Assembly: GCA_020746105.1 (NCBI GenBank)
Contig: CM036617.1
Span: 159,038,912-159,102,911 of the forward strand
DNA length: 64,000 nt
From: Trogon surrucura
Lineage: Eukaryota; Chordata; Aves; Trogoniformes; Trogonidae
Reading direction: 5' to 3'
The position numbers were made by a program, and so were the translations under genes. The notes under the pieces are model-generated. The model searched no databases and was not told where the DNA came from. It saw only the letters and a program-made list of their open reading frames with translations. The stretch's first letter is position 1; the number at the start of each line of letters is the position of its first letter. Shown piece after piece: positions 1 through 64,000 of the stretch.

Positions 1-3000
1 AAAATTAAAAAACCAAAACAACACACCCCAAAGCTTGGAGATTGAAACTCAATTTAATTCATGTGGCCAGTGTAGGCTTTTTGGTGAGCTGGAACCAGAC
101 AAACAGGTGTCAGGTGCATAGAAAACAAAGTAGTACCAGTATGTTGGCTCTGAACTGAGCCCTGCTTCCTCCTCCTTGCATGCATGACATTATGATGAAA
201 GTTGGCAGAAGGAAATAGGGTTGCACGTGATTAAATGTTGACAGCCAAGGAGCCCAGCTTTCTGTTTACAGAGGTAGAAATGACAAAAAAACTGGGGAGT
301 AAATCTTTCTGGGGAGTAAGTCTTTATACAGTCCTGGAAAATAGGAGCTGAAAAAAATGTAAGAAGGGCTGTAATAGCAATTAATTAAAAGAAAAAAATA
401 CAAACCCAAACCAATAAACAAAAAACCCCAAACCAACCCCCCCCCCCCTTTAAATATTTCAGATCTCCAGGATGTTCTAATGGAAAAACACTCTGATGCA
501 AATTGCAAAGGAAAATTACTGCTTCCCCTCGGGTGTGTGCTGTATTCCAGACAAATTGAGAAATGCATGATAATGGGAAAGGGGGGGATAAGTTTTCCTC
601 CTTCCTGGACTTTTGATATTATTAGTTAGCCAACACTGAGAGAATCTCTGCATACTCTGAAACTTCAGTCATTTCTGAAATATTGATCTGGGAAGGTCAG
701 TAAATTCCAGAGCTGGTGAGGTCAGGGTAATGAGATCAAGTGACAGGCCCAGTGGTACCCACTGATTTAGTTGTTTAGACACTGTAACCAAACCATGACC
801 TTCTTGTTCTGCAACCTCTTTGATCTAACTATGTGAAAACACAGCTGCTTACTGGATATTGCCTGTTAGTATGCATGTAGGCGTTAGGGTAACTTTTCGT
901 GACATTTACTTCAATTATTCTGGTGTCAAATTATAAAAATGAGTGTCACCCACCTTCCCAGCCTTATCTGTTACTCAGAGCCCTGTTTTGCTCTCTGTTG
1001 GTATAACTAGTGAGAAGACAACCATGCAGGGTCTGCAAGATACTCCCCCATCTGACTTAGGGGTGATGGGGGAAGGTGGAAAAACGTCTTCCTGAATGAG
1101 GGAGAGAGCAAGACCTAATCTCTACAGTCTTCTAGAAAGATGTTGGTGGGGAACAACAGGAACAGGGATGGGAATTACTGCTGTTTTCAAACCTGGCAGC
1201 TTTGCCTAAGGACTAGCCCTGGATCAAAGTCTCTTCTAACAGACGTGTGGCTTCAGATCACTTGTGACTCATGCAACATGTGCTGGCAGAGGACCCTCTG
1301 GCTCAAAGGCTTTGCGTGAAGAAGCTCACAGATATCCCGTTCCCAGGCTCGGTGACAATTCCCCAGTGTCTGCTTTCCCCTGCGCCTCTACATGCAATGC
1401 AGCCTGTGGTACTGGTGTTCAGCAGGAAGGGCGAAGCCTCCAGCATGGGACCCATGTCTGCCCTGGGCTCCACCTCTGTGAAAAACTTCCTGTGGTACAG
1501 GTCTGTTCAGGGATGAACCTGTGTTTTACTGTTCTTTGTCAATCTTTATATTTCTCTTGCTTTTGTTTGGTTTTGGACATCTCTGCAACACAATGGTTCC
1601 CTCTGGAGATACTCTGCCATCAACTCTCCACTGCCTGAGCCAGATTCCACATGACATTTCCTTCCCCAGGCAGAAAAACACAGGTATGGAGCAGAAATTA
1701 AGCCTGCTAAAAGCTGTACCATGCTCCCATGGAAATATCTACCCAGATCCATATGAGATCATACACTGGAGCCCAGCTGCTTCCTGCCCTGAGCTTAAAC
1801 ACCGTGAGCACAATAGTAAAAGTTCGGTGATGTATGGATGTGACCTGGAATCACTTAGAGTGGAGGAGCGGGATGAAGAATTTATGTCTAGCCCAGGGCA
1901 GAGCACGTGGGCTGCTGGCCTTTGTGTACTGTTGCCTTTCCACTTGCACACAAGCTTATCAAAACGTTTTTGCAGGCTTGCTCCAACTTTCTTTCCTGTG
2001 CAACTTTTAACTCTTCATTTGAGGACTTCTGTGAACTCAGCAGCAGCAGGCAGTGCTCGAAGAGGGTGAATGGTGAGAGCTCAGCTGGAGCCAGGCTAAA
2101 GAGCCAGGCTGCTGTGGAGCTTGGTGGGAGCCAGGAGCCTGCAGCACTCTCTCTGCAGGCATGCTGACTCGTCTTTCCCCACCGGCAGAAGAATAGATGC
2201 ATTTAAAAATAAATAGGAAGGCAGCCTGGAGTGCCGCTGTGTATGTCCCTCCAAACGTGATTCAAAAGTATGCACTGGGGAAGTTTAGAGATGATTAGAC
2301 ATATGGACTGGCGTTAGAAATACAAAGTACATCCTGAAAGGTACCACAACTCCCTGTGACGTCGAGCAAAAATCCTCCAGCGATGGGTTCTCTCCCTGCA
2401 TATACACACACACTTCCACAGAGACTGTCTCCACAGTACTGAATGCTGAACAAAAGATGGTTACTAACCTAATAATCTTGAATATGTTTGAGTCCAATTC
2501 TGTTCATAGTCTCTTTCATGCGTGCACTAAGCAATAAGGTTCAGACCCTTAAAGTTTGTTTTGTGTTTAGAAGGGGGAGGGTTGTCTGTTGAGCAAGACA
2601 AGCAATACTTCCAAATTTTCATGCTCACTGAAGTAAAGAATTGAAGCACTTTCTTCATATGATTTTTCTGTTTGTTTTCAAAAAACACCATCTCTTCCAC
2701 TTTGTACGTAACATTTGCACAGTCCACACATAAAAGGTGAGCAGGGGAACAGTCACTCTAGCACTGGCAGCTTTTTGCCATATGCACAAAGGTCTGGAAG
2801 AAGCAGGGAAGACATAACCTCCTGCCATGAAACATCCCTTAGCTGGCAAAAAATAGACTACTTTAAAGTGGGGAGTTTTTCTTTTTGCATGAGAGTGTAG
2901 ATGTTTCATGGTAAAATTAAGGAAATGTTTTGGTCTTTTTTGTCTTATATTTACTTTGTCGCTTGCTGTGATTACCCATGAAGCACCAAACCAAATTGCT

Positions 3001-4230
3001 AAACATAGTAAAACACAAAAGCAAAACTGCAAAAACGTGGTCCACATTTATAGAAAGGCAACATATACTTTTTTTTGACTGTGGATAGCTGAGCATTTTT
3101 GAAATACTTGTCAGAATTTTTATCAGATCTATTTCTAATATGGATTTATGTCAGAATTTTTACAATGAACAAGTGTAGAAGGAATTATTTCTGCTGTTTA
3201 GCATTATCTGTATCAAATACTCACCTAGAACAGAAGACCTAGGAGAACATTTCAAAGAAAAACAACTTTCAAAGCATGTACTTTCTCTGTGTTCTAGGTT
3301 AAAACTACTATGCAGAGACTTAAATAGCTAGCTCTATCCTGCCCTTTCATATGATGTGATAGGGAATGATAATTTACTTTTGTGTTTAGTATTGTGCAGC
3401 TGTGTGTTGGTTGTAAAGACTGGAAGCATGCTTACACCCATATGAGAGACGTGCTCCAATTCCACTGTCTGTTGAAGAGATGGAAGCAGTATTGCTAGAA
3501 AACTCCACAGAGTGCTATAAAACTCTATCAGGAGCATGTTCCTGCAGGGATCAAATAACTAAACCTGCAAAAATCTGTTGTCTGTTCTTCTGATATGATG
3601 CATGGAGATAATAGAGCACTTCTCAGAGAAAAATCTGGAATGGCTGAATTTGAAGGGGACCTGAAAGTCACTCTGCAAAGCAACAAGCAGTTCATGTTTA
3701 CTTGCTTTGTTGCCTATATGCAAATCGAAAACAGACACAGACATATAGAGGGGAAAGCATGGCCAGAGGATTTTCATATGTGGCCCTTGAGGTGTTAAAT
3801 CAGCCAGCACCTTGAAGTGCTGCAATGCAGGAAATTGGAGCTGGGTCCTGATGCAGTTCAGGGTAAGACTGATCTGCCCGGGAGAGCTCTCACTGGGGTC
3901 ACTGGGAGCTTTCATGGAGAGAGTCACCTGTGTAACACACAGTATCGTGGCCCAGTACAAGTCAAGGACATGAAAGATGGTGTAATCAAGGGAAAATTGG
4001 GAGAATGAAGGAAGAAAGTCAGTCAATAGTGAAGTGCACGAGCAAGTCACTGAGAGAACGCTGCTTCAGAAGAGGATGTTAGGTAACTGTGGGGAATGCT
4101 GGTAGTATTTTCTGCTTTACTAAAGATGGTAACACTTCATTAAATTTAAACTCTTCTCTTACTTTTAGCTATCCAGTTCTTATAGCAACCCGATAAAGTG
4201 CGTATGTGATACTGAAATGGATTAGATGGC
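1..4230 (+). other. Intron or 5' flanking DNA of TBXAS1, no gene seen
   Basis: The DNA is unique-looking and AT-rich. It includes a run of 12 C at 437-448. Several open frames of 60-180 codons overlap one another between 1264 and 2200 on both strands, but none shows a recognisable domain or consistent splice signals. I read them as chance frames. Confidence 0.6.
437..448. repeat. Poly-C homopolymer
   Basis: Twelve consecutive C residues follow an A/C-rich stretch. Confidence 0.95.
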
Positions 4231-4394
4231 TTGTGATGGAGACTGCCCAGGGAGGTAGTAGAAGCCCCATCCTTGGAAACATTCAAGGTCAGGCTGGATG
4301 AGCCTTTGAGCACCCTGGAAGATGTCCCTGCTTACTGCAGAGGGGTTGCAGTAGATGACCTTTAAAGGTCCTTTCCAACCCCAAACATTCCATG
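4231..4394 (+). mobile_element. CR1 LINE 3'-end fragment
   Basis: The segment carries the CR1 3' signature: GACTGCCCAGGGAGGTAGTAG, then a CCTTGGAAACATTCAAGG block, then GATGACCTTTAAAGGTCCTTTCCAACCC close to the end. It ends with a decayed tail (CATTCCATG). Only the last 160 bp or so of the LINE are present, so it is a 5'-truncated, old copy in the same orientation as TBXAS1. Confidence 0.9.
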
Positions 4395-7300
4395 TTTCCC
4401 ACAGTGATCCTCTCGCTGTGGGCTGGTTTTTTGCCCACTCTTCAGCTATACCTGGCTGTGAGCATGCTCCTGCTCAAACCTCAAACTCTACCTGGAGTTC
4501 AAAATGCCACCATCTTGCTGGCATGGCACTGCCAGCCATGAAGCAGGCTCTTGGTACAGTTTCTCTTTTCTTGGAATCCTGGTATTAAGGCAAAGAGCAA
4601 AGCACACAACCGGGGCCAGGCAGGAGAGGGGAGGATGCTGAGGAGGGAGATGGTGCTGCCATGAGAGGTCACATTTCTGTAAGCTTTGCTCTTCACCAGT
4701 TTACAAGCTGTGCTGGAGGAAAGGGCTGATGTGCAGAGATGTCAGGCTGTACCACAGCACAGTTGTGTTCTTACACAGATCAATATTATGCCGTATCTGG
4801 GAAGAAAGCTTGAATTATTCAATCACTTGCCTAACTATGTGTAAGACTGTTTATAATCATGGACTTGGGTTCTGTCCATATTTATGAATGACCAGGGCTG
4901 AGTCTGGGCGTAATTCCAGCACTGATACTGTGTGTGGGTTGCACAACTATTGTGGATACATGACATTGTTGCTCCGCGCTGGGCCATGGGACGGATGGGA
5001 CATCTGGCAGAGCCTGTGCTCCCTGCTTTGAAGAGGTCGTGCACAGTGGGGACTGCTACTGTACAAGCACGCACGCCTGGCACACTTAGAAGTCCTCCTA
5101 CTGATTTAGCCACTGTCTCAGCTAAATCATAAATCCCTCTCCTTTGGATCATTTAAATAGTTACAAGCCACCACTTGAATCTCCAGCACTAATAATAATA
5201 AACCCCCCATTGCAGCTATTAAATTCCTTGAGTACTAATTGTTGACTTTTTTTGCCTTTTATTAAGGGCATATGGATACAACGTCTTTACTGTACTTGAC
5301 GAAATGTTGGGCAAAGTGTTGCAATTAGTTCCACAGCTGCTTTGGTCATTGATGTTAAACACTTGTACTTCTCTAGAGGCCATTTTAAATGGGAACCTGA
5401 TCCAGGCCATTATTACCACCCCCTTTTGCTTACTCCTTCGGCCGAAAGAGTGGAAGCCTTAATGTTACCTGGGGGAGAAAAGCAGCTAAACTGCCATGTC
5501 TCTGTTTCACTTATACCTCAAAGCTCTGCTCTGTAATGTGCTCTTCCTGCATGGCTCCTGGGCCCCAATACATAGAGCGTATTACTTTTATCCCCTGGTT
5601 CCCACTTTGCAATGATCTAGTCACAGGTGATCTGTTTGTTGTATTTTCCTTCTCTTCAAGGTCCCCTGTGTCAGGTGACCAGGTGAGAGCCCCTGCTGAC
5701 AGGACTAGCTCCCAGAGCTGGTCTTCATCCCCTCCTGGAAATAATCATGATCCCCTCAGCCTTGGTTGTCTGATGGTGCAAGGCACAAAGCAGAAAGACC
5801 TTCCTGCTTTGCCGATCCTATGGTCTAAAGCAGAGGACTACTGGTACTGCTGTATCCATTACCAGCTAATAGCTGTTGGCCGGTGTCCTGGATGACGGCT
5901 TCGCCTGCTGTACTGACATCCATCCAATTTGGGTAAATACTAGATTAAGCAAGAGCGAGGCAGGGAGAAAATGTCACGCTGATCTCCTAGAAACAGCCTG
6001 TGATGTATGACTTCTTTGCCTCGTCCTAAATGAATTAACACCGCTGTAGAAAACGGAAAAAACAAAACTCTCCATGCTTTCTACTTGTACATAATAAGGG
6101 AGGAAATTTTCCTTCTTGACCACATGTTGGCAGATCAGTAGATCCCTTCTGAAATGACACAGAGTTAAAGATGTAGAATAATGTTCCTGTGGTAGCATAA
6201 GACACTCTAATTTCACTTCCTTACCCACAATAATATCGTTTCAAGAAACACAACTCCAAGTTAGTGGGAAGCTGCCCTATTTATTTCTAGCAACTGTGAG
6301 TAACTACTGATAAAATAAGAGGAGCTAGTTTTGAGGGGGAAGCATTGTTCTTAATTGTAGCATGTCATGGGTCATTTGGTCATAGAAATATCCTGTGTTT
6401 TCTCTTCTGGAGTTATAATAGAGTTCCCTCTGTTGCTTCTAGAAATGTGCATGTACACAGCAACGGAGCTATGATGGAGCTCATCTTTTAAAGTCGGTGC
6501 TTACCCAACTCCTTTTCAAGTATAATTTTGCACAAAGACAGGATGTAGCATGTTGGTTGTGCACTCTACTTGACAAGTTTTAATTCTTCGTAGTTTCCCA
6601 ATGGCTGGACCACAGTGGCACAGCATCGTCCCCATCCGGTGGCAGGAACATGGTCCAGCCCTAAATGGTTAACTTCCTTGAGTTGGTCTGTCACCAATTA
6701 TCAGGAATGGCACTTCTCTTTGAAGACTACTCTCTTTGGGAGGAAGATGGTGGCTGCTGTTTTTAGAAAGCAAAAAATGCAATTACCTTTACCAAAGGAA
6801 GGGAGAAGCTCTAATAGGATTTTTTTATCAGACTATTTTTTTAGACTATTTGGGTAATTCAGTGATTATTACTGCACAGTTCTTTTTCCTTAGGGTATGC
6901 TAGACTGTTCCAAAAGCGTTTGTTAGTTTACTTAGACATTAAAGGGGTCCTTATGAATTTAGATTATGCTAAAGTACTTCAAAGTGTCCCTAGAGGTCCA
7001 GGCTGCTTTGAACTTAACCTTTTCTGCCCAGTCTTGTTATACGTGTGAGCCCAAAGATTGTAAGCAAGAGGTCGGTGATTCTCAGTCTTTTTAATACTTT
7101 GACCTATGTTACAACAGGAAAAAATAAACAAACCAGATTCCCTCTGATCTAGCCAGGAAGAAAGGGAGACGACAGTTTCAGTGGGCCTCTTTTTAACCCT
7201 CTTCTTAACCTGCTAGCTCTACTGACCCATTAAATAGGACAAGCAGGAAAAAACCAAACAAAACCCAACTTTAAATACTCACTGCCTACTTCTACCTGCT

Positions 7301-10300
7301 TTTCTTTAAAATGTATTTGGTCCTCAGGGCACCTTGAGATCTTCTTTCTTTTTTTTTTTTATAAAAAAATTGAATAATGAAGCATACGAGACACTTGCAA
7401 TTGGGAAAAATATGAACTTTAATAAAGCTGGTCACGCTACTTGTGAACTGTGTATATCACACAGAAATGTGTGGCTAGATCCTCCGCTGGGGCTGTTCAA
7501 AATAACTGCGGTGACTCCAGTGGTGCTGTGCTGATTTACGTGAGGTGAGAATCTGGCTCGCATCCCGTATTATCTTGCAGTGTGACTGTGCAGCTGTAAC
7601 GCAATCTTATTCAGCTCGTTGCGTTTGGGGGCAAAATAAGTGCCCGTGGTTATTCTTAGTAAAGCACATCATCAGAAGGGTTCATATGACTCTCTTTCTC
7701 TCTCACATATTTATTTTTAATTGCTGTTGACCTACCTGAGCTCTTTTGGTGTTTTGAGACTTTAAAAATAATAATTCAATGTTTTTACTCACTGGGTTAA
7801 CTAGATGGTTTGTTGTTTCCTCTTTCTACTGTTTCTCTGTGTTGGAGGCTTTGCAGGCAAGGCATTATTTTGCACATGATGCAACACAGCTCTTGTTTTT
7901 CTCAAAGGGTGGGTTCGACTACGCCTGTTTTCAGTTTTCAGGTGTCTCCACACAGCCTGCATTCTCCTTCACTCTTTAAAATAGAAATTGGACTGCTTGA
8001 GGGTTTTGTGGGTCATGTACTTCTCATTTTCCCATCTGAAATCTGAGCCCTCGGACCTCAGAGTCATCTTGACTACAGCTAACTGTGATGGTTGATTTTG
8101 CCATTTTGACCCTTTTCTGCAGTCCCTGGCCTACAAAGGGAGCACGAGGGCTATTGGTGTCCTTTGGACCAGGGTCTGTTACCAATGGAAAAGCCTGCTG
8201 GATGTGCTCATTCTGTTTACATGCCAGTATCTCCCTTAATAGCATCAGGGAGGAGGAAATTTGGGGTATCAGTTATTTTTTGCCAGGAGAAAGTGCTATC
8301 TCCCCGTGAGGCATGAGCAGCTCTTAAAGAACGTTTGGAAACATGAAGCAACAAGGTACTACTGGGCGTTATCACCAGCATTCTTCTTTAAACTATTTTT
8401 ATTTGCATGTACTTTATCTCCAGCATTTCTTTAGTCTGAGAAGATCAAGGAGACGCCACATGTACAGTGTAGCCCTGACAGCCAGATGACACAGTACTGT
8501 TTTGACTCGAAAGTCAGACTTCTGCTAAGCATCAAGGGGCAAACCTTTATCTCTGCACGTAGTGCTGAGGAGTGTAGGAAGAATTCATCCCCTCAGTCAG
8601 TGTAGCTGATCTAGATTTTCCATTGCAGTCTTTAAGTGCAAGCCTACTAGCTACAAGGCTCTTTTCTCCAAAGTTGTCCTGGGACCCCCCATGAAACAGA
8701 TCCACCAGCCCTCTACAGGTTCTTCTCCCTCATCTATTTCTCCTGTGAAATTCAGTTGCTTCAAAGAAAGTGTAGAAGCCTCTGCTTGGTGCTTACATCA
8801 AAGTAAATGAAAAGTCTTTGCGCTCTCTTCCTATCCCACCTCTTCATGAAGTGCAATTGCCACCTTAGCCCTGCTGGAATGAAGATTGTCAGTGCCCCAG
8901 AGGAAGTGACTGGCTTGGCCCCGAGAAATATGTAAACCGTAAAGGTGGTTCTCGAAATGAAGAGCTTTGAAATAAGAATTTGTCAGTAGATTGTAATGTA
9001 TTGAGTCACTCGGACTGACATGGGTTCTGGGTTGCGGCATGCTGTTAAGGGCACAGTCCTGTCCCTTACAAAAATCCTTTAAAAAAGTATTTCTTTTAAA
9101 AGCATGAGGTCATCTTGTTCTATGGAAAGTTTAGTTCATTTGTCTTCCCTGCTGCAAGGTAACCATAAATCAGACTGTGTTATGATAGAGGTGCTCACTG
9201 AAACAAATTCCTAATAAAAGAATAAACATGGAAGCAATCCATCTGTACCCTCCACATTCCACAGTGAAGTCTTCCTAGAAGCACAACTTGGAAGCAAACT
9301 AGTGGGGTGGATGAGGGATACCGTTTGCTAATAAGCACTGACAAATGAGGAGAGGTGTGTTAAAGTTAATTCTCTTTCCCAAAAAATAAAGCAGATTTTC
9401 ATTGTACTTTTGTTTTACCAGCCCACCTAACCCGACCCTTGCAAGCCATTTCCTTCAAAAGCTGAGGCACTAATGAGATGTGGAAAGCTCCTTCCATTAG
9501 CTCAGATGTGTGTCATCTGAATTTGCAGTATTGTCCTGATTTTAGTTATTGAAGCGGGCAACCCTGTATATTTATAAATATCTTTATTAACCTCCTTTCC
9601 TGCCTACCCTTTCTTCCCTTCCAAGAAAAGCCCACCATCAGAAACAGACCACCATGTAACAGATCCAAATTCATGTATGCTATTTTATCTAGGTTAAATT
9701 TTGCACAGGGTTTGATTCCGGCTTGCAGTCTGTCTTGTCCAACCAGAAGACTACATTTAAATAATGCTTGATAAATGGATACTTACAACAAATGTCAAGA
9801 GCTTAAGAGGAGTATCTGTGGAGGAAGCATAGAAGAGGCTTGACCACTTTCTCGCACTGTTCAAAATTATTGAACCTAAAATCAACTACTGAGCAGTGTT
9901 ATATTTGAAAGTGTGGTCACTGAGAAAGAAGAGAGACGTGGCTGTGCTTTACAGAAAAAACTTACTCTATCACAACTTTAACAAGAGATTTGTGCTTATA
10001 CTGGTTTCAGCAGCACCTTTTGCTTTAAGACTTCAACTGTTCAGTAGACAAACTTGGAATTCTTGCAAGAGCATTGCTGTTCCCATCTAAAGGTGGGAGA
10101 GCTTAAACACAGAGAAAGTTTGCCACTGGTGCACAAGTCCACATCAGAGCTAAGAACGGATCTAAAATTTCAGGCTTTCTTGACAGTGCACTAGCTCTTG
10201 CGCTTTATATAGTGCTTGTGTGACAAATGGGTACCATGAAACTATCTCTCCTTCCCAGTGTAGCTGCAGTGTTTCCTGCATATTGATAACAAAGCGAAGC

Positions 10301-13300
10301 ATCTATAATAAATTCCAGGAAGCTTATTTCAACTGTTCTGCAGACAGTGATTAAGAACAAGGAGAAAGTTGTGGTAGCAATGAATGCCTTGTCACTGTCT
10401 GAAAGCCGACTTGGCTTGTCTGCGCCTTTCCTGCCCTGCATTGTGTGGACTGAGCAGAGTTCCTAGTGAGTTTGATGCACATGCGGTCTCCTGCATAAAT
10501 GACTTGTTATGCAAGGAAGAATACACAGCGTTGATAACTTAATACCCATCCCAAGCTGTTTTTGAAAGGACAGTCTTCAGTGTTAGATGGCTGCTGTTAT
10601 TCTGTACTGTTAAGAGAAAATAGAGCTGCTTCTTGTGTTTCATCGCTTGCCTCTCTGCTGGTGCTCCATGTAGCTTGCTTTACCATGAAAGCTCCAAAGC
10701 TGAAAGATTAACAGTTATTTGCCCTTGCAGAATGGGGCAGGTAGCTAGAAGAGGTGGTCTGGAACCGTGATGTGAAAGCCCAGAGGAGCCACCACAGACC
10801 CTCCAAGGTGTCCTTTGCGCCATGCCTGTGTACTCGCTGGTTCTCACACCTCTGGCACAGCAGTGTCAGTCCCCCAGTACCGTGGTGTGCCTGCCAGCTC
10901 AGCACAAATTCTGCTTCACCTGTCCCTTTGTAGGATCTGGTGGTAAACCTCCAGCCATAGCTCAGAGTACTGAGAGACCTCTCAGAAGCAGAGCATGTAT
11001 GGGGGGGGATGGGGTGGTGGGAGAGAGGGGGCAGGGTTGTTTAAACTGTTTCCAAAAAAAGATTCGTTCCTGCTGTTTGTGGTTAATATTGATTTAACAT
11101 ATTTTTGCTACAATTCAATTTAGTCTTTACTCTTATCCTGCTGTGGGAGCTCTGATTTGCAACTGCCTGTGCGGTTAATCCTTTTGTGCATTTCTGTCAT
11201 TGTATGCATAGTGTCAACCCTCACCTAGCACATCACGTGTTGAAAAAATCCAGAAACCTGCCTTGTTCCCATTTGCTCTATTGTACTTATACATCAGTGT
11301 GGGTCTTTTTTTTTTTTAAAAAAAAACCCAACAACCAAAACTGTCCACAAAAACAATGCTGTAGTGTTAAACTTCTATCCTTCCCTCCTCTCTGCTTCTC
11401 CCATACCCTTCCATCCTTCCTAAACCTGTTAAAAACATATATAACCATTTGGATTTCCTGGCTTACTGCCATATTTATTACATGAACAGCAATGCACAAC
11501 AGCACCTGTGAGCTTTATAAAGGCCTTATTCATCTGATGGGCTTACATAGCAATTGGCACGGAGGCGAGGAGTACGTACAAAGGGAGCAGGAGGAAATAA
11601 TGAACACGTGCTTGTGGTACAAGCTTCGAGGAGCGCGGGAGACAGGCTCAGGGGATTTTTTGGGTTGAGGCCTCCTTTTTGTACTTCTCTACTGATGAGT
11701 GGAGGTGAGCACTCATCTTGGGCACTAATCACTACTCGCTCCCACACAGACATGCATTCTTGCCTATAGAACATGCTCCACTCTGGACGTACATGTAAAG
11801 GGCAAACACAGCTCTTAGCCCTGTCCTGTGCCTTCTGGGAAGTGACAGTCCTCCTGCCACTCAGAGGACTTCTGAATTGCTGTACACACAGTCACGTTTG
11901 TGCATCAGCAGTCAAACAGGACAGTGAGATTTGTTGTGTTTTGCTTTTTCTTTTTTTGGTATCTAAGTAGGGGACCATATAATCAGGGAAAAGAGTTGAT
12001 GGAAGCTTTCTGTTCCTGCAGGTGTATGCAGATTTATCTGGAAGCTTGACATTCTGTGTACCGAATTGCTGAAATAGTTGCAAGTTTTTGTTGGTAATTT
12101 TGAGAAATGTTCTTGCAATTTTTTGTTGGTCCTTTTAAACAAAGCCAAAGTGGCATAAATTAATTTTGAACAGGTATAAAGGTGTCCGCACTATGTTGTC
12201 TGCAATGAATTTAATTAGTGCAAGTTTTCTGTGAAGGACAAGATCTACTGAAATTATATGCTTAACATCCTCCTCCTGTATTCTGCTCTGGTCTCACAGT
12301 TTACATGGAGGCAACCCTTATTTTAAGATCACTGAGATTCTCTCACTTGCAGACAACATGATTAATTAACTGAGGGGGAGTAATTCTGCAATCAGTAACC
12401 AGTACAGCATGTTAGCAGCCCAGATGAAATAGCATGCTTTTTTATCCTCTGGAGCACCATCATGGGCATTTCTCCTTCTACAAAGAGACCCTGTGCCAGT
12501 GCTATTGGGCAGCAAAGTCTATTTCTGGAAGGGGCGCTGGGAGATCAACACAGACCCAACACAGAGGCAGACATTGCCTTCGCTGACTGGAAGCTGGGCA
12601 CAAATCTGAATCTCTGCAGCGATGTGCCACCCTTCTAGTATGAGTTCAAACTTTGATGGAGGAGTACATTAATTTGAGATGAAATGATTAAAAGAGCTGT
12701 GGATTTTTCTTCCCCTCTGCCAGAGCAGAAGCACCATCTGGCCAGGATACGATGTGTCCCACCTTTCCATAGCAATGCTTCTTCCTTGCTCTCAGAGAAA
12801 TAAACTGGGCTTAATGTATGATTCTGTACTATGAGGATGTGATGTGCATGGAGTATGAAGAGGCATGGTTCTTGATGAATAAAAGTCTGCTGGCAAAATC
12901 CTGAGTGCTCTGATTCCCCTGTAGAGCTCCTCTTGGTCCTGGGCACGGTGGCTTTTTTTCTGCCCTGCGGTGGAGCACGGCTTTGCTGGTGCAGGGTGTG
13001 TGGTCAATGTGGTGTACTGGTAGTCCTATAACTGCAGCTTTTTTGTGACAGTCATAGTTTTGCCATGGCCATGTGAAGGAGAACATGAAAATAGCATAGG
13101 TTTAGTCTTTTGGATGTGAATTTTAAGAGCCATGTGGTGCCTGCCCACCTATCCCAGGCTCAGGCCAGCAGCAGTTCTGGGTTAAACCCTCAGCAGAATT
13201 GGAGAGATGGATCAGGACGACGAGTTAGATAATATGAGGGTTCTAGAGTTTTTCAAGAAGCAGTTATGGTTTTGGTTTCCCGTAAGCACAAATTAGGTTA

Positions 13301-15000
13301 ATTTTTTTTCCATAGAAGTCAGTGGAACTATGCTGCTATAAAATCCTGTTAAGAAAGATCCTACTTGTACACAAGCTTCTGGTTTTAGTGGGGTTTTCTG
13401 GGTCTTTCCTGTTGGTGGCAGTAACAAAGACATGCATTTGGAAACTTGCGTAGTTTGAGAAGCTTTAAAGGTATTTTCTACTTGATAAGGTCTGGTTTTT
13501 TTGAGAACATAATATGTTTATTACAGGTTATTAAATCACATCACTTATAATTTTCTCAGAAAAGCTATCAATTTCTTAGAATAAAATGTCATTGAAAAAA
13601 CATTTGTTTCCTAATACAGTGCCCCTTATTCTATCCATTGAAGTTTTTCTTTTCCCCTTGTAATATCTATTTGCACAGTGCCTAAGTGCTGAAGTGCATT
13701 TTTCTAATGTTACGGTTTGCATGAAATGTAACACAGAAAAAGCGCAGTACACCCTCTACGAAGGCTTAATATGAGACCTAAGCGCTACTTAGAGTTTAAT
13801 GTAAGCCCTGTTTTGATGGGCTGAAGTAGGATACCTGCTGACTCTTTGCACAGTGATTAATTTCACCTCTACAATTTGATTTGCAATTGATGTTAATAAG
13901 GGGATGGCTTACAGGGAAAGCAGTCAGCGTGAAGACAAGTGTGGAGGCCCTGCCTTCGACTGGAAACGATAATAGGCGCAGTGCTCTAAATTTGACATGG
14001 CTTTTTTTTAGCTTGTGAAATACAGGAATGGGCAGGCTTGTCAAAAAATAAATGTTTCCCCCTGCTTATAGTGCAGTCCAGCAATAAAAAGCAGTAAGCA
14101 AGCCAAACGCAAGGGATGAGAAAGAATGTGTCAGGATAGGTCTGGAACGAGAGTTCTTGAGATGCTCAGCCCAATCCCCAGCGATTGCAGGCACCTGTGT
14201 TATCCCCTAAGCCTTTCATAAACTGATAAAGCTTTAAAGCTCTATCTTATTAGGTGGTTTTGGCTCCTCTGTGTGAATCAGCTCAGTAACACATGTCCTT
14301 GTCTTCATGCCTCAGAACTTATTAATTTGAGGACATTTATTTAGGAGGCTGGTTAGAGATGTTGTTAGGAAAGAGGTAAAGGGCCAAAAAATCCAACTGA
14401 GTGGCCAGATTTTGGGAAAACTTTTGCAGAGGAGTGGATGGCTTTTTCACAGATATGAAAACTGGAAAAAGAAAAGCTGGGAAGTCTGATGTCTTTGGTA
14501 GGACAGAAAGGAGGGGAGACACAAAAAGAGAGCGAGTAAAAGATGCAAGAAAGTGTTGTGAGATTTTTCAGTCTGTAAAAACAGAGATGAGAAGACTTAA
14601 ATTTTTAATTCTGTTTGCAGAATATGAATCCCATGTTAAAGCGGAAGGTTTCTGTAATTCGCTGATTGTAACTGGAAATTCAGGGACAGCCTTGTAAAAG
14701 CTAAGCACTGAGCAGAAGCCAGCAGTGCCGAGCAGTTGTGTAACACAGTGACAGCCAGCAGTGCAGAAAGCAAACATTTGTCGTGCTGCCCAGCACTCAT
14801 GGGACAGATTCATGCCTGAAGAACAGGCCAGGGTCTGTGTGTATATGGTTAAGACTTTGAAATGCCGTTAGCAACGGGAAAGAGAACATATCTGAGTCCT
14901 GTATGGCACCTCCATAGAGTGTTCTTCTGCGGCACCAAAGTGGAGTGCATGCACCCCAAGGGACATGCAAGATAATCCATTAGAGTACAGGAAGAAAATA
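4395..15000 (+). other. Intronic or intergenic DNA, no gene seen
   Basis: The DNA is AT-rich with scattered short open frames and no recognisable protein. It holds short T tracts near 7349 and 11307 and a G-rich tract at 11001-11036. I see no RNA gene and no further CR1 copy in it. Confidence 0.55.
11001..11036 (+). other. G-quadruplex-type G-rich tract
   Basis: Runs of 8, 4, 3, 5 and 3 G are separated by spacers of 2-5 bases. This satisfies the canonical four-run G-quadruplex pattern on the plus strand, which would be the non-template strand for TBXAS1. Confidence 0.7.
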
Positions 15001-15087
15001 TTTTTTGTCCCATTATTTTTTTTTTTAAAAGTTTACTAAATCTTTATCTCATCGTTTCCTAATTTCTATTTCTGCATATGCTTTATA

Positions 15088-15290
15088 ATATACATAATAT
15101 ATTAGTACAGTAGTACATGTATATAATTTGTATGTAAATAAGTATATATTATATATATGTTGTAAATATATATTATAAATATATATATTATATATATTAT
15201 ATATACTTATTTACATACAAATATACATATAAATATATATATAAATATATATATTGTATATATAATGTAAATAAGTACATATACATACAT
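15088..15290. repeat. AT-rich low-complexity tract with a 23-bp inverted repeat
   Basis: This is about 200 bp of almost pure A/T. Inside it, positions 15127-15149 (TTTGTATGTAAATAAGTATA...) are an exact reverse complement of 15199-15221. The 49-bp loop is itself built of TATATA repeats. A further, imperfect copy of the GTAAATAAGTA core occurs near 15266-15280. The segment could extrude as a cruciform. It could be a decayed MITE or only an expanded microsatellite. Confidence 0.85.
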
Positions 15291-16846
15291 TTGGGAGTGT
15301 GTGCTAGAAAAATGTTCTACTGTTAGGGGTGCATGATCCAAAACGGAGATGGCTGCTTTACAGATCCCTTACAAACAGCAAATTTAGCAAATTATTTGGT
15401 AAGATGGAGTATGACAACTTGGAAAAAACATTTTTTGGATGCAGACCTACAGTGTTCTGTGAACATTACTGCTCTGAAAACCTTGCACAGGGGTATTTAT
15501 CCACCAGAGAAGGCCAGAACTAAAAGGGCTTCTTCACATTCCTTTGGGATGTGGCTGAGCATGGCAGTGAAGCTGGAGTGTTGGCATCGCCCAATTCTAT
15601 ATCTAGATAAAATGTTTACAAAGAAGGGGTTGTTGGGAACAGGACCAGTGTTTTCACAGTAAATTCAGGAAGTTGGTTAAATCACTCATTTGGTAATTGA
15701 AAAGTAATCTTCGTGTTGCCCAAATTATTTACACGCTTCACCCTCACTCACCCTAGTGCCCATACAGCAAGGGCAAAATCCTTATATTGCCTTTATCGTG
15801 CTCAAGCCTTGCTGCGGCTTTCCGTAAGTCAGATTTTGTCAGCCTTCCTAATGCTCTGCAATACTTTTTTTTTTTATTCTAGCAGTACAGCCAATTAAGA
15901 CAACCATATCAAATGAGATTACTTGTGGTGTGGGTCTGATCCAAACCCCACTGAGGTCAGCTGAGGAACTCCCGTGGTCTTCAGCACATTTGGGATAAGG
16001 CCCGGGATAAAGAGCTTGTTGAAATAGGGTGGCTGAATGAGTCCCTAGCTCTTTTCAATAGATTTGATTGAGCTGTGCTAACAATTTTTTTTTCCAACTG
16101 GAAAAAAAACAGATAACAGCATGTTTGCATATGAGCTTGTGCTCTCCTCCTTTCTCTCCCCCTCCTCCCTGCATGCACATGTATTTAGCACAGAGGCAGA
16201 CGCGTGGTTGTGTCAACTAACTGACATGAAGCAGCATATCTCTGATAAAAGTGGGACTCTGTTTGATGTAGTTGCAGTCAAATGTGCTTGATTTGAATAA
16301 GATTTTTTTTTAAAAAATCTATTTTTATGCAGATTTTAAAGCCTGTAAGGTAATGAGTCAATAAGACAGCTATTAACACTTCAGTCTTTCTGATACCCAG
16401 AATAAGAGAAAGAGATGGGTGAGATCTGGCTGTTGTAGATTTAATCAGCCTTTTCATGCTTGCATTAAGTTTAACCATGTTTTATATGCTGAGTTTCATG
16501 TTTTAGTAGGTCCAGGTTTTTGCAAATATGAGGTTTGACTACATGAAAGACTGTTTAGGTGTGCTGAGATACGCACAGTGATATATCTTGACCGCATCCT
16601 TCCTCCATTTCTACGTTTTTATTTTTCTGATAATGTCCGTGCTCAGGGTAATTACACGATAGCTTTCACTGACTTTAAAAATTGTGTTAGGACTGCCTGC
16701 TTGTGACTATCATTGTGTTTTCTCTATATTGATCGTAGCAGGCTTGAATAATGAGCTTTAATTTCTGTCATTAGTGCAGGCCATGGAAGCACTGTGTGCA
16801 ATTACTGCAAAGAAAAAAACAAGCAACACAGAAAACACATGATTAT

Positions 16847-16890
16847 ATCATAGAATCATAGTATATGAAATTGGAAGGGACCTCAAGGTT
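16847..16890 (-). mobile_element. CR1 LINE 3'-tail remnant
   Basis: ATCATAGAATCATAG followed by TTGGAAGGGACCTCAAGG is the reverse complement of the CR1 3' terminus. Only about 45 bp remain before the similarity stops in an AT-rich run. Confidence 0.8.
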
Positions 16891-19800
16891 CATATATATT
16901 TTAGAAAATAATGTTCTGTTTTCATGGTGGGTCCCAGGGTAAATGACATATACACTAAATATTTTGTTTATTTTGCTTGCCCCTTTCAGGGTATGGTCTT
17001 AGTTATAGTGACTGGGAGTTGCCTGTGTACAAACATGGGGTGCTATTCAATGTGTGAAGTGTTCCTAATGTTCAGATATTTACAATTATTACATGTTCAG
17101 ACTGACTAACTATACATGACAGCGCAGACAATAAGGGGTTCATGTAGGCACACACTTGGTAGAATGGTACAGACAGTTGTGTGTCTCAGCTGTGTGGAAA
17201 TTGTGTCTCTAGTCTTCCAATCACAGCTTTTAAGGGCTAAAGAAGTTTTATACATGGAAGAGGTAGGGCAAACCCAACAGCAATTCAGTTGTTGCCTTGC
17301 AGGACACACAGCAGAGGTACAGCAGGCTGTTTTTCGCTGACTTCGTATTTCTTGCAGCTGACCTATGGGTCTGTGTGTGGGTAAGGTGAGGCACTCTGTT
17401 CCCTGTGCTCTTTCAAAGCCCCGGCCTCTTTTCTAAGATGCCCACTTAAAAAATCCCTTGTTGTTCATCTCATTCTTCTTCTCTTCTATTTTCTGTTCCT
17501 TCTGCACACTGTTACTTCTGCCTTGGGTTACTAGTACAGCAGCAAACAGTTTTGTCTGGATGTTTCTGTTACCTTAACTCTTCTGGCCAATGTAGTCAAA
17601 ACTTACATTCTCTGCTATCTTCAGGTGCCTATATTTGGACACATACGTATACATAAGGTGATTAATTTTCTCCTTTTTTCCCCTTTAGAAAAAGTTGGGT
17701 GCCTGCAACTTTCCTTTGTTTCTGTGCAATGTCAAGTTAAGCTAAAGTCCCTTTATTTGAGTAGATAAATGTAGATTTAGGAGCTTTGTCTTTTGACACC
17801 CAAGCTTGCAAAATGTGGACACAGACAGCAATGCAAAGTATATAAACTTTCTCCTTTATAATGAGAGCCACACAAAAATACGTTTCTAATAAGCGAGGAG
17901 AATGTGACGTAGAGTATGCAGCCTCTGGGTTACTTCTTGTTGTTTTTTAATTAAAGCCAGGAAAGTTTATTTTGTTAAAGATCTTTGTAAGCTGAGAGTT
18001 GTGGAGTACGAGTTGTGTGCAGAACTGCTGTTCTGCTGCTTGAACAGAAATAAGACCGCAGCAAATTCCCTGGCAAGGTAGATAAGCCAGAGCAACTAGC
18101 ATGGGTGCTGTAATTCCTGTGTTCTTGGGGTGCCTTGGCTGCCTGAGCTGACATACCACCCTGCACAGGCACTACATTATCTTTTAAAACAAACAAAAAC
18201 TGCCACATGCGTGTACCCTTTTAGAGACACGCAATCTATTTTATCACCAGCCACGACTTGCTAACGGAACAATAGGAACTGCCACGGCCTTGGATGACTG
18301 GTCCGAGGATGTTTCATAAGGGCTTCTGAGTCACCTCCTCTCTACTCATTGCAACGTTTCACCACCAGGTGCAGGCAACGTGCCAGCAGCTGTAACTGTA
18401 AAAACCTCTTTGTCAAAGCTCAGTCTCAAGCACTTCAGATAACCTGGTGTCCAAATTTTGTCCTATCACCCTGTACTGCCATCAGACTCTTCTTTCTCTT
18501 TTCCTTTTTCCTTCACCAATGCTTGTTTCTAGCATCGCAGGTTGGTCTTTTAGTGGTTGGCTCTACAGGAAGAAAAGCTGAGATAGGACGCGTGTGGAAG
18601 CCTGTGCCGAGCAACAGGAGGCAAATTGTGTGTGTGCAAAAAAAGGGCTACGCTGTGCCATAAAATAAGTTCAAAATTACTTGTTTCAGAATCAAAAACA
18701 GCAACTGTTCTTCTGGCTCTGACCTGTCAGGAAAGAAGAGTAATAACACAACTTTAATCTTCAGGAGGTTTAAATCCACAGGTGCTGTGACTGTAGTATT
18801 AGGTCTCAGGTGTATGATACGTTGCTAATGGAATAATTAATCCTGCCTACCTGCACCTCATGAAGTGGTAAACCAGTACTGGTATAGCTATTGAAGAGTT
18901 TGTGGTTTCCTCTGGATGCTCAAGTTTTGAACTAGAGAATATACTTTACAAGTCTAGTATCTAGGAACAGGTTAGAGGAATGAGTTGTTTCTCAGTTTGT
19001 GTTGAAGGGGAGACTTGATTAGGTGTTCACTATGTAAACTCATCTTTTAAAAAGTGCTTTATTTATTGCAGAATGTTTTTGTGTACACTGACTTGGAAAT
19101 AGTGAGTTTTTGCAACTTTTTTCCTCCTTAAAAAATGCTTGAGGTTATTGGCAGTTACTGTGTGTTGGAAGCCATTCTTTACAGCTGTTCAGGCATCCAT
19201 ACATGCTCATCCCTCTGGACACCCAGGGAGATTGTACAAAGTCCTCTAACGAGGTTGTGCTGTAGTTGTAAAGTTCACAATGCTGGCTGTGTTGTGGTCT
19301 CGTGACTGTGCATTTTAATAATAGACATTTCCCCACGCACACCTAGAAGAGTTTCCCTTTTCATTTGAAGAATCACTGTTCCCACTAGTTGCCTGTTTTT
19401 ATTACGATGGTTATTTTTTATTTATTAGGTTGTTTTTTTAAAAGTAGAAAACTTGTGGGATGATTGGTTTCCCAAACAGGTGTTATTTGGTGTAAGTGAG
19501 GGAGATTTTTCTTTCCTCGCAGAGGTCTTTGTGTTGTCTTTAGATGGAAGGCTCCGTGCTCTAAAACATGTTTAAATGAAACTGCATGGTAGGGTAAAGT
19601 AACAAAATAAAAGCCAAATGTTAGATTCTAGTAAATCTTTGAATACAGGAAAGCCTAAGTGTGTCTGGGATCATTTGGTTAATTGTTAGCTGGCTTGGTA
19701 TCTCTGCTTAGGCTCTCATTTAAAGAGGCAAAGTATTCGTCTTTGCAGATAAGCTGTGGGCAATTTCTAGCTAAAGCCTTTTTGTTGCTGTCTTTAGCTG

Positions 19801-21477
19801 TGTGACTGTATTGGTGTGGAAGGGGCCAGTTCTGTGACTTTGTCACTGATTTGTATTGGTAGCACAAATTCCTTCCTGATGAAAGAGGAGGAAAATGGTC
19901 CCTTTTCCATTGAGCAAACAACAATTAGAGCGATAGTTAATCACTTGTTTATTTATAGACCAGAATGAGCTCTGCTTCTATCTACTTTGACTTCCTGTGT
20001 GTTTTCCTTTAGATTTTGTAGGGGGAAGTGCTGCATGGTGTGGGGTTTTGTTTACTTGTCTTTCTTTTTTCCAAAGAAAGAAAAAAAAAAGAGACCCTTC
20101 TAAAACCTGAAAGCTACAGTCAGTCCACTAGTTCTCTGATACGCTGTTTTAATGTTTTCATGCCCTCCATCCCAAGAGACAGCATCTGAATTCATGGTTA
20201 CATTTCTGTAGCGTCTATACCCAGCTCCATGAGTGTTTTGGCTTTCTCAGAGAGGATGGAGACCTGCTGGCTGTCAGAGCTCGTTCCTGTGTAAGTATTT
20301 GTAGCAGCAGACAAGGCAGCTCTCACCTTTCTGTTAAACATGCTGAACTATCTGAGCTCCTTAAGCTTCCCACTTAAAAATTTGCTTTATTTTTAATTCC
20401 TCATCCTTAGATCTCTTTCTATGAGCCTCCTTTGAAGTCCACCTAGTACTCCCATGCCTTTCTTGAGCAGGACTGTATGTAGCTGTTGCACAGTTCTCTT
20501 ACCTATGCTCTACACCTTATTTCCTCACTTCTGCCTTATAGCCCTTTCATATGTGCCTGGGAATTCTGTTGGTGCTCCTAGTCGCACCAGCAGCTCTAGT
20601 TGAAACGGCAACTGAGGATATGTCTGTGACCCCTTCGAGCAGAGCCTTCCATGCCGCTGCTTCTCCTTCCTAGATGCGTCACCAGGCTGCCAGAATGCAT
20701 CACTTCTTTGTTCTGTAGATGCAGCCTGTCCTTTTTGCTCAGTGCTATGCAGCCATCTTCGCGACGGTGGTTAACTTTGCCAGGAAAGAACTTCAGAGCC
20801 ACTGTGTCCAAGGGAAAGCATTTCACGGCGTGACTGAGCTCACAGCTGCCAAAAGGGATATTCCCCTTTCCATCACCCGTTTGCTGGTGCTGACTCTGAC
20901 AGCACTCAGTTGACACCTTGGTGGTCCTCTGTGACTAACCCCATGGGTGCCCTTCCCTCTCCTTCTAGATACAAAGCCACCAGCAAAATAAGTTTATTTC
21001 TGCTGGGCTAGTTGACTGGTTTAGTGGCTGCAAGAGGGAATATGTAGGGGTAAGTGGTAGGGGTAAGGGAACGATTTCAGCAGCAGTGAGCTCTCAGATT
21101 GTCTCAGCTGCCTCCTTTAGCCCTACCTTAGTAGATGACCTGTTGTCTGGATCGCAGCTATATAAATGCTACAGCCAGGATGGGTTTGTCATAGTTCAAG
21201 TGAGCGGGACTATTGCTGCTTCAGTAGGGGAACTTCCCAAGGAGGAGGGGAATAGCCCTTTCTGAGGGGGGCTAGTGTGAATGCTTTCTAGCAGAGTGTG
21301 ATCTTAACGCACCTCTGCCACAGATGCGTCTTCAAGGGATAAGTGCATGGTAAAGGTGGATGCTCAGTACAAATGGTGTCCAGAACCCCTTGTAGAAAAT
21401 GAACAGTATTCAAATTATAAAAGGTAGCTAGGGATTAATTTTTTCTCTGTGAGGAAATGAACATGTTTAGTCTGTGT

Positions 21478-21550
21478 GCATGCATGCACATAAGTGTACA
21501 TATAAATGTATATAATATAATGTACATGTAAATGTATATATAAATATAAA
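21478..21550. repeat. TGCA/TATA-rich simple-sequence tract
   Basis: A GTGCATGCATGCAC core passes into alternating GTACAT/TATAAAT units. It is low-complexity purine-pyrimidine alternating DNA. Confidence 0.7.
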
Positions 21551-22710
21551 AATGTGGTTTCCTATAGGATTAAAAGCTACCTTAGCTTGAGTTACCTATT
21601 CCTAGTGTAGTGGCAGACTAAGCAAATAATCCAGCCACTATTCAGTGTGGTACGCCAGTATGGGAATGCGTTGCCTTACCTGGACCTTTACGTGACAACC
21701 ACTGCTTCACTTGCCACTTGGGGGATACATTAAAATTAATCTTCAGAGCTCTGGTGGGGGGCTAGTGAGGGTCCCTTTTATGCCAGTTGGCACATTTGAC
21801 ATGTGGTCTATCAGGTATGTGTATGACTACACTCTGCTTGATTTGGGTAGATTGTACTGGTTCTTTCCTGAATGTCTTTCTCATATTCCTTCAGTTCAAA
21901 GACTTCTATCCATTGCTTTTTTTGTTTGTTTGTTTGCAGTGATTAGATTTTCCAGTCTAGCTTTTCTTAGGACAGGTACTAAACTCAAACTCTCCAGCCA
22001 TAAATAAAAGTGGTTGTGTCCAGGCATCCAGCTTCGTGTGTTATGGTTAGCTCCTTGGAGAGAAACCAAAGCAGGAAAACAATGATATGGATCTGTAATG
22101 AGCAATTATCATTGTTTTAATTTGCACAAGAAATACAAAAACTCAGCTGTAATTATTAATGAACATATTTCATTGCATCAGAGTCTCTTCTTTAAATGCC
22201 TTCTTTAAAGGTAGTGTTGAGATCCTGCATTCCCTCTCTGGTATGTGACTTCTCTAAGACTTTGACTGGCTGAGTGGCCCTTTTCTTTCTCTCAACAAGC
22301 CTCTTTCTTCCCGCCAGGATTTCTATAATTTGTATCATGCCTTACTCTTATTCTCTTCTGCTCTCCGTCCCAGTTCTGTTGTCAGTCCTTTTATTTTTAT
22401 CACTTTCTTAATCTCTTTTACAGCCTCTGTGTATCAGCCTCTAGTTTCTTTGTTCTGCCTCTGGAAAAAATCACTGATTCTCCCCCAGGTACTGGTGGAG
22501 AGGTTGAAGAAAACTGGTTTCTCTGGGCTTCAGTTCTCCTCTTGCCTCTCTTTGAAGGTGAATTGTTACTGGTGATGACTTGCTATAGCTAACTCCCTGT
22601 GGAATTGTAGTTTATTGTGGTAGTTAAAAAGTAATTGAATGACAGCGAGCACACTTCCCTCCACTTTAGGGGACCCCGTGATGATGATTTATTTATCATT
22701 TTTGTTTCAG

Positions 22711-22797
22711 CAGGAACTACTAACCCCCGTCAAAAATCAGGGTGCGACTGCGCACGTGAAGGCTGTGCGATGTGATGGAAAGATGGTCACTGTCTCG
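22711..22797 (+). other. Exon-like open segment of unknown identity
   Basis: A T-rich acceptor ending TTTGTTTCAG precedes 29 open codons starting QELLTPVKNQ. They end at TCG followed by a donor-like GTAAAT, so the length (87 nt) preserves frame. The C-terminal part (AHVKAVRCDGKMVTVS) looks faintly like a WD40 strand pattern, but I do not recognise a gene. It has no clear similarity to the TBXAS1 membrane-anchor exon. It may be chance; 29 open codons is short. Confidence 0.2.
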
Positions 22798-23280
22798 GTA
22801 AATTTGTAGTTGTGGCATCGAAGCGTTTTGCTTTCACATGCCAGGAGCGTTTGAGGCTGTTTAGCTGCAGGAGAGGGGGTGAGCTGGGACAGGGGTGTAA
22901 TAGCAGGTCCTTTGGGAAACGCCGTGAAAGGGAGTCTTTAATAGATTCGTACGGTGCATTATTCGTCCAACAGTGTGTCAGACAAAGACGCTCGAGTCGA
23001 AGCGACAGGCGACAGTAATGGACTTGCCTTTGTTAGCAGGGAGCGATGATCACAAATTGCATCCAGGAGCCTGCCAGATAAACAGTTCGAGGGAGAACAT
23101 GACCAATATGAGAGCAAAGACGCTTCAGTAAAATTAGCTCTTCCTGTCATGTGCGCAACTGCTTCGTGGAGGAGGACGATGACTGTGGCTGTGTGGATTA
23201 TACAAGATCCACACAAACAGGCTGCGGAGTAAGCTGTCATGTGCTATGACACCGGGTAACGCAAATCAGCTCCGTTCCAG
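22711..23280. promoter_or_regulatory. CpG-rich patch, possible regulatory element
   Basis: By hand count there are about 28 CpG in about 540 bp, roughly what base composition would predict. The surrounding intron is strongly CpG-depleted. No CR1 or LTR sequence is recognisable here, so a recent repeat does not explain it. It lies about 12 kb upstream of the TBXAS1 exon. Candidates are an unmethylated enhancer, an alternative promoter or first exon, or an unrecognised insert. The function is inferred only from composition. Confidence 0.4.
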
Positions 23281-23289
23281 GAAAGCCAT

Positions 23290-25745
23290 TTCCATGTCAG
23301 CCTCTACATGAAAATTATCTGACTTGAACAAGAGTTTCTTTATGAAGTTAAGAGAATTATTCCTCAGGATTGGAATTTGTCTGTGTCATGGAGGAATGGC
23401 CAGAATGGACTTCAAAGTGCAGTCAGAAAATGAGATAATGTGCAACAAGCACTTTTTTTTTTTTTCATAATCAGCAGCCCAGAGAGGAGCATGTCAGCTT
23501 AAAAAGTATATTTCTGTCTTAACAGTCCAACCTTCTGTTTTACAAATAATGTAAGGTGTTATTGCATTTTTCAGTGATTAAAGAAAGAAAATACCTCTCA
23601 GTCCATTTTGCTCCAGGTTTGACACTTTGTGCATGCCCAGCATTGCTATTCCTACATGTAATCAGTTGCTCAGTTTCCTTACAGTTTGAATGGGTGATTC
23701 AAATCTCCACAAAGCCCCAATTGCTTTTGTTTTATTTATAATTTGTATGGCACTTGGGAACAACACTTGAGCACACTTTTTCTTTTTTTTAAGACAGTTT
23801 TTCAAGTTCAGAGAATCTCCTTCAAGCTTGCTTCCTGTGATCCTTTCATCCACTCTGTTTAAAATTCTGATTTACCTTTGGCTTGGTTTGGCATCTATTC
23901 AACTACCTTTTGTTTTGTAGTAGGTATCGGGCTTTGTTAGTGGCCCATGGTACCTTGCTGGGGTTGGTGATGGTTCCTGACCGCTCAAGGGCACTGGAAG
24001 GTGATTGAAATAATTTCACTCCTCTTCCTGTCTTATGCTTGTGGTTGCTAAAGGGTCTGCTACTAGTGCTGGGGTATGGAAGAAGAGTTGTGCGTATTCC
24101 TTGCTCTATCTACCTTGTTTCTTACAAGATATATTCATATTGTGAAAATGACTGAGTTCCTCCTCTTTCCCATGGGTTCATCTCTTGTCAGTCCACAGAT
24201 ACTCAAGAAGTCACGAATAAGTTACAAAGGAAAAAAGGAAGCTGAGTTTATTTTCTGTATTTTTTCAAGCCTCTGAACCCCACTTCCGTACTCCTACTCA
24301 CTAGTAATGTGTGCAGGAGCCCTGAGGTTGGAAGGATTGTCTCCTCTTCAGAAATTAATATTGTTGTTCCTTGGTGACCACAAGGCTTTGCCGTTTTTCA
24401 CCAAGGAAGCTCTGGAAACCTTTCACTTCAATTCTAATAGTTTTAAATTGTGTAGCACAACACGGAAGTCTGGATTTGCACTATTTAGATGCATGTGTGG
24501 TAGTTTCTCTTGTTTAATACTGGGGCTTCACAGCCAACACTTGTGCTGCTTCATGGTGCAGCAGATTGTCATTTGTTCTCTGAAGCATTTTCACTTCCAG
24601 TGAATTCTTCTGCGTTGCTTCATGTGGCTGGTTCAACCACCTGCCATGACATGGGATTGCTCCTTCAGAGGTGTTGGTGCCTCCTTTGTACCCGAATGGT
24701 GTGGAAATGAAATGTGTATGTGTGAAGTGTAATTTAATAATCTGTAGCTTTGTGGTTTGTGGTTTTGTTTCTTCTTTGTTGTAATGGGAATGATGGAAAA
24801 ATTAGAGGAACAGGAATGAAAATCTGAGCAAGGAAAGAAAAATAAAGGGACGTCCTTTCTTCTTGTGGCATCAGAGTGCTCCCAGCTTTCAAGTCATAGG
24901 GAGCGGGCAGAGTCTTCAGTATTAATTTCAAGTTTATCATAGGCTGTCTGGTATGTAATTAAGGGTCAGACAATGTTGTCATTGTCACCTCCCTGCTATA
25001 ATGGATTAGAACTTGCATAAAATAACTAGCTATGAGCTGAGATTTTATGTGCACTCTCAGACTGAGAGCCAGCACTTCTTTTATTTTTAATCTGGCACAC
25101 TTAATTATAGGCGGGTCTGAGAGCACCACAAATTAAGGTTGTGTGATGCTCCCATTATACAACTCTATTTTCAATTGCCTATTGCTTTATCAAACTCTGA
25201 GCAGCTGGACTTGAAGTTTTCCAGGTCTGGTGCCCACCCTAGGTGGAATTATTGAAAAATTTCAGTTAAAATGAGCTCCGTAATTTCTGAGACAAAGACT
25301 AAAGAAAAATGTTGTGTTTCATTTTTGGTATCTTTCTGATTTTGTTTGTTTATCCTGTTGGTTTGTTGAGTTTTTTTTAATTACTCTTTAGAGGTGGTGT
25401 TTGATTTTTGTATTAGCTTTGCCATAGGGATTCAATATTTGATGAGAGAAGGTGATTTTTGTCAACCGATGTACTTTTTGCCTTTCTCATGCAAATTTGG
25501 GCAAATTTCAAGTCTTTGAAAAAATGCACACATTCACTGGAATCTCTTATATTTATACAGCATTTAAAGGTAATATTTCTGATTCTGTTTTTGCTAAGCA
25601 TATTCCTTCATTTTGTTTGTGGTGAGGGTTGACCAGGCAGTAAGTCCCTGAGAGCGGTTTAGCTTGTGCCAATTACAGGGACTGAGAAAAGCATTTCTGT
25701 AAGGGATCTCCCATGGAACAGCATCGATGAGATTTGGGCACAGGA
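23290..25745 (+). other. Intronic or intergenic DNA, no gene seen
   Basis: AT-rich unique sequence with a short T tract near 23452-23465. Open frames here are short and unrecognised. Confidence 0.55.
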
Positions 25746-26150
25746 ATCATAGAATCATAGAACAGTTTCAGCTGGAAGAGACCTTGAAGGTCATCGAGTC
25801 CAGCCTTTGTCCCAGCCCTATCAACCTACTAAACTATGTCCCCCAATGAACATCCACCTGTCTCTTAAACACCTCCAGGGACGGTGACTCAACCACCTCC
25901 CTGGGCAGCCTGTTCCAAGGGCTGACAACCCTTTCAGTAAAGAAATTCTTCCTAATATCTAACCTGAACCTCCCTTGGCACAATTTAAATCCATTTCACC
26001 TTGTCCTATCACTCTTCACTAGGGAGAACAGACCAACCCCCACCTCTCTACAACCTCCCTTCAGGTAGCTGTAGAGAGCGATGAGGTCTCCCCTCAATCT
26101 CCTCTTCTCTAAACTAAACAGCCCCAGATCCCTCAGCCAGCCAGGAGCTT
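25746..26150 (-). mobile_element. CR1 LINE 3' fragment
   Basis: Read on the minus strand this is about 400 bp of CR1 3' end. The plus strand begins with two ATCATAGA tail units and AGCTGGAAGAGACCTTGAAGG. It then gives the complements of the conserved blocks encoding the end of ORF2 (CAGGCTGCCCAGGGAGGTGG) and of TTTAGTTTAGAGAAGAGGAG. The coding frame is decayed. The copy is 5'-truncated and lies antisense to TBXAS1. Confidence 0.93.
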
Positions 26151-28729
26151 GTCTTGCCTCTCCCTCATCCCTTTTCCCCTTGACTTATTCACCACCCGTG
26201 TGCAGCTCTGCTGTGGAGGAGGGAAAGGTGCTGTACTGTGGGTGTCAAAGCAGTAAGAAAGGAGGGAACTTGTGCAAACAGTCTGCTAAGAAAGGAGTTA
26301 GGGGAGGAGAAGCTGGGAGGAATCACTGCGTGGAGGAAGGTGAATGGCTGATGCACAGCAGTATGGGACTCTCCTGGGAAGGGATCAATCGGGGAGCTCA
26401 AGACTGGAGGTGAGGCAGAGGCTGGGCGAGGGAAGCAGTGTAGGTCTGCTCAAGTGAGATTGGGGCTGGGGGTAGTGGCAGATCCATGGGTGGGGAAGAA
26501 GGGGGATGCAACAGTGCTGCCAGAGGAGCGGATGAGGGCTTACTGGTGAGGTGTCAGCACCCAGCAAGAAGCCTAGTATTTTGGATTAGGAACTCTTCAA
26601 CTTTGCTGGGTTTTTTTTTCCTCTCTGAGGAAGTATTGGAGAGACCGTTTGTCAGGCTGTGCCTTGCAGCTCCCTTACATGAAAGACAACCTGCTTCTTC
26701 TGTCAGCTCGAGCATTGGCAAAGGTCTCTGCCATGGCCCTAGGGTCTTTTGATGACTCTGAGGGATAGAAGATGATGCAACGTGAAGGATTTTTAATGAG
26801 TTTTTGAATAACCTGAGAACTTGCATGGAAAATTATGTTAAAGGCACATTGTTGAGGCTGTAAAGTCAAGCACACACAAGTTAAGGGATGCCAGAACAAA
26901 GTTAGGCTGTGGACAATCAATTCAGGACTCTGTACATTATGAAATGATCTCTGACGTTCTGATCACATCTGTTTCTGGTCAGCATGACCTCTGCCACGTT
27001 CAGTGCACTCGGTGGATGGTGGCCCCTTGATGTTAACATTAAATAATTAATTTATTTATTTTTATGTGCTGTGTAGTCATGAGGTCTGTCTGCATTTGTC
27101 TGGAACTCTCTAAAGGGAGGTGAATTGTCCCTGCAGTCTGTCAGAACTGCTCATTGGAGCCTACAAGTGGGGAAGATGCCTGAATATTTGTTCCAGTAAC
27201 TCTTTTTGTCTATGCATTCCTGTCATATGAGAGATTGGTCTGAAAAAGGGAGGATGAACTGTGTCCCTCACTTCACCATCAGTCAAGGAAGACGTCTTGG
27301 GCCCAAACAGCACTGAGAAGCATTGAGCCACTTAGAGCAAATTTGTCTTTCCTAAGGCTTTCCTGGCCTGATGCAACTTCATGCAGCCCTTGTGCCAGCT
27401 GGTTCTCAACAGCACTGAGTGGCTCTGTACATACTGTTGCTGTTGAGGAATGTGGTACAAAATGTGAACTCTAAAACCAGTTCTCCGACAGCAGCAGACA
27501 TCAATCAAGTTTTCTGATAGACCAGAACTGCATGAATTACTTAGTGAAAGGCAGCTGAGGTATGCACTAATGAGAATACAACTTGGCTTTGGCTGTGCAG
27601 CACATCCCCACTTGATGTGCTTGCTAGATAACATTTCAGGAATTCAGCCACCATGGCATGGCAACACCTTTATGACCCTATGAAATAATGGGCCAGTGGC
27701 CTAATGAGTACCTCCTTTATGGCAATGGAAAAAACAGAATGAGCAGGATCCCAAGCGGACTTTCCTCCCTTGATTTAAAAGCGAAACCACATCCCTTATC
27801 CATACCATTATTCCTAATATGTATGAATGGTTCGAGATGCATATGGAAGCAGGTGTCACGTTTTCTGCAAATGGAGCCGCATCACTAGGATATGAACTGG
27901 TATTACAATTAGGAAAACTAATTAAGCTGAAACTTCATGTCCTTTTAATTATGCAATTAAGATGTCCAATTACAAAATTAAGATCTGTAATTACTTGGGG
28001 AGGGAGGTAAAAACCCAAACTGCATGAAATGTTACTATGGTTTCTAGCAATGCACCTGTTTCTGCAAACTTTAGTCTTCCTGGCTGAAGCAAGAATACTT
28101 AAGTCCTTGAGGTTCTACCATTTTCTTCCATGTGCCTCACAGTGTCTATGTGAATAAAAAGAGGGAAAAGAAAATGGATCCTTAAGAGAAGTATGGTACC
28201 AGTGATCCTAGGGAGCAAAAGGAAGGCTTGGCCTGTGGTTTAAGGCAGCAGGGTTGAGACATGCAAGCTGAGCTTAGCTATCAGCTCTGACCCAGGCTTC
28301 CTGCAGACATCATGTGTGGCCTCGTATATGCACCAGACCTCAGATGTGCTGTGGACACTCCTCGTGGGTAAGGAGACCACCCTTTGTGCTCACACGGAGT
28401 GGAGGTCCCACCTCCTTTCCCAAGGATATATGTTATTACAAGGAGGCAACTGCCTTTGCTGCTGTTGACCTCCACCACTTTGTTTAAAGGTGTTGAGCCA
28501 ACGATGAAGGGCTGAAGCTGTGGATTTATGACTCTTGTTCATTTGCTCTTTATTTGGAAAAGTCACCGCCCAGTGTGAAGGGGCTGCACTCTGAGAGAGG
28601 TGATGAAATATTGTCATTGGCCTGCTGTACAGGCCATCTGTCTCTCCCAGGGCTACTCTGGAGCACGGTGAAGCATGTTGCTTTTCTGTATGGGCTTTTT
28701 CATTTAATTGGCCTTGATTCATTGCTAAT

Positions 28730-28758
28730 TTTTCCTTTTTTTTTTTTTTTCTTTTTTT
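28730..28758. repeat. Poly-T tract
   Basis: A T run of more than 20 bases is interrupted by single C residues. No retrotransposed body is recognisable beside it. Confidence 0.85.
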
Positions 28759-29348
28759 AAATCAAAGCAACCCACAAAACTTTTAACACACTGTGACAAC
28801 CTGCAGCCTTATTACCACCAGTCACTTGAGCCTATCGGTTCTCTTAAGATGAGAGACACTGAAAAAAATTTTCAGCAGGCCAGAACAGTATGGATTAAAA
28901 AAATGATTGTTAACCAATAGATGAGGTATAAATTTAATATTGGGCATATAATTTGGCCTTTCCTGCACATTATTCTCTGTGCACTAATGAATGTTTCAAT
29001 GAAGTAATAATCCTATGGTCATTTAGGTTTTGAAGCTGGAAAACATCTGCCCCGTGGAGGCAGATGGTACAAGTGTGTGTGACGTCTGCCATTTTCTTGT
29101 GCAATTATGTCAAAATTAAAACACTGGGAGTGCATGCAAGTGATTAAGGAGAGCAAGTGTTACATGGAAGAAGTTCTCATTATCTCTGAAACTGGTATTA
29201 CAGCCCTACAATTCATAGTTAAAAAGTATAGATTTGTTGAGCTTGAAAATGAAATTACAGTCCTCGTAGCCTTGTCCCAAACTGGCTGATGTCTCTTTGA
29301 AGCTTACCTCTACAATATATTGAAATTATACTTGTGAATATCCTGGTG

Positions 29349-29450
29349 TTTGTTGTTTGGTTCTGTGTTGGGTTTTTTTGTTTTGTTATTTGTTTGGAAT
29401 TTTTTGGTGGTGTGTTTTGGTTTAGTTGTTTTGTTTTTTTTTTTTTTCCA
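29349..29450. repeat. T/G-rich low-complexity tract
   Basis: TTTGTTTGG/TTTTGTTTT units end in a pure T run of about 16 bases. The strand has hardly any A or C. Confidence 0.8.
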
Positions 29451-32342
29451 GGAATACTAATAGTTCCTTACTCTGAGCCTGCTGTTCTACGCAATCAAGT
29501 GTATTTCCTTTCAGCAAAAAGCTCCATTTCCCCCAGCATAGGTGCTAGGATCAGTAAAGGGTAATTTGTTAACCTTTGTTGACCAAGGTTAGAACGGGTT
29601 ATGGGAGGGGTTTCCTTTCCCCTTTTTTCTCTCTCCTGCTTTGTGAGAGAGTGCAACAGTATCCATCTGTCTTTTGGGGATGGACATCTCATTTAATTTT
29701 GTATTTTGCTTTGTTTTTCTTCTATTGAAGTAATAACCAGAGGTGGTTGCATTCACTTTAGCTTATATGTAATACATACCCACTTGCACGACCTGACTTC
29801 TGCATGTTCCTCTATTGGAATGGGACCAGATAATGATATTCCATCTTAAATATCCTGAACATCAGACTAGAGGAAAGACTGATATGGTGGTCACCCTGTT
29901 GCAGTATTCTTAATGCAACATTTCCCAGAGAGGGATAAGAGCAGAAGGTCCAACTCTGGAGCCAGCCCGGGGATGATATCAATGTTTTGGGCAGACTGTA
30001 CAGTCTAGGTGATGCTCCCAGGAATGCTTAGATATTTTTATATGAGCCATCTTCATAATTTTGGGGAGGCTACCATTATCTTGTTTATTACCACTACTTT
30101 CTGAGCAAAATACATTCCAATTTTAACTGGGATCTGATATGGGTGTATGTAAATAGAGGCAAATAGGTGAAAATGCATGATGACTATCACTTGTTTGGCA
30201 GGATTGATTTCCATTATCTCAGCAAAATACTTTGTTTTCTCATTCAGTCTTCCAAAATAACCCAGCTCCCAACAATGAGATTAAATAACATTATTTTTTT
30301 ATTATTTTTGAGTGTCCTAGTTTGTATCTTTCAGGTATTGTTAGGTTGTGCATTGCTTAGATGTAGAGGGAATGACGCATTTTCTCTATTGAGAGAAATT
30401 TGGGGTAATTTCAGTGGTATGTTTGAACTCTGCGATGCAGAATTCGAAACACTGTAATGCTATCTGCTACACAAATTGATTGCACTTCATGGTAGACTGT
30501 ATAATACTTTTCCTTGCAGTGCTGATCAGTACTGACCTGGCTGGGCAGATGGCTACTTATGTTGATTACACATCCATCACAACTTAGTTTAATTATCTGT
30601 TGATTTTAACTCTTTCTCCTTATTTTTTTTCATGATGTTATGTGGAGGGAAGCTGACACTTCAGTGAGCTTAAATCTGCCATGCTGGTCCACAGGAATGT
30701 ATTTGGTGTGTTAACTTTCTTTTAGTAGTTTTGTTTAACATACACAGAGAGCATCTAGCTCTGAGAGGCCATCTGAACGTCTCCAAAGATTTATTGAATT
30801 GTTTATTGATCCACTTCATTACTGTTGTTCCTCTGGTTCCTTTTGATGTCTTGTCACTTTTTTCAAAATATAATGCCAGGGTTTTAAATTAATAGTTGTG
30901 CAGGAAGCCCTACATGTGTAAATATTAGGGTATGCTTCTCCTTTGAGTGAGAATGTGCTAGATTGTCCAGTAAATACTGCTGCCATTAAAGTTTTATCCT
31001 TTTGCATGCCCTTTCCTTTGCACAAACACTTCTTTTGCTCTTTAGAAAATTCAACTGTCTGAGATTTTACCTTTCAGTTTTATAACAGTGTAATCTCTTA
31101 TTCTGCCATTGGAAGTTTACAGACTAGTTCCCTGCTTAGGAAAATAAATTTGATTAGTTTTTCCTCCTTTCCTTTCCATGTGTGTCTCTTACATTTGTTA
31201 AATTCATTAATTTAAAGTGATTTTCTTTTGTTAATTTGTTTAATCAATTTTTGAAGCTTTTTAAGCTTCTGGAAGAGACAACATCCCACTGCAAGGAGTT
31301 CCGTAGATAGTATAATGATTCCTTGCAAAAGTACTTTGTTTTTAACCCTTACACCTGAATATTTATTTGTGGATTTTAATTTTATTTCATTTTTCAAATA
31401 GTGGGTAATAATTTTTCATTTATTGTCTAAGCTATGCAGGATCTTAAATACATTTTTTTTCTGAGATTATTCTTTGTACAGAAATTGTTCCTTATCTTTG
31501 GTCATCTTAGTCACCTCTCTGTTTCTCGTTTCTAGATTTTGCTTCTGACTTATCCCTTCTAGCCCATTGCCTAGTCTTCTACCCTTAGTAGTGTGTGCCC
31601 ATAGCAACAGCAGGAGGTTGCCTGATATCAGATTAATTTTTGTGATAAGTGTGTTAAGTGGCAGAGTGAGAAAGAAGACCTCCCGCTGGTGATAAGGCAG
31701 GCTTGGAACTGTTTCATTTAGCCATGCAGCTTCTCCAGATGAATGTCTTGTGACTGCCTACAAGGCAACCCTGCCTGTTTGCACTCTTCCAGCTTCTAGC
31801 CCACCTCCCCTTCCCAGCGACAAAACCAAAAACTGACCAAGTGTGTGTCATGGGTGTGCTGAGTAGCTGAATCACATAAATTAGCCTGTTTTGAGTTACC
31901 GGTTGCTTCTGGCTGAAAATGCAAAGGTTTGTGCCATGTAGCTGTCAGATTCATACATTGTTGGTGTTCACTGTGTGTTATACAGGACAATTTTGCTCTT
32001 TTCTTTCTTCTGTTTTTTTTTTTTTTAAAGAGAAGCCCCCATGCCACTCCTTCCGCTCTCTCCCTTACCCAAAATAGTGGGAAAGAGCTAAAATAATGCA
32101 GAAATAGGAGAAAGAAAAAGCTCTTAAAAATTAAGGTTGCAGAAAGTAAACTGTTACATTAGAAGTGGTCAAAATCAAGGTTACCTGTGCAGTGTTAGAT
32201 CTGCCACATTTTGTGCATACAGCACTGTCATGCTTTAAGCACTTGCATACTGTTTTCTTTTCTGCAAAACTGCAGATATTTCAACAGCATCAGAAACACT
32301 GTGAAATCGTAAGGTAAAGATAGATGTGTTTATTGATGAGAT

Positions 32343-32373
32343 TTCTTTTTTTTTTTCCTTTTTTTTTTTTTTC
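32343..32373. repeat. Poly-T tract
   Basis: Two T runs are separated by CC. Confidence 0.85.
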
Positions 32374-34159
32374 CTGCTGCCCATACCCTTTCATTCTTAT
32401 ATTCAGTGTGTAGCTTGACTACAGTGCTTCTGCTTCCCATCTCATCATAAACCGTGTTTCCGTACCTTTTGAAAACCTACTTCAAATGCAGCCGAATAAA
32501 AAGTACGAGAGAAAACCATGTTAGGAGGGGAGGGAGCAAATCAAATCCTCAGGTACGTGGAGCTGCCGGTAATGTTCAGAAGCTGACAAAGATGAACCGC
32601 TCATCTAAGCACAAATAATCCACACAGAGTCTGTGTGTTTCTTGCCTTGTGAAGCTGGGTGTGCTGTACTCATTAGTCTTGCTCCTTTTTAAATGTTTGG
32701 TGATCACATCGTTTACTTTGTTTAGTGTAAGGTTCTGCTGTGGTCACTTTTTGCTTTGCAGTATGTGAAGACCAGGAATCTACAGAGTATCCAGTCTACA
32801 GTGAAATTAGCAGCTAACTGTAGCCCACACTGATATTTTGTGATCTGCCACACATTTAACAGTGAAAACATCCAGGATAAAAATGCTGCAAAATTGATGG
32901 GTTTCCATTGACAGAGATTTTCATCTTTTCCACTGTTTACATACTAAAGATGAGGACTTTGCTGTGACACAGAGACACTTTAGGAGGATTTCAAACAAGA
33001 GCAAAAAATCCTCTCTTTGAGGAAGAAAATGTGTCATGGAGCTGTTGGTCGTTTTGAAGTTAAAACATTTTTTCCCCAGGAGTATTAGCTGTTTCAATAA
33101 GGCAAGTTTCATATTTTTTTCAAGTGGTTAAGTAGCCAGAAAGTCAATAATATGTATGAAATGTGTAACAAATGTCAACTTTTGTACCTTTACTCCACAA
33201 TACCCTGTCATACTGAAATAGTGCCCTTGCATCGACTGGAGATGCATCACTTCTATTGAGAGGGTTTGTGTTTGTGGGGGTTTGTACTGCCCCGTAAATA
33301 AACCAACCCAAAACATTGCTGCTATTTAAAAATTATCAAATCTCTATCTTATGGTTATGATTTTTGCTAAAATATCCAAAGAAAATAAAACCCATTAAGA
33401 AGATAGGTACTGTGCTGTAGGAAATCTCAAGAAATAGAAGTATAAAAAGCTGCTAACTTGGTACTTAAGTCCCATTCTGCTTTGTTGGTCATGTGAGATT
33501 TAAATCTCTCTTATATTTCATTTCACAACACCGTTCTTTCCTTGTCCTCCAGTGGGAGGGAGAGGAAGGACCACTTTCTGACACCAACTCTTCTTTCTTC
33601 TCCTCCCTGAGTCAATGTGCTGTTTCCCTATTAGGTTAAACCAGAATACTTCTGCCTGCTCCATGTAGGATGTTTCAAATGAGACATGTGTTGATTACTG
33701 GACATGAAAGACGAGAGATTCAAGTCATAGCAATGGGTTATCATAGTCTTCAGAGTCAACAAAGCTGTACACTGGGATTAAGAGGGAGTCTGCCTACTAG
33801 GGTCTGAGGGCACTGCTTCTGCTGTCTCTCTGCTATGCCATTCAGGTGCCTTGCAGACTCAATAGACTAAAGCTGTTGATATTGCTATATGCAGTTCACA
33901 GTTTTTATTTTGGGGTAGGTTTAATTTGTTTCTTGGGACTAAACAGACTTGCTGTGCTTGAGGTTCAGAGCTGAAGGACTCCTTATTAGTTCAGACTTGC
34001 CCAGGTAAGAGATGAAGGATTGTAGCAGAGCTTCAAGTTCAGTTTCCTCTCAAAAAAGTGTGGTTGCATATGTCAAAACTGCCCCAGACACAGAATCATC
34101 ATGTAGGGGAGATGATGACACCTGAGTTAAGGTGTTAATGTAGACATAGCCTTTATCAG

Positions 34160-34500
34160 TCATAGAATCATAGAATGTTTGGGGTTGGAAGGGACCTCGA
34201 AAGATCACCTAGTCCAACCCCCCTGCCAGAGCAGGATCCCCTAGGGCAGCCACACAGGAGCGTGTGCAGGCAGGTTTTGAAAATCTCCAGAGAAGGAGAC
34301 TCCACAACCTCCCTGGGCAGCCTGTTCCACTTCTCTGGCACCCTCACAGTAAAGAAGTTTTTCCTCATGCTGATGTAGAACTTTTTATGTCCTAACTTAA
34401 ACCCATTACTTCTTGTTCTATTACTGGGCATCACTGAGAAGAGATTGTCTCCTTCCCCATGACACCCACCCCTCAGACATTTGTATACATCTTAAAGATC
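34160..34500 (-). mobile_element. CR1 LINE 3' fragment with residual ORF2 frame
   Basis: The plus strand starts TCATAGAATCATAGAATG. On the minus strand there is an 88-codon open stretch (34434 to 34168) containing [19 protein letters not shown], typical of the ORF2 (reverse transcriptase) C-terminus of CR1. The 3' non-coding block with CCTGCTCTGGCAGGGGG is also present. It is the same subfamily type as the copy at 50337-50982. It ends only 0.7 kb before the TBXAS1 exon and is antisense to it. Confidence 0.93.
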
Positions 34501-35160
34501 TTTTGCCCTGGTCTTCTTGGTGACAGTGTTCAGCATTACAGTATTCAGTATGGTTGTATCTTTGGCTAATCAAAGCTGCTGCTGTTAGCTCTTGCTCTGT
34601 CAGGTTTCACTGATTGAAGTACACTGACTTAAAACCATTGTTTTCATAAAAAATGGGGAGGAGAGGAAAAAAAAGGCTTTGGGGGTGAGGGCTTTTCTTT
34701 TCTTTCCTTCCAGTGTTGTCCCTGTCAATACGCCACAGCTTCATGTGAAACAAGAGATGCATGAAACTTTTCAGCCTGGGTTTTGTTTCCCTGTATATTT
34801 TATGTTTGTTTAATTTGCTGACTGGCAGCTGTAAAATCACTTAATCAGCATATCTGGCCCAAATACTAGGCTCGACTTGAACATACTGACAGTGTCTTGG
34901 CTCATGCACAACCGAGACTAGTTTGAATTCTTGTTCTGTGATCTGTATAGGTAGCGGTGATGGAAGATGTAGAAAATACCAATATGAAGATCTGTCTTGT
35001 TTCTTTTCCAGCTGTGCCACAGTAGTCAGACCCAGAATGCCTGTTTTGATCTCGTTTGTAACCAGCACAGAAAGCATCTTCTACCTCTCTGAATCCTGAA
35101 AGGTCATCTGAACTAATAACTACGCAAAGTCCTATCATGACAAGATCCAAAATTAACTTT

Positions 35161-35178
35161 CTGCTTTATTTTTTCCAG
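35161..35178 (+). other. 3' splice acceptor of the TBXAS1 exon
   Basis: A T-rich run (CTGCTTTATTTTTTCC) ends in AG directly before the exon. It places the upstream intron in phase 2 inside a Trp codon (TG|G). Confidence 0.85.
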
Positions 35179-35272
35179 GTACTCCACATCTGCATTCTCC
35201 AAACTAAGCAAAGTGGGGATCCGACATCCTCCACCGCTTCCTTTCATTGGAAACTTGCTCTTTTTCCGTGAG
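35179..35272 (+). CDS. TBXAS1: Thromboxane-A synthase, internal coding exon (N-terminal segment)
   Basis: TBXAS1 (CYP5A1) is an ER-membrane cytochrome P450 that isomerises prostaglandin H2 to thromboxane A2 in platelets and macrophages. The exon starts with the last base of a Trp codon (phase 2) and then has 31 full codons, beginning [17 protein letters not shown] and ending [27 protein letters not shown] and FFR match what I recall of the human enzyme just after its membrane anchor, around residues 30-60. The proline-rich PPPLPFIGN stretch is the P450 hinge between anchor and catalytic domain. A pyrimidine-rich acceptor ending CCAG precedes it, and GAG is followed by the donor GTAAGA. The exon ends on a whole codon. 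The haem-binding Cys and the other domains lie on exons outside the window. Other P450 families such as CYP3A differ in the YSTSAF segment, so the assignment is firm although it rests on one exon. Confidence 0.93.
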
Positions 35273-35278
35273 GTAAGA
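35273..35278 (+). other. 5' splice donor of the TBXAS1 exon
   Basis: GAG|GTAAGA is close to the vertebrate donor consensus. The downstream intron is phase 0, as the codon before it is complete. Confidence 0.88.
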
Positions 35279-36828
35279 TACGTTTTTCTCTTTCTTTGTA
35301 CCCATGGAAAGTGGTGGAGGAGTGGACAGGAGGTGTAGGAGTAATTGAAGGGAATCCTACACTTCAGTGATATCTGTTCAAGCACCTCCCTCTGGAAAGA
35401 GCAAGCAAAGCTCAGCTTTTTGAGTGAATTGGTAGAAGCAATTGTGTGCAAGGAGCTGTAATTTCAGGGTAAAATAAACTTGAGGGAGAGAAAATGTGTA
35501 AGCTCCTGCAGTTAATTACTTGAGCTTTTCCAAGAAAGTTCATGCCCTCTGTGAAACAAACTTAGTTATGTGAATAGAGCAGATTATGTTAACTAGCCCC
35601 AACTGGTTTGTTCTGAGTGGTTCTGGCTCCTATGACCTTTCTGTTTGTGCTTTTGCTGATTGTACACATTTATTTTAAAGCTTGTAGCGTCGCTTGCTCC
35701 TAAGCAGGAACTGGAGTTGGGTACCGTGGAATGCTGTTGCTTTGTGCCCCAAATATTGGGACTGGGAGGAGGGAGGAAAGGGAAGTATTGTGGTTCTGTC
35801 TTCAAGTTTTGTTCCCTTATTTTTCTCACCCATCCTCTGTTGGTCTGCTAATGCTGTGGTTTTGTTTCTTGCTCAATTTCAGTAATGCTTCTGAGGGTCC
35901 ACTCTCTCTTAATAATGAGGAGCTGCCATTTCTTTGGTTGGATCTTACAGTAAAATATCTCCAGTGTGTCTCTGTAGTCCAACAACTCTTCAGGAAACCT
36001 GGGCTAACTCCAGCTGCTGCCCAATTTCCTGTTTTAAGTGCATTGTCATAAATATCTGTGCTGAGATTTGAATTTTTAATGAGAATATAATGCCTCTTAC
36101 CTTGGACTTCATGGTCATTGTTCTGTCAATATCTGACTCGCTATTAGGGAAAACCCATCTAAATACCAGTTTTACATGTGCATCTGATTTCATTTAGAAA
36201 ATAGCATAAAAGGTAAACTTGATCTGCTCTTGATTAACTTGCACTGGAATTGACAGGATGACTTTAACATACAGGGGATACTGCTGATATGGAATACAGA
36301 CCAGCTCATCCTCATTCTTCTGGTTTCAGTTCAGCTGGGTGACATAAAGCTACTCGTTCTTTACCTCTTTGGTGACAAAATCGAGTTATGCTAACACTTG
36401 CTGTAGGAGAAGGTGCCTAGGAGACTAAATTATTTTGATGTGTTATAGGTAGGCTGACCCTGTCCCAGTGTACAGGTGAAAAGTTTCTGTGGATTGTTAT
36501 TTATGATCTGTTAGGCAAATTTCATTACCAGAATTGGATTCATTAAACTCTCTTAAAGCAGGCTAATGAAGAAAAGTAAACTGGATTTTACTAACTTTTA
36601 GGAAAAAAAAATAAAGGTAGCTGAGAAAGTATATCTTGGGAGTATTGAGAAATAATAACTCCAGACAGGGTTCTGAAAAGGAGTTGGGTGATGTAAACCC
36701 ACCGGGCTGTATGTCCAGCACTACAACATTTCACAGTTTGTCTTCTCTACTGTCCTATCGCTGATGGTAGGAACGGGCAGAGATGAGTCCAAGCTCTTTG
36801 TAATTTTTCTTCCTTCCCTTATATATAC

Positions 36829-36851
36829 ATTCTATGATTCTATGATTCTAT
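36829..36851 (+). repeat. Orphan (ATTCTATG)n CR1-type tail
   Basis: Three units of ATTCTATG are present without a recognisable CR1 body on either side. It may be a CR1 tail whose body has decayed, or an independent microsatellite. Confidence 0.6.
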
Positions 36852-38769
36852 ATGTTTTATGGATCTTCTTCCGTGGCTGTTTTCTTAGACATAATGCCCA
36901 TAGCAACATGTCAGTAATAGGAGGGCAGCTTTCATACTGCAGTCTGTTCTCTATGAGAGCACTTTCAGGGACACCAGTGCTCTCACTGCAGTGAGTAGAG
37001 GACACCTTCTGCTTCACCTTCCCCAGCCATGAAGAGCTAGAACTTGCCCCTCACCTTCCTGGGGATGGGGATGGTTTCAGGGGCTTAGCTGTGGTGGGCA
37101 CAGCTGTGCTGGAGACTAAAGTTACTTTTTTTTTTTTTTCACCACAAAGTAGGAAAATGTTGATTTGTTCTGTTGCTACATTTATAATGTTAAGAAGTTC
37201 TTACAGTTGCATGTTTATACAACCATGTCTTTTTCACTGAACTGGCTACTTAGAGAGTCTCCCTTTTAAATATGCCAGCTCCTTCTTCATATTGCCAGTG
37301 TTGTTCAGGGAAAATGCACAAGACACGCTCCCACTAAATCATCAAACTAGCAGTTTTTAACCCATGAACATTTATTTCAGAGAGATTCATGAACTGTGAC
37401 CAAGAGGAATGAATTGATGTGTGCCGTATGGGAATCTGCATATGTGTAATTAATATGTTTCCAGTGTCAACTTTGGTCCACAAATAAAAACAGGTTGAAA
37501 AGCCTTGGCATAACAGTGGGATCTAGAAGAGAAAGGGAAATCAAAACACTTCAACATATACAGCGTTCCAGTCCAAAAAGTGCCCTCCTCAGCATTTCAG
37601 GCTTTCCTCCTAGAACATTACTGCTAGAACCTTAAGGAAAAAAATAAAGGAGAGGGAGTCCCTTTGACATAACCAAGTAAATCTAGGACCTGGGGATTTA
37701 AGAAAAAACAATAAATAACATTAAATACCAGAAACTGTCAACAAAATCGTGGGAGTTAGCAGTAATTTTCAATTTTTAGTGACAAAAATTCTAGGACTTG
37801 CTTGTCTTCTCCCTTACTCAGGTGTAAATTTTTTTCTCCTGAAGTGAATGAAGGCTCCTGTCTTGCTCCAATGTATATGTGAACAGAGTATCAGGCCTTA
37901 TCATCCCTTTTTTTGGCTATTATTCTTCTGTTAGTCTACCTGAAAACAAGTGAACAGTGCAAGCAGGATTTGACCAATAGTGCTGGGTTGTGGGGTTTTT
38001 AATAAAGTTGCAAATGTATTTTAAATAAGAAAAAATCTCCCAGAGAAAACATTTTGGCAGAGTTATTTCAGGGATTTCTCAAACTGTATTTTCTTTGGAT
38101 AAAATGAGAGTTGCAGTTAATATAATGTCTCTGAGAGAGGAAGAGGAAATGCTGCAAGTTATGGGCCTAAGGGAACTGCAGCAGGAAAGACCTATCTCCA
38201 TCACAGAGAAGCAGACTTTAAGAGCTGACTTGGGGAAAACAAAGTTGTTTTACTGTAAGTCACCTCTTCTCTCTCAAGTACAATAAAGGGAGATAATCAC
38301 ACCCTGAAACTAAAACATATCCAAGTTAATCAGCTTATCTTAAAAATGAGAAGATAGGAAATTATTGCAGCTCTGCAGCTGGGAAATTATCCGAGTCCAA
38401 GATATTAGATTAAAAATTCTTTCATGGCATGAGAGCAACTTGTGGTGGGTAAGTCTGATGTAATAGTAAATGTGATTAGACTGTTTTAAAAAAAGCAGCA
38501 TGTTCAATTTTCCCAATAACAGAGCAGACTTGCAGCAGACAGACCACTATTTTGCTGGAAACTCCTGACTGTTCCCTCACCTCTCCGCATACTGCATTTT
38601 TTCCTACCAGTTTGTGGAAAAACGTGAGGGTTTTTTATAATAGCAGCGTAACAGGACACACAAAGGTCTACACAGCATGGACTTTCACACATGGATCTGC
38701 ATGGGCTTTGGAGCAGCAGGTTGCAGAAAAACTAAACAAAACTCTCCTATTAATTCCCAGGCTAATGAT

Positions 38770-39150
38770 TTTATTACGTGACAGATGCTCTGACAGCCGG
38801 GAAGGCACACGAGCCTTCCTGCTGAAGAACCGCGGCAAACACTTGACCTGTTGCTATGGCCATGCTGGGCTTTTCTCCCCCTTTCCTAAGCAGGCAGCTA
38901 CACTGTTTTTAAATGTCGTTGGCGGTGACATTTGCACAGCGGTGGTTGCCCTGTGCTGCGTACCTGCGTGCAGTGCTCCCTACTCAGCCTTCTAGAGAGC
39001 AGCGCTGTGCTGCCGCAGCCTTGGGGCTGGCATCCCTGGTGTTTTGGGGTGGTGGTGGATGTGTGGTCGGCTGCCTTGTTTTGGTCCTCGGTAGGCGGGA
39101 CATGCAGTCGCGCTGCGCGTGCAGTTGGGTGATGTGCTTTGGGTCCTCGT
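38770..39150. promoter_or_regulatory. CpG-enriched patch in TBXAS1 intron
   Basis: About 20 CpG in about 380 bp by hand count, against strong CpG depletion in flanking intron. It includes clusters such as GTCGCGCTGCGCGTGC near 39107. It overlaps a 147-codon open frame (38552-38995) with no recognisable domain, which I do not call a gene. It may be a regulatory element. Confidence 0.3.
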
Positions 39151-39721
39151 AATGGCACAATCCTGTGTTGCTTTCCTCCTGGTACTCCTACCAAGCTCCA
39201 GTGATGCTTTTGACTGGCTGCATGCTTGCCTCCCTGCCTTGCATTTTAATGAAAGACATCACTCTCTTTAGCCCCTCTCTGCTTGGACAGGATACTCTTT
39301 GTTTACTCTGTTTATTTCTGTCTGGCCTACTTGTAGATCCTGGGCTACCCCAGAGCGGCCCATTTCTGCTGAATGGAAGTGGGGGCTGTGTGGGTGCTTT
39401 GTCTTGCTTTCAGTCTGGGATCTGGCCGGGCTGTGTTGTTTCACGGTTGATGGGTGGGAGTGGAGAAAGGGGGAGTGTAGGGAGGAAGCAGAGAGCAAAC
39501 ATGATCTTTTTCCACTCTGTGTTTGCCAAAAACATCCTTCGAGTTGCACGTAAAGAAGAATAAAAGGCAGAGTCCTTGCAGGAATGAGATTAACCCCATG
39601 TCCAATTTTCAGCCTAGAAAGCAGTGTGTTGGTGCTTAGAGAGAGAGAGGCTGAAGCGTTTACTGTTCTGGAATTTAATGACACAGCATGTAAATCCAAA
39701 CAAGGTTGGAGAGAGGCAAAC

Positions 39722-39770
39722 GGTGAGGGGAGCAAAGAGGGGGGGAAAGGGGGAAGGGAAGAAGAGGAGC
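39722..39770 (+). other. Homopurine G-rich tract, G-quadruplex type
   Basis: A nearly pure purine run with G runs of 4, 7, 5 and 3. The last three (39739-39758) meet the four-run quadruplex pattern if the 7-G run is split. Confidence 0.6.
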
Positions 39771-42700
39771 TCTCAGATAGACTGTGGACCTGGATTTAAT
39801 TACAAGAATAATATGGCTTACGCTGACAGTGAAAGCCTGCGTATGGTTCTGTGTTGCTTTACACGGATAAACAAGAGAGGACTAGGATAAGGAGTGTGTG
39901 TTTTGCAACTTGATAGTTCTCAGTATGAAACCTGAAAGGATGGTCATGGCATCACCAGTCAGGCTGCCTTTATCTCCTGCAGTTGGCTGCATGCATCTGC
40001 CATGCACTGCTGACTGCCCCAGCAGACCTCCAGGTCTTCTCCTAAGTCCCAGGAACCCCCTCTCACCCTTGATTGGGAGGCCTGGGCACGCATGCATTTC
40101 GTGTGACGTGAACACATGTGGTGCAGATCTAAAGCTAGCCATTTCACAGCCTACAACATGACAGAAAACCTGGGGCTAGACAAGTTTTTATGTGTATATT
40201 CATACGTCTACAAACCCAGTTTCTCTTCCTTTCAAATATGTGTATTTTCCTAGTTTCAGCTGATACTCTGTGCTACCTCCTTTGATCACATGTTAGCGTT
40301 GTCAGATACCCTGACAAAGTCGGTGCAGTGTTTGTTTGTGGGAACTTAATGTAGGAAATCAAGGCATTGCAATTGGCTGTCTCCCACTTGAACACATGTG
40401 GTTTGGACCTTTCAGTGAGAGCTGGACCTCTGGTTTCTCAGGAGAGCACTGGGTGAAGTGGTGCTCTGGCTCACCCCAGCTTTTACCTGAGCTGATAAGG
40501 CCTCAGCAGAGGGAGCCTCTAGGGGAGCGCTGTGTGTGCCTCAGGAACCCTTCTGCAGAGGCACAACGTCCTCAGCTTTATTGCGCTCAGTTCTCCCAAC
40601 AGCAGTGTTTGCAAGGTATCCCTGAATGTGATGTCAACTTTAAATAATGTTTATGGAAGATGGAGAGAGTATTAAGATATATACAAAGCATCTGGCAGGT
40701 TTTATGTCACAAAAAAAGGAAGATAAATTGCTGCTGCTCTGCTGGTGAATTAATGGTGACTCAAGTGATGAAGGTGGCAGTGGTCATGAGAGATGCTTTT
40801 GCTCTGTCACACTATACCATGTTTCCTTTGAGGTAAGAAACAGGTCCCTTTTGTATTCCAAGGAATGGCGTGTTGACTGTGTGGCTTCTGCTGGGAACAG
40901 TTCAGACATCCATTTCTTGTACAGGACTGGGCCAGTGTTTCCTCTAGGCCTCAGCACTTTTCCCTAGAAGGAGATGCAGACTTTGTTGACAAGTAACGTC
41001 ATGGGTTTGGTATTCTTTAAGAAATGTTTTGGTAGCTCCTTTTGGCATAATTCATGCTTGCTTTCTTAAATGCTGTGTGAGGTGAAGAGGCAGTGGCTGA
41101 GACAGTGAAGGTCTTTACCTGTTAAGCGAAAAAGGGGTGACGGTCTCTGTGGCAGCACAACCAGCAAGAAGAGAGGCTCTCTGATCAGGTTCTTGGCTTT
41201 CCCAGACTTCCAGTGTGATTTTGGGCAAGTTTGACAGGGACAAATCTTTCTTATTTTCCAGGTAAGCAAATCTCCTTATGTCACTTTACCCTAGGCTTCT
41301 TTTTATTCACCTGAGAAATGACCTAGATGTTTTTCATCAGGTTGTGGTGAAACACTGAGCAACTTCTCCGGGGAGTTTCGGTGGTTGTTTTGGGGAGACT
41401 GGTATTGCTGCTGTCTTTCATGGGCTTGATTGCTTGAAGACTGGAGGGAGGTTAAAAGTGATTTGGCAATAGTCACAGCGCAAGCGGGGCTGTAAGTTAG
41501 TGCCAGGCCTGAACTCTGGTCCTGAAATGAAGGTGCCCAAGTATGGTGGGTCTTTGAGATAACAGAGCTAAAGGACACTTCTGTGCTGCTCCATTCCATC
41601 TTTGACCAAAACCATTACTTTTTGAGTGTTTGTTGGCAACTGACAAATGCATCCGAGCAGGGGTCTGCACCATTAAAATGACTTGTGGCTCCCAAGAGTG
41701 GTGTATGGGAAGTTTGCCATGTGTTGTGTCTTTTGAAGAGTGTATTTACATGCTCATCACATAACTTCTGGAATTTACTATGTAGCCTGCTCTGTAAGCA
41801 GTGTGTACTGCTAAATTAAAGCAAGCTCTGGCATGGCATGTAGCAACAGTTAACACAAACCAGTCTTGCTACACAGTAGCTGGGTTAAAAGAAAGGAGAT
41901 AAGGTATAGCTGCAATGCTAGTGGCAGAGAGACCCAGTGTAATCACTTACTGGAATCTACCATGGAGGATCTCTGTGATGACACACAATGAGTAGAATTC
42001 CCACAAAAAGTAGAGATCTTCACCTTGAAGAGCAGCACAATAGTGATATGATTGAATAGGAGAACTCCGGTAGCTGTTGTTGTAAACTTACCGGGCTTCT
42101 ACACATGGGCTTAAAAAAAAGAAGTACTATTTCTTAGGTGTGATTATTTTCTGCTCAGTTTGGCTGTAGTCATGTCAGTGTGGCGCTGGCCTGGAGAGAA
42201 TAGGACTGGGCTAGGTAAAATATTTTAGTCCCGGAAATTAAAAGAGAAAGCAATAGACTCAGGGCTGCAATGAATAAGAGCAATCTCTGTTGTTTTAAAT
42301 GAAGTTGTAACGTCACATTACCCGTGAATTTGAGTTTAGTGGCATCATGTGCTGCTGACCTTATTGCAATGTGGAGAAACACATTCAGATAACCAGTTCC
42401 TCTATGTCACCAGGATCAGTACATATAATAATGGCCAGGTATCAGTTGTAATGCTAAAATTACAGCAGACTCAGATTGGTTGTTCAGAACAATTGTTATC
42501 CATGAGCCAACAAATTTAGCTGAGTCTTAACTTCATTAGCAGTGTCTAAATGCATTAGCCATATGCTCCTCAGCATATGGGTAAATATATAACAATTTAT
42601 TTTCATTAGGGTTTTCCTACAAGTGCTGCTAACCCAGGCTCCACTAGAAATGTTTACAGCATGACAGGTCTCTTCAAATAAGAAGCTGGCCTTCTGTACA

Positions 42701-45700
42701 GCAAGTCATCCTGAAAGGGTGGCAAGCAAGACTCTTTGCCTGACCTTTCTGAGAGTAGGAAGGTACAGCTGTTGTGTGTCTGATCTTCAGCTAGCTATGC
42801 TCGATTTCTGCAAGGTTTTATATTAAAAAGAGTAATAGTGGGCTTTGGAGGGCTGCCTGTTCAAGCATGTGCCATTTAATCTCTGTGGTGTGCCTTGGGC
42901 AGCATCACCTCCTGGTAGCTTTACCTGGATGTAAGACTCGTGACCCTCTGGGTTCCTCCCCCTTCCTCCCCTCCCCAGGTGGGATATAGAGATGAAATAG
43001 AACTTTCCCCAAAATGGACTGAGTGTGAAATCGGATCTTAGTCATAGCCCATAGTCAAGTGGATGCAGTGCTGGGAAGGGCAGGGTGGGTTTGCAGGATG
43101 GGCACTGGGGCAGGGCTGTGTGGGCTCCAGCAGCTGACGATGTGGGACAGATACATAAGCAGCTTGGGCTTCTCTTAATTTGTCAGAAATAAATAGTATT
43201 TTACGGAGCACTTTTTTTTTTTTTGGTTAAATATTTATGCAGTTTGATCCAAAAATGCAAGTTGCCTAGAAAGACGTGGAAGTGTAAGAAAGGACCAGTA
43301 TTGCTGGAGAGGTACAAAGATCAAAAGTTAACCTAATTCTCCATGTCCTTAGAGGCCTCAGCACATGTCTAAGTGTAGATGATAATGTGAAAACAGAATC
43401 AACCGAAGTTGGATTCTGATCAAGTTTGTCTGAGAACTGACTGGGCTTGGTTTTGTGGTTGTTTTTTTTTTCTTTTCTTTAAAAAAATACCCAGAAGTTT
43501 TTCAACAGAACATTTAAACAAACCTGTGTACTTTAAAGATATGTATTTCAAATTGCAGGTTTTTCTTTCTGTTTTTACCATGCAGCGCACTTAAATGAAT
43601 GAGACAGTCTTGCCTTGTCTTTGTACTTAACTTTTCATTTTTTCTTTGTTATTGACTTTTTTACCCTGCTTCCATTTTTTAATTTTTAAATATTTAATGA
43701 CTTCTAGATTATTTCTATTAAGGCAGAGGTAAAAGTGAAGTGTTCTTTGGACAGTTGCACTGGTGCAATTTTAAATATTCAAGTAGAAAAAACAACCTAC
43801 TCACTGAACATGAGTGATTTTTATTTTGCCCTGTGACAAAAAAAAAAAAAATTACAAGCAAGAGAAAAAGGGATTGAAACCTAAATATATGTTTAAAAAT
43901 AGTCCCAAATACATATTTTCATAATAAATTATACAGAAACCCCATTAAAATAATTGCAAATCATTCTTTACTATTTTATGAGCTTTCATCGTTTCTGTGA
44001 ATTATATCTGATGGCTTTTTTTCAATTCTGTACATATGTAAAACTGTTAACTTTTCATAGGTAGCATGATGCCAGAGGTGATTTGGGTAAGATTAGTGAA
44101 AGCTGGGCTACAGGAGACATAACAAGTCACATGTGATGATGAGTTAATGAGTTTAAGTATTCTCTGGGAGTCTGAGTGGGACTTTGAACATTGTGATTAC
44201 GTTTTGCTCAAGAAAAAGGAAAAAGGTACTTGGCAAGAGCAGGGTTTGGGGAGGAAGGAAAAGGGGATGAGGAACCCCTAAATATTAATTGATTGACCTT
44301 TATTTGCTTTTGTGTCTATATATTGGGAAGAAAGAGTAAGCCCTGGATAGCATAAGGCACCTTGTGGCTCTTGATAGCCTACAAAAGGAGGACAAAGAGG
44401 TATGACCAAGAAATGCATGATCGATATATGATTTTTTGCAATGGTGACAGCTCACGAAGGAATGAACAAATCTACCTAGATCAGTTAATAGTCTGCAACT
44501 TACAGTGTACTGTGGAAAGCATGTGGCAAGGCAGCTGGAGGAAGGGTGGCATTTGAGTAATCCTTCTTTGTGTTGCACACCTGAGGACGGTCTTTGACAC
44601 GAGCATCTTGCAGCCAGGGTGGGGTGGAAAAGGTGCTTGGTCACACACAAAGGGGAAATAGGAAAGCTTGGGGGAAAAAATGCTGCAGTTGGTAACCTTA
44701 TACCAGAGGTCTCTATTAAAATAGAGTCTCATATAGGTCATGACAGATGGAATTAAGGCACATGTAAGTATCTTGTAGCTATATTTGTGTTTATATTTTT
44801 CACTACTTCTTTTTTTCCCCCCCGCAATGCCCCAGGGAACCATCTCAAAGACCTCATAAACGCGAGATTTCATTTTCTAATGCTATTTCATTTCCTGGAT
44901 GGAGGACCTGCCATGAGAAGACCAGACCTCAAATTATAATAGCCCTATAAATAACTCCCTAAGGCAAAAGGAAAAAAGAAAACCTTTAAAAGACAACCGC
45001 AAATGCAAAAATGGAAGTGCTTGGGTTCTTATAGGACCAGACTAAGGAGCTCCAGTTAGGATATTGTTAATTTAGTGTAAAGTTCTTTTGGGTTTCCCTG
45101 TTTATCCTAGTGCACTGTTTACTTACAAAACTGTATCTCAAAAGTTCTCTGAGGTCTTTTACTTGAGTTTAATTTTCTACAGTGTTTTGGTGCCTTTTGA
45201 CCTATCTTTAGAGGTTGCTTGAAAACGGACTTTCCAGGTAAAATTGAAAACAATCCAACAAACTGACTAAAACGAATACAATCGCCAATCGAGTAAAAAT
45301 AGTCTGAAAAAGAAACTTTTTCTTCTTTCTGGGTGAAGTCGTTTTATTTCAGCAGACCCAGACTGTCTGCCTGCTTTCCCCTGGAAATCTGTGCAGAATT
45401 GGCACATCGACCAGAATAAAAACATTCCCGAGGAATCGGCATGTTCTGTCAAAACATTTGAACAGCTCCCGTCTCCCAGAGCACAGCACTGCTGCAGAGC
45501 CGGCAAAGGGAGTTCTGCATCGCACAGTGCTGGCTCCCCCCTCCCCAACCTCCTGTCTCAAATCTACCTTTTCATGTAATTATGGGTAAAGTGCTTCAGT
45601 TTAAGTTACGTTTAGTTGTGGTAAGAGTAGAGAAGGAGGTTTGTGAGAGCATTTTTGCACCATGACCTATTGTGTAAGGACTGTCCTTTCTCTGTTCCCA

Positions 45701-46765
45701 CTAAGGCTGTGTCGTATACGTGACACAAAGTCAGGAAGGTAAGGTTGTAGGACCCCAGTACCTTTCAGTAGCAGCCTGTGTCAACGTACTGACCAGGGAC
45801 AGCCGGGCTGCCTGTCAAAGCTGAGCTCCAGGAGAAGTCCTGCTGAAAAGGGACAGGGATCTCTCTTGACAGATGCCTCTGTGCCGTGCCTCTCACTGCT
45901 GCATATCTCTCTGCTACGTGTGAGCTCAACCTCCAGCTGCAAAGTTTAATCTCTGTGTTGTACAGTAATGATAATTTTTATTATTTTTAAAGACTTGATT
46001 AATTAAAAAAAAAAAAATTGTAATCTTTAGCTAGAAGAAGACACACTGCAATTACAGACTGTAGCTAAGTAAAGTGTGATTAGCCTCAACCTTTGCAGCA
46101 GGACACTGGTTATTTTTGTGAAGTAGTATCTTAGTCCTCTATCACTAGAATGAAGGGGAACTCACTGGCAGACTTTACTTGGTATGAATGAGAGTGGCAA
46201 AATCAGGCCCGCAGCCAATTTACTGGAGGTGCTCTCTGTCTGGTATCGAGACCAATCACTTAGGAATGTAATCATTCTTGTTACTGAAATTGATATCTCC
46301 TGACTGACCACAGCTAAATGAAGTGGGTTTTTTTTTATTACTTTTGCAGAATTTCCAGGCTGTTGCATGATAAGGCATTGTGCTAGACAGCACACAGTCA
46401 GTGGTTTGAAACAAATCAAGCTTTTTCTCCGTATTTGGAACAGCAATGTGTATTAAGCAATGCCTTACCGTGCTGATGAACTAGCAGATGGTGTCCTTTA
46501 AGGCTGAGCATGTGACAGTAGCTTGTTCGAATGAGCATCGTACCTACTTGTGGAAGCCCTGTCCAGCAGAAAAATCCTGTATAAAATAACATAGAAGTAA
46601 ACAAGATGAGAAGGCAAGCGACTCTACATATGTGCATATCTTACTGAACACCATGGCACATGCCCACATAGCAATTCAGAGCTGTTTTGATAAAAAGTGG
46701 CATTGCTGAGAAATGTGATGGAAGAGAATGATCTGTGCCAGTGCAGACCGAGGAGGGCAGAGGTG

Positions 46766-46771
46766 ATTTAT
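46766..46771 (+). repeat. Target-site duplication, upstream copy
   Basis: ATTTAT lies directly before the 5' LTR and is repeated exactly at 49404-49409 after the 3' LTR. A 6-bp duplication is usual for class II (alpha/beta-type) retroviral integrases. Confidence 0.93.
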
Positions 46772-47172
46772 TGTAGAGGAATTTCTTGTGGAGCAGAGGT
46801 GCGGTATAACTTTAAAAGTGTGGACAACCCAGCGTAGGCCTAAACAGAGGCTCTGTCCTTGAAGCTGCCTTGGAACACAGGGAGGAGGAGGTTTTATCTG
46901 TTTTGTGAGAGCTTTGCGAGATGCTTGGCGGGAGGTGCTGGCCCCGGGGGGAGAAGAGGGGGTGATAGCCGCTTGCATAGTGGAATGGCACTGCCCAATA
47001 AAACGCTGGCGCGTGTAAACCTGTAACCGACCAACTCTGTGAAGGGGCAGGCGCGGGGACACTGCTGAACTGTATATATTGAGCTGTCCGGAGCAATAAA
47101 GAGAGGACGATCTGTAGCCATATTGGTGTGATGATCGTTAACTTGGCCGGCTCTCCGAAGGGACCCTCTTCA
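46772..47172 (+). repeat. 5' LTR
   Basis: 401 bp, starting TGTAGAGGAA and ending CCTCTTCA, with TG...CA ends. AATAAA-type signals occur at 46997-47002 and 47095-47100, and a TATATATT string at 47073-47080. One plausible reading is a TATA-like AATAAAA at 46997 with the polyadenylation signal at 47095, but the U3/R/U5 limits cannot be fixed by eye. It is identical to the 3' LTR except C versus T at 46929 and one fewer G in the G run near 46946. Confidence 0.96.
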
Positions 47173-47174
47173 TC

Positions 47175-47192
47175 TGGCGCCCGAACAGGGAC
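47175..47192 (+). other. Primer binding site, tRNA-Lys type
   Basis: TGGCGCCCGAACAGGGAC lies two bases after the LTR end. It is the 18-nt complement of the 3' end of tRNA-Lys3, as used by MMTV and lentiviruses. Avian alpharetroviruses use tRNA-Trp instead. Confidence 0.93.
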
Positions 47193-47353
47193 CCTCTATG
47201 GACGCTTAAATGCGGATTGCTTAAATGCAGGAAGACTCCGAAGCATCGGACGTGAGCCGATTTGGGAGCCGGAGAGCTGGAGGCAGGAGAGTTCCGAGTG
47301 TGACCAAAAGGGCACCGGAGACCAGAGCTTGAGCGGCCGATCAAGCCCCTGCC

Positions 47354-47362
47354 AAGGTAAGA
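47354..47362 (+). other. Proviral major splice donor
   Basis: AAG|GTAAGA, a near-consensus donor, stands 11 bp before the gag ATG. This is the usual place for the donor that generates spliced env RNA. Confidence 0.75.
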
Positions 47363-47367
47363 CCGCA

Positions 47368-47805
47368 ATGGAAACGGACGCGGCAACTCGCCTCCTTAGT
47401 ATACTCTCTAAGAGAGGAGGAAAAGTAAAGGAGCGAGATGTATTAGCCCCATGGGCTCGGAAACAGGAGAAAATGAACGACCCACCATTAATCTTTAGTT
47501 CCACGGAATGGCGTGAAGTAGGAGACTTTTTGTGGGACTGTACTTTAGAGGGAGGAACAGAAGGAAAGGAAGTGAAAGAACTAGGAACGGTTTGGAAAAC
47601 CGTAATATGCACTCTAGAAATCATGCAAGCAGAAAAGAAAGTTGCTGCGGCAGCGATCGAAGCGTTGGGGGGAGGGCAGGAAAGGAAAAAAGCAAAGGAA
47701 GAAACTCCCTGCTCCTCCCGACTGGGTGGAAGAAACAGAAAAAAAAAAAAAAAGAAAAAAAAAAAAAGAAAAAAAAGGAGAAACTGCACTGCGTTGCAGA
47801 ATTAA
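47368..47805 (+). pseudogene. gag: gag remnant, matrix-like N-terminus
   Basis: The ATG stands just downstream of the leader and splice donor, as expected for gag. The first 115 or so codons form a plausible matrix-type domain: a short basic N-terminus (LLSILSKRGGKVKERD), then an STEWREVGDFLWDC segment and an EIMQAEKKVAAAAIEALGGG helix. There is no obvious N-terminal myristoylation glycine after the Met. The frame then runs into the A-rich tract at 47737, becomes a Lys/Arg run and stops at 47805, so capsid and nucleocapsid are not joined to it. Assignment rests on position and general matrix-like character rather than on a diagnostic motif. It is a non-functional copy. Confidence 0.75.
47737..47780. 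repeat. A-rich tract inside the provirus
   Basis: Runs of A (up to about 15) are broken by single G. It interrupts the gag frame and probably varies in length. Confidence 0.9.
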
Positions 47806-48053
47806 GACTTTCGTCCTTGAGCTGAGCTCTTTTCTAAACAAGTCCATAACTCTTGCTTGCTAATTATGAAAAGAGACCCTGACCAGCCAGGTACAGCTCA
47901 TGTTGAGAGCTTGTCCGTGAGAATGAAGATAAGACGCTTCTTGTACACCAGATGTGCATGGGAGTGAACGGGAGAGTATGATCAAAACAGACCTGGGAAA
48001 TTCTGCTCTCCCTGTGTGATAACAGTGTGATCGAAGTAATACTTGAGCTAATA
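47781..48053 (+). other. Unassigned segment between the two A-rich tracts of the provirus
   Basis: About 270 bp with stops in all three plus frames and no retroviral motif I recognise. Gag-like coding lies on both outer sides of the flanking A-rich tracts. It may be decayed gag, or foreign sequence picked up by template switching. The sequence alone does not decide. Confidence 0.5.
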
Positions 48054-48128
48054 AGAAAAAAAAAAAAGAAAAAAAAAAGGAAAAAAAAAAGGAAAAAAAA
48101 AAAAGAGAGAGGGGGAAGAAGGAAGATC
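48054..48128. repeat. Second A/G-rich tract inside the provirus
   Basis: Units of A8-A12 separated by G or GG pass into GAGAGAGGGGGAAGAAGG. It is purine-only over about 70 bp and similar in character to the tract at 47737. Confidence 0.9.
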
Positions 48129-48274
48129 AGGATGAACCCCTGAAAGAGATCCTGAACAAACTCGCTGAATTATCAACTGGACAGCGAGAAATAGAAGAAA
48201 CCCTTAAACCAGTTCAGCTCCCCCATTACCATCAGCTCCCTCACTCAAGCCTGATTTTCAAGCTTGAACCATAA
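48122..48274 (+). pseudogene. gag: gag remnant, charged helical segment
   Basis: An open stretch directly after the purine tract begins EDQDEPLKEILNKLAELSTG and continues with EIEETLKPVQ. It is heptad-like and charged, resembling the coiled-coil or linker region between matrix and capsid in beta-type Gag. A stop ends it at 48272-48274. It is not in frame with the capsid-like piece that follows. Confidence 0.5.
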
Positions 48275-48291
48275 AGGATCCTTTGCAATAG

Positions 48292-48411
48292 CGATGGAGC
48301 GGTGTCATCAGAGACGCTATAACAGAGGGAGATTGGGAAGCAGCCAGTTCGATTGCGTGTCCTGTTATTATTAATAACGGACAAGGGACCTGGGAACCGC
48401 ATGATCCTGCA
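48292..48411 (+). pseudogene. gag: gag remnant, capsid-like fragment
   Basis: Between a TAG at 48289-48291 and a TGA at 48412-48414 there are 40 codons including GVIRDAITEGDWEAASS and GQGTWEPHD. The A-x-x-EGDWE type pattern resembles the N-terminal capsid domain of class II retroviral Gag. Only this small part of capsid is left, and no major homology region or zinc knuckle is visible downstream. Confidence 0.6.
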
Positions 48412-48578
48412 TGATGTGGCTGTGCAGCATCCTGTCACTTCAGCAGCGCAGCAGCAACACGACCGTGCACTGGGCCTGCCTGTTGAACCCCTTGTTTCGC
48501 CCAGTGACGTGATGGGACCCAGAGGTACTGATTACCAACGACGATATGGGTTGGACTGGCAGAAGATGCTTACGGCTG

Positions 48579-48698
48579 ATGGCAGAGCGATTATGGGAAA
48601 ATGTGACTGTTCTCAATGTTACCTGTTGTATTAATATGTATCCTCTTTGTGTGACTAACAATGAAGCTTATATTGGTTGTGTAATCAAAGCCACATAG
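48579..48698 (+). pseudogene. env: env-like remnant, surface-subunit type
   Basis: Thirty-nine codons from an ATG to a TAG carry two N-V-T glycosylation sequons and four cysteines, including a CC pair and a PLCVTNN stretch. The position after gag pieces and before a transmembrane-type segment suits a piece of the envelope surface subunit. It is too short for firm family placement. The intervening 48415-48578 is unassigned. Confidence 0.4.
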
Positions 48699-48852
48699 TA
48701 GGTGTTAAGGTTTATGTACTAACCAGCAGAGTGATCTTTCTTTAGCTAAAAGCAAGGCAGGGAAACCAGCTGCCTTTTGCTTTGTTAGAAGTGTGTGATT
48801 AAGGATCAAAGTACGATTTAGGGTGATGGGTGTGAGAACTTTGACAGGATGA
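48699..48852 (+). other. Proviral interior without recognisable coding
   Basis: Stops are frequent in every plus frame between the two env-like pieces. I see no pol motif. Confidence 0.5.
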
Positions 48853-49092
48853 ATTAAGAGTTTAGTTAAGACATTTTTGGTTATTGCAGTTTTAATTGTT
48901 ATAGGCTTAGTTATGTTTAGTTGTTTGATAAATATAATCAAGAAAATGATAAGCAAGCTAGCGGATGAAGCCTGGGTTGTCCAAAAAGAAAAAGGGGGAT
49001 ATGTAGAGGAATTTCTTGTGGAGCAGAGGTGCGGTATAACTTTAAAAGTGTGGACAACCCAGCGTAGGCCTAAACAGAGGCTCTGTCCTTGA
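48853..49092 (+). pseudogene. env: env-like remnant, transmembrane segment and cytoplasmic tail
   Basis: An open frame carries a strongly hydrophobic run (VIAVLIVIGLVMFSCLINII) followed by a basic and charged tail (KKMISKLADEAWVVQKEKGG). It then reads on through the polypurine tract into the 3' LTR and stops at 49092. A single membrane span just before the polypurine tract is what the end of retroviral env looks like. The fusion peptide and ectodomain are missing. Confidence 0.65.
48982..49000 (+). other. Polypurine tract
   Basis: AAAAAGAAAAAGGGGGA precedes the 3' LTR and would prime plus-strand DNA synthesis. The LTR starts at TG, 49002. Confidence 0.85.
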
Positions 49093-49403
49093 AGCTGCCT
49101 TGGAACACAGGGAGGAGGAGGTTTTATCTGTTTTGTGAGAGCTTTGCGAGATGCTTGGTGGGAGGTGCTGGCCCCGGGGGGGAGAAGAGGGGGTGATAGC
49201 CGCTTGCATAGTGGAATGGCACTGCCCAATAAAACGCTGGCGCGTGTAAACCTGTAACCGACCAACTCTGTGAAGGGGCAGGCGCGGGGACACTGCTGAA
49301 CTGTATATATTGAGCTGTCCGGAGCAATAAAGAGAGGACGATCTGTAGCCATATTGGTGTGATGATCGTTAACTTGGCCGGCTCTCCGAAGGGACCCTCT
49401 TCA
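49002..49403 (+). repeat. 3' LTR
   Basis: 402 bp, the same as the 5' LTR except T at 49159 (C in the 5' copy, within a CpG) and one extra G in the run near 49176-49182. It ends CCTCTTCA and is followed by the second target duplication. Confidence 0.96.
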
Positions 49404-49409
49404 ATTTAT
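49404..49409 (+). repeat. Target-site duplication, downstream copy
   Basis: ATTTAT, matching 46766-46771. Confidence 0.93.
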
Positions 49410-49507
49410 AAACCATCCGTAGCCATGCTGGAGTTAGTGGCAGGGGTTGGGTTGTAAACGTGCATCTTATAGGGGATGAGTTGCAAATGTGCATTCCTAA
49501 CTCTAGT

Positions 49508-49688
49508 TGGCATTGGAATGCACTGCCCAGGGAAGTGGTGGAGTCACCATCCCTGGAGGTGTTTAAGGAGAGGCTGGGTGTGGCACTTAGTGCCGTGGTC
49601 TGGCCGATGTGATGGTGTTGGGTCATAGGCTGGACTTGGTGATCTCACAGGTCTTTTCCAACCTCAACAATTCTGTGATTCTGTGATT
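49508..49688 (+). mobile_element. CR1 LINE 3' fragment
   Basis: Starts at GGCATTGGAATGCACTGCCCAGGG and has the TGGAGGTGTTTAAGGAGAGGCTG block. It ends TCTTTTCCAACCTCAACAATTCTGTGATTCTGTG, the CR1 3' terminus with an (ATTCTGTG)n tail. It begins about 100 bp after the provirus. Confidence 0.92.
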
Positions 49689-50336
49689 ACTTATCCCCTG
49701 GGCCAGAAGGGCCAGATGTGTTGCATGGACAACATGTTTAATCTGTGAATGATCATCCTTAACGGATCCCCTCCAGACAGTCCAAAAGTCACATTACTGG
49801 ACCCCAGCCCACTTTAGATAGAAGGACAAGACCACCCAATCTGGTGCCTTTAGGGAAGGGAGAAAGTGGAATTACTGTGATCACTGTGATTAATAATTTC
49901 ACATTTTATGCAAGCAGTTCTACAGTCTGTGGCCAAAATGCTTTTATATTGGTGCCTAACCCAAGGCAGCTAAAGCCCCATTGTGACATCTAAAAGGTTA
50001 ATTGACCATATGATTCTAATAGTTAAAAGGTGTTGTTACTTTCAGATGTTGCTATAACTCCTTTTGTTTAGTTATGCAATGTCTAGCATACTGCACACAT
50101 AAATTGCGGCGATGAGCATGAACTATCCTGACGAAATACGGACACCTCTGGAACTGAGGCAAAAGCAATTTACCACATTACATGGGAGGGGAAAAACCTG
50201 TTAAAATCTTTCTAAGGACAATTATGGCAAATATATGTTAAAAGGCTTTGAGACCTTGCACGATAATGAGCCCATGTCTCCCTAGGAGAGGTAACAAGGT
50301 GAAACAACAGTGTCAGGATTGAAGCCTCTTATATAT
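49689..50336 (+). other. Unassigned spacer between two CR1 copies
   Basis: About 650 bp between the CR1 tail and the next CR1 copy. I recognise no gene. Some of it could be an unrecognised repeat, because it lies in a repeat-dense cluster, but no LTR ends or tails are evident. Confidence 0.4.
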
Positions 50337-50982
50337 CTGATGGGCAGCAGGATGACCATGAGCCAGAACTGTGACCTTGTGGCCAGGAAGGCCAATGGCA
50401 TCCTGGGGTGTATTAGAAGGGGGGTGGTTAGTAGGTCAAGAGAGGTTCTCCTTCCCCTCTACTCTGCCCTGGTGAGACCCCATCTGGAATATTGTGTCCA
50501 GTTCTGGGCCCCTCAGTTCAAGAAAGACAGGGAAGTGCTGGAGAGAGTCCAGCACAGGGCAACTAGGATGATTAAGGGAGTGGAGCATCTCCCTTATGAG
50601 AAAAGGCTGAAGGAGCTGGGGCTCTTTAGTTTGGAGAAGAGGAGACTGAGGGGTTACCTCATTAAGGTTTACAAATATATAAAGGGTGAATGTCATGAGG
50701 ATGGAGCCAGGCTCTTTTTGGTGGCAACCAATGATAGGACAAGGGGTAATGGGCTGAAACTGGAACATAAGAGGTTCCACTTAAACTCAAGAAGAAACTT
50801 CTTCTCAGTGAGGGTGATGGAACACTGGAACAGGCTGCCCAGAGAGGTTGTGGAGTCTCCTTCTCTGGAGACATTCAAGTTCCTATGTAGCATAGTCTAG
50901 GCATTCCTGCTCTGGCAGGGGGATTGGACTTGATGATCTTTCGAGGTCCCTTCCAATCCCTGACATTCTGTGATTCTGTGAT
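50337..50982 (+). mobile_element. CR1 LINE, 5'-truncated, with long open ORF2 C-terminus
   Basis: A 646-bp plus-strand CR1 3' end finishing with GGTCCCTTCCAATCCCTGACA and an (ATTCTGTG)n tail. The frame through 50310-50900 is open for 196 codons, with the typical reverse-transcriptase C-terminal series: [47 protein letters not shown] and [19 protein letters not shown]. The catalytic YxDD part and the endonuclease domain are absent, so it cannot move by itself. The open frame over this length suggests a fairly recent copy. Confidence 0.95.
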
Positions 50983-52382
50983 ATATTCTATTACTGTTTG
51001 GCAAAGATCTGAGACTCAGGTTTGTGCAGACTTACCACAGGACAGTCACTTGATTTGCTAAAAGCTTATCGTCTGCAAAGGCAGACCTAGAGGAAAGGAA
51101 ATGTTCTTCCAGTTTTATGGGCAAGGACACCAGTGGCTATAGCAGTTTTACTTCACCACCCAACGACTGGGTGCCTGTTGTCTTCTCTGGGCACTGGAGC
51201 AGGGAGCGAGTGACTCCTCCGAGCTTGCACAGAAAAAAAAAAGAGGTGGTGCCAAGGCTGTGAACTGCATTTGTACCCAGTGGGCTCTAGGGCAGAGTCG
51301 CAATTGCTGCCACCTTCTTGGAGCTTCCTGTTGCTGCAGGAAAAGTTTATGTTACGTGGAGGAGGATGACGCCTCAAAACACTCCTCTCTGGTATAAATA
51401 AGCATCTTAAGTTGAGAGTTCAAATACAGGCTTGCTTTTCTACTGCTTCTGTAGTCAATCTGGTAATTTTTGTTTGGCTTAGGAAAAACTGGAATAAGTG
51501 TTAAATTCATGATTAAAAGATTGTCTCTCTTCAGAGAAATTTGTTATCCTTTCTCTCATTTTCAGCAGGGAAAAGTTGCTTTTGCAGCAGAGATTTTGAC
51601 ATTAAGTGTCTTGATAGAATAATAGGTGTGAGATGGATTGCAATCTATTGCCTCAAGACTTTGCCAATCACAAACTAAAATCAGTTAATGCATTGAGTTA
51701 AATCTTGCTATATTGTGCAATGTGCTAGTAGTATTAAAAAAATCAATCCAGAAAATATATTGATTATATTATCTCCATAGCAACAAACAATAATGGGATA
51801 ATGTTAGCTTAATAATTGTGCTTTGTGAAAACCTTTCAGAATAATTACTGCATTGTGGTCTTTTCACAACGTGGAATGCAATAACGCTTCTTCCTTGACT
51901 GCAGTCACCATCAGCACTGCGTCAGGAGATGCTGTTTTTGTGTGCATGCATATGTATTCATGGGTAATTTTGCTCTGGGTGAAACAATTTAGCAGACTAT
52001 TTTGGGATCCATTTTTAAGTGGTCAAGACCACAAACTGGCAATTGTTTTCTGTGTGGTTTGTTTTCTCCCACCTCCTCTGATGACTGAAACTGTAAAAAG
52101 AGGCCATTAACATTCCTTCTCCTGCATCTTTCTTTACAAGGCACAGAGATTTTGGCATGTGACAAAGCTAAATGTCCAGCTACTCTGTTAAGGATTTGCA
52201 GGAGAGAGGAACTCTGCTCTAAAGACAGTACTTCAAAGCTGTTCCTTTAATTGAATTTCATTTATCATCCTCTAGAAATGACTTGTTCAACAAGAGCTAA
52301 GATATTTGCCTATATTTTGGAGGACCTGATTCTCTTGTGCATCCTGCATTGTCATATAAATAACCTGAGGTTGTTATGAATA

Positions 52383-52398
52383 AATATATATATATATT
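52383..52398. repeat. (TA)n microsatellite
   Basis: About eight TA units. Confidence 0.85.
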
Positions 52399-55300
52399 TA
52401 CGTATAACATTTTTAGCTTGAAATTTTAGCAGGAGAGTCGGAGGAATAGATATATACACTCTTCATCTGGGTCTTGCTTTTATTTTTACTTGTAGATCAA
52501 CCCTGTGATTTTGATCTTGAATTAAAAAGAAGTGTTGACCCAAATCTGTGATGGATTTTTAGTTTTTAGAGTGGTCAAAAAAACCCCACCAGTTTAGTCC
52601 CTGAATTTTAAGCAGCCCCTAAACTGTCCGTTCTGTATGAAAGCCCTCAGGGACCTGGCAGTGGATCAGGAGTCCATTCATCACGCCACTATTTCCTGAC
52701 GTACCTGTTGTGCAAGGGCTGGCTTTAGAGATGAGCCAGCAGAGAGTAGACTGCTGCCAGATCTCGCACTGGCAGAAGATTCTCCATGGCTTTCATAGGG
52801 TGCTCTGTACTATCCCTTGTGGTGTGGTGAGATGCCCCTTTACTTCCCAGGGCATGAGTGGATGCCATGTTCTCCAACGGTCACTCCTCTGGCCCTTTTC
52901 CTCTGGGACAAACACTGATGTTGAGCAATAAGCTTTTAGCACCACTTTTTAACAGTGCGTCATATTGTTTTGATTCTTACTTCTGGACAGAATTTGTCCT
53001 TCTGATGACTTATAATCTGATTTCTTACCATTTACCATTGAAGGGTCCCATCTTCTTTGAGGACCCCCAAGAGAAAGTCCCTGCTTTAGAACTACTGTTT
53101 ACTGCATGTGACTGCCTTGGAGTCTTGGAGGAATGTGCTCCTCACCTTGGTACCATATACGTAAGAAATGCAGCACAGTGCAAGCACTGTTTGTTTTCCA
53201 TTTGAGATGATACCTTCATAAGGAGTGTAGTTGTGCTGCTGTCCCATGCTGTTTTCCTTGACAGTCCCTCCAGGTTGTTGCTTTATGGGGAGGGTGTGAC
53301 GGAAGAGCTGGTTTTGGTCCCAGGCAGCGATCACTTTCTTCCAGTGGCCCAGTCTGCTAGAAATTTGGTTAATTCAGAGGGAGAGGGAGGAGCAGTAGTT
53401 GCTCTTGACTTTGTGCCTTGTGCCAAAGCATCTAGTTCTGCGTAGCTGTCATACTGAACAAGGTGCCAAGCCCCTCTCTCCTTTTCTGGGTGCAGATGAA
53501 TGCAGTTATGAAAGGGCATCTAAATGCATTAGTTCCTTTGGAAAATGTCTGGTATTTGCAGGTGTGTAGCATCATTCATTTAAAAAAATAAAAAAAAGCC
53601 CAAAAGTCTAGACAGATTGACAAGGTGCTTTTTCTGATGCTGCTGCAGAATCTAGCCCTGAGTGGTGATGTAGAAACAGAAATGAATGGCTAACACAAGC
53701 CAATTCAATCCACACCCCCAAAACCAAGCTCTTCTGTTTACAAAATTGCCACAGTTGAAACTGTGACTGTGCTTCTGCTTGGCACTACCTGTGCTCACCT
53801 CAGGTGCTGGCCAAGGGCCCTGCTGATCTCTAGAGCTGTCCCAAATTCTCATTCCACTGAGTTTCCTTGTGCTATCTCAGCTCTTACTGCTCTCCACAAT
53901 CCTCTCTTGAGCCCATGCAGGGGTTGACATTGTGTGTTTGTGTCTTGTCTCTGCCTAATCCCTTGTTCCAGAGAGGCTTGGTACGGCTTTCTAGTATGTC
54001 TTGTTTTCCATGCTTGGATCCTACCAACTACCACGTGGATGACTTGGGCCTTAGATAGTGTTTGGCTTCAGGGCAGCACATGAGAAATAACTTGCCTTAT
54101 GGAAACAAGGGGACTTTGTTGGAATAATTATTTTATGATAGGCAAAGATTCAACTGCCTGGTGTGATGTGGCTGGTAGTTCTATAGCTTGCTTTGCTCGC
54201 AAAGAGATAAAACTGTTCTGTTCTGCACGGGATCTTGCAACAGATTTCTGTCCACAGCAGTTTAGGATAGATCTGTCCCACACAGAGGACTCTTGGTCTT
54301 GGGAGCAGGATGAAGTATTCAGAGTGTTTGTTCCCATGGCTAGGGTGGAGATCCTTGTAGTTCAGCAGCCACATGCCCCCTCGTACCCTGCTGAATGCAT
54401 GCACTCACCTCAAGGCTTGTGTGTGTCAAGCTGACTTGTCTGCCCTTAACCTTGTGGCTTTCACAGAGGTGCCATGTGATAGATGGTCATAAAAAGGGAT
54501 CTGTCATGCCTGTGCCTGGCCTGTCCGTGCTACAGATAGCAGCATGCTCTGTTCTGCATCAGAGACCAGTGCAATCTATAGGCACATTTTTCTCCTTTCC
54601 TACTTGAGAGCCTGCATCCATACAAGGTGAGAGTTAGGCTAGAGGAAGCTGGGCTTGTCCAGCTATGTTAAAATACAGAAATAGTCCTAGTATCTTTCAG
54701 TAATGCATTAAGTGGCATGACTAATGTCTGTCACATGTAATGCTCTCTCCAGGTATCTTCCCTTGACGGAGTACTCTGCGTGCTGCCTAGTGCTCTGATT
54801 TGGGCACTGTTTTGTGTCTTACTGTCATGATGATAATAGATCGAAGTTTAGGACTTGAACACAGATGGAGTTTTTGATAATCTTTAGTTCTTTCAGACAC
54901 GTATTTCATAGTTTTAGACTTGATGGTTGAGATAATTAAGTGTTATTGATTTCATAATCAGTTCATAAACAATGGTAGAGATTTCTAGCACTACACAAGG
55001 GAAATGTCTTAGGAGGCCAAGATATTATCACTCACTGAATAAGTAATACTGTTTCTTAAAGCTGAGGTTTTCCTGAAAACCACCTGTCTAAATAGTATCC
55101 ACTTAGGCACTAGTGAGTTAAAGTAATATGAGATAGCCTAGAGTTTGTATCAGAAAAGAAATTTTAAACACTATCGTCCTAATTCTGTAGGTTAAGGTGT
55201 AAGAACTGCACGTGGACATGTAATGTTGCTAGTACTTATTTCAAGGTCTATTTGCACTCTGCGGCACCTAAGAGAGACTATTGCAAAATGGGATTCGTTA

Positions 55301-58300
55301 ATATATTTTATTCTTAAAACTGACATTTTCATAATCTGAAGGAATCTGCTGTTGATGGATCAGAGGAGGAGGACACTCTTCAGAAGTGGAGAAACTCCTT
55401 GGAGAGAAGAAATCCAAACCAGTCCCCACCTCCCTTTCTTGGGGAAGAAGTCAGTTGCCATTTCTTCAAATGCCAGTTTGTTGTGCCCTAAAACAGTGCT
55501 GTGTTGTCAGACTACTCCCAAAATGTTTCTTTTTCCTTAGATTTAGCTAACATGTCTGTCTGTCCTATGAGAAGTTGTTTCCATTTCTTTAAATTATGCA
55601 GTTACTGCTTTGCTTCCCTTAAGGGAGGCCAGCAGAGGAAACTAATAAAATTCATTCACCATTAGTAAGATGTGCTGAATGCTTACGCTAATCCATGTGA
55701 GAGACATTGAGCACACAGTGAAAATGCACGCTGCAGTGGTCTTCTATTGCACAATGTATTCCCTCCTATAGAGAGCACTGTAATTCTCTGTTTTCCTGTT
55801 GTAATTTGAGGATGTAGTAATATTAAGAAAGGCAACAACGATGGTTAGCGATCCAGTGGAATTACATACAAGAAGAGATTGTGTAGGAGAGAATTACACT
55901 CAGTTTGGAAAGAAGACAACTTAAAAGACATTTAGTGAAAATTACATACTCTAGCAAAAAAAAAAACCCAAAACCATCATTCCTTTCTCCCTTTTTTTTC
56001 TAGTTTCTTGACTTATAAATATATGTTTATCACAGGATCAGAAATTGCAGTGAGTCTGTAAGACCTCATATGGAGCCTTTCATGAACACACATTGCACAA
56101 ATTGTATTTCTCTTTGTACATGTCTTTATAATGACATGTTTTCTGTTTTTGATAAATGTTCCTAGAAGCCTGAATAGGTGTCTTCTGTGACATTTACTAT
56201 TAAGTAAAATAAGGGCCTAGCAAGTTTAAGTGTTATCTAGACAATAGTCCTAATAAAAATAGTAAGGTTGCAATTATAGCTCTACAGCAGATATAAACAA
56301 GGTCTAAGCTAATGGCAGGCAACTTTTAAATAGATAAAAAGAAATATTATTTTAGCCAGTGTAATTAGTCTGGAGAATTCGTCATTGCAAGAATCAGGGA
56401 GTCAAATACAGCAGCTGCAATAATTTGAGGATCTGGATAATTTTATGACTAATTGCATTTGTAGCTATGCATATTATGATAAGAGTAATTGAATCACAGT
56501 TGGGTGAGGAAGAAACCTCCCTCTAAAGCATTTTAGAGTTAACTGTGTATGTAGGGTTGTTTTGCTTTTGCCTTTCTCCAAAGCCTTAGGCATGTAGTAT
56601 GTCTGAAAGTTAAGAAATAGATCAAATTTGTTGATATTCCTATCTCATATACTGTCCATGTTTCTGTGGCAGAGAGCAAATGGTTTTGTTAAGATACCAA
56701 GAAAGAGGACTGAGAAACCTGCAACTTGTTTCTGGCTCTACTGTTGACTTCCTGTGTGGCATTTGGCAAATTGCTTAATCTTTTGTGTACTTTCAGCTCC
56801 ATGCCTGTGACAGATGGACACTTGCCATCCCATACATGTTGCGAAAATGAAGTTTGTAAAGTGAAATTAGACCGAAAAGAGAAAGACAAACAGAAAGCAA
56901 GTATCTCATTGTGGTATGCCAGATTAATGTATGAGGCCATATCTATTTGGGAATGCTTTGGAAATTTAAGGTGAATCAACCAGAAGCGTGAATGCAACGT
57001 GCACATATGGAAGCGCAGTAAATCTTTTCCATGAGAAGAGTCTCTCTTGCTCTGGAAGTGGCTCTGTATCACCTTGAGGGGCTGGCATAGATGGGCTGAG
57101 TTATTCATCCTGCACTCTGTTTTTTTTGTCCAAGTGTTCACTTCTCTCATGTGCCTCAAAACCCTCCTTAAGGTTCTTGCCCCTACTGTTCTGACTGAGG
57201 GGCTGTTCTAAATCATGTTACTTTGAGAGTCAATAACTTTCATCTGATTTCTAGCAACATTTATCCATGACCAGTTTATATTCATTTGATCTTTTGGTAA
57301 TCTAGGCCTTTATAATACGCAGATATTTTTCCTTCCCTGATGATTACTCCTGGTAAATTTATAGACAGCAAGCACGCCTCCTCCCTCTGGTCTGCTAAAA
57401 TGAACCTTTGGTTTGCTAAAATGAACTCTCCTAATTATGACTTGTAAGACAGACCTGCCGTTCCCTGAGGATCCTCGTAACCCTTTCTCCACGTTCCATT
57501 TTTAATTCATTCCTTTTGAAAGGGGCTCATCAGATTTGCATGCAGCATTCCAGAGAAAGCATATCCCAGATATTCTGTGTTTGTGGTTTCCAATCAGACT
57601 TGTTTTTCATCATTATTCTGTGGTTGATGTGTCCATCTGGGTTTTTCACTTCTCTGTTATTTTCAAATAGTATTTCACTACTGCAGAAATACTCAGAGTT
57701 GTCCTCTAAGAATGTGAAGCTTTGCTTTCAACTAAAGAGTCTCCCCTGTTGCAGTTGTTCAGGTTCTTTAGGTCATCCAATTCTTCTGATATGACAATCT
57801 CAATCTCTCTGCCTGCTCAGGAAAGAATCTGACTTTCAACCCAGAACCCCAAACATACTTCACTAAGGTCTGTCTACTTTTCATGCCAAAGTCAGTCCTC
57901 ACAACATCGAATGAGGTTTGTCCCAGAACTGAAGCTCAAGAAATCTGTGTGTTTCCTCCTTTCATGCCTGTACTTTTTCTTTTAACTCAGTCCATACCCA
58001 TTCCCCTACCTCTCGCATGTTTATTGTCTCTTGATTTTTATTTTTTTAAGCCTTTCATCCTTTTAGGTGTGATGATTGTTCACCTGCTACCAGACCAAAT
58101 GCATTACTGAAATCTGTGTACATCCTCCATTGTTGCCTCACCTAGAAAATGTGTTATCTTCCCAAAGAAAGATAACGCTCCATGTATCCCATTTCCCTGT
58201 CCCTCTTTCCATCAGGTATTTGCTATGGAGCATAGTGCCAGGTTGTTATCAGGGGACCAGAAGTGCTGCCTGAGGGACTGTGAACTGTCTGCAGCTGCTC

Positions 58301-58774
58301 CGTCCAGCCATGCCACTTACACGATGTTGGTGTTTATGACTCGAAGGTTTAAAACATATGGTGGGGTTTGTGAGAAAATCTGAGGACTGTGTGTCCCATG
58401 CGCTGAGAAATCTTGCATGCTATTGAGGTCAAGCTCACAATTGTGCGTTTACTTGCTTGGCTTCCCCTCCCTCCTGCCAACTCTTCAGTTACCAGCCTAT
58501 TAGAATCGGCCATTAACCTGGTTAATGGGGAGAGACAGCAAATACCAGAAAGGATGATGTGTTTTTCTTAATTCCCTTTTGGAAACCTGACTGTTTTAAA
58601 CTGTAAATGTCTCAAGAAAAGGCAGAAAAAGGTCCAAAACATTGTCTTACTTTTGTAATACTGGCACACACAGGCAGAGGAGAATGAGATGAGGCTGTCT
58701 TCTCCTTAGAACTTCACTGGTGAGTGATCTTTGGGAGTGAAAGGGTAGTGCTCTGCCAATACTGCTCAAGGGGC

Positions 58775-59035
58775 TCTGAGGACAAGAGGAAGTGGCCTCA
58801 GGTTGCACCAAGGGAAGTTTACATTAGATATTAGGAAGAATTTCTTTATGGAAAGGGTTATCAGGCATTAGAGCGGGTTGCCTAGGTGGTGGTGGAGTCC
58901 CTATCCCTGGAGGTATCTAAGAGTCGTGTAGACACAGTGTATAGGGATATGGTTTGATTGAAGATTTGTCAGTGTTAGGTTAGTGGTTGGACTCTATGAT
59001 TTTAAAGGTCTTTTCTAATCTAGGTGGTTCTGTGA
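58775..59035 (+). mobile_element. CR1 LINE 3' fragment
   Basis: Begins near GACAAGAGGAAGTGGCCTCAGG. It has the TTAGATATTAGGAAGAATTT and GGTGGTGGAGTCCCTATCCC blocks and TTAAAGGTCTTTTCTAATC near the end. The frame is decayed and the tail is reduced to GGTTCTGTGAG. Confidence 0.92.
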
Positions 59036-59916
59036 GCTGGCTGTGTGCAGCCTTTGGGGTGCTGAATTGGCTTGACTGAATCATTGTGCCATCTAATCCT
59101 TTTGGGTGACATGATTCATTGAGGTGATATATCAATGCCATCTGACCCTATGTGTGATATGACTCAGTCCCAACACTCTCTCTGACCAGGGAAGATGATG
59201 GACAGCAGAAGGAGAAGAGGGTAATGAAAGGTATGGGGCAGGGGCAGAGAGAAAGGGAGAGCTCATGTGAGAGAGGAAACAACCATCTTTCAGGGAAGGA
59301 CATGAGCACTTCCTCCGAACAGTGATACAACAGATCCGTGTTCCAGACAGTAAGGGCTAATACAGCACACGAAAATAAACCTACCCACTTAGTCTTTATT
59401 AAAGACCTAGAAAGGTAGAAGGAAAAAAATTGCAATTTTTTTTTTGATATTTAGTTCAGGTAAGTTTTTTTTTAATTGTGTAATGAGAACGCATTGTCCA
59501 AATTTTCATATGCAGATTCAATTAGTGTTTGGTTAATTAGCCTTTACAGATGAGGATTAATTTAATTACGTAACACTAACCTCTCTTAATAACTATTAAG
59601 GGTAGGAAGGCTGCTTTTAATAAATTTGGAAGGCCTATATGTGTTTTTTAAAATCTGAAATGGCATACACATAAATTAAACCAAATTACACACAGAGGAC
59701 AGCCATTACAGATAACGATCAAAGACAACAAAATATGTACATGGTTCAGAATCGGGCTGGTTAGAAGTTCATGCTGTTTTCCTCCTCTTGTCTGTTGGCA
59801 TCCTAGTGTTTTCTCTAGGATTATTAATGGAGATGATGTACAGTCTGGGGTTGTTCCTTCAAAGTGGGCCGCAGTTTGATACAGTGTTCCTTTAATTAAA
59901 TACTAGCTCGTATTTA

Positions 59917-59937
59917 AAATAAATAAATAAATAAATT
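59917..59937. repeat. (AAAT)n microsatellite
   Basis: About five AAAT units. Confidence 0.85.
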
Positions 59938-62492
59938 TGGGTGCTAGGTTATTAGGAGTTGGTTTTTTTTTTTCCAGGTGGTCTAAGGGAAAAGAGATGC
60001 GCGTCTCATTGAATACTAAAAATCTGATCCATAAATGTCATTCATTTTCATAAATAACTGTATAGATTTTTTGACTCAATATGAGATGTTCACTCAAGCA
60101 ATGATGCTGTGCTTATTAATATCACAGTGAAAGAGAACATCACGTCTGACTTACGGCAGTGAGGGTGGAACATATATGAGACTAATGATGGGATGTAGTA
60201 TCTTTGGCTCCTGAGTCACAGGTTTGAATCCAGGCTGTCTTGGTAAGTGGCTGACATCAGGTAATATGTGATGCTTTCCAGAAAAGGGCAACAAAAGAAG
60301 CATTTTTCCATTGGCTTTTGGTAATGTTTCCCACTTGCAGTGAATTTTGACGGGCACACCATACACATCTCCACACAACTCAGTAGATTTTGGGGCATCC
60401 CATACACTACACAATTCAAGGCTGCTCTCATTGCATTCTGGAAGTTACTTTCTTGAAGTCGAAAATTTGAGTTACTGTCAGGAATGTGCCTCTGGTGTGG
60501 CTCTCTTCAAACTATTTTATCTGGTGACTCTTAAGGTCTATAGCTAAAATCGTAAACCACATGATCTGTTTTCCAGCTGCAGCAAGTCGAAATGTTACAA
60601 AGCATCTTCCATGTAGTCTGGGTCACTTTAAGCCTGAGCTTAAGCTTAAAGTCATTTGAGTCCCCATTTGCAGCCATGAGATCTGCAGATATTGAGCAAC
60701 TGGTAAGAGTAGGTTGGATAATACCTCATGTTAGACACCCCCAAAATTGAAATGCGTAGTTCTACTGCTTTCTTCTGAAAACTTTGGCTTAATGCCTACA
60801 CCTATTTTCAGCAAGGAGGGAAGATGACATTGCTGCAGACGTTTTCCTTGCTGTGAGGAACTAGCAAGGTGAATATGTAACAAGGAGGAAATTTCTGAAG
60901 GATCTGTCTTGAAGTGGCAGAATCTATTGAAAAAAAAGGAAAGGAGATCCTTGAGCCAACAAGTCCTTTCTAAAGCCCTTTGATGGATGTGCTGCTCCAG
61001 CTGAAGCCTCAATGTTCAGTATCTCAAGATAGACAGCTGGCAATGACCAGACTTCATTCTGGCTGATGCAGATACAAATCTTGTTCCCTTCCATAGGGGC
61101 TGCACCTGTATTCCTGAGAGAAGGATCTGGCCTTGTGGGTGGTTCTGCCCACAGATGCAGCTGATGATACACACTCAGAAGAACGGGAGAATGCAGATTC
61201 CCTGTAGGGAGGCAACTGCCAGCCGTGTAAACAAAGAGGCCTTCTGGGTGTGCAGCAGTCAGCCCACTTGAGCTGCTGTTTCCATGGTATACCAGATGCT
61301 GTAAAATGTGCTTTCTTCAGGGAAAGAAGCTTTTCATACTTCCTGTATTATCTTGTCTGATAATGGGCTGTCATCAGGCTGGTACCTCACTGTAGGGGCC
61401 ACATGCAAGAAGTTACCCCTGCCCCAACACTTTTCTGCGTTGTTGTTGATGATGACAATTCATATTCTGCAGCTTCCAAACAGGAAAACGGGAGTGATTT
61501 TTCTGACTTGGAACAGCCTTACTTACGATGCTCTTACACTTCATTGTTATGAGTGACTGTTAAGTGTGCTACAGATCCTCCTGATGCACATGGTGTCCTC
61601 TTGTAATACTGTCTGTTGTGTTGATTTTTAGTTTCCTTCTGTTTTCCTAAAAAATAAGAATACATATGTTTCCATTTTGCCTTTCCTAAATCCTATGTTG
61701 CTTCAGTATAGCTCCTGTCTTGCGGCTGTTTAACCCACTGGGTACCTATCAGCAGGCACGATTTCTGAGTTCGCTTCATCTCCTTGTGTTTAACCCCTGG
61801 GTGATCTTGATTCAAAGAGAGGTCTCTCCCTCCATTTTCTTCCAAAGCAGTTGCTGTTGGTGAGCAGGTGCTTAGTTATCCTGTAGGTACTAAGTACAAT
61901 TGCAATTATAAACCTGGACAAACCTGCAATAATGGGCCTTGGAGCAGATCGACCTCAACTAGTGTAAATAAGTTACCAAAAGCACTTAAGAGGCTTGCTG
62001 TGCTTCCAACATGACTCATAGGAGGAGGATGTTTTCAAAGTACGTGTCTACTGGAAACCACGACCAGGGATGATGCTGGAAAACTGGCAGAGCTATGTGG
62101 ATGCAGCATATCCCCTTACTGTGTACTGAGACCATCACAGGTTCATTGGCCTATCTCACGGCTATTGAGAAGAAACACAAGTGCCTTCGTACTACCCGAG
62201 CTTCCTCCAGCTGAAAGGCATGTCTTGGTTTGTGTGGGATGCACACAACATTCACTCTGCCTTGCCTGTGCTCCAGCCACTGCTGCCTCTCAGGGCTCTG
62301 TGTGAGCTGTTTGTTCTTCTTTCCCACAAGACCTGCTCGTGGTGCTCACCACGTCCATGAAGAAGGGGGCCAGGATAGTAGTGGGTCCCAGGGCTGGACA
62401 GGGGAGGCAGGCAGGGGTGCATATGTGTATGCAGTGCTGCAAGGTGTGAGAAAGCATTCTGGAGTGTGGAGAACAAACCCTGTTTTTTACTC

Positions 62493-62566
62493 TAGAGTTG
62501 TTTAGGTTGGAAAAGACCTTTAGGATCATTGAGTCAAATCATTAACCTAGTAATGCCTCACAATCT
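62493..62566 (-). mobile_element. CR1 LINE 3'-end fragment
   Basis: The plus strand reads TTTAGGTTGGAAAAGACCTTTAGGATCATTGAGTC and then CATTAACCTAGTAATGCC, the reverse complement of a CR1 3' terminus. The tail repeat is lost. Confidence 0.85.
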
Positions 62567-63270
62567 CTCCCAGATATTTTTTAACTCCTTCTCTCCCCCA
62601 ATCCTACAGGCTCATACTCCTCAAGTTGGAGAAGAAAAACTAAGCATGGTTAATTTTAAGCCAGTGCAATCATTTAGGAGACCTGGAGGGGGAAAACTGG
62701 TTATTGGTTAACAGGCTTGATTTGAAATGTGTTCTGCCTGACCCCTCTAGTGTAGCGAGCCAGGAGCAGTGCTTCCAAGAAGACGGCTTTCTGGAAGGCT
62801 TTTTCACTGAATCATTTAAAGCCTAGGCTTCTTGTAAATGTTAATATCCTGCTGGCTCGCTGGAATGCAGCTGGTGGGTACAGCAAGTGCAATACCTACA
62901 TGCGTGCTTGCAATCCAAAGCAAAACTTAGCAGGTGAGGTTCAGGGATGTCCTCAATGAAGGCTCAGGCAAGGGGGGAGGTGGGCTGGAGGGCAGACCTG
63001 CTTCGGCCTCATCTTGCAAGAGTGGAAATCCCTCTGCCCTGTGCACCCAATAACCATTGTGATACAGCAGTGCTGTGCACCCTGTGCTTCGACTCTGCCC
63101 GGTGACCTTGAGCCATGCCCTGTGTAGTGCTGGTCCTTCAGCACGGTGTGAACATCGGCTGTGGGTTCCTGTGGGCTGGAGTCGCTGTCCCCAGGCAAAG
63201 AGGTTGGAGCGTGCCAGTGAGCTGAGCCTGATTTTACGCCGGGCTTAGATGGCTGTCTGGAGAGTAGCAC

Positions 63271-63286
63271 TGGTGGTGGTGGTGGT
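63271..63286. repeat. (TGG)n microsatellite
   Basis: Five TGG units. Confidence 0.85.
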
Positions 63287-63608
63287 AAATCTGGACCCAG
63301 GATTTCCCCTTGCCTCAGCAGGGGAAGGCAGTAGGCAATGTGTGCAACAATTGAAATAGTGGCTGAAATCCTGCTACCGCCAAAGTATCACTGTAGTGAA
63401 AGGCAAGTCAGTGCCTTCTTGAGTTCGCTGTATTTGTGGTATTGCAAAGGCTTTGTCCACCTTAGTTTGTGTGTGCTAATGGATGAGGCTTTTCTGCTTA
63501 CCTTAGCAGTAGGGTATTTAAGTACTTTTCAGGTGAGAATATCTGTACATTTTTTTTTTTTCAGGAAATCATCTAAACCACTTCCTTAATCATTTTATCT
63601 TCAGTGTA

Positions 63609-63664
63609 TTGGACTTGATGATCTCAGAGGTCTTTTCCAGCCTCAACAATTCTGTGATTCTGTG
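63609..63664 (+). mobile_element. CR1 LINE 3'-tail fragment
   Basis: TTGGACTTGATGATCTCAGAGGTCTTTTCCAGCC, then CTCAACAATTCTGTGATTCTGTG. Only the last 55 bp or so of a CR1 are left. The tail matches the (ATTCTGTG)n type of the copies at 49508 and 50337. Confidence 0.9.
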
Positions 63665-64000
63665 TTCTCTCACACACCATTCAGTGCTTTAGCTTTTTGT
63701 AGTTTAAGGAAAACCTAAATTTCTCACCTTATCTTGGAGACATACTGTCCTGTAGAATAAACATATTACAAATATGGGATTAAAAAACAAGCAAACAAAG
63801 CCGAACAACTGTATTAAGAATAAAAAACAATTGAAGGGCTCTATAAGAAGAGGACTGCAGGTGGTGGCAAACGTGTAGCTAATTTGGGTAATAAGTTAGC
63901 ACCCGAGGGATGACTACTTTTGATTACTAGATTTATTTTTTTTTTGCTTAGTGTGGTATAATGCTCCCAAAGCATATACACATTACACAGTCTTGTTTAT

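What the first reader, a model, noticed from the sequence alone, without database searches (positions are those of the whole stretch)
46766..49409. Very young but internally reduced (non-autonomous) retroviral element
Seen: 401/402-bp LTRs differ by one C/T change and one G indel, and a perfect 6-bp target duplication flanks a body of only about 1.83 kb with gag and env-like scraps and no pol motif. The ends show normal reverse transcription and integration. Inference: the deletions probably existed before insertion and the copy was made with proteins from a related virus or ERV. With an assumed avian neutral rate near 2e-9 per site per year, one substitution would mean well under 1-2 million years. 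This may represent a family of short trans-mobilised elements.
Basis: partly seen in the sequence, partly recalled or inferred. Interest (0 to 1): 0.78.

Follow-up and report, generated by a model that had tools for sequence, protein, structure and literature searches.

The report
Short hitchhiking bird retroviral element family
The window holds one copy of a young, gene-poor retroviral element that has spread through this (apparently bird) genome, most likely by borrowing the proteins of longer relatives that are still present there.

Summary
The element (46772-49403, ATTTAT on both sides) belongs to a multicopy, internally reduced ERV family. Of 33 other places in the same genome whose LTRs best match it I fetched 24: 17 are two-LTR elements of about 2.6 kb with the same internal pieces in the same order, 7 are solo LTRs. 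Of 18 complete copies (window included) 16 have an exact 6-bp duplication, each different; LTR pairs differ by 18 in 7212 sites. So the deletions predate insertion. Copies are mosaics. The genome also holds longer relatives with LTRs 82-96% alike: gag-retaining elements with no room for RT and integrase (18 of 20 gag loci probed) and at least one with gag, RT thumb, RNase H and integrase. New details: 267 bp of a foreign ERV's LTR between A-rich tracts replaces part of gag; the 3' end is an env tail. The mode is known from mammals. Mobilisation in trans is inferred, not shown.

The parts
46766..46771 (.). 5' copy of target-site duplication ATTTAT
46772..47172 (+). 5' LTR, 401 bp
   Evidence: 39 other scored LTR hits at 99-100% in the same genome, one of them the window's own 3' LTR
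47175..47192 (+). primer binding site TGGCGCCCGAACAGGGAC (tRNA-Lys3 type; label recalled, Lys3/Lys5 difference read in PMC4549124). 11 of 15 copies examined carry TGGCGCCTGAACAAGGGAC instead
47193..47367 (+). untranslated leader; 70-92% to the longer relatives, piecewise
47368..47805 (+). open frame of 145 aa; 47368-47691 is the N-terminal part of gag (54% to residues 1-111 of a 498-aa gag-like protein of Aphelocoma coerulescens); the rest runs into the A-rich tract
47739..47776 (+). first A-rich tract, length varies between copies
47786..48052 (+). piece of a foreign ERV LTR, same orientation, 91% to L037:278-544; lies where the longer relatives have about 310-335 bp of gag
48053..48104 (+). 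second A-rich tract, followed by a purine or G run
48116..48405 (+). second gag scrap up to the start of the capsid domain; two pieces in different frames with about 90 nt missing between them; 2 in-frame stops here
48406..48720 (+). segment of unknown origin, present in all 18 complete copies; env-like only by eye
   Evidence: no useful match
48721..48813 (+). piece 90-94% identical to DNA just 3' of a weak RNase H match in longer relatives
48815..49001 (+). env transmembrane tail and polypurine tract (48983-48999); 92-100% identical in 22 of 24 downstream stretches of gag loci
49002..49403 (+). 3' LTR, 402 bp
49404..49409 (.). 3' copy of target-site duplication ATTTAT

Best explanation
This is a copy of a young, non-autonomous class II (ERVK/betaretrovirus-like) ERV family of about 2.6 kb. 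Its LTR would drive an RNA that keeps the cis signals (leader, PBS, polypurine tract, LTR ends) but no usable protein genes. That RNA is packaged by Gag, and reverse transcribed and integrated by Pol, supplied by longer relatives in the same genome, giving complete two-LTR copies with 6-bp duplications. SHOWN: shared internal structure, separate insertions, normal ends, youth, mosaicism, presence of gag-retaining relatives and of at least one pol-bearing relative with a similar LTR. INFERRED: transcription, packaging by those relatives' Gag, and use of their Pol.
For: 17 of 24 other fetched places are two-LTR elements with all internal pieces in order, 2591-2621 bp in the 14 measured. 16 of 18 complete copies (window included) have exact 6-bp duplications, all distinct. 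LTR pairs differ at 18 of 7212 sites. Segment 48406-48720: 998 first-look candidates, 40 of 40 scored at 98-100% over its whole length. The second gag scrap has 1-3 stops in 17 of 18 copies (stop positions not compared). Recombination among 15 copies. Longer relatives: 8 of 8 gag loci read have LTRs 83-91% and gag N-terminus 87-89% alike; a relative on C2 has gag open for 748 aa, RVT_thumb, RNase H, Integrase_Zn and rve, LTR 90.6%.
Against: No expression, particle or mobilisation data. No longer relative seen has an LTR as close to the element as the mini copies are to each other (best 95.8%, L058, with no room for pol). In 9 of 9 relatives checked the PBS leaves the tRNA-like sequence after 15 nt (3 of them also differ inside it), and 11 of 15 mini copies have yet another form; only the broken relative around L011 has the window's PBS. 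So helper and primer are not matched exactly. The sample was drawn by LTR similarity, which favours young copies. L020 and L025 lack an exact duplication. The 145-aa frame shows no purifying selection.
Confidence: 0.9

Rival explanations
1. A full-length provirus inserted here and lost its genes by deletion afterwards.
For: Nothing found; the shape of the window alone would allow it.
Against: 17 other complete copies with different flanks and duplications share the same internal pieces and order.
Confidence: 0.01
2. The copies spread as reinfecting particles (defective genomes carried by an Env-bearing virus or ERV) rather than by retrotransposition inside germ cells.
For: A related ERV (around L011) has an env with Avian_gp85 and TLV_coat matches; cattle ERVK[2-1-LTR] elements, D-type included, are thought to move by reinfection (PMC10924933, headings and section 11).
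Against: No test separates the two here; 18 of 20 gag loci probed have no room for RT and integrase, and env was not looked for in the pol-bearing relative.
Confidence: 0.35
3. The helper is not the same clade but another ERV family with an open pol.
For: The RVT_thumb search (150 of 234 candidates scored) shows other sets of like-scoring pol loci with open frames of 875 and 904 aa. Upstream probes of one locus of each set (L067, L068) gave no match to the element, but the probes were placed by the C2 spacing and may have missed the 5' ends.
Against: Shared LTR ends, leader and gag start with a pol-bearing relative on C2, and a 3' end 92-100% identical to gag-retaining relatives, point to exchange within the clade.
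Confidence: 0.25
4. LINE (CR1) machinery or DNA-level duplication made the copies.
For: CR1-like sequence is seen near the element by eye (not searched).
Against: Two complete LTRs, TG...CA ends and 6-bp duplications are the marks of retroviral reverse transcription and integration.
Confidence: 0.01

Closest known systems
ETn / MusD of mouse (as described in passages of PMC10089650)
   Same: Non-autonomous ERVK-type LTR family thought to be mobilised by a coding relative with which it shares sequence.
   Different: Mammal; ETn anatomy is recalled, not looked up. Here a gag N-terminus remains and the insert is a piece of another ERV's LTR.
Cattle ERVK[2-1-LTR] C-type / D-type elements (PMC10924933: abstract and outline, section 11, passages)
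   Same: Competent and defective subclades with shared ends and a poorly alignable centre; Lys-tRNA PBS; pervasive recombination; defective copies outnumber competent ones.
   Different: D-type is about 6.8 kb and its movement was measured; here 2.6 kb, bird-like genome, no movement data, and a middle tier of gag-retaining elements without RT and integrase.
Deer mouse non-autonomous ERVK subfamilies with mysTR (passages of PMC10089650)
   Same: Multicopy non-autonomous ERVK-like families related to coding ones upstream of the 3' LTR, internal sequence replaced by recombination.
   Different: Different host class and sequences; here the 5' leader and gag start are kept too.
HeT-A of Drosophila (recalled, not searched)
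   Same: An element that keeps gag but lacks its own reverse transcriptase, like the gag-retaining relatives here.
   Different: Non-LTR telomeric element.

Membership tests
Class II / ERVK (betaretrovirus-like) ERV | 6-bp target duplication (recalled criterion) | tested here: met
   16 of 18 complete copies exact
Class II / ERVK (betaretrovirus-like) ERV | Lysine-tRNA type PBS | tested here: met
   Sequence; T at position 8 is the Lys5-type change in PMC4549124. The extra A of the commoner form was not matched to a tRNA (pattern search unanswered)
Class II / ERVK (betaretrovirus-like) ERV | gag with p24 and zinc knuckle, dUTPase next to protease in one frame (recalled for betaretroviruses), in a relative | tested here: met
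   L044 only: Gag_p24_C, zf-CCHC, dUTPase 1.1e-22, RVP 9.2e-19; P0002 matches ERVK capsid chains in the PDB best, E 2.8e-6, but also Rous sarcoma virus capsid
Class II / ERVK (betaretrovirus-like) ERV | RT phylogeny inside class II | not tested
   no RT tree built
[quoted passage not shown]
   18 complete copies; the one exception to 'no ORF' is a 139-161 aa frame at the gag start, open in 15 of 15 examined
Non-autonomous LTR family mobilised in trans | coding relative sharing cis-acting ends in the same genome | tested here: met
   C2 relative: LTR 90.6%, leader 87%, gag start 86%, pol domains; its 3' end was not read
Non-autonomous LTR family mobilised in trans | mobilisation shown to depend on the relative | not testable with these tools
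   needs pedigree or particle data
TRIM (miniature LTR element) | very short, no gag remnant (recalled) | tested here: not met
   2.6 kb with gag pieces

The most novel reading that the evidence does not exclude
The genome runs a three-tier chain of dependence: a few pol-bearing elements, many gag-retaining elements without RT or integrase that may supply Gag in trans, and a swarm of 2.6-kb elements that use both; and the captured foreign LTR piece with its flanking A/G tracts is kept because it does something for the mini element (for example an internal promoter or a second plus-strand primer site).
Probability: 0.25. Interest if true: 0.7.

Novelty: new member of a known kind. Interest (0 to 1): 0.52.

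Why it matters
Parasites of parasites are proposed to help drive ERV families to extinction (PMC10924933, abstract). A young case in a bird-like genome with all tiers still present, more than one PBS type and clear mosaics would let that idea be tested outside mammals with ordinary resequencing. It also warns that counting LTR pairs as intact ERVs can include elements with no usable genes.

Tried and rejected
Pfam on the element's own pieces: no credible match. PDB sequence search with the gag-start piece: none. Rfam on the window: none at gathering scores. Viral-contig scans with an LTR pattern, the gag-start piece and P0002: nothing. Env-like piece 48513-48698 against 5.8 billion proteins: none. 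Purifying selection on the gag-start frame: no sign in 15 copies, pN/pS 0.665 in frame against 0.593 and 0.537 in the shifted frames, variable columns 19/23/18 by codon position; one copy, L028, has a one-base gap. Segmental duplication rejected by distinct duplications. Host species not identified; 'bird' is inferred from gag hits in Zosterops and Aphelocoma, the Avian_gp85 match and CR1-like flanks seen by eye. Literature: the listings of seven searches showed me no description of this family in birds; only open-licence full texts are held and Repbase/Dfam could not be searched, so it may already be catalogued there.
Full report
OBSERVATION. The element is 2632 bp; the body is 1829 bp. CpG is about 0.6 of expectation in the element against 0.24 in the window as a whole, as expected of a recent insert. 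The one substitution is at a CpG and the indel in a G run; compared with 40 LTRs that fitted the pattern, both derived states are on the window's 3' LTR.

FAMILY. Searching the window's own genome (1.166 Gb, 164 contigs) with the 5' LTR gave 2090 first-look candidates; the 40 scored were all 99-100% identical, at 34 places including the window. I fetched 24 of the 33 others (20, 4; 9 not fetched). Two of the last 4, and 3 of the first 20, already showed both LTRs in the list. Seventeen are two-LTR elements with leader, gag start, foreign-LTR piece, second gag scrap, 48406-48720 segment and 3' piece in the same order; seven are solo LTRs. All eighteen complete copies, window included, lie in different target sequences; 16 have exact 6-bp duplications, L020 matches at 5 of 6 bases and L025 has a changed LTR end. 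Six of seven solos have 6 bp and one 7 bp. A search with 48406-48720 gave 998 first-look candidates and 40 of 40 scored at 98-100%; about 70 distinct places were seen. First-look numbers are not copy counts. The sample is biased to the closest, hence youngest, LTRs.

AGE. Eighteen LTR pairs, 0 to 3 substitutions each, 18 in 7212 sites, 0.25%. At an assumed 2e-9 per site per year this is about 0.6 My. LTR pairs of eight gag-retaining relatives differ at 16 of 3058 sites, 0.52%, so the two classes were active over overlapping recent periods.

ANATOMY. The gag start matches a 178-aa Zosterops protein (50%) and residues 1-111 of a 498-aa Aphelocoma protein with Gag_p24 (54%). Gag continues as residues 242-268 and 306-370 at 48116-48405, in two frames with two stops, ending where the capsid domain begins. 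That last stretch has 1-3 stops in 17 of 18 copies; L015 aligned only in part, without a stop. Stop positions were not compared, but the shared pieces, order and missing ~90 nt show that the reduction is inherited. Between the gag parts lie an A-rich tract, 276 bp and a second A-rich tract (15 copies). Of the 276 bp, 267 match L037:278-544 at 91%, outside the gag element of that locus. That sequence is itself repeated: 1709 first-look candidates, 40 scored; 31 of the 40 start at query base 60 or 61, beside a TG, and six pairs lie on one strand 3.1-4.2 kb apart. I read this as the LTR of another ERV family. The 3' 187 bp is an env tail: it aligns to the end of an env frame in the ERV into which the L011 copy is nested. 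The origin of 48406-48720 is unknown.

RELATIVES. Gag protein P0002 gave 3288 first-look candidates, of which 86 were scored, many open for 770-791 aa. All eight loci read have 5' LTRs 83-91% like the element (one in two pieces), gag start 87-89%, second gag scrap 89-94%, and none shows the foreign piece inside gag. These LTR figures count a gap of about 25 bp in most of them as mismatch. Downstream of four (three of the eight and one other) the 3' LTR begins 0.4-2.7 kb into the next stretch; L044 has p24 C-terminus, zinc knuckle, dUTPase and protease, then only a weak RNase H match, and L042 and L043 gave no Pfam match at 0.001 (L042 has weak RNase H at 0.0005 when its open frame is scanned alone). 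Of 20 further probes 3.7-4.9 kb from the gag start (five at loci already read), 18 show the env-tail piece (92-100%) and a 3' LTR (82-96%), leaving no room for RT and integrase; two, L055 and L064, do not. L055 gave no Pfam match. L064 belongs to a C2 locus with gag open for 748 aa, RVT_thumb 3.47 kb from the gag start, then RNase H, integrase zinc and core domains in a 400-aa open stretch, and an LTR 90.6% like the element. Its 3' end was not read. Other like-scoring pol sets exist; two probes meant to catch their 5' ends (L067, L068) did not match the element.

RECOMBINATION. In 15 copies, 360 of 780 pairs of non-CpG informative sites show all four combinations; this share rises with distance (0.35 within 200 bp to about 0.6 beyond 1 kb; 1 of 3 in the last bin), and neighbour incompatibility is as low as observed in 1 of 5000 shuffles. 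In 13 of the 18 probes the env-tail piece is 98-100% identical to the element's, while in 12 of these 13 the adjoining LTR is only 84-88% alike, gap included, which suggests exchange between tiers. Template switching between co-packaged RNAs explains both; gene conversion between chromosomal copies is not excluded.

PRIMER. Eleven of 15 copies have TGGCGCCTGAACAAGGGAC, the other four the Lys3-like form, L012 with one change. T at position 8 is the Lys5-type change described for HIV/SIV (PMC4549124, part 1 of 2 of the text). The extra A is unexplained. Eight gag-retaining relatives and the C2 locus match only over about 15 nt; the broken ERV around L011 has the window's form.

COMPARISON. The anatomy works like ETn/MusD, deer mouse and cattle D-type elements (PMC10089650 passages; PMC10924933 abstract, section 11 and passages). 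It meets the structural criteria tested for a non-autonomous ERVK-like family; dependence on helpers is inferred. The listings of the searches named above showed no bird report of this family; in PMC5006616 two passages mention non-autonomous elements in general, and none of my six terms occurs in PMC6523648.

Noticed in passing
L011:1-1788 and 4402-5661, with L033: One mini copy is inserted, in reverse, between the gag and env of a related ERV that has no pol at this locus and an env with Avian_gp85 and TLV_coat matches.
   Followed up: partly
L037:150-580 (minus strand): High-copy LTR-like repeat of another ERV family, source of the captured piece; six same-strand pairs 3.1-4.2 kb apart among 40 scored hits.
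   Followed up: partly
G000: Two sets of pol loci with like RVT_thumb scores and open frames of 875 and 904 aa, many on contigs C60-C63; these contigs may be a W chromosome, as in the refugium described in PMC8310711 (passages), not tested.
   Followed up: no
G000:C2:110312554: The tool reports an open frame of 16548 aa for this pol match, which looks like an artefact of the report.
   Followed up: no
47739-47776 and 48053-48104: Long A-rich runs on both sides of the foreign LTR piece, the second ending in a purine or G run like a polypurine tract; lengths vary among the 15 copies listed.
   Followed up: partly
50295-50900: 201-aa open frame that looks like the end of a CR1 reverse transcriptase (by eye; no Pfam match).
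   Followed up: no
L052, reverse-complemented, bases 821-1191: A more diverged neighbour (86%) of the unknown segment plus the next 90 bp, in reverse orientation just past a 3' LTR.
   Followed up: no
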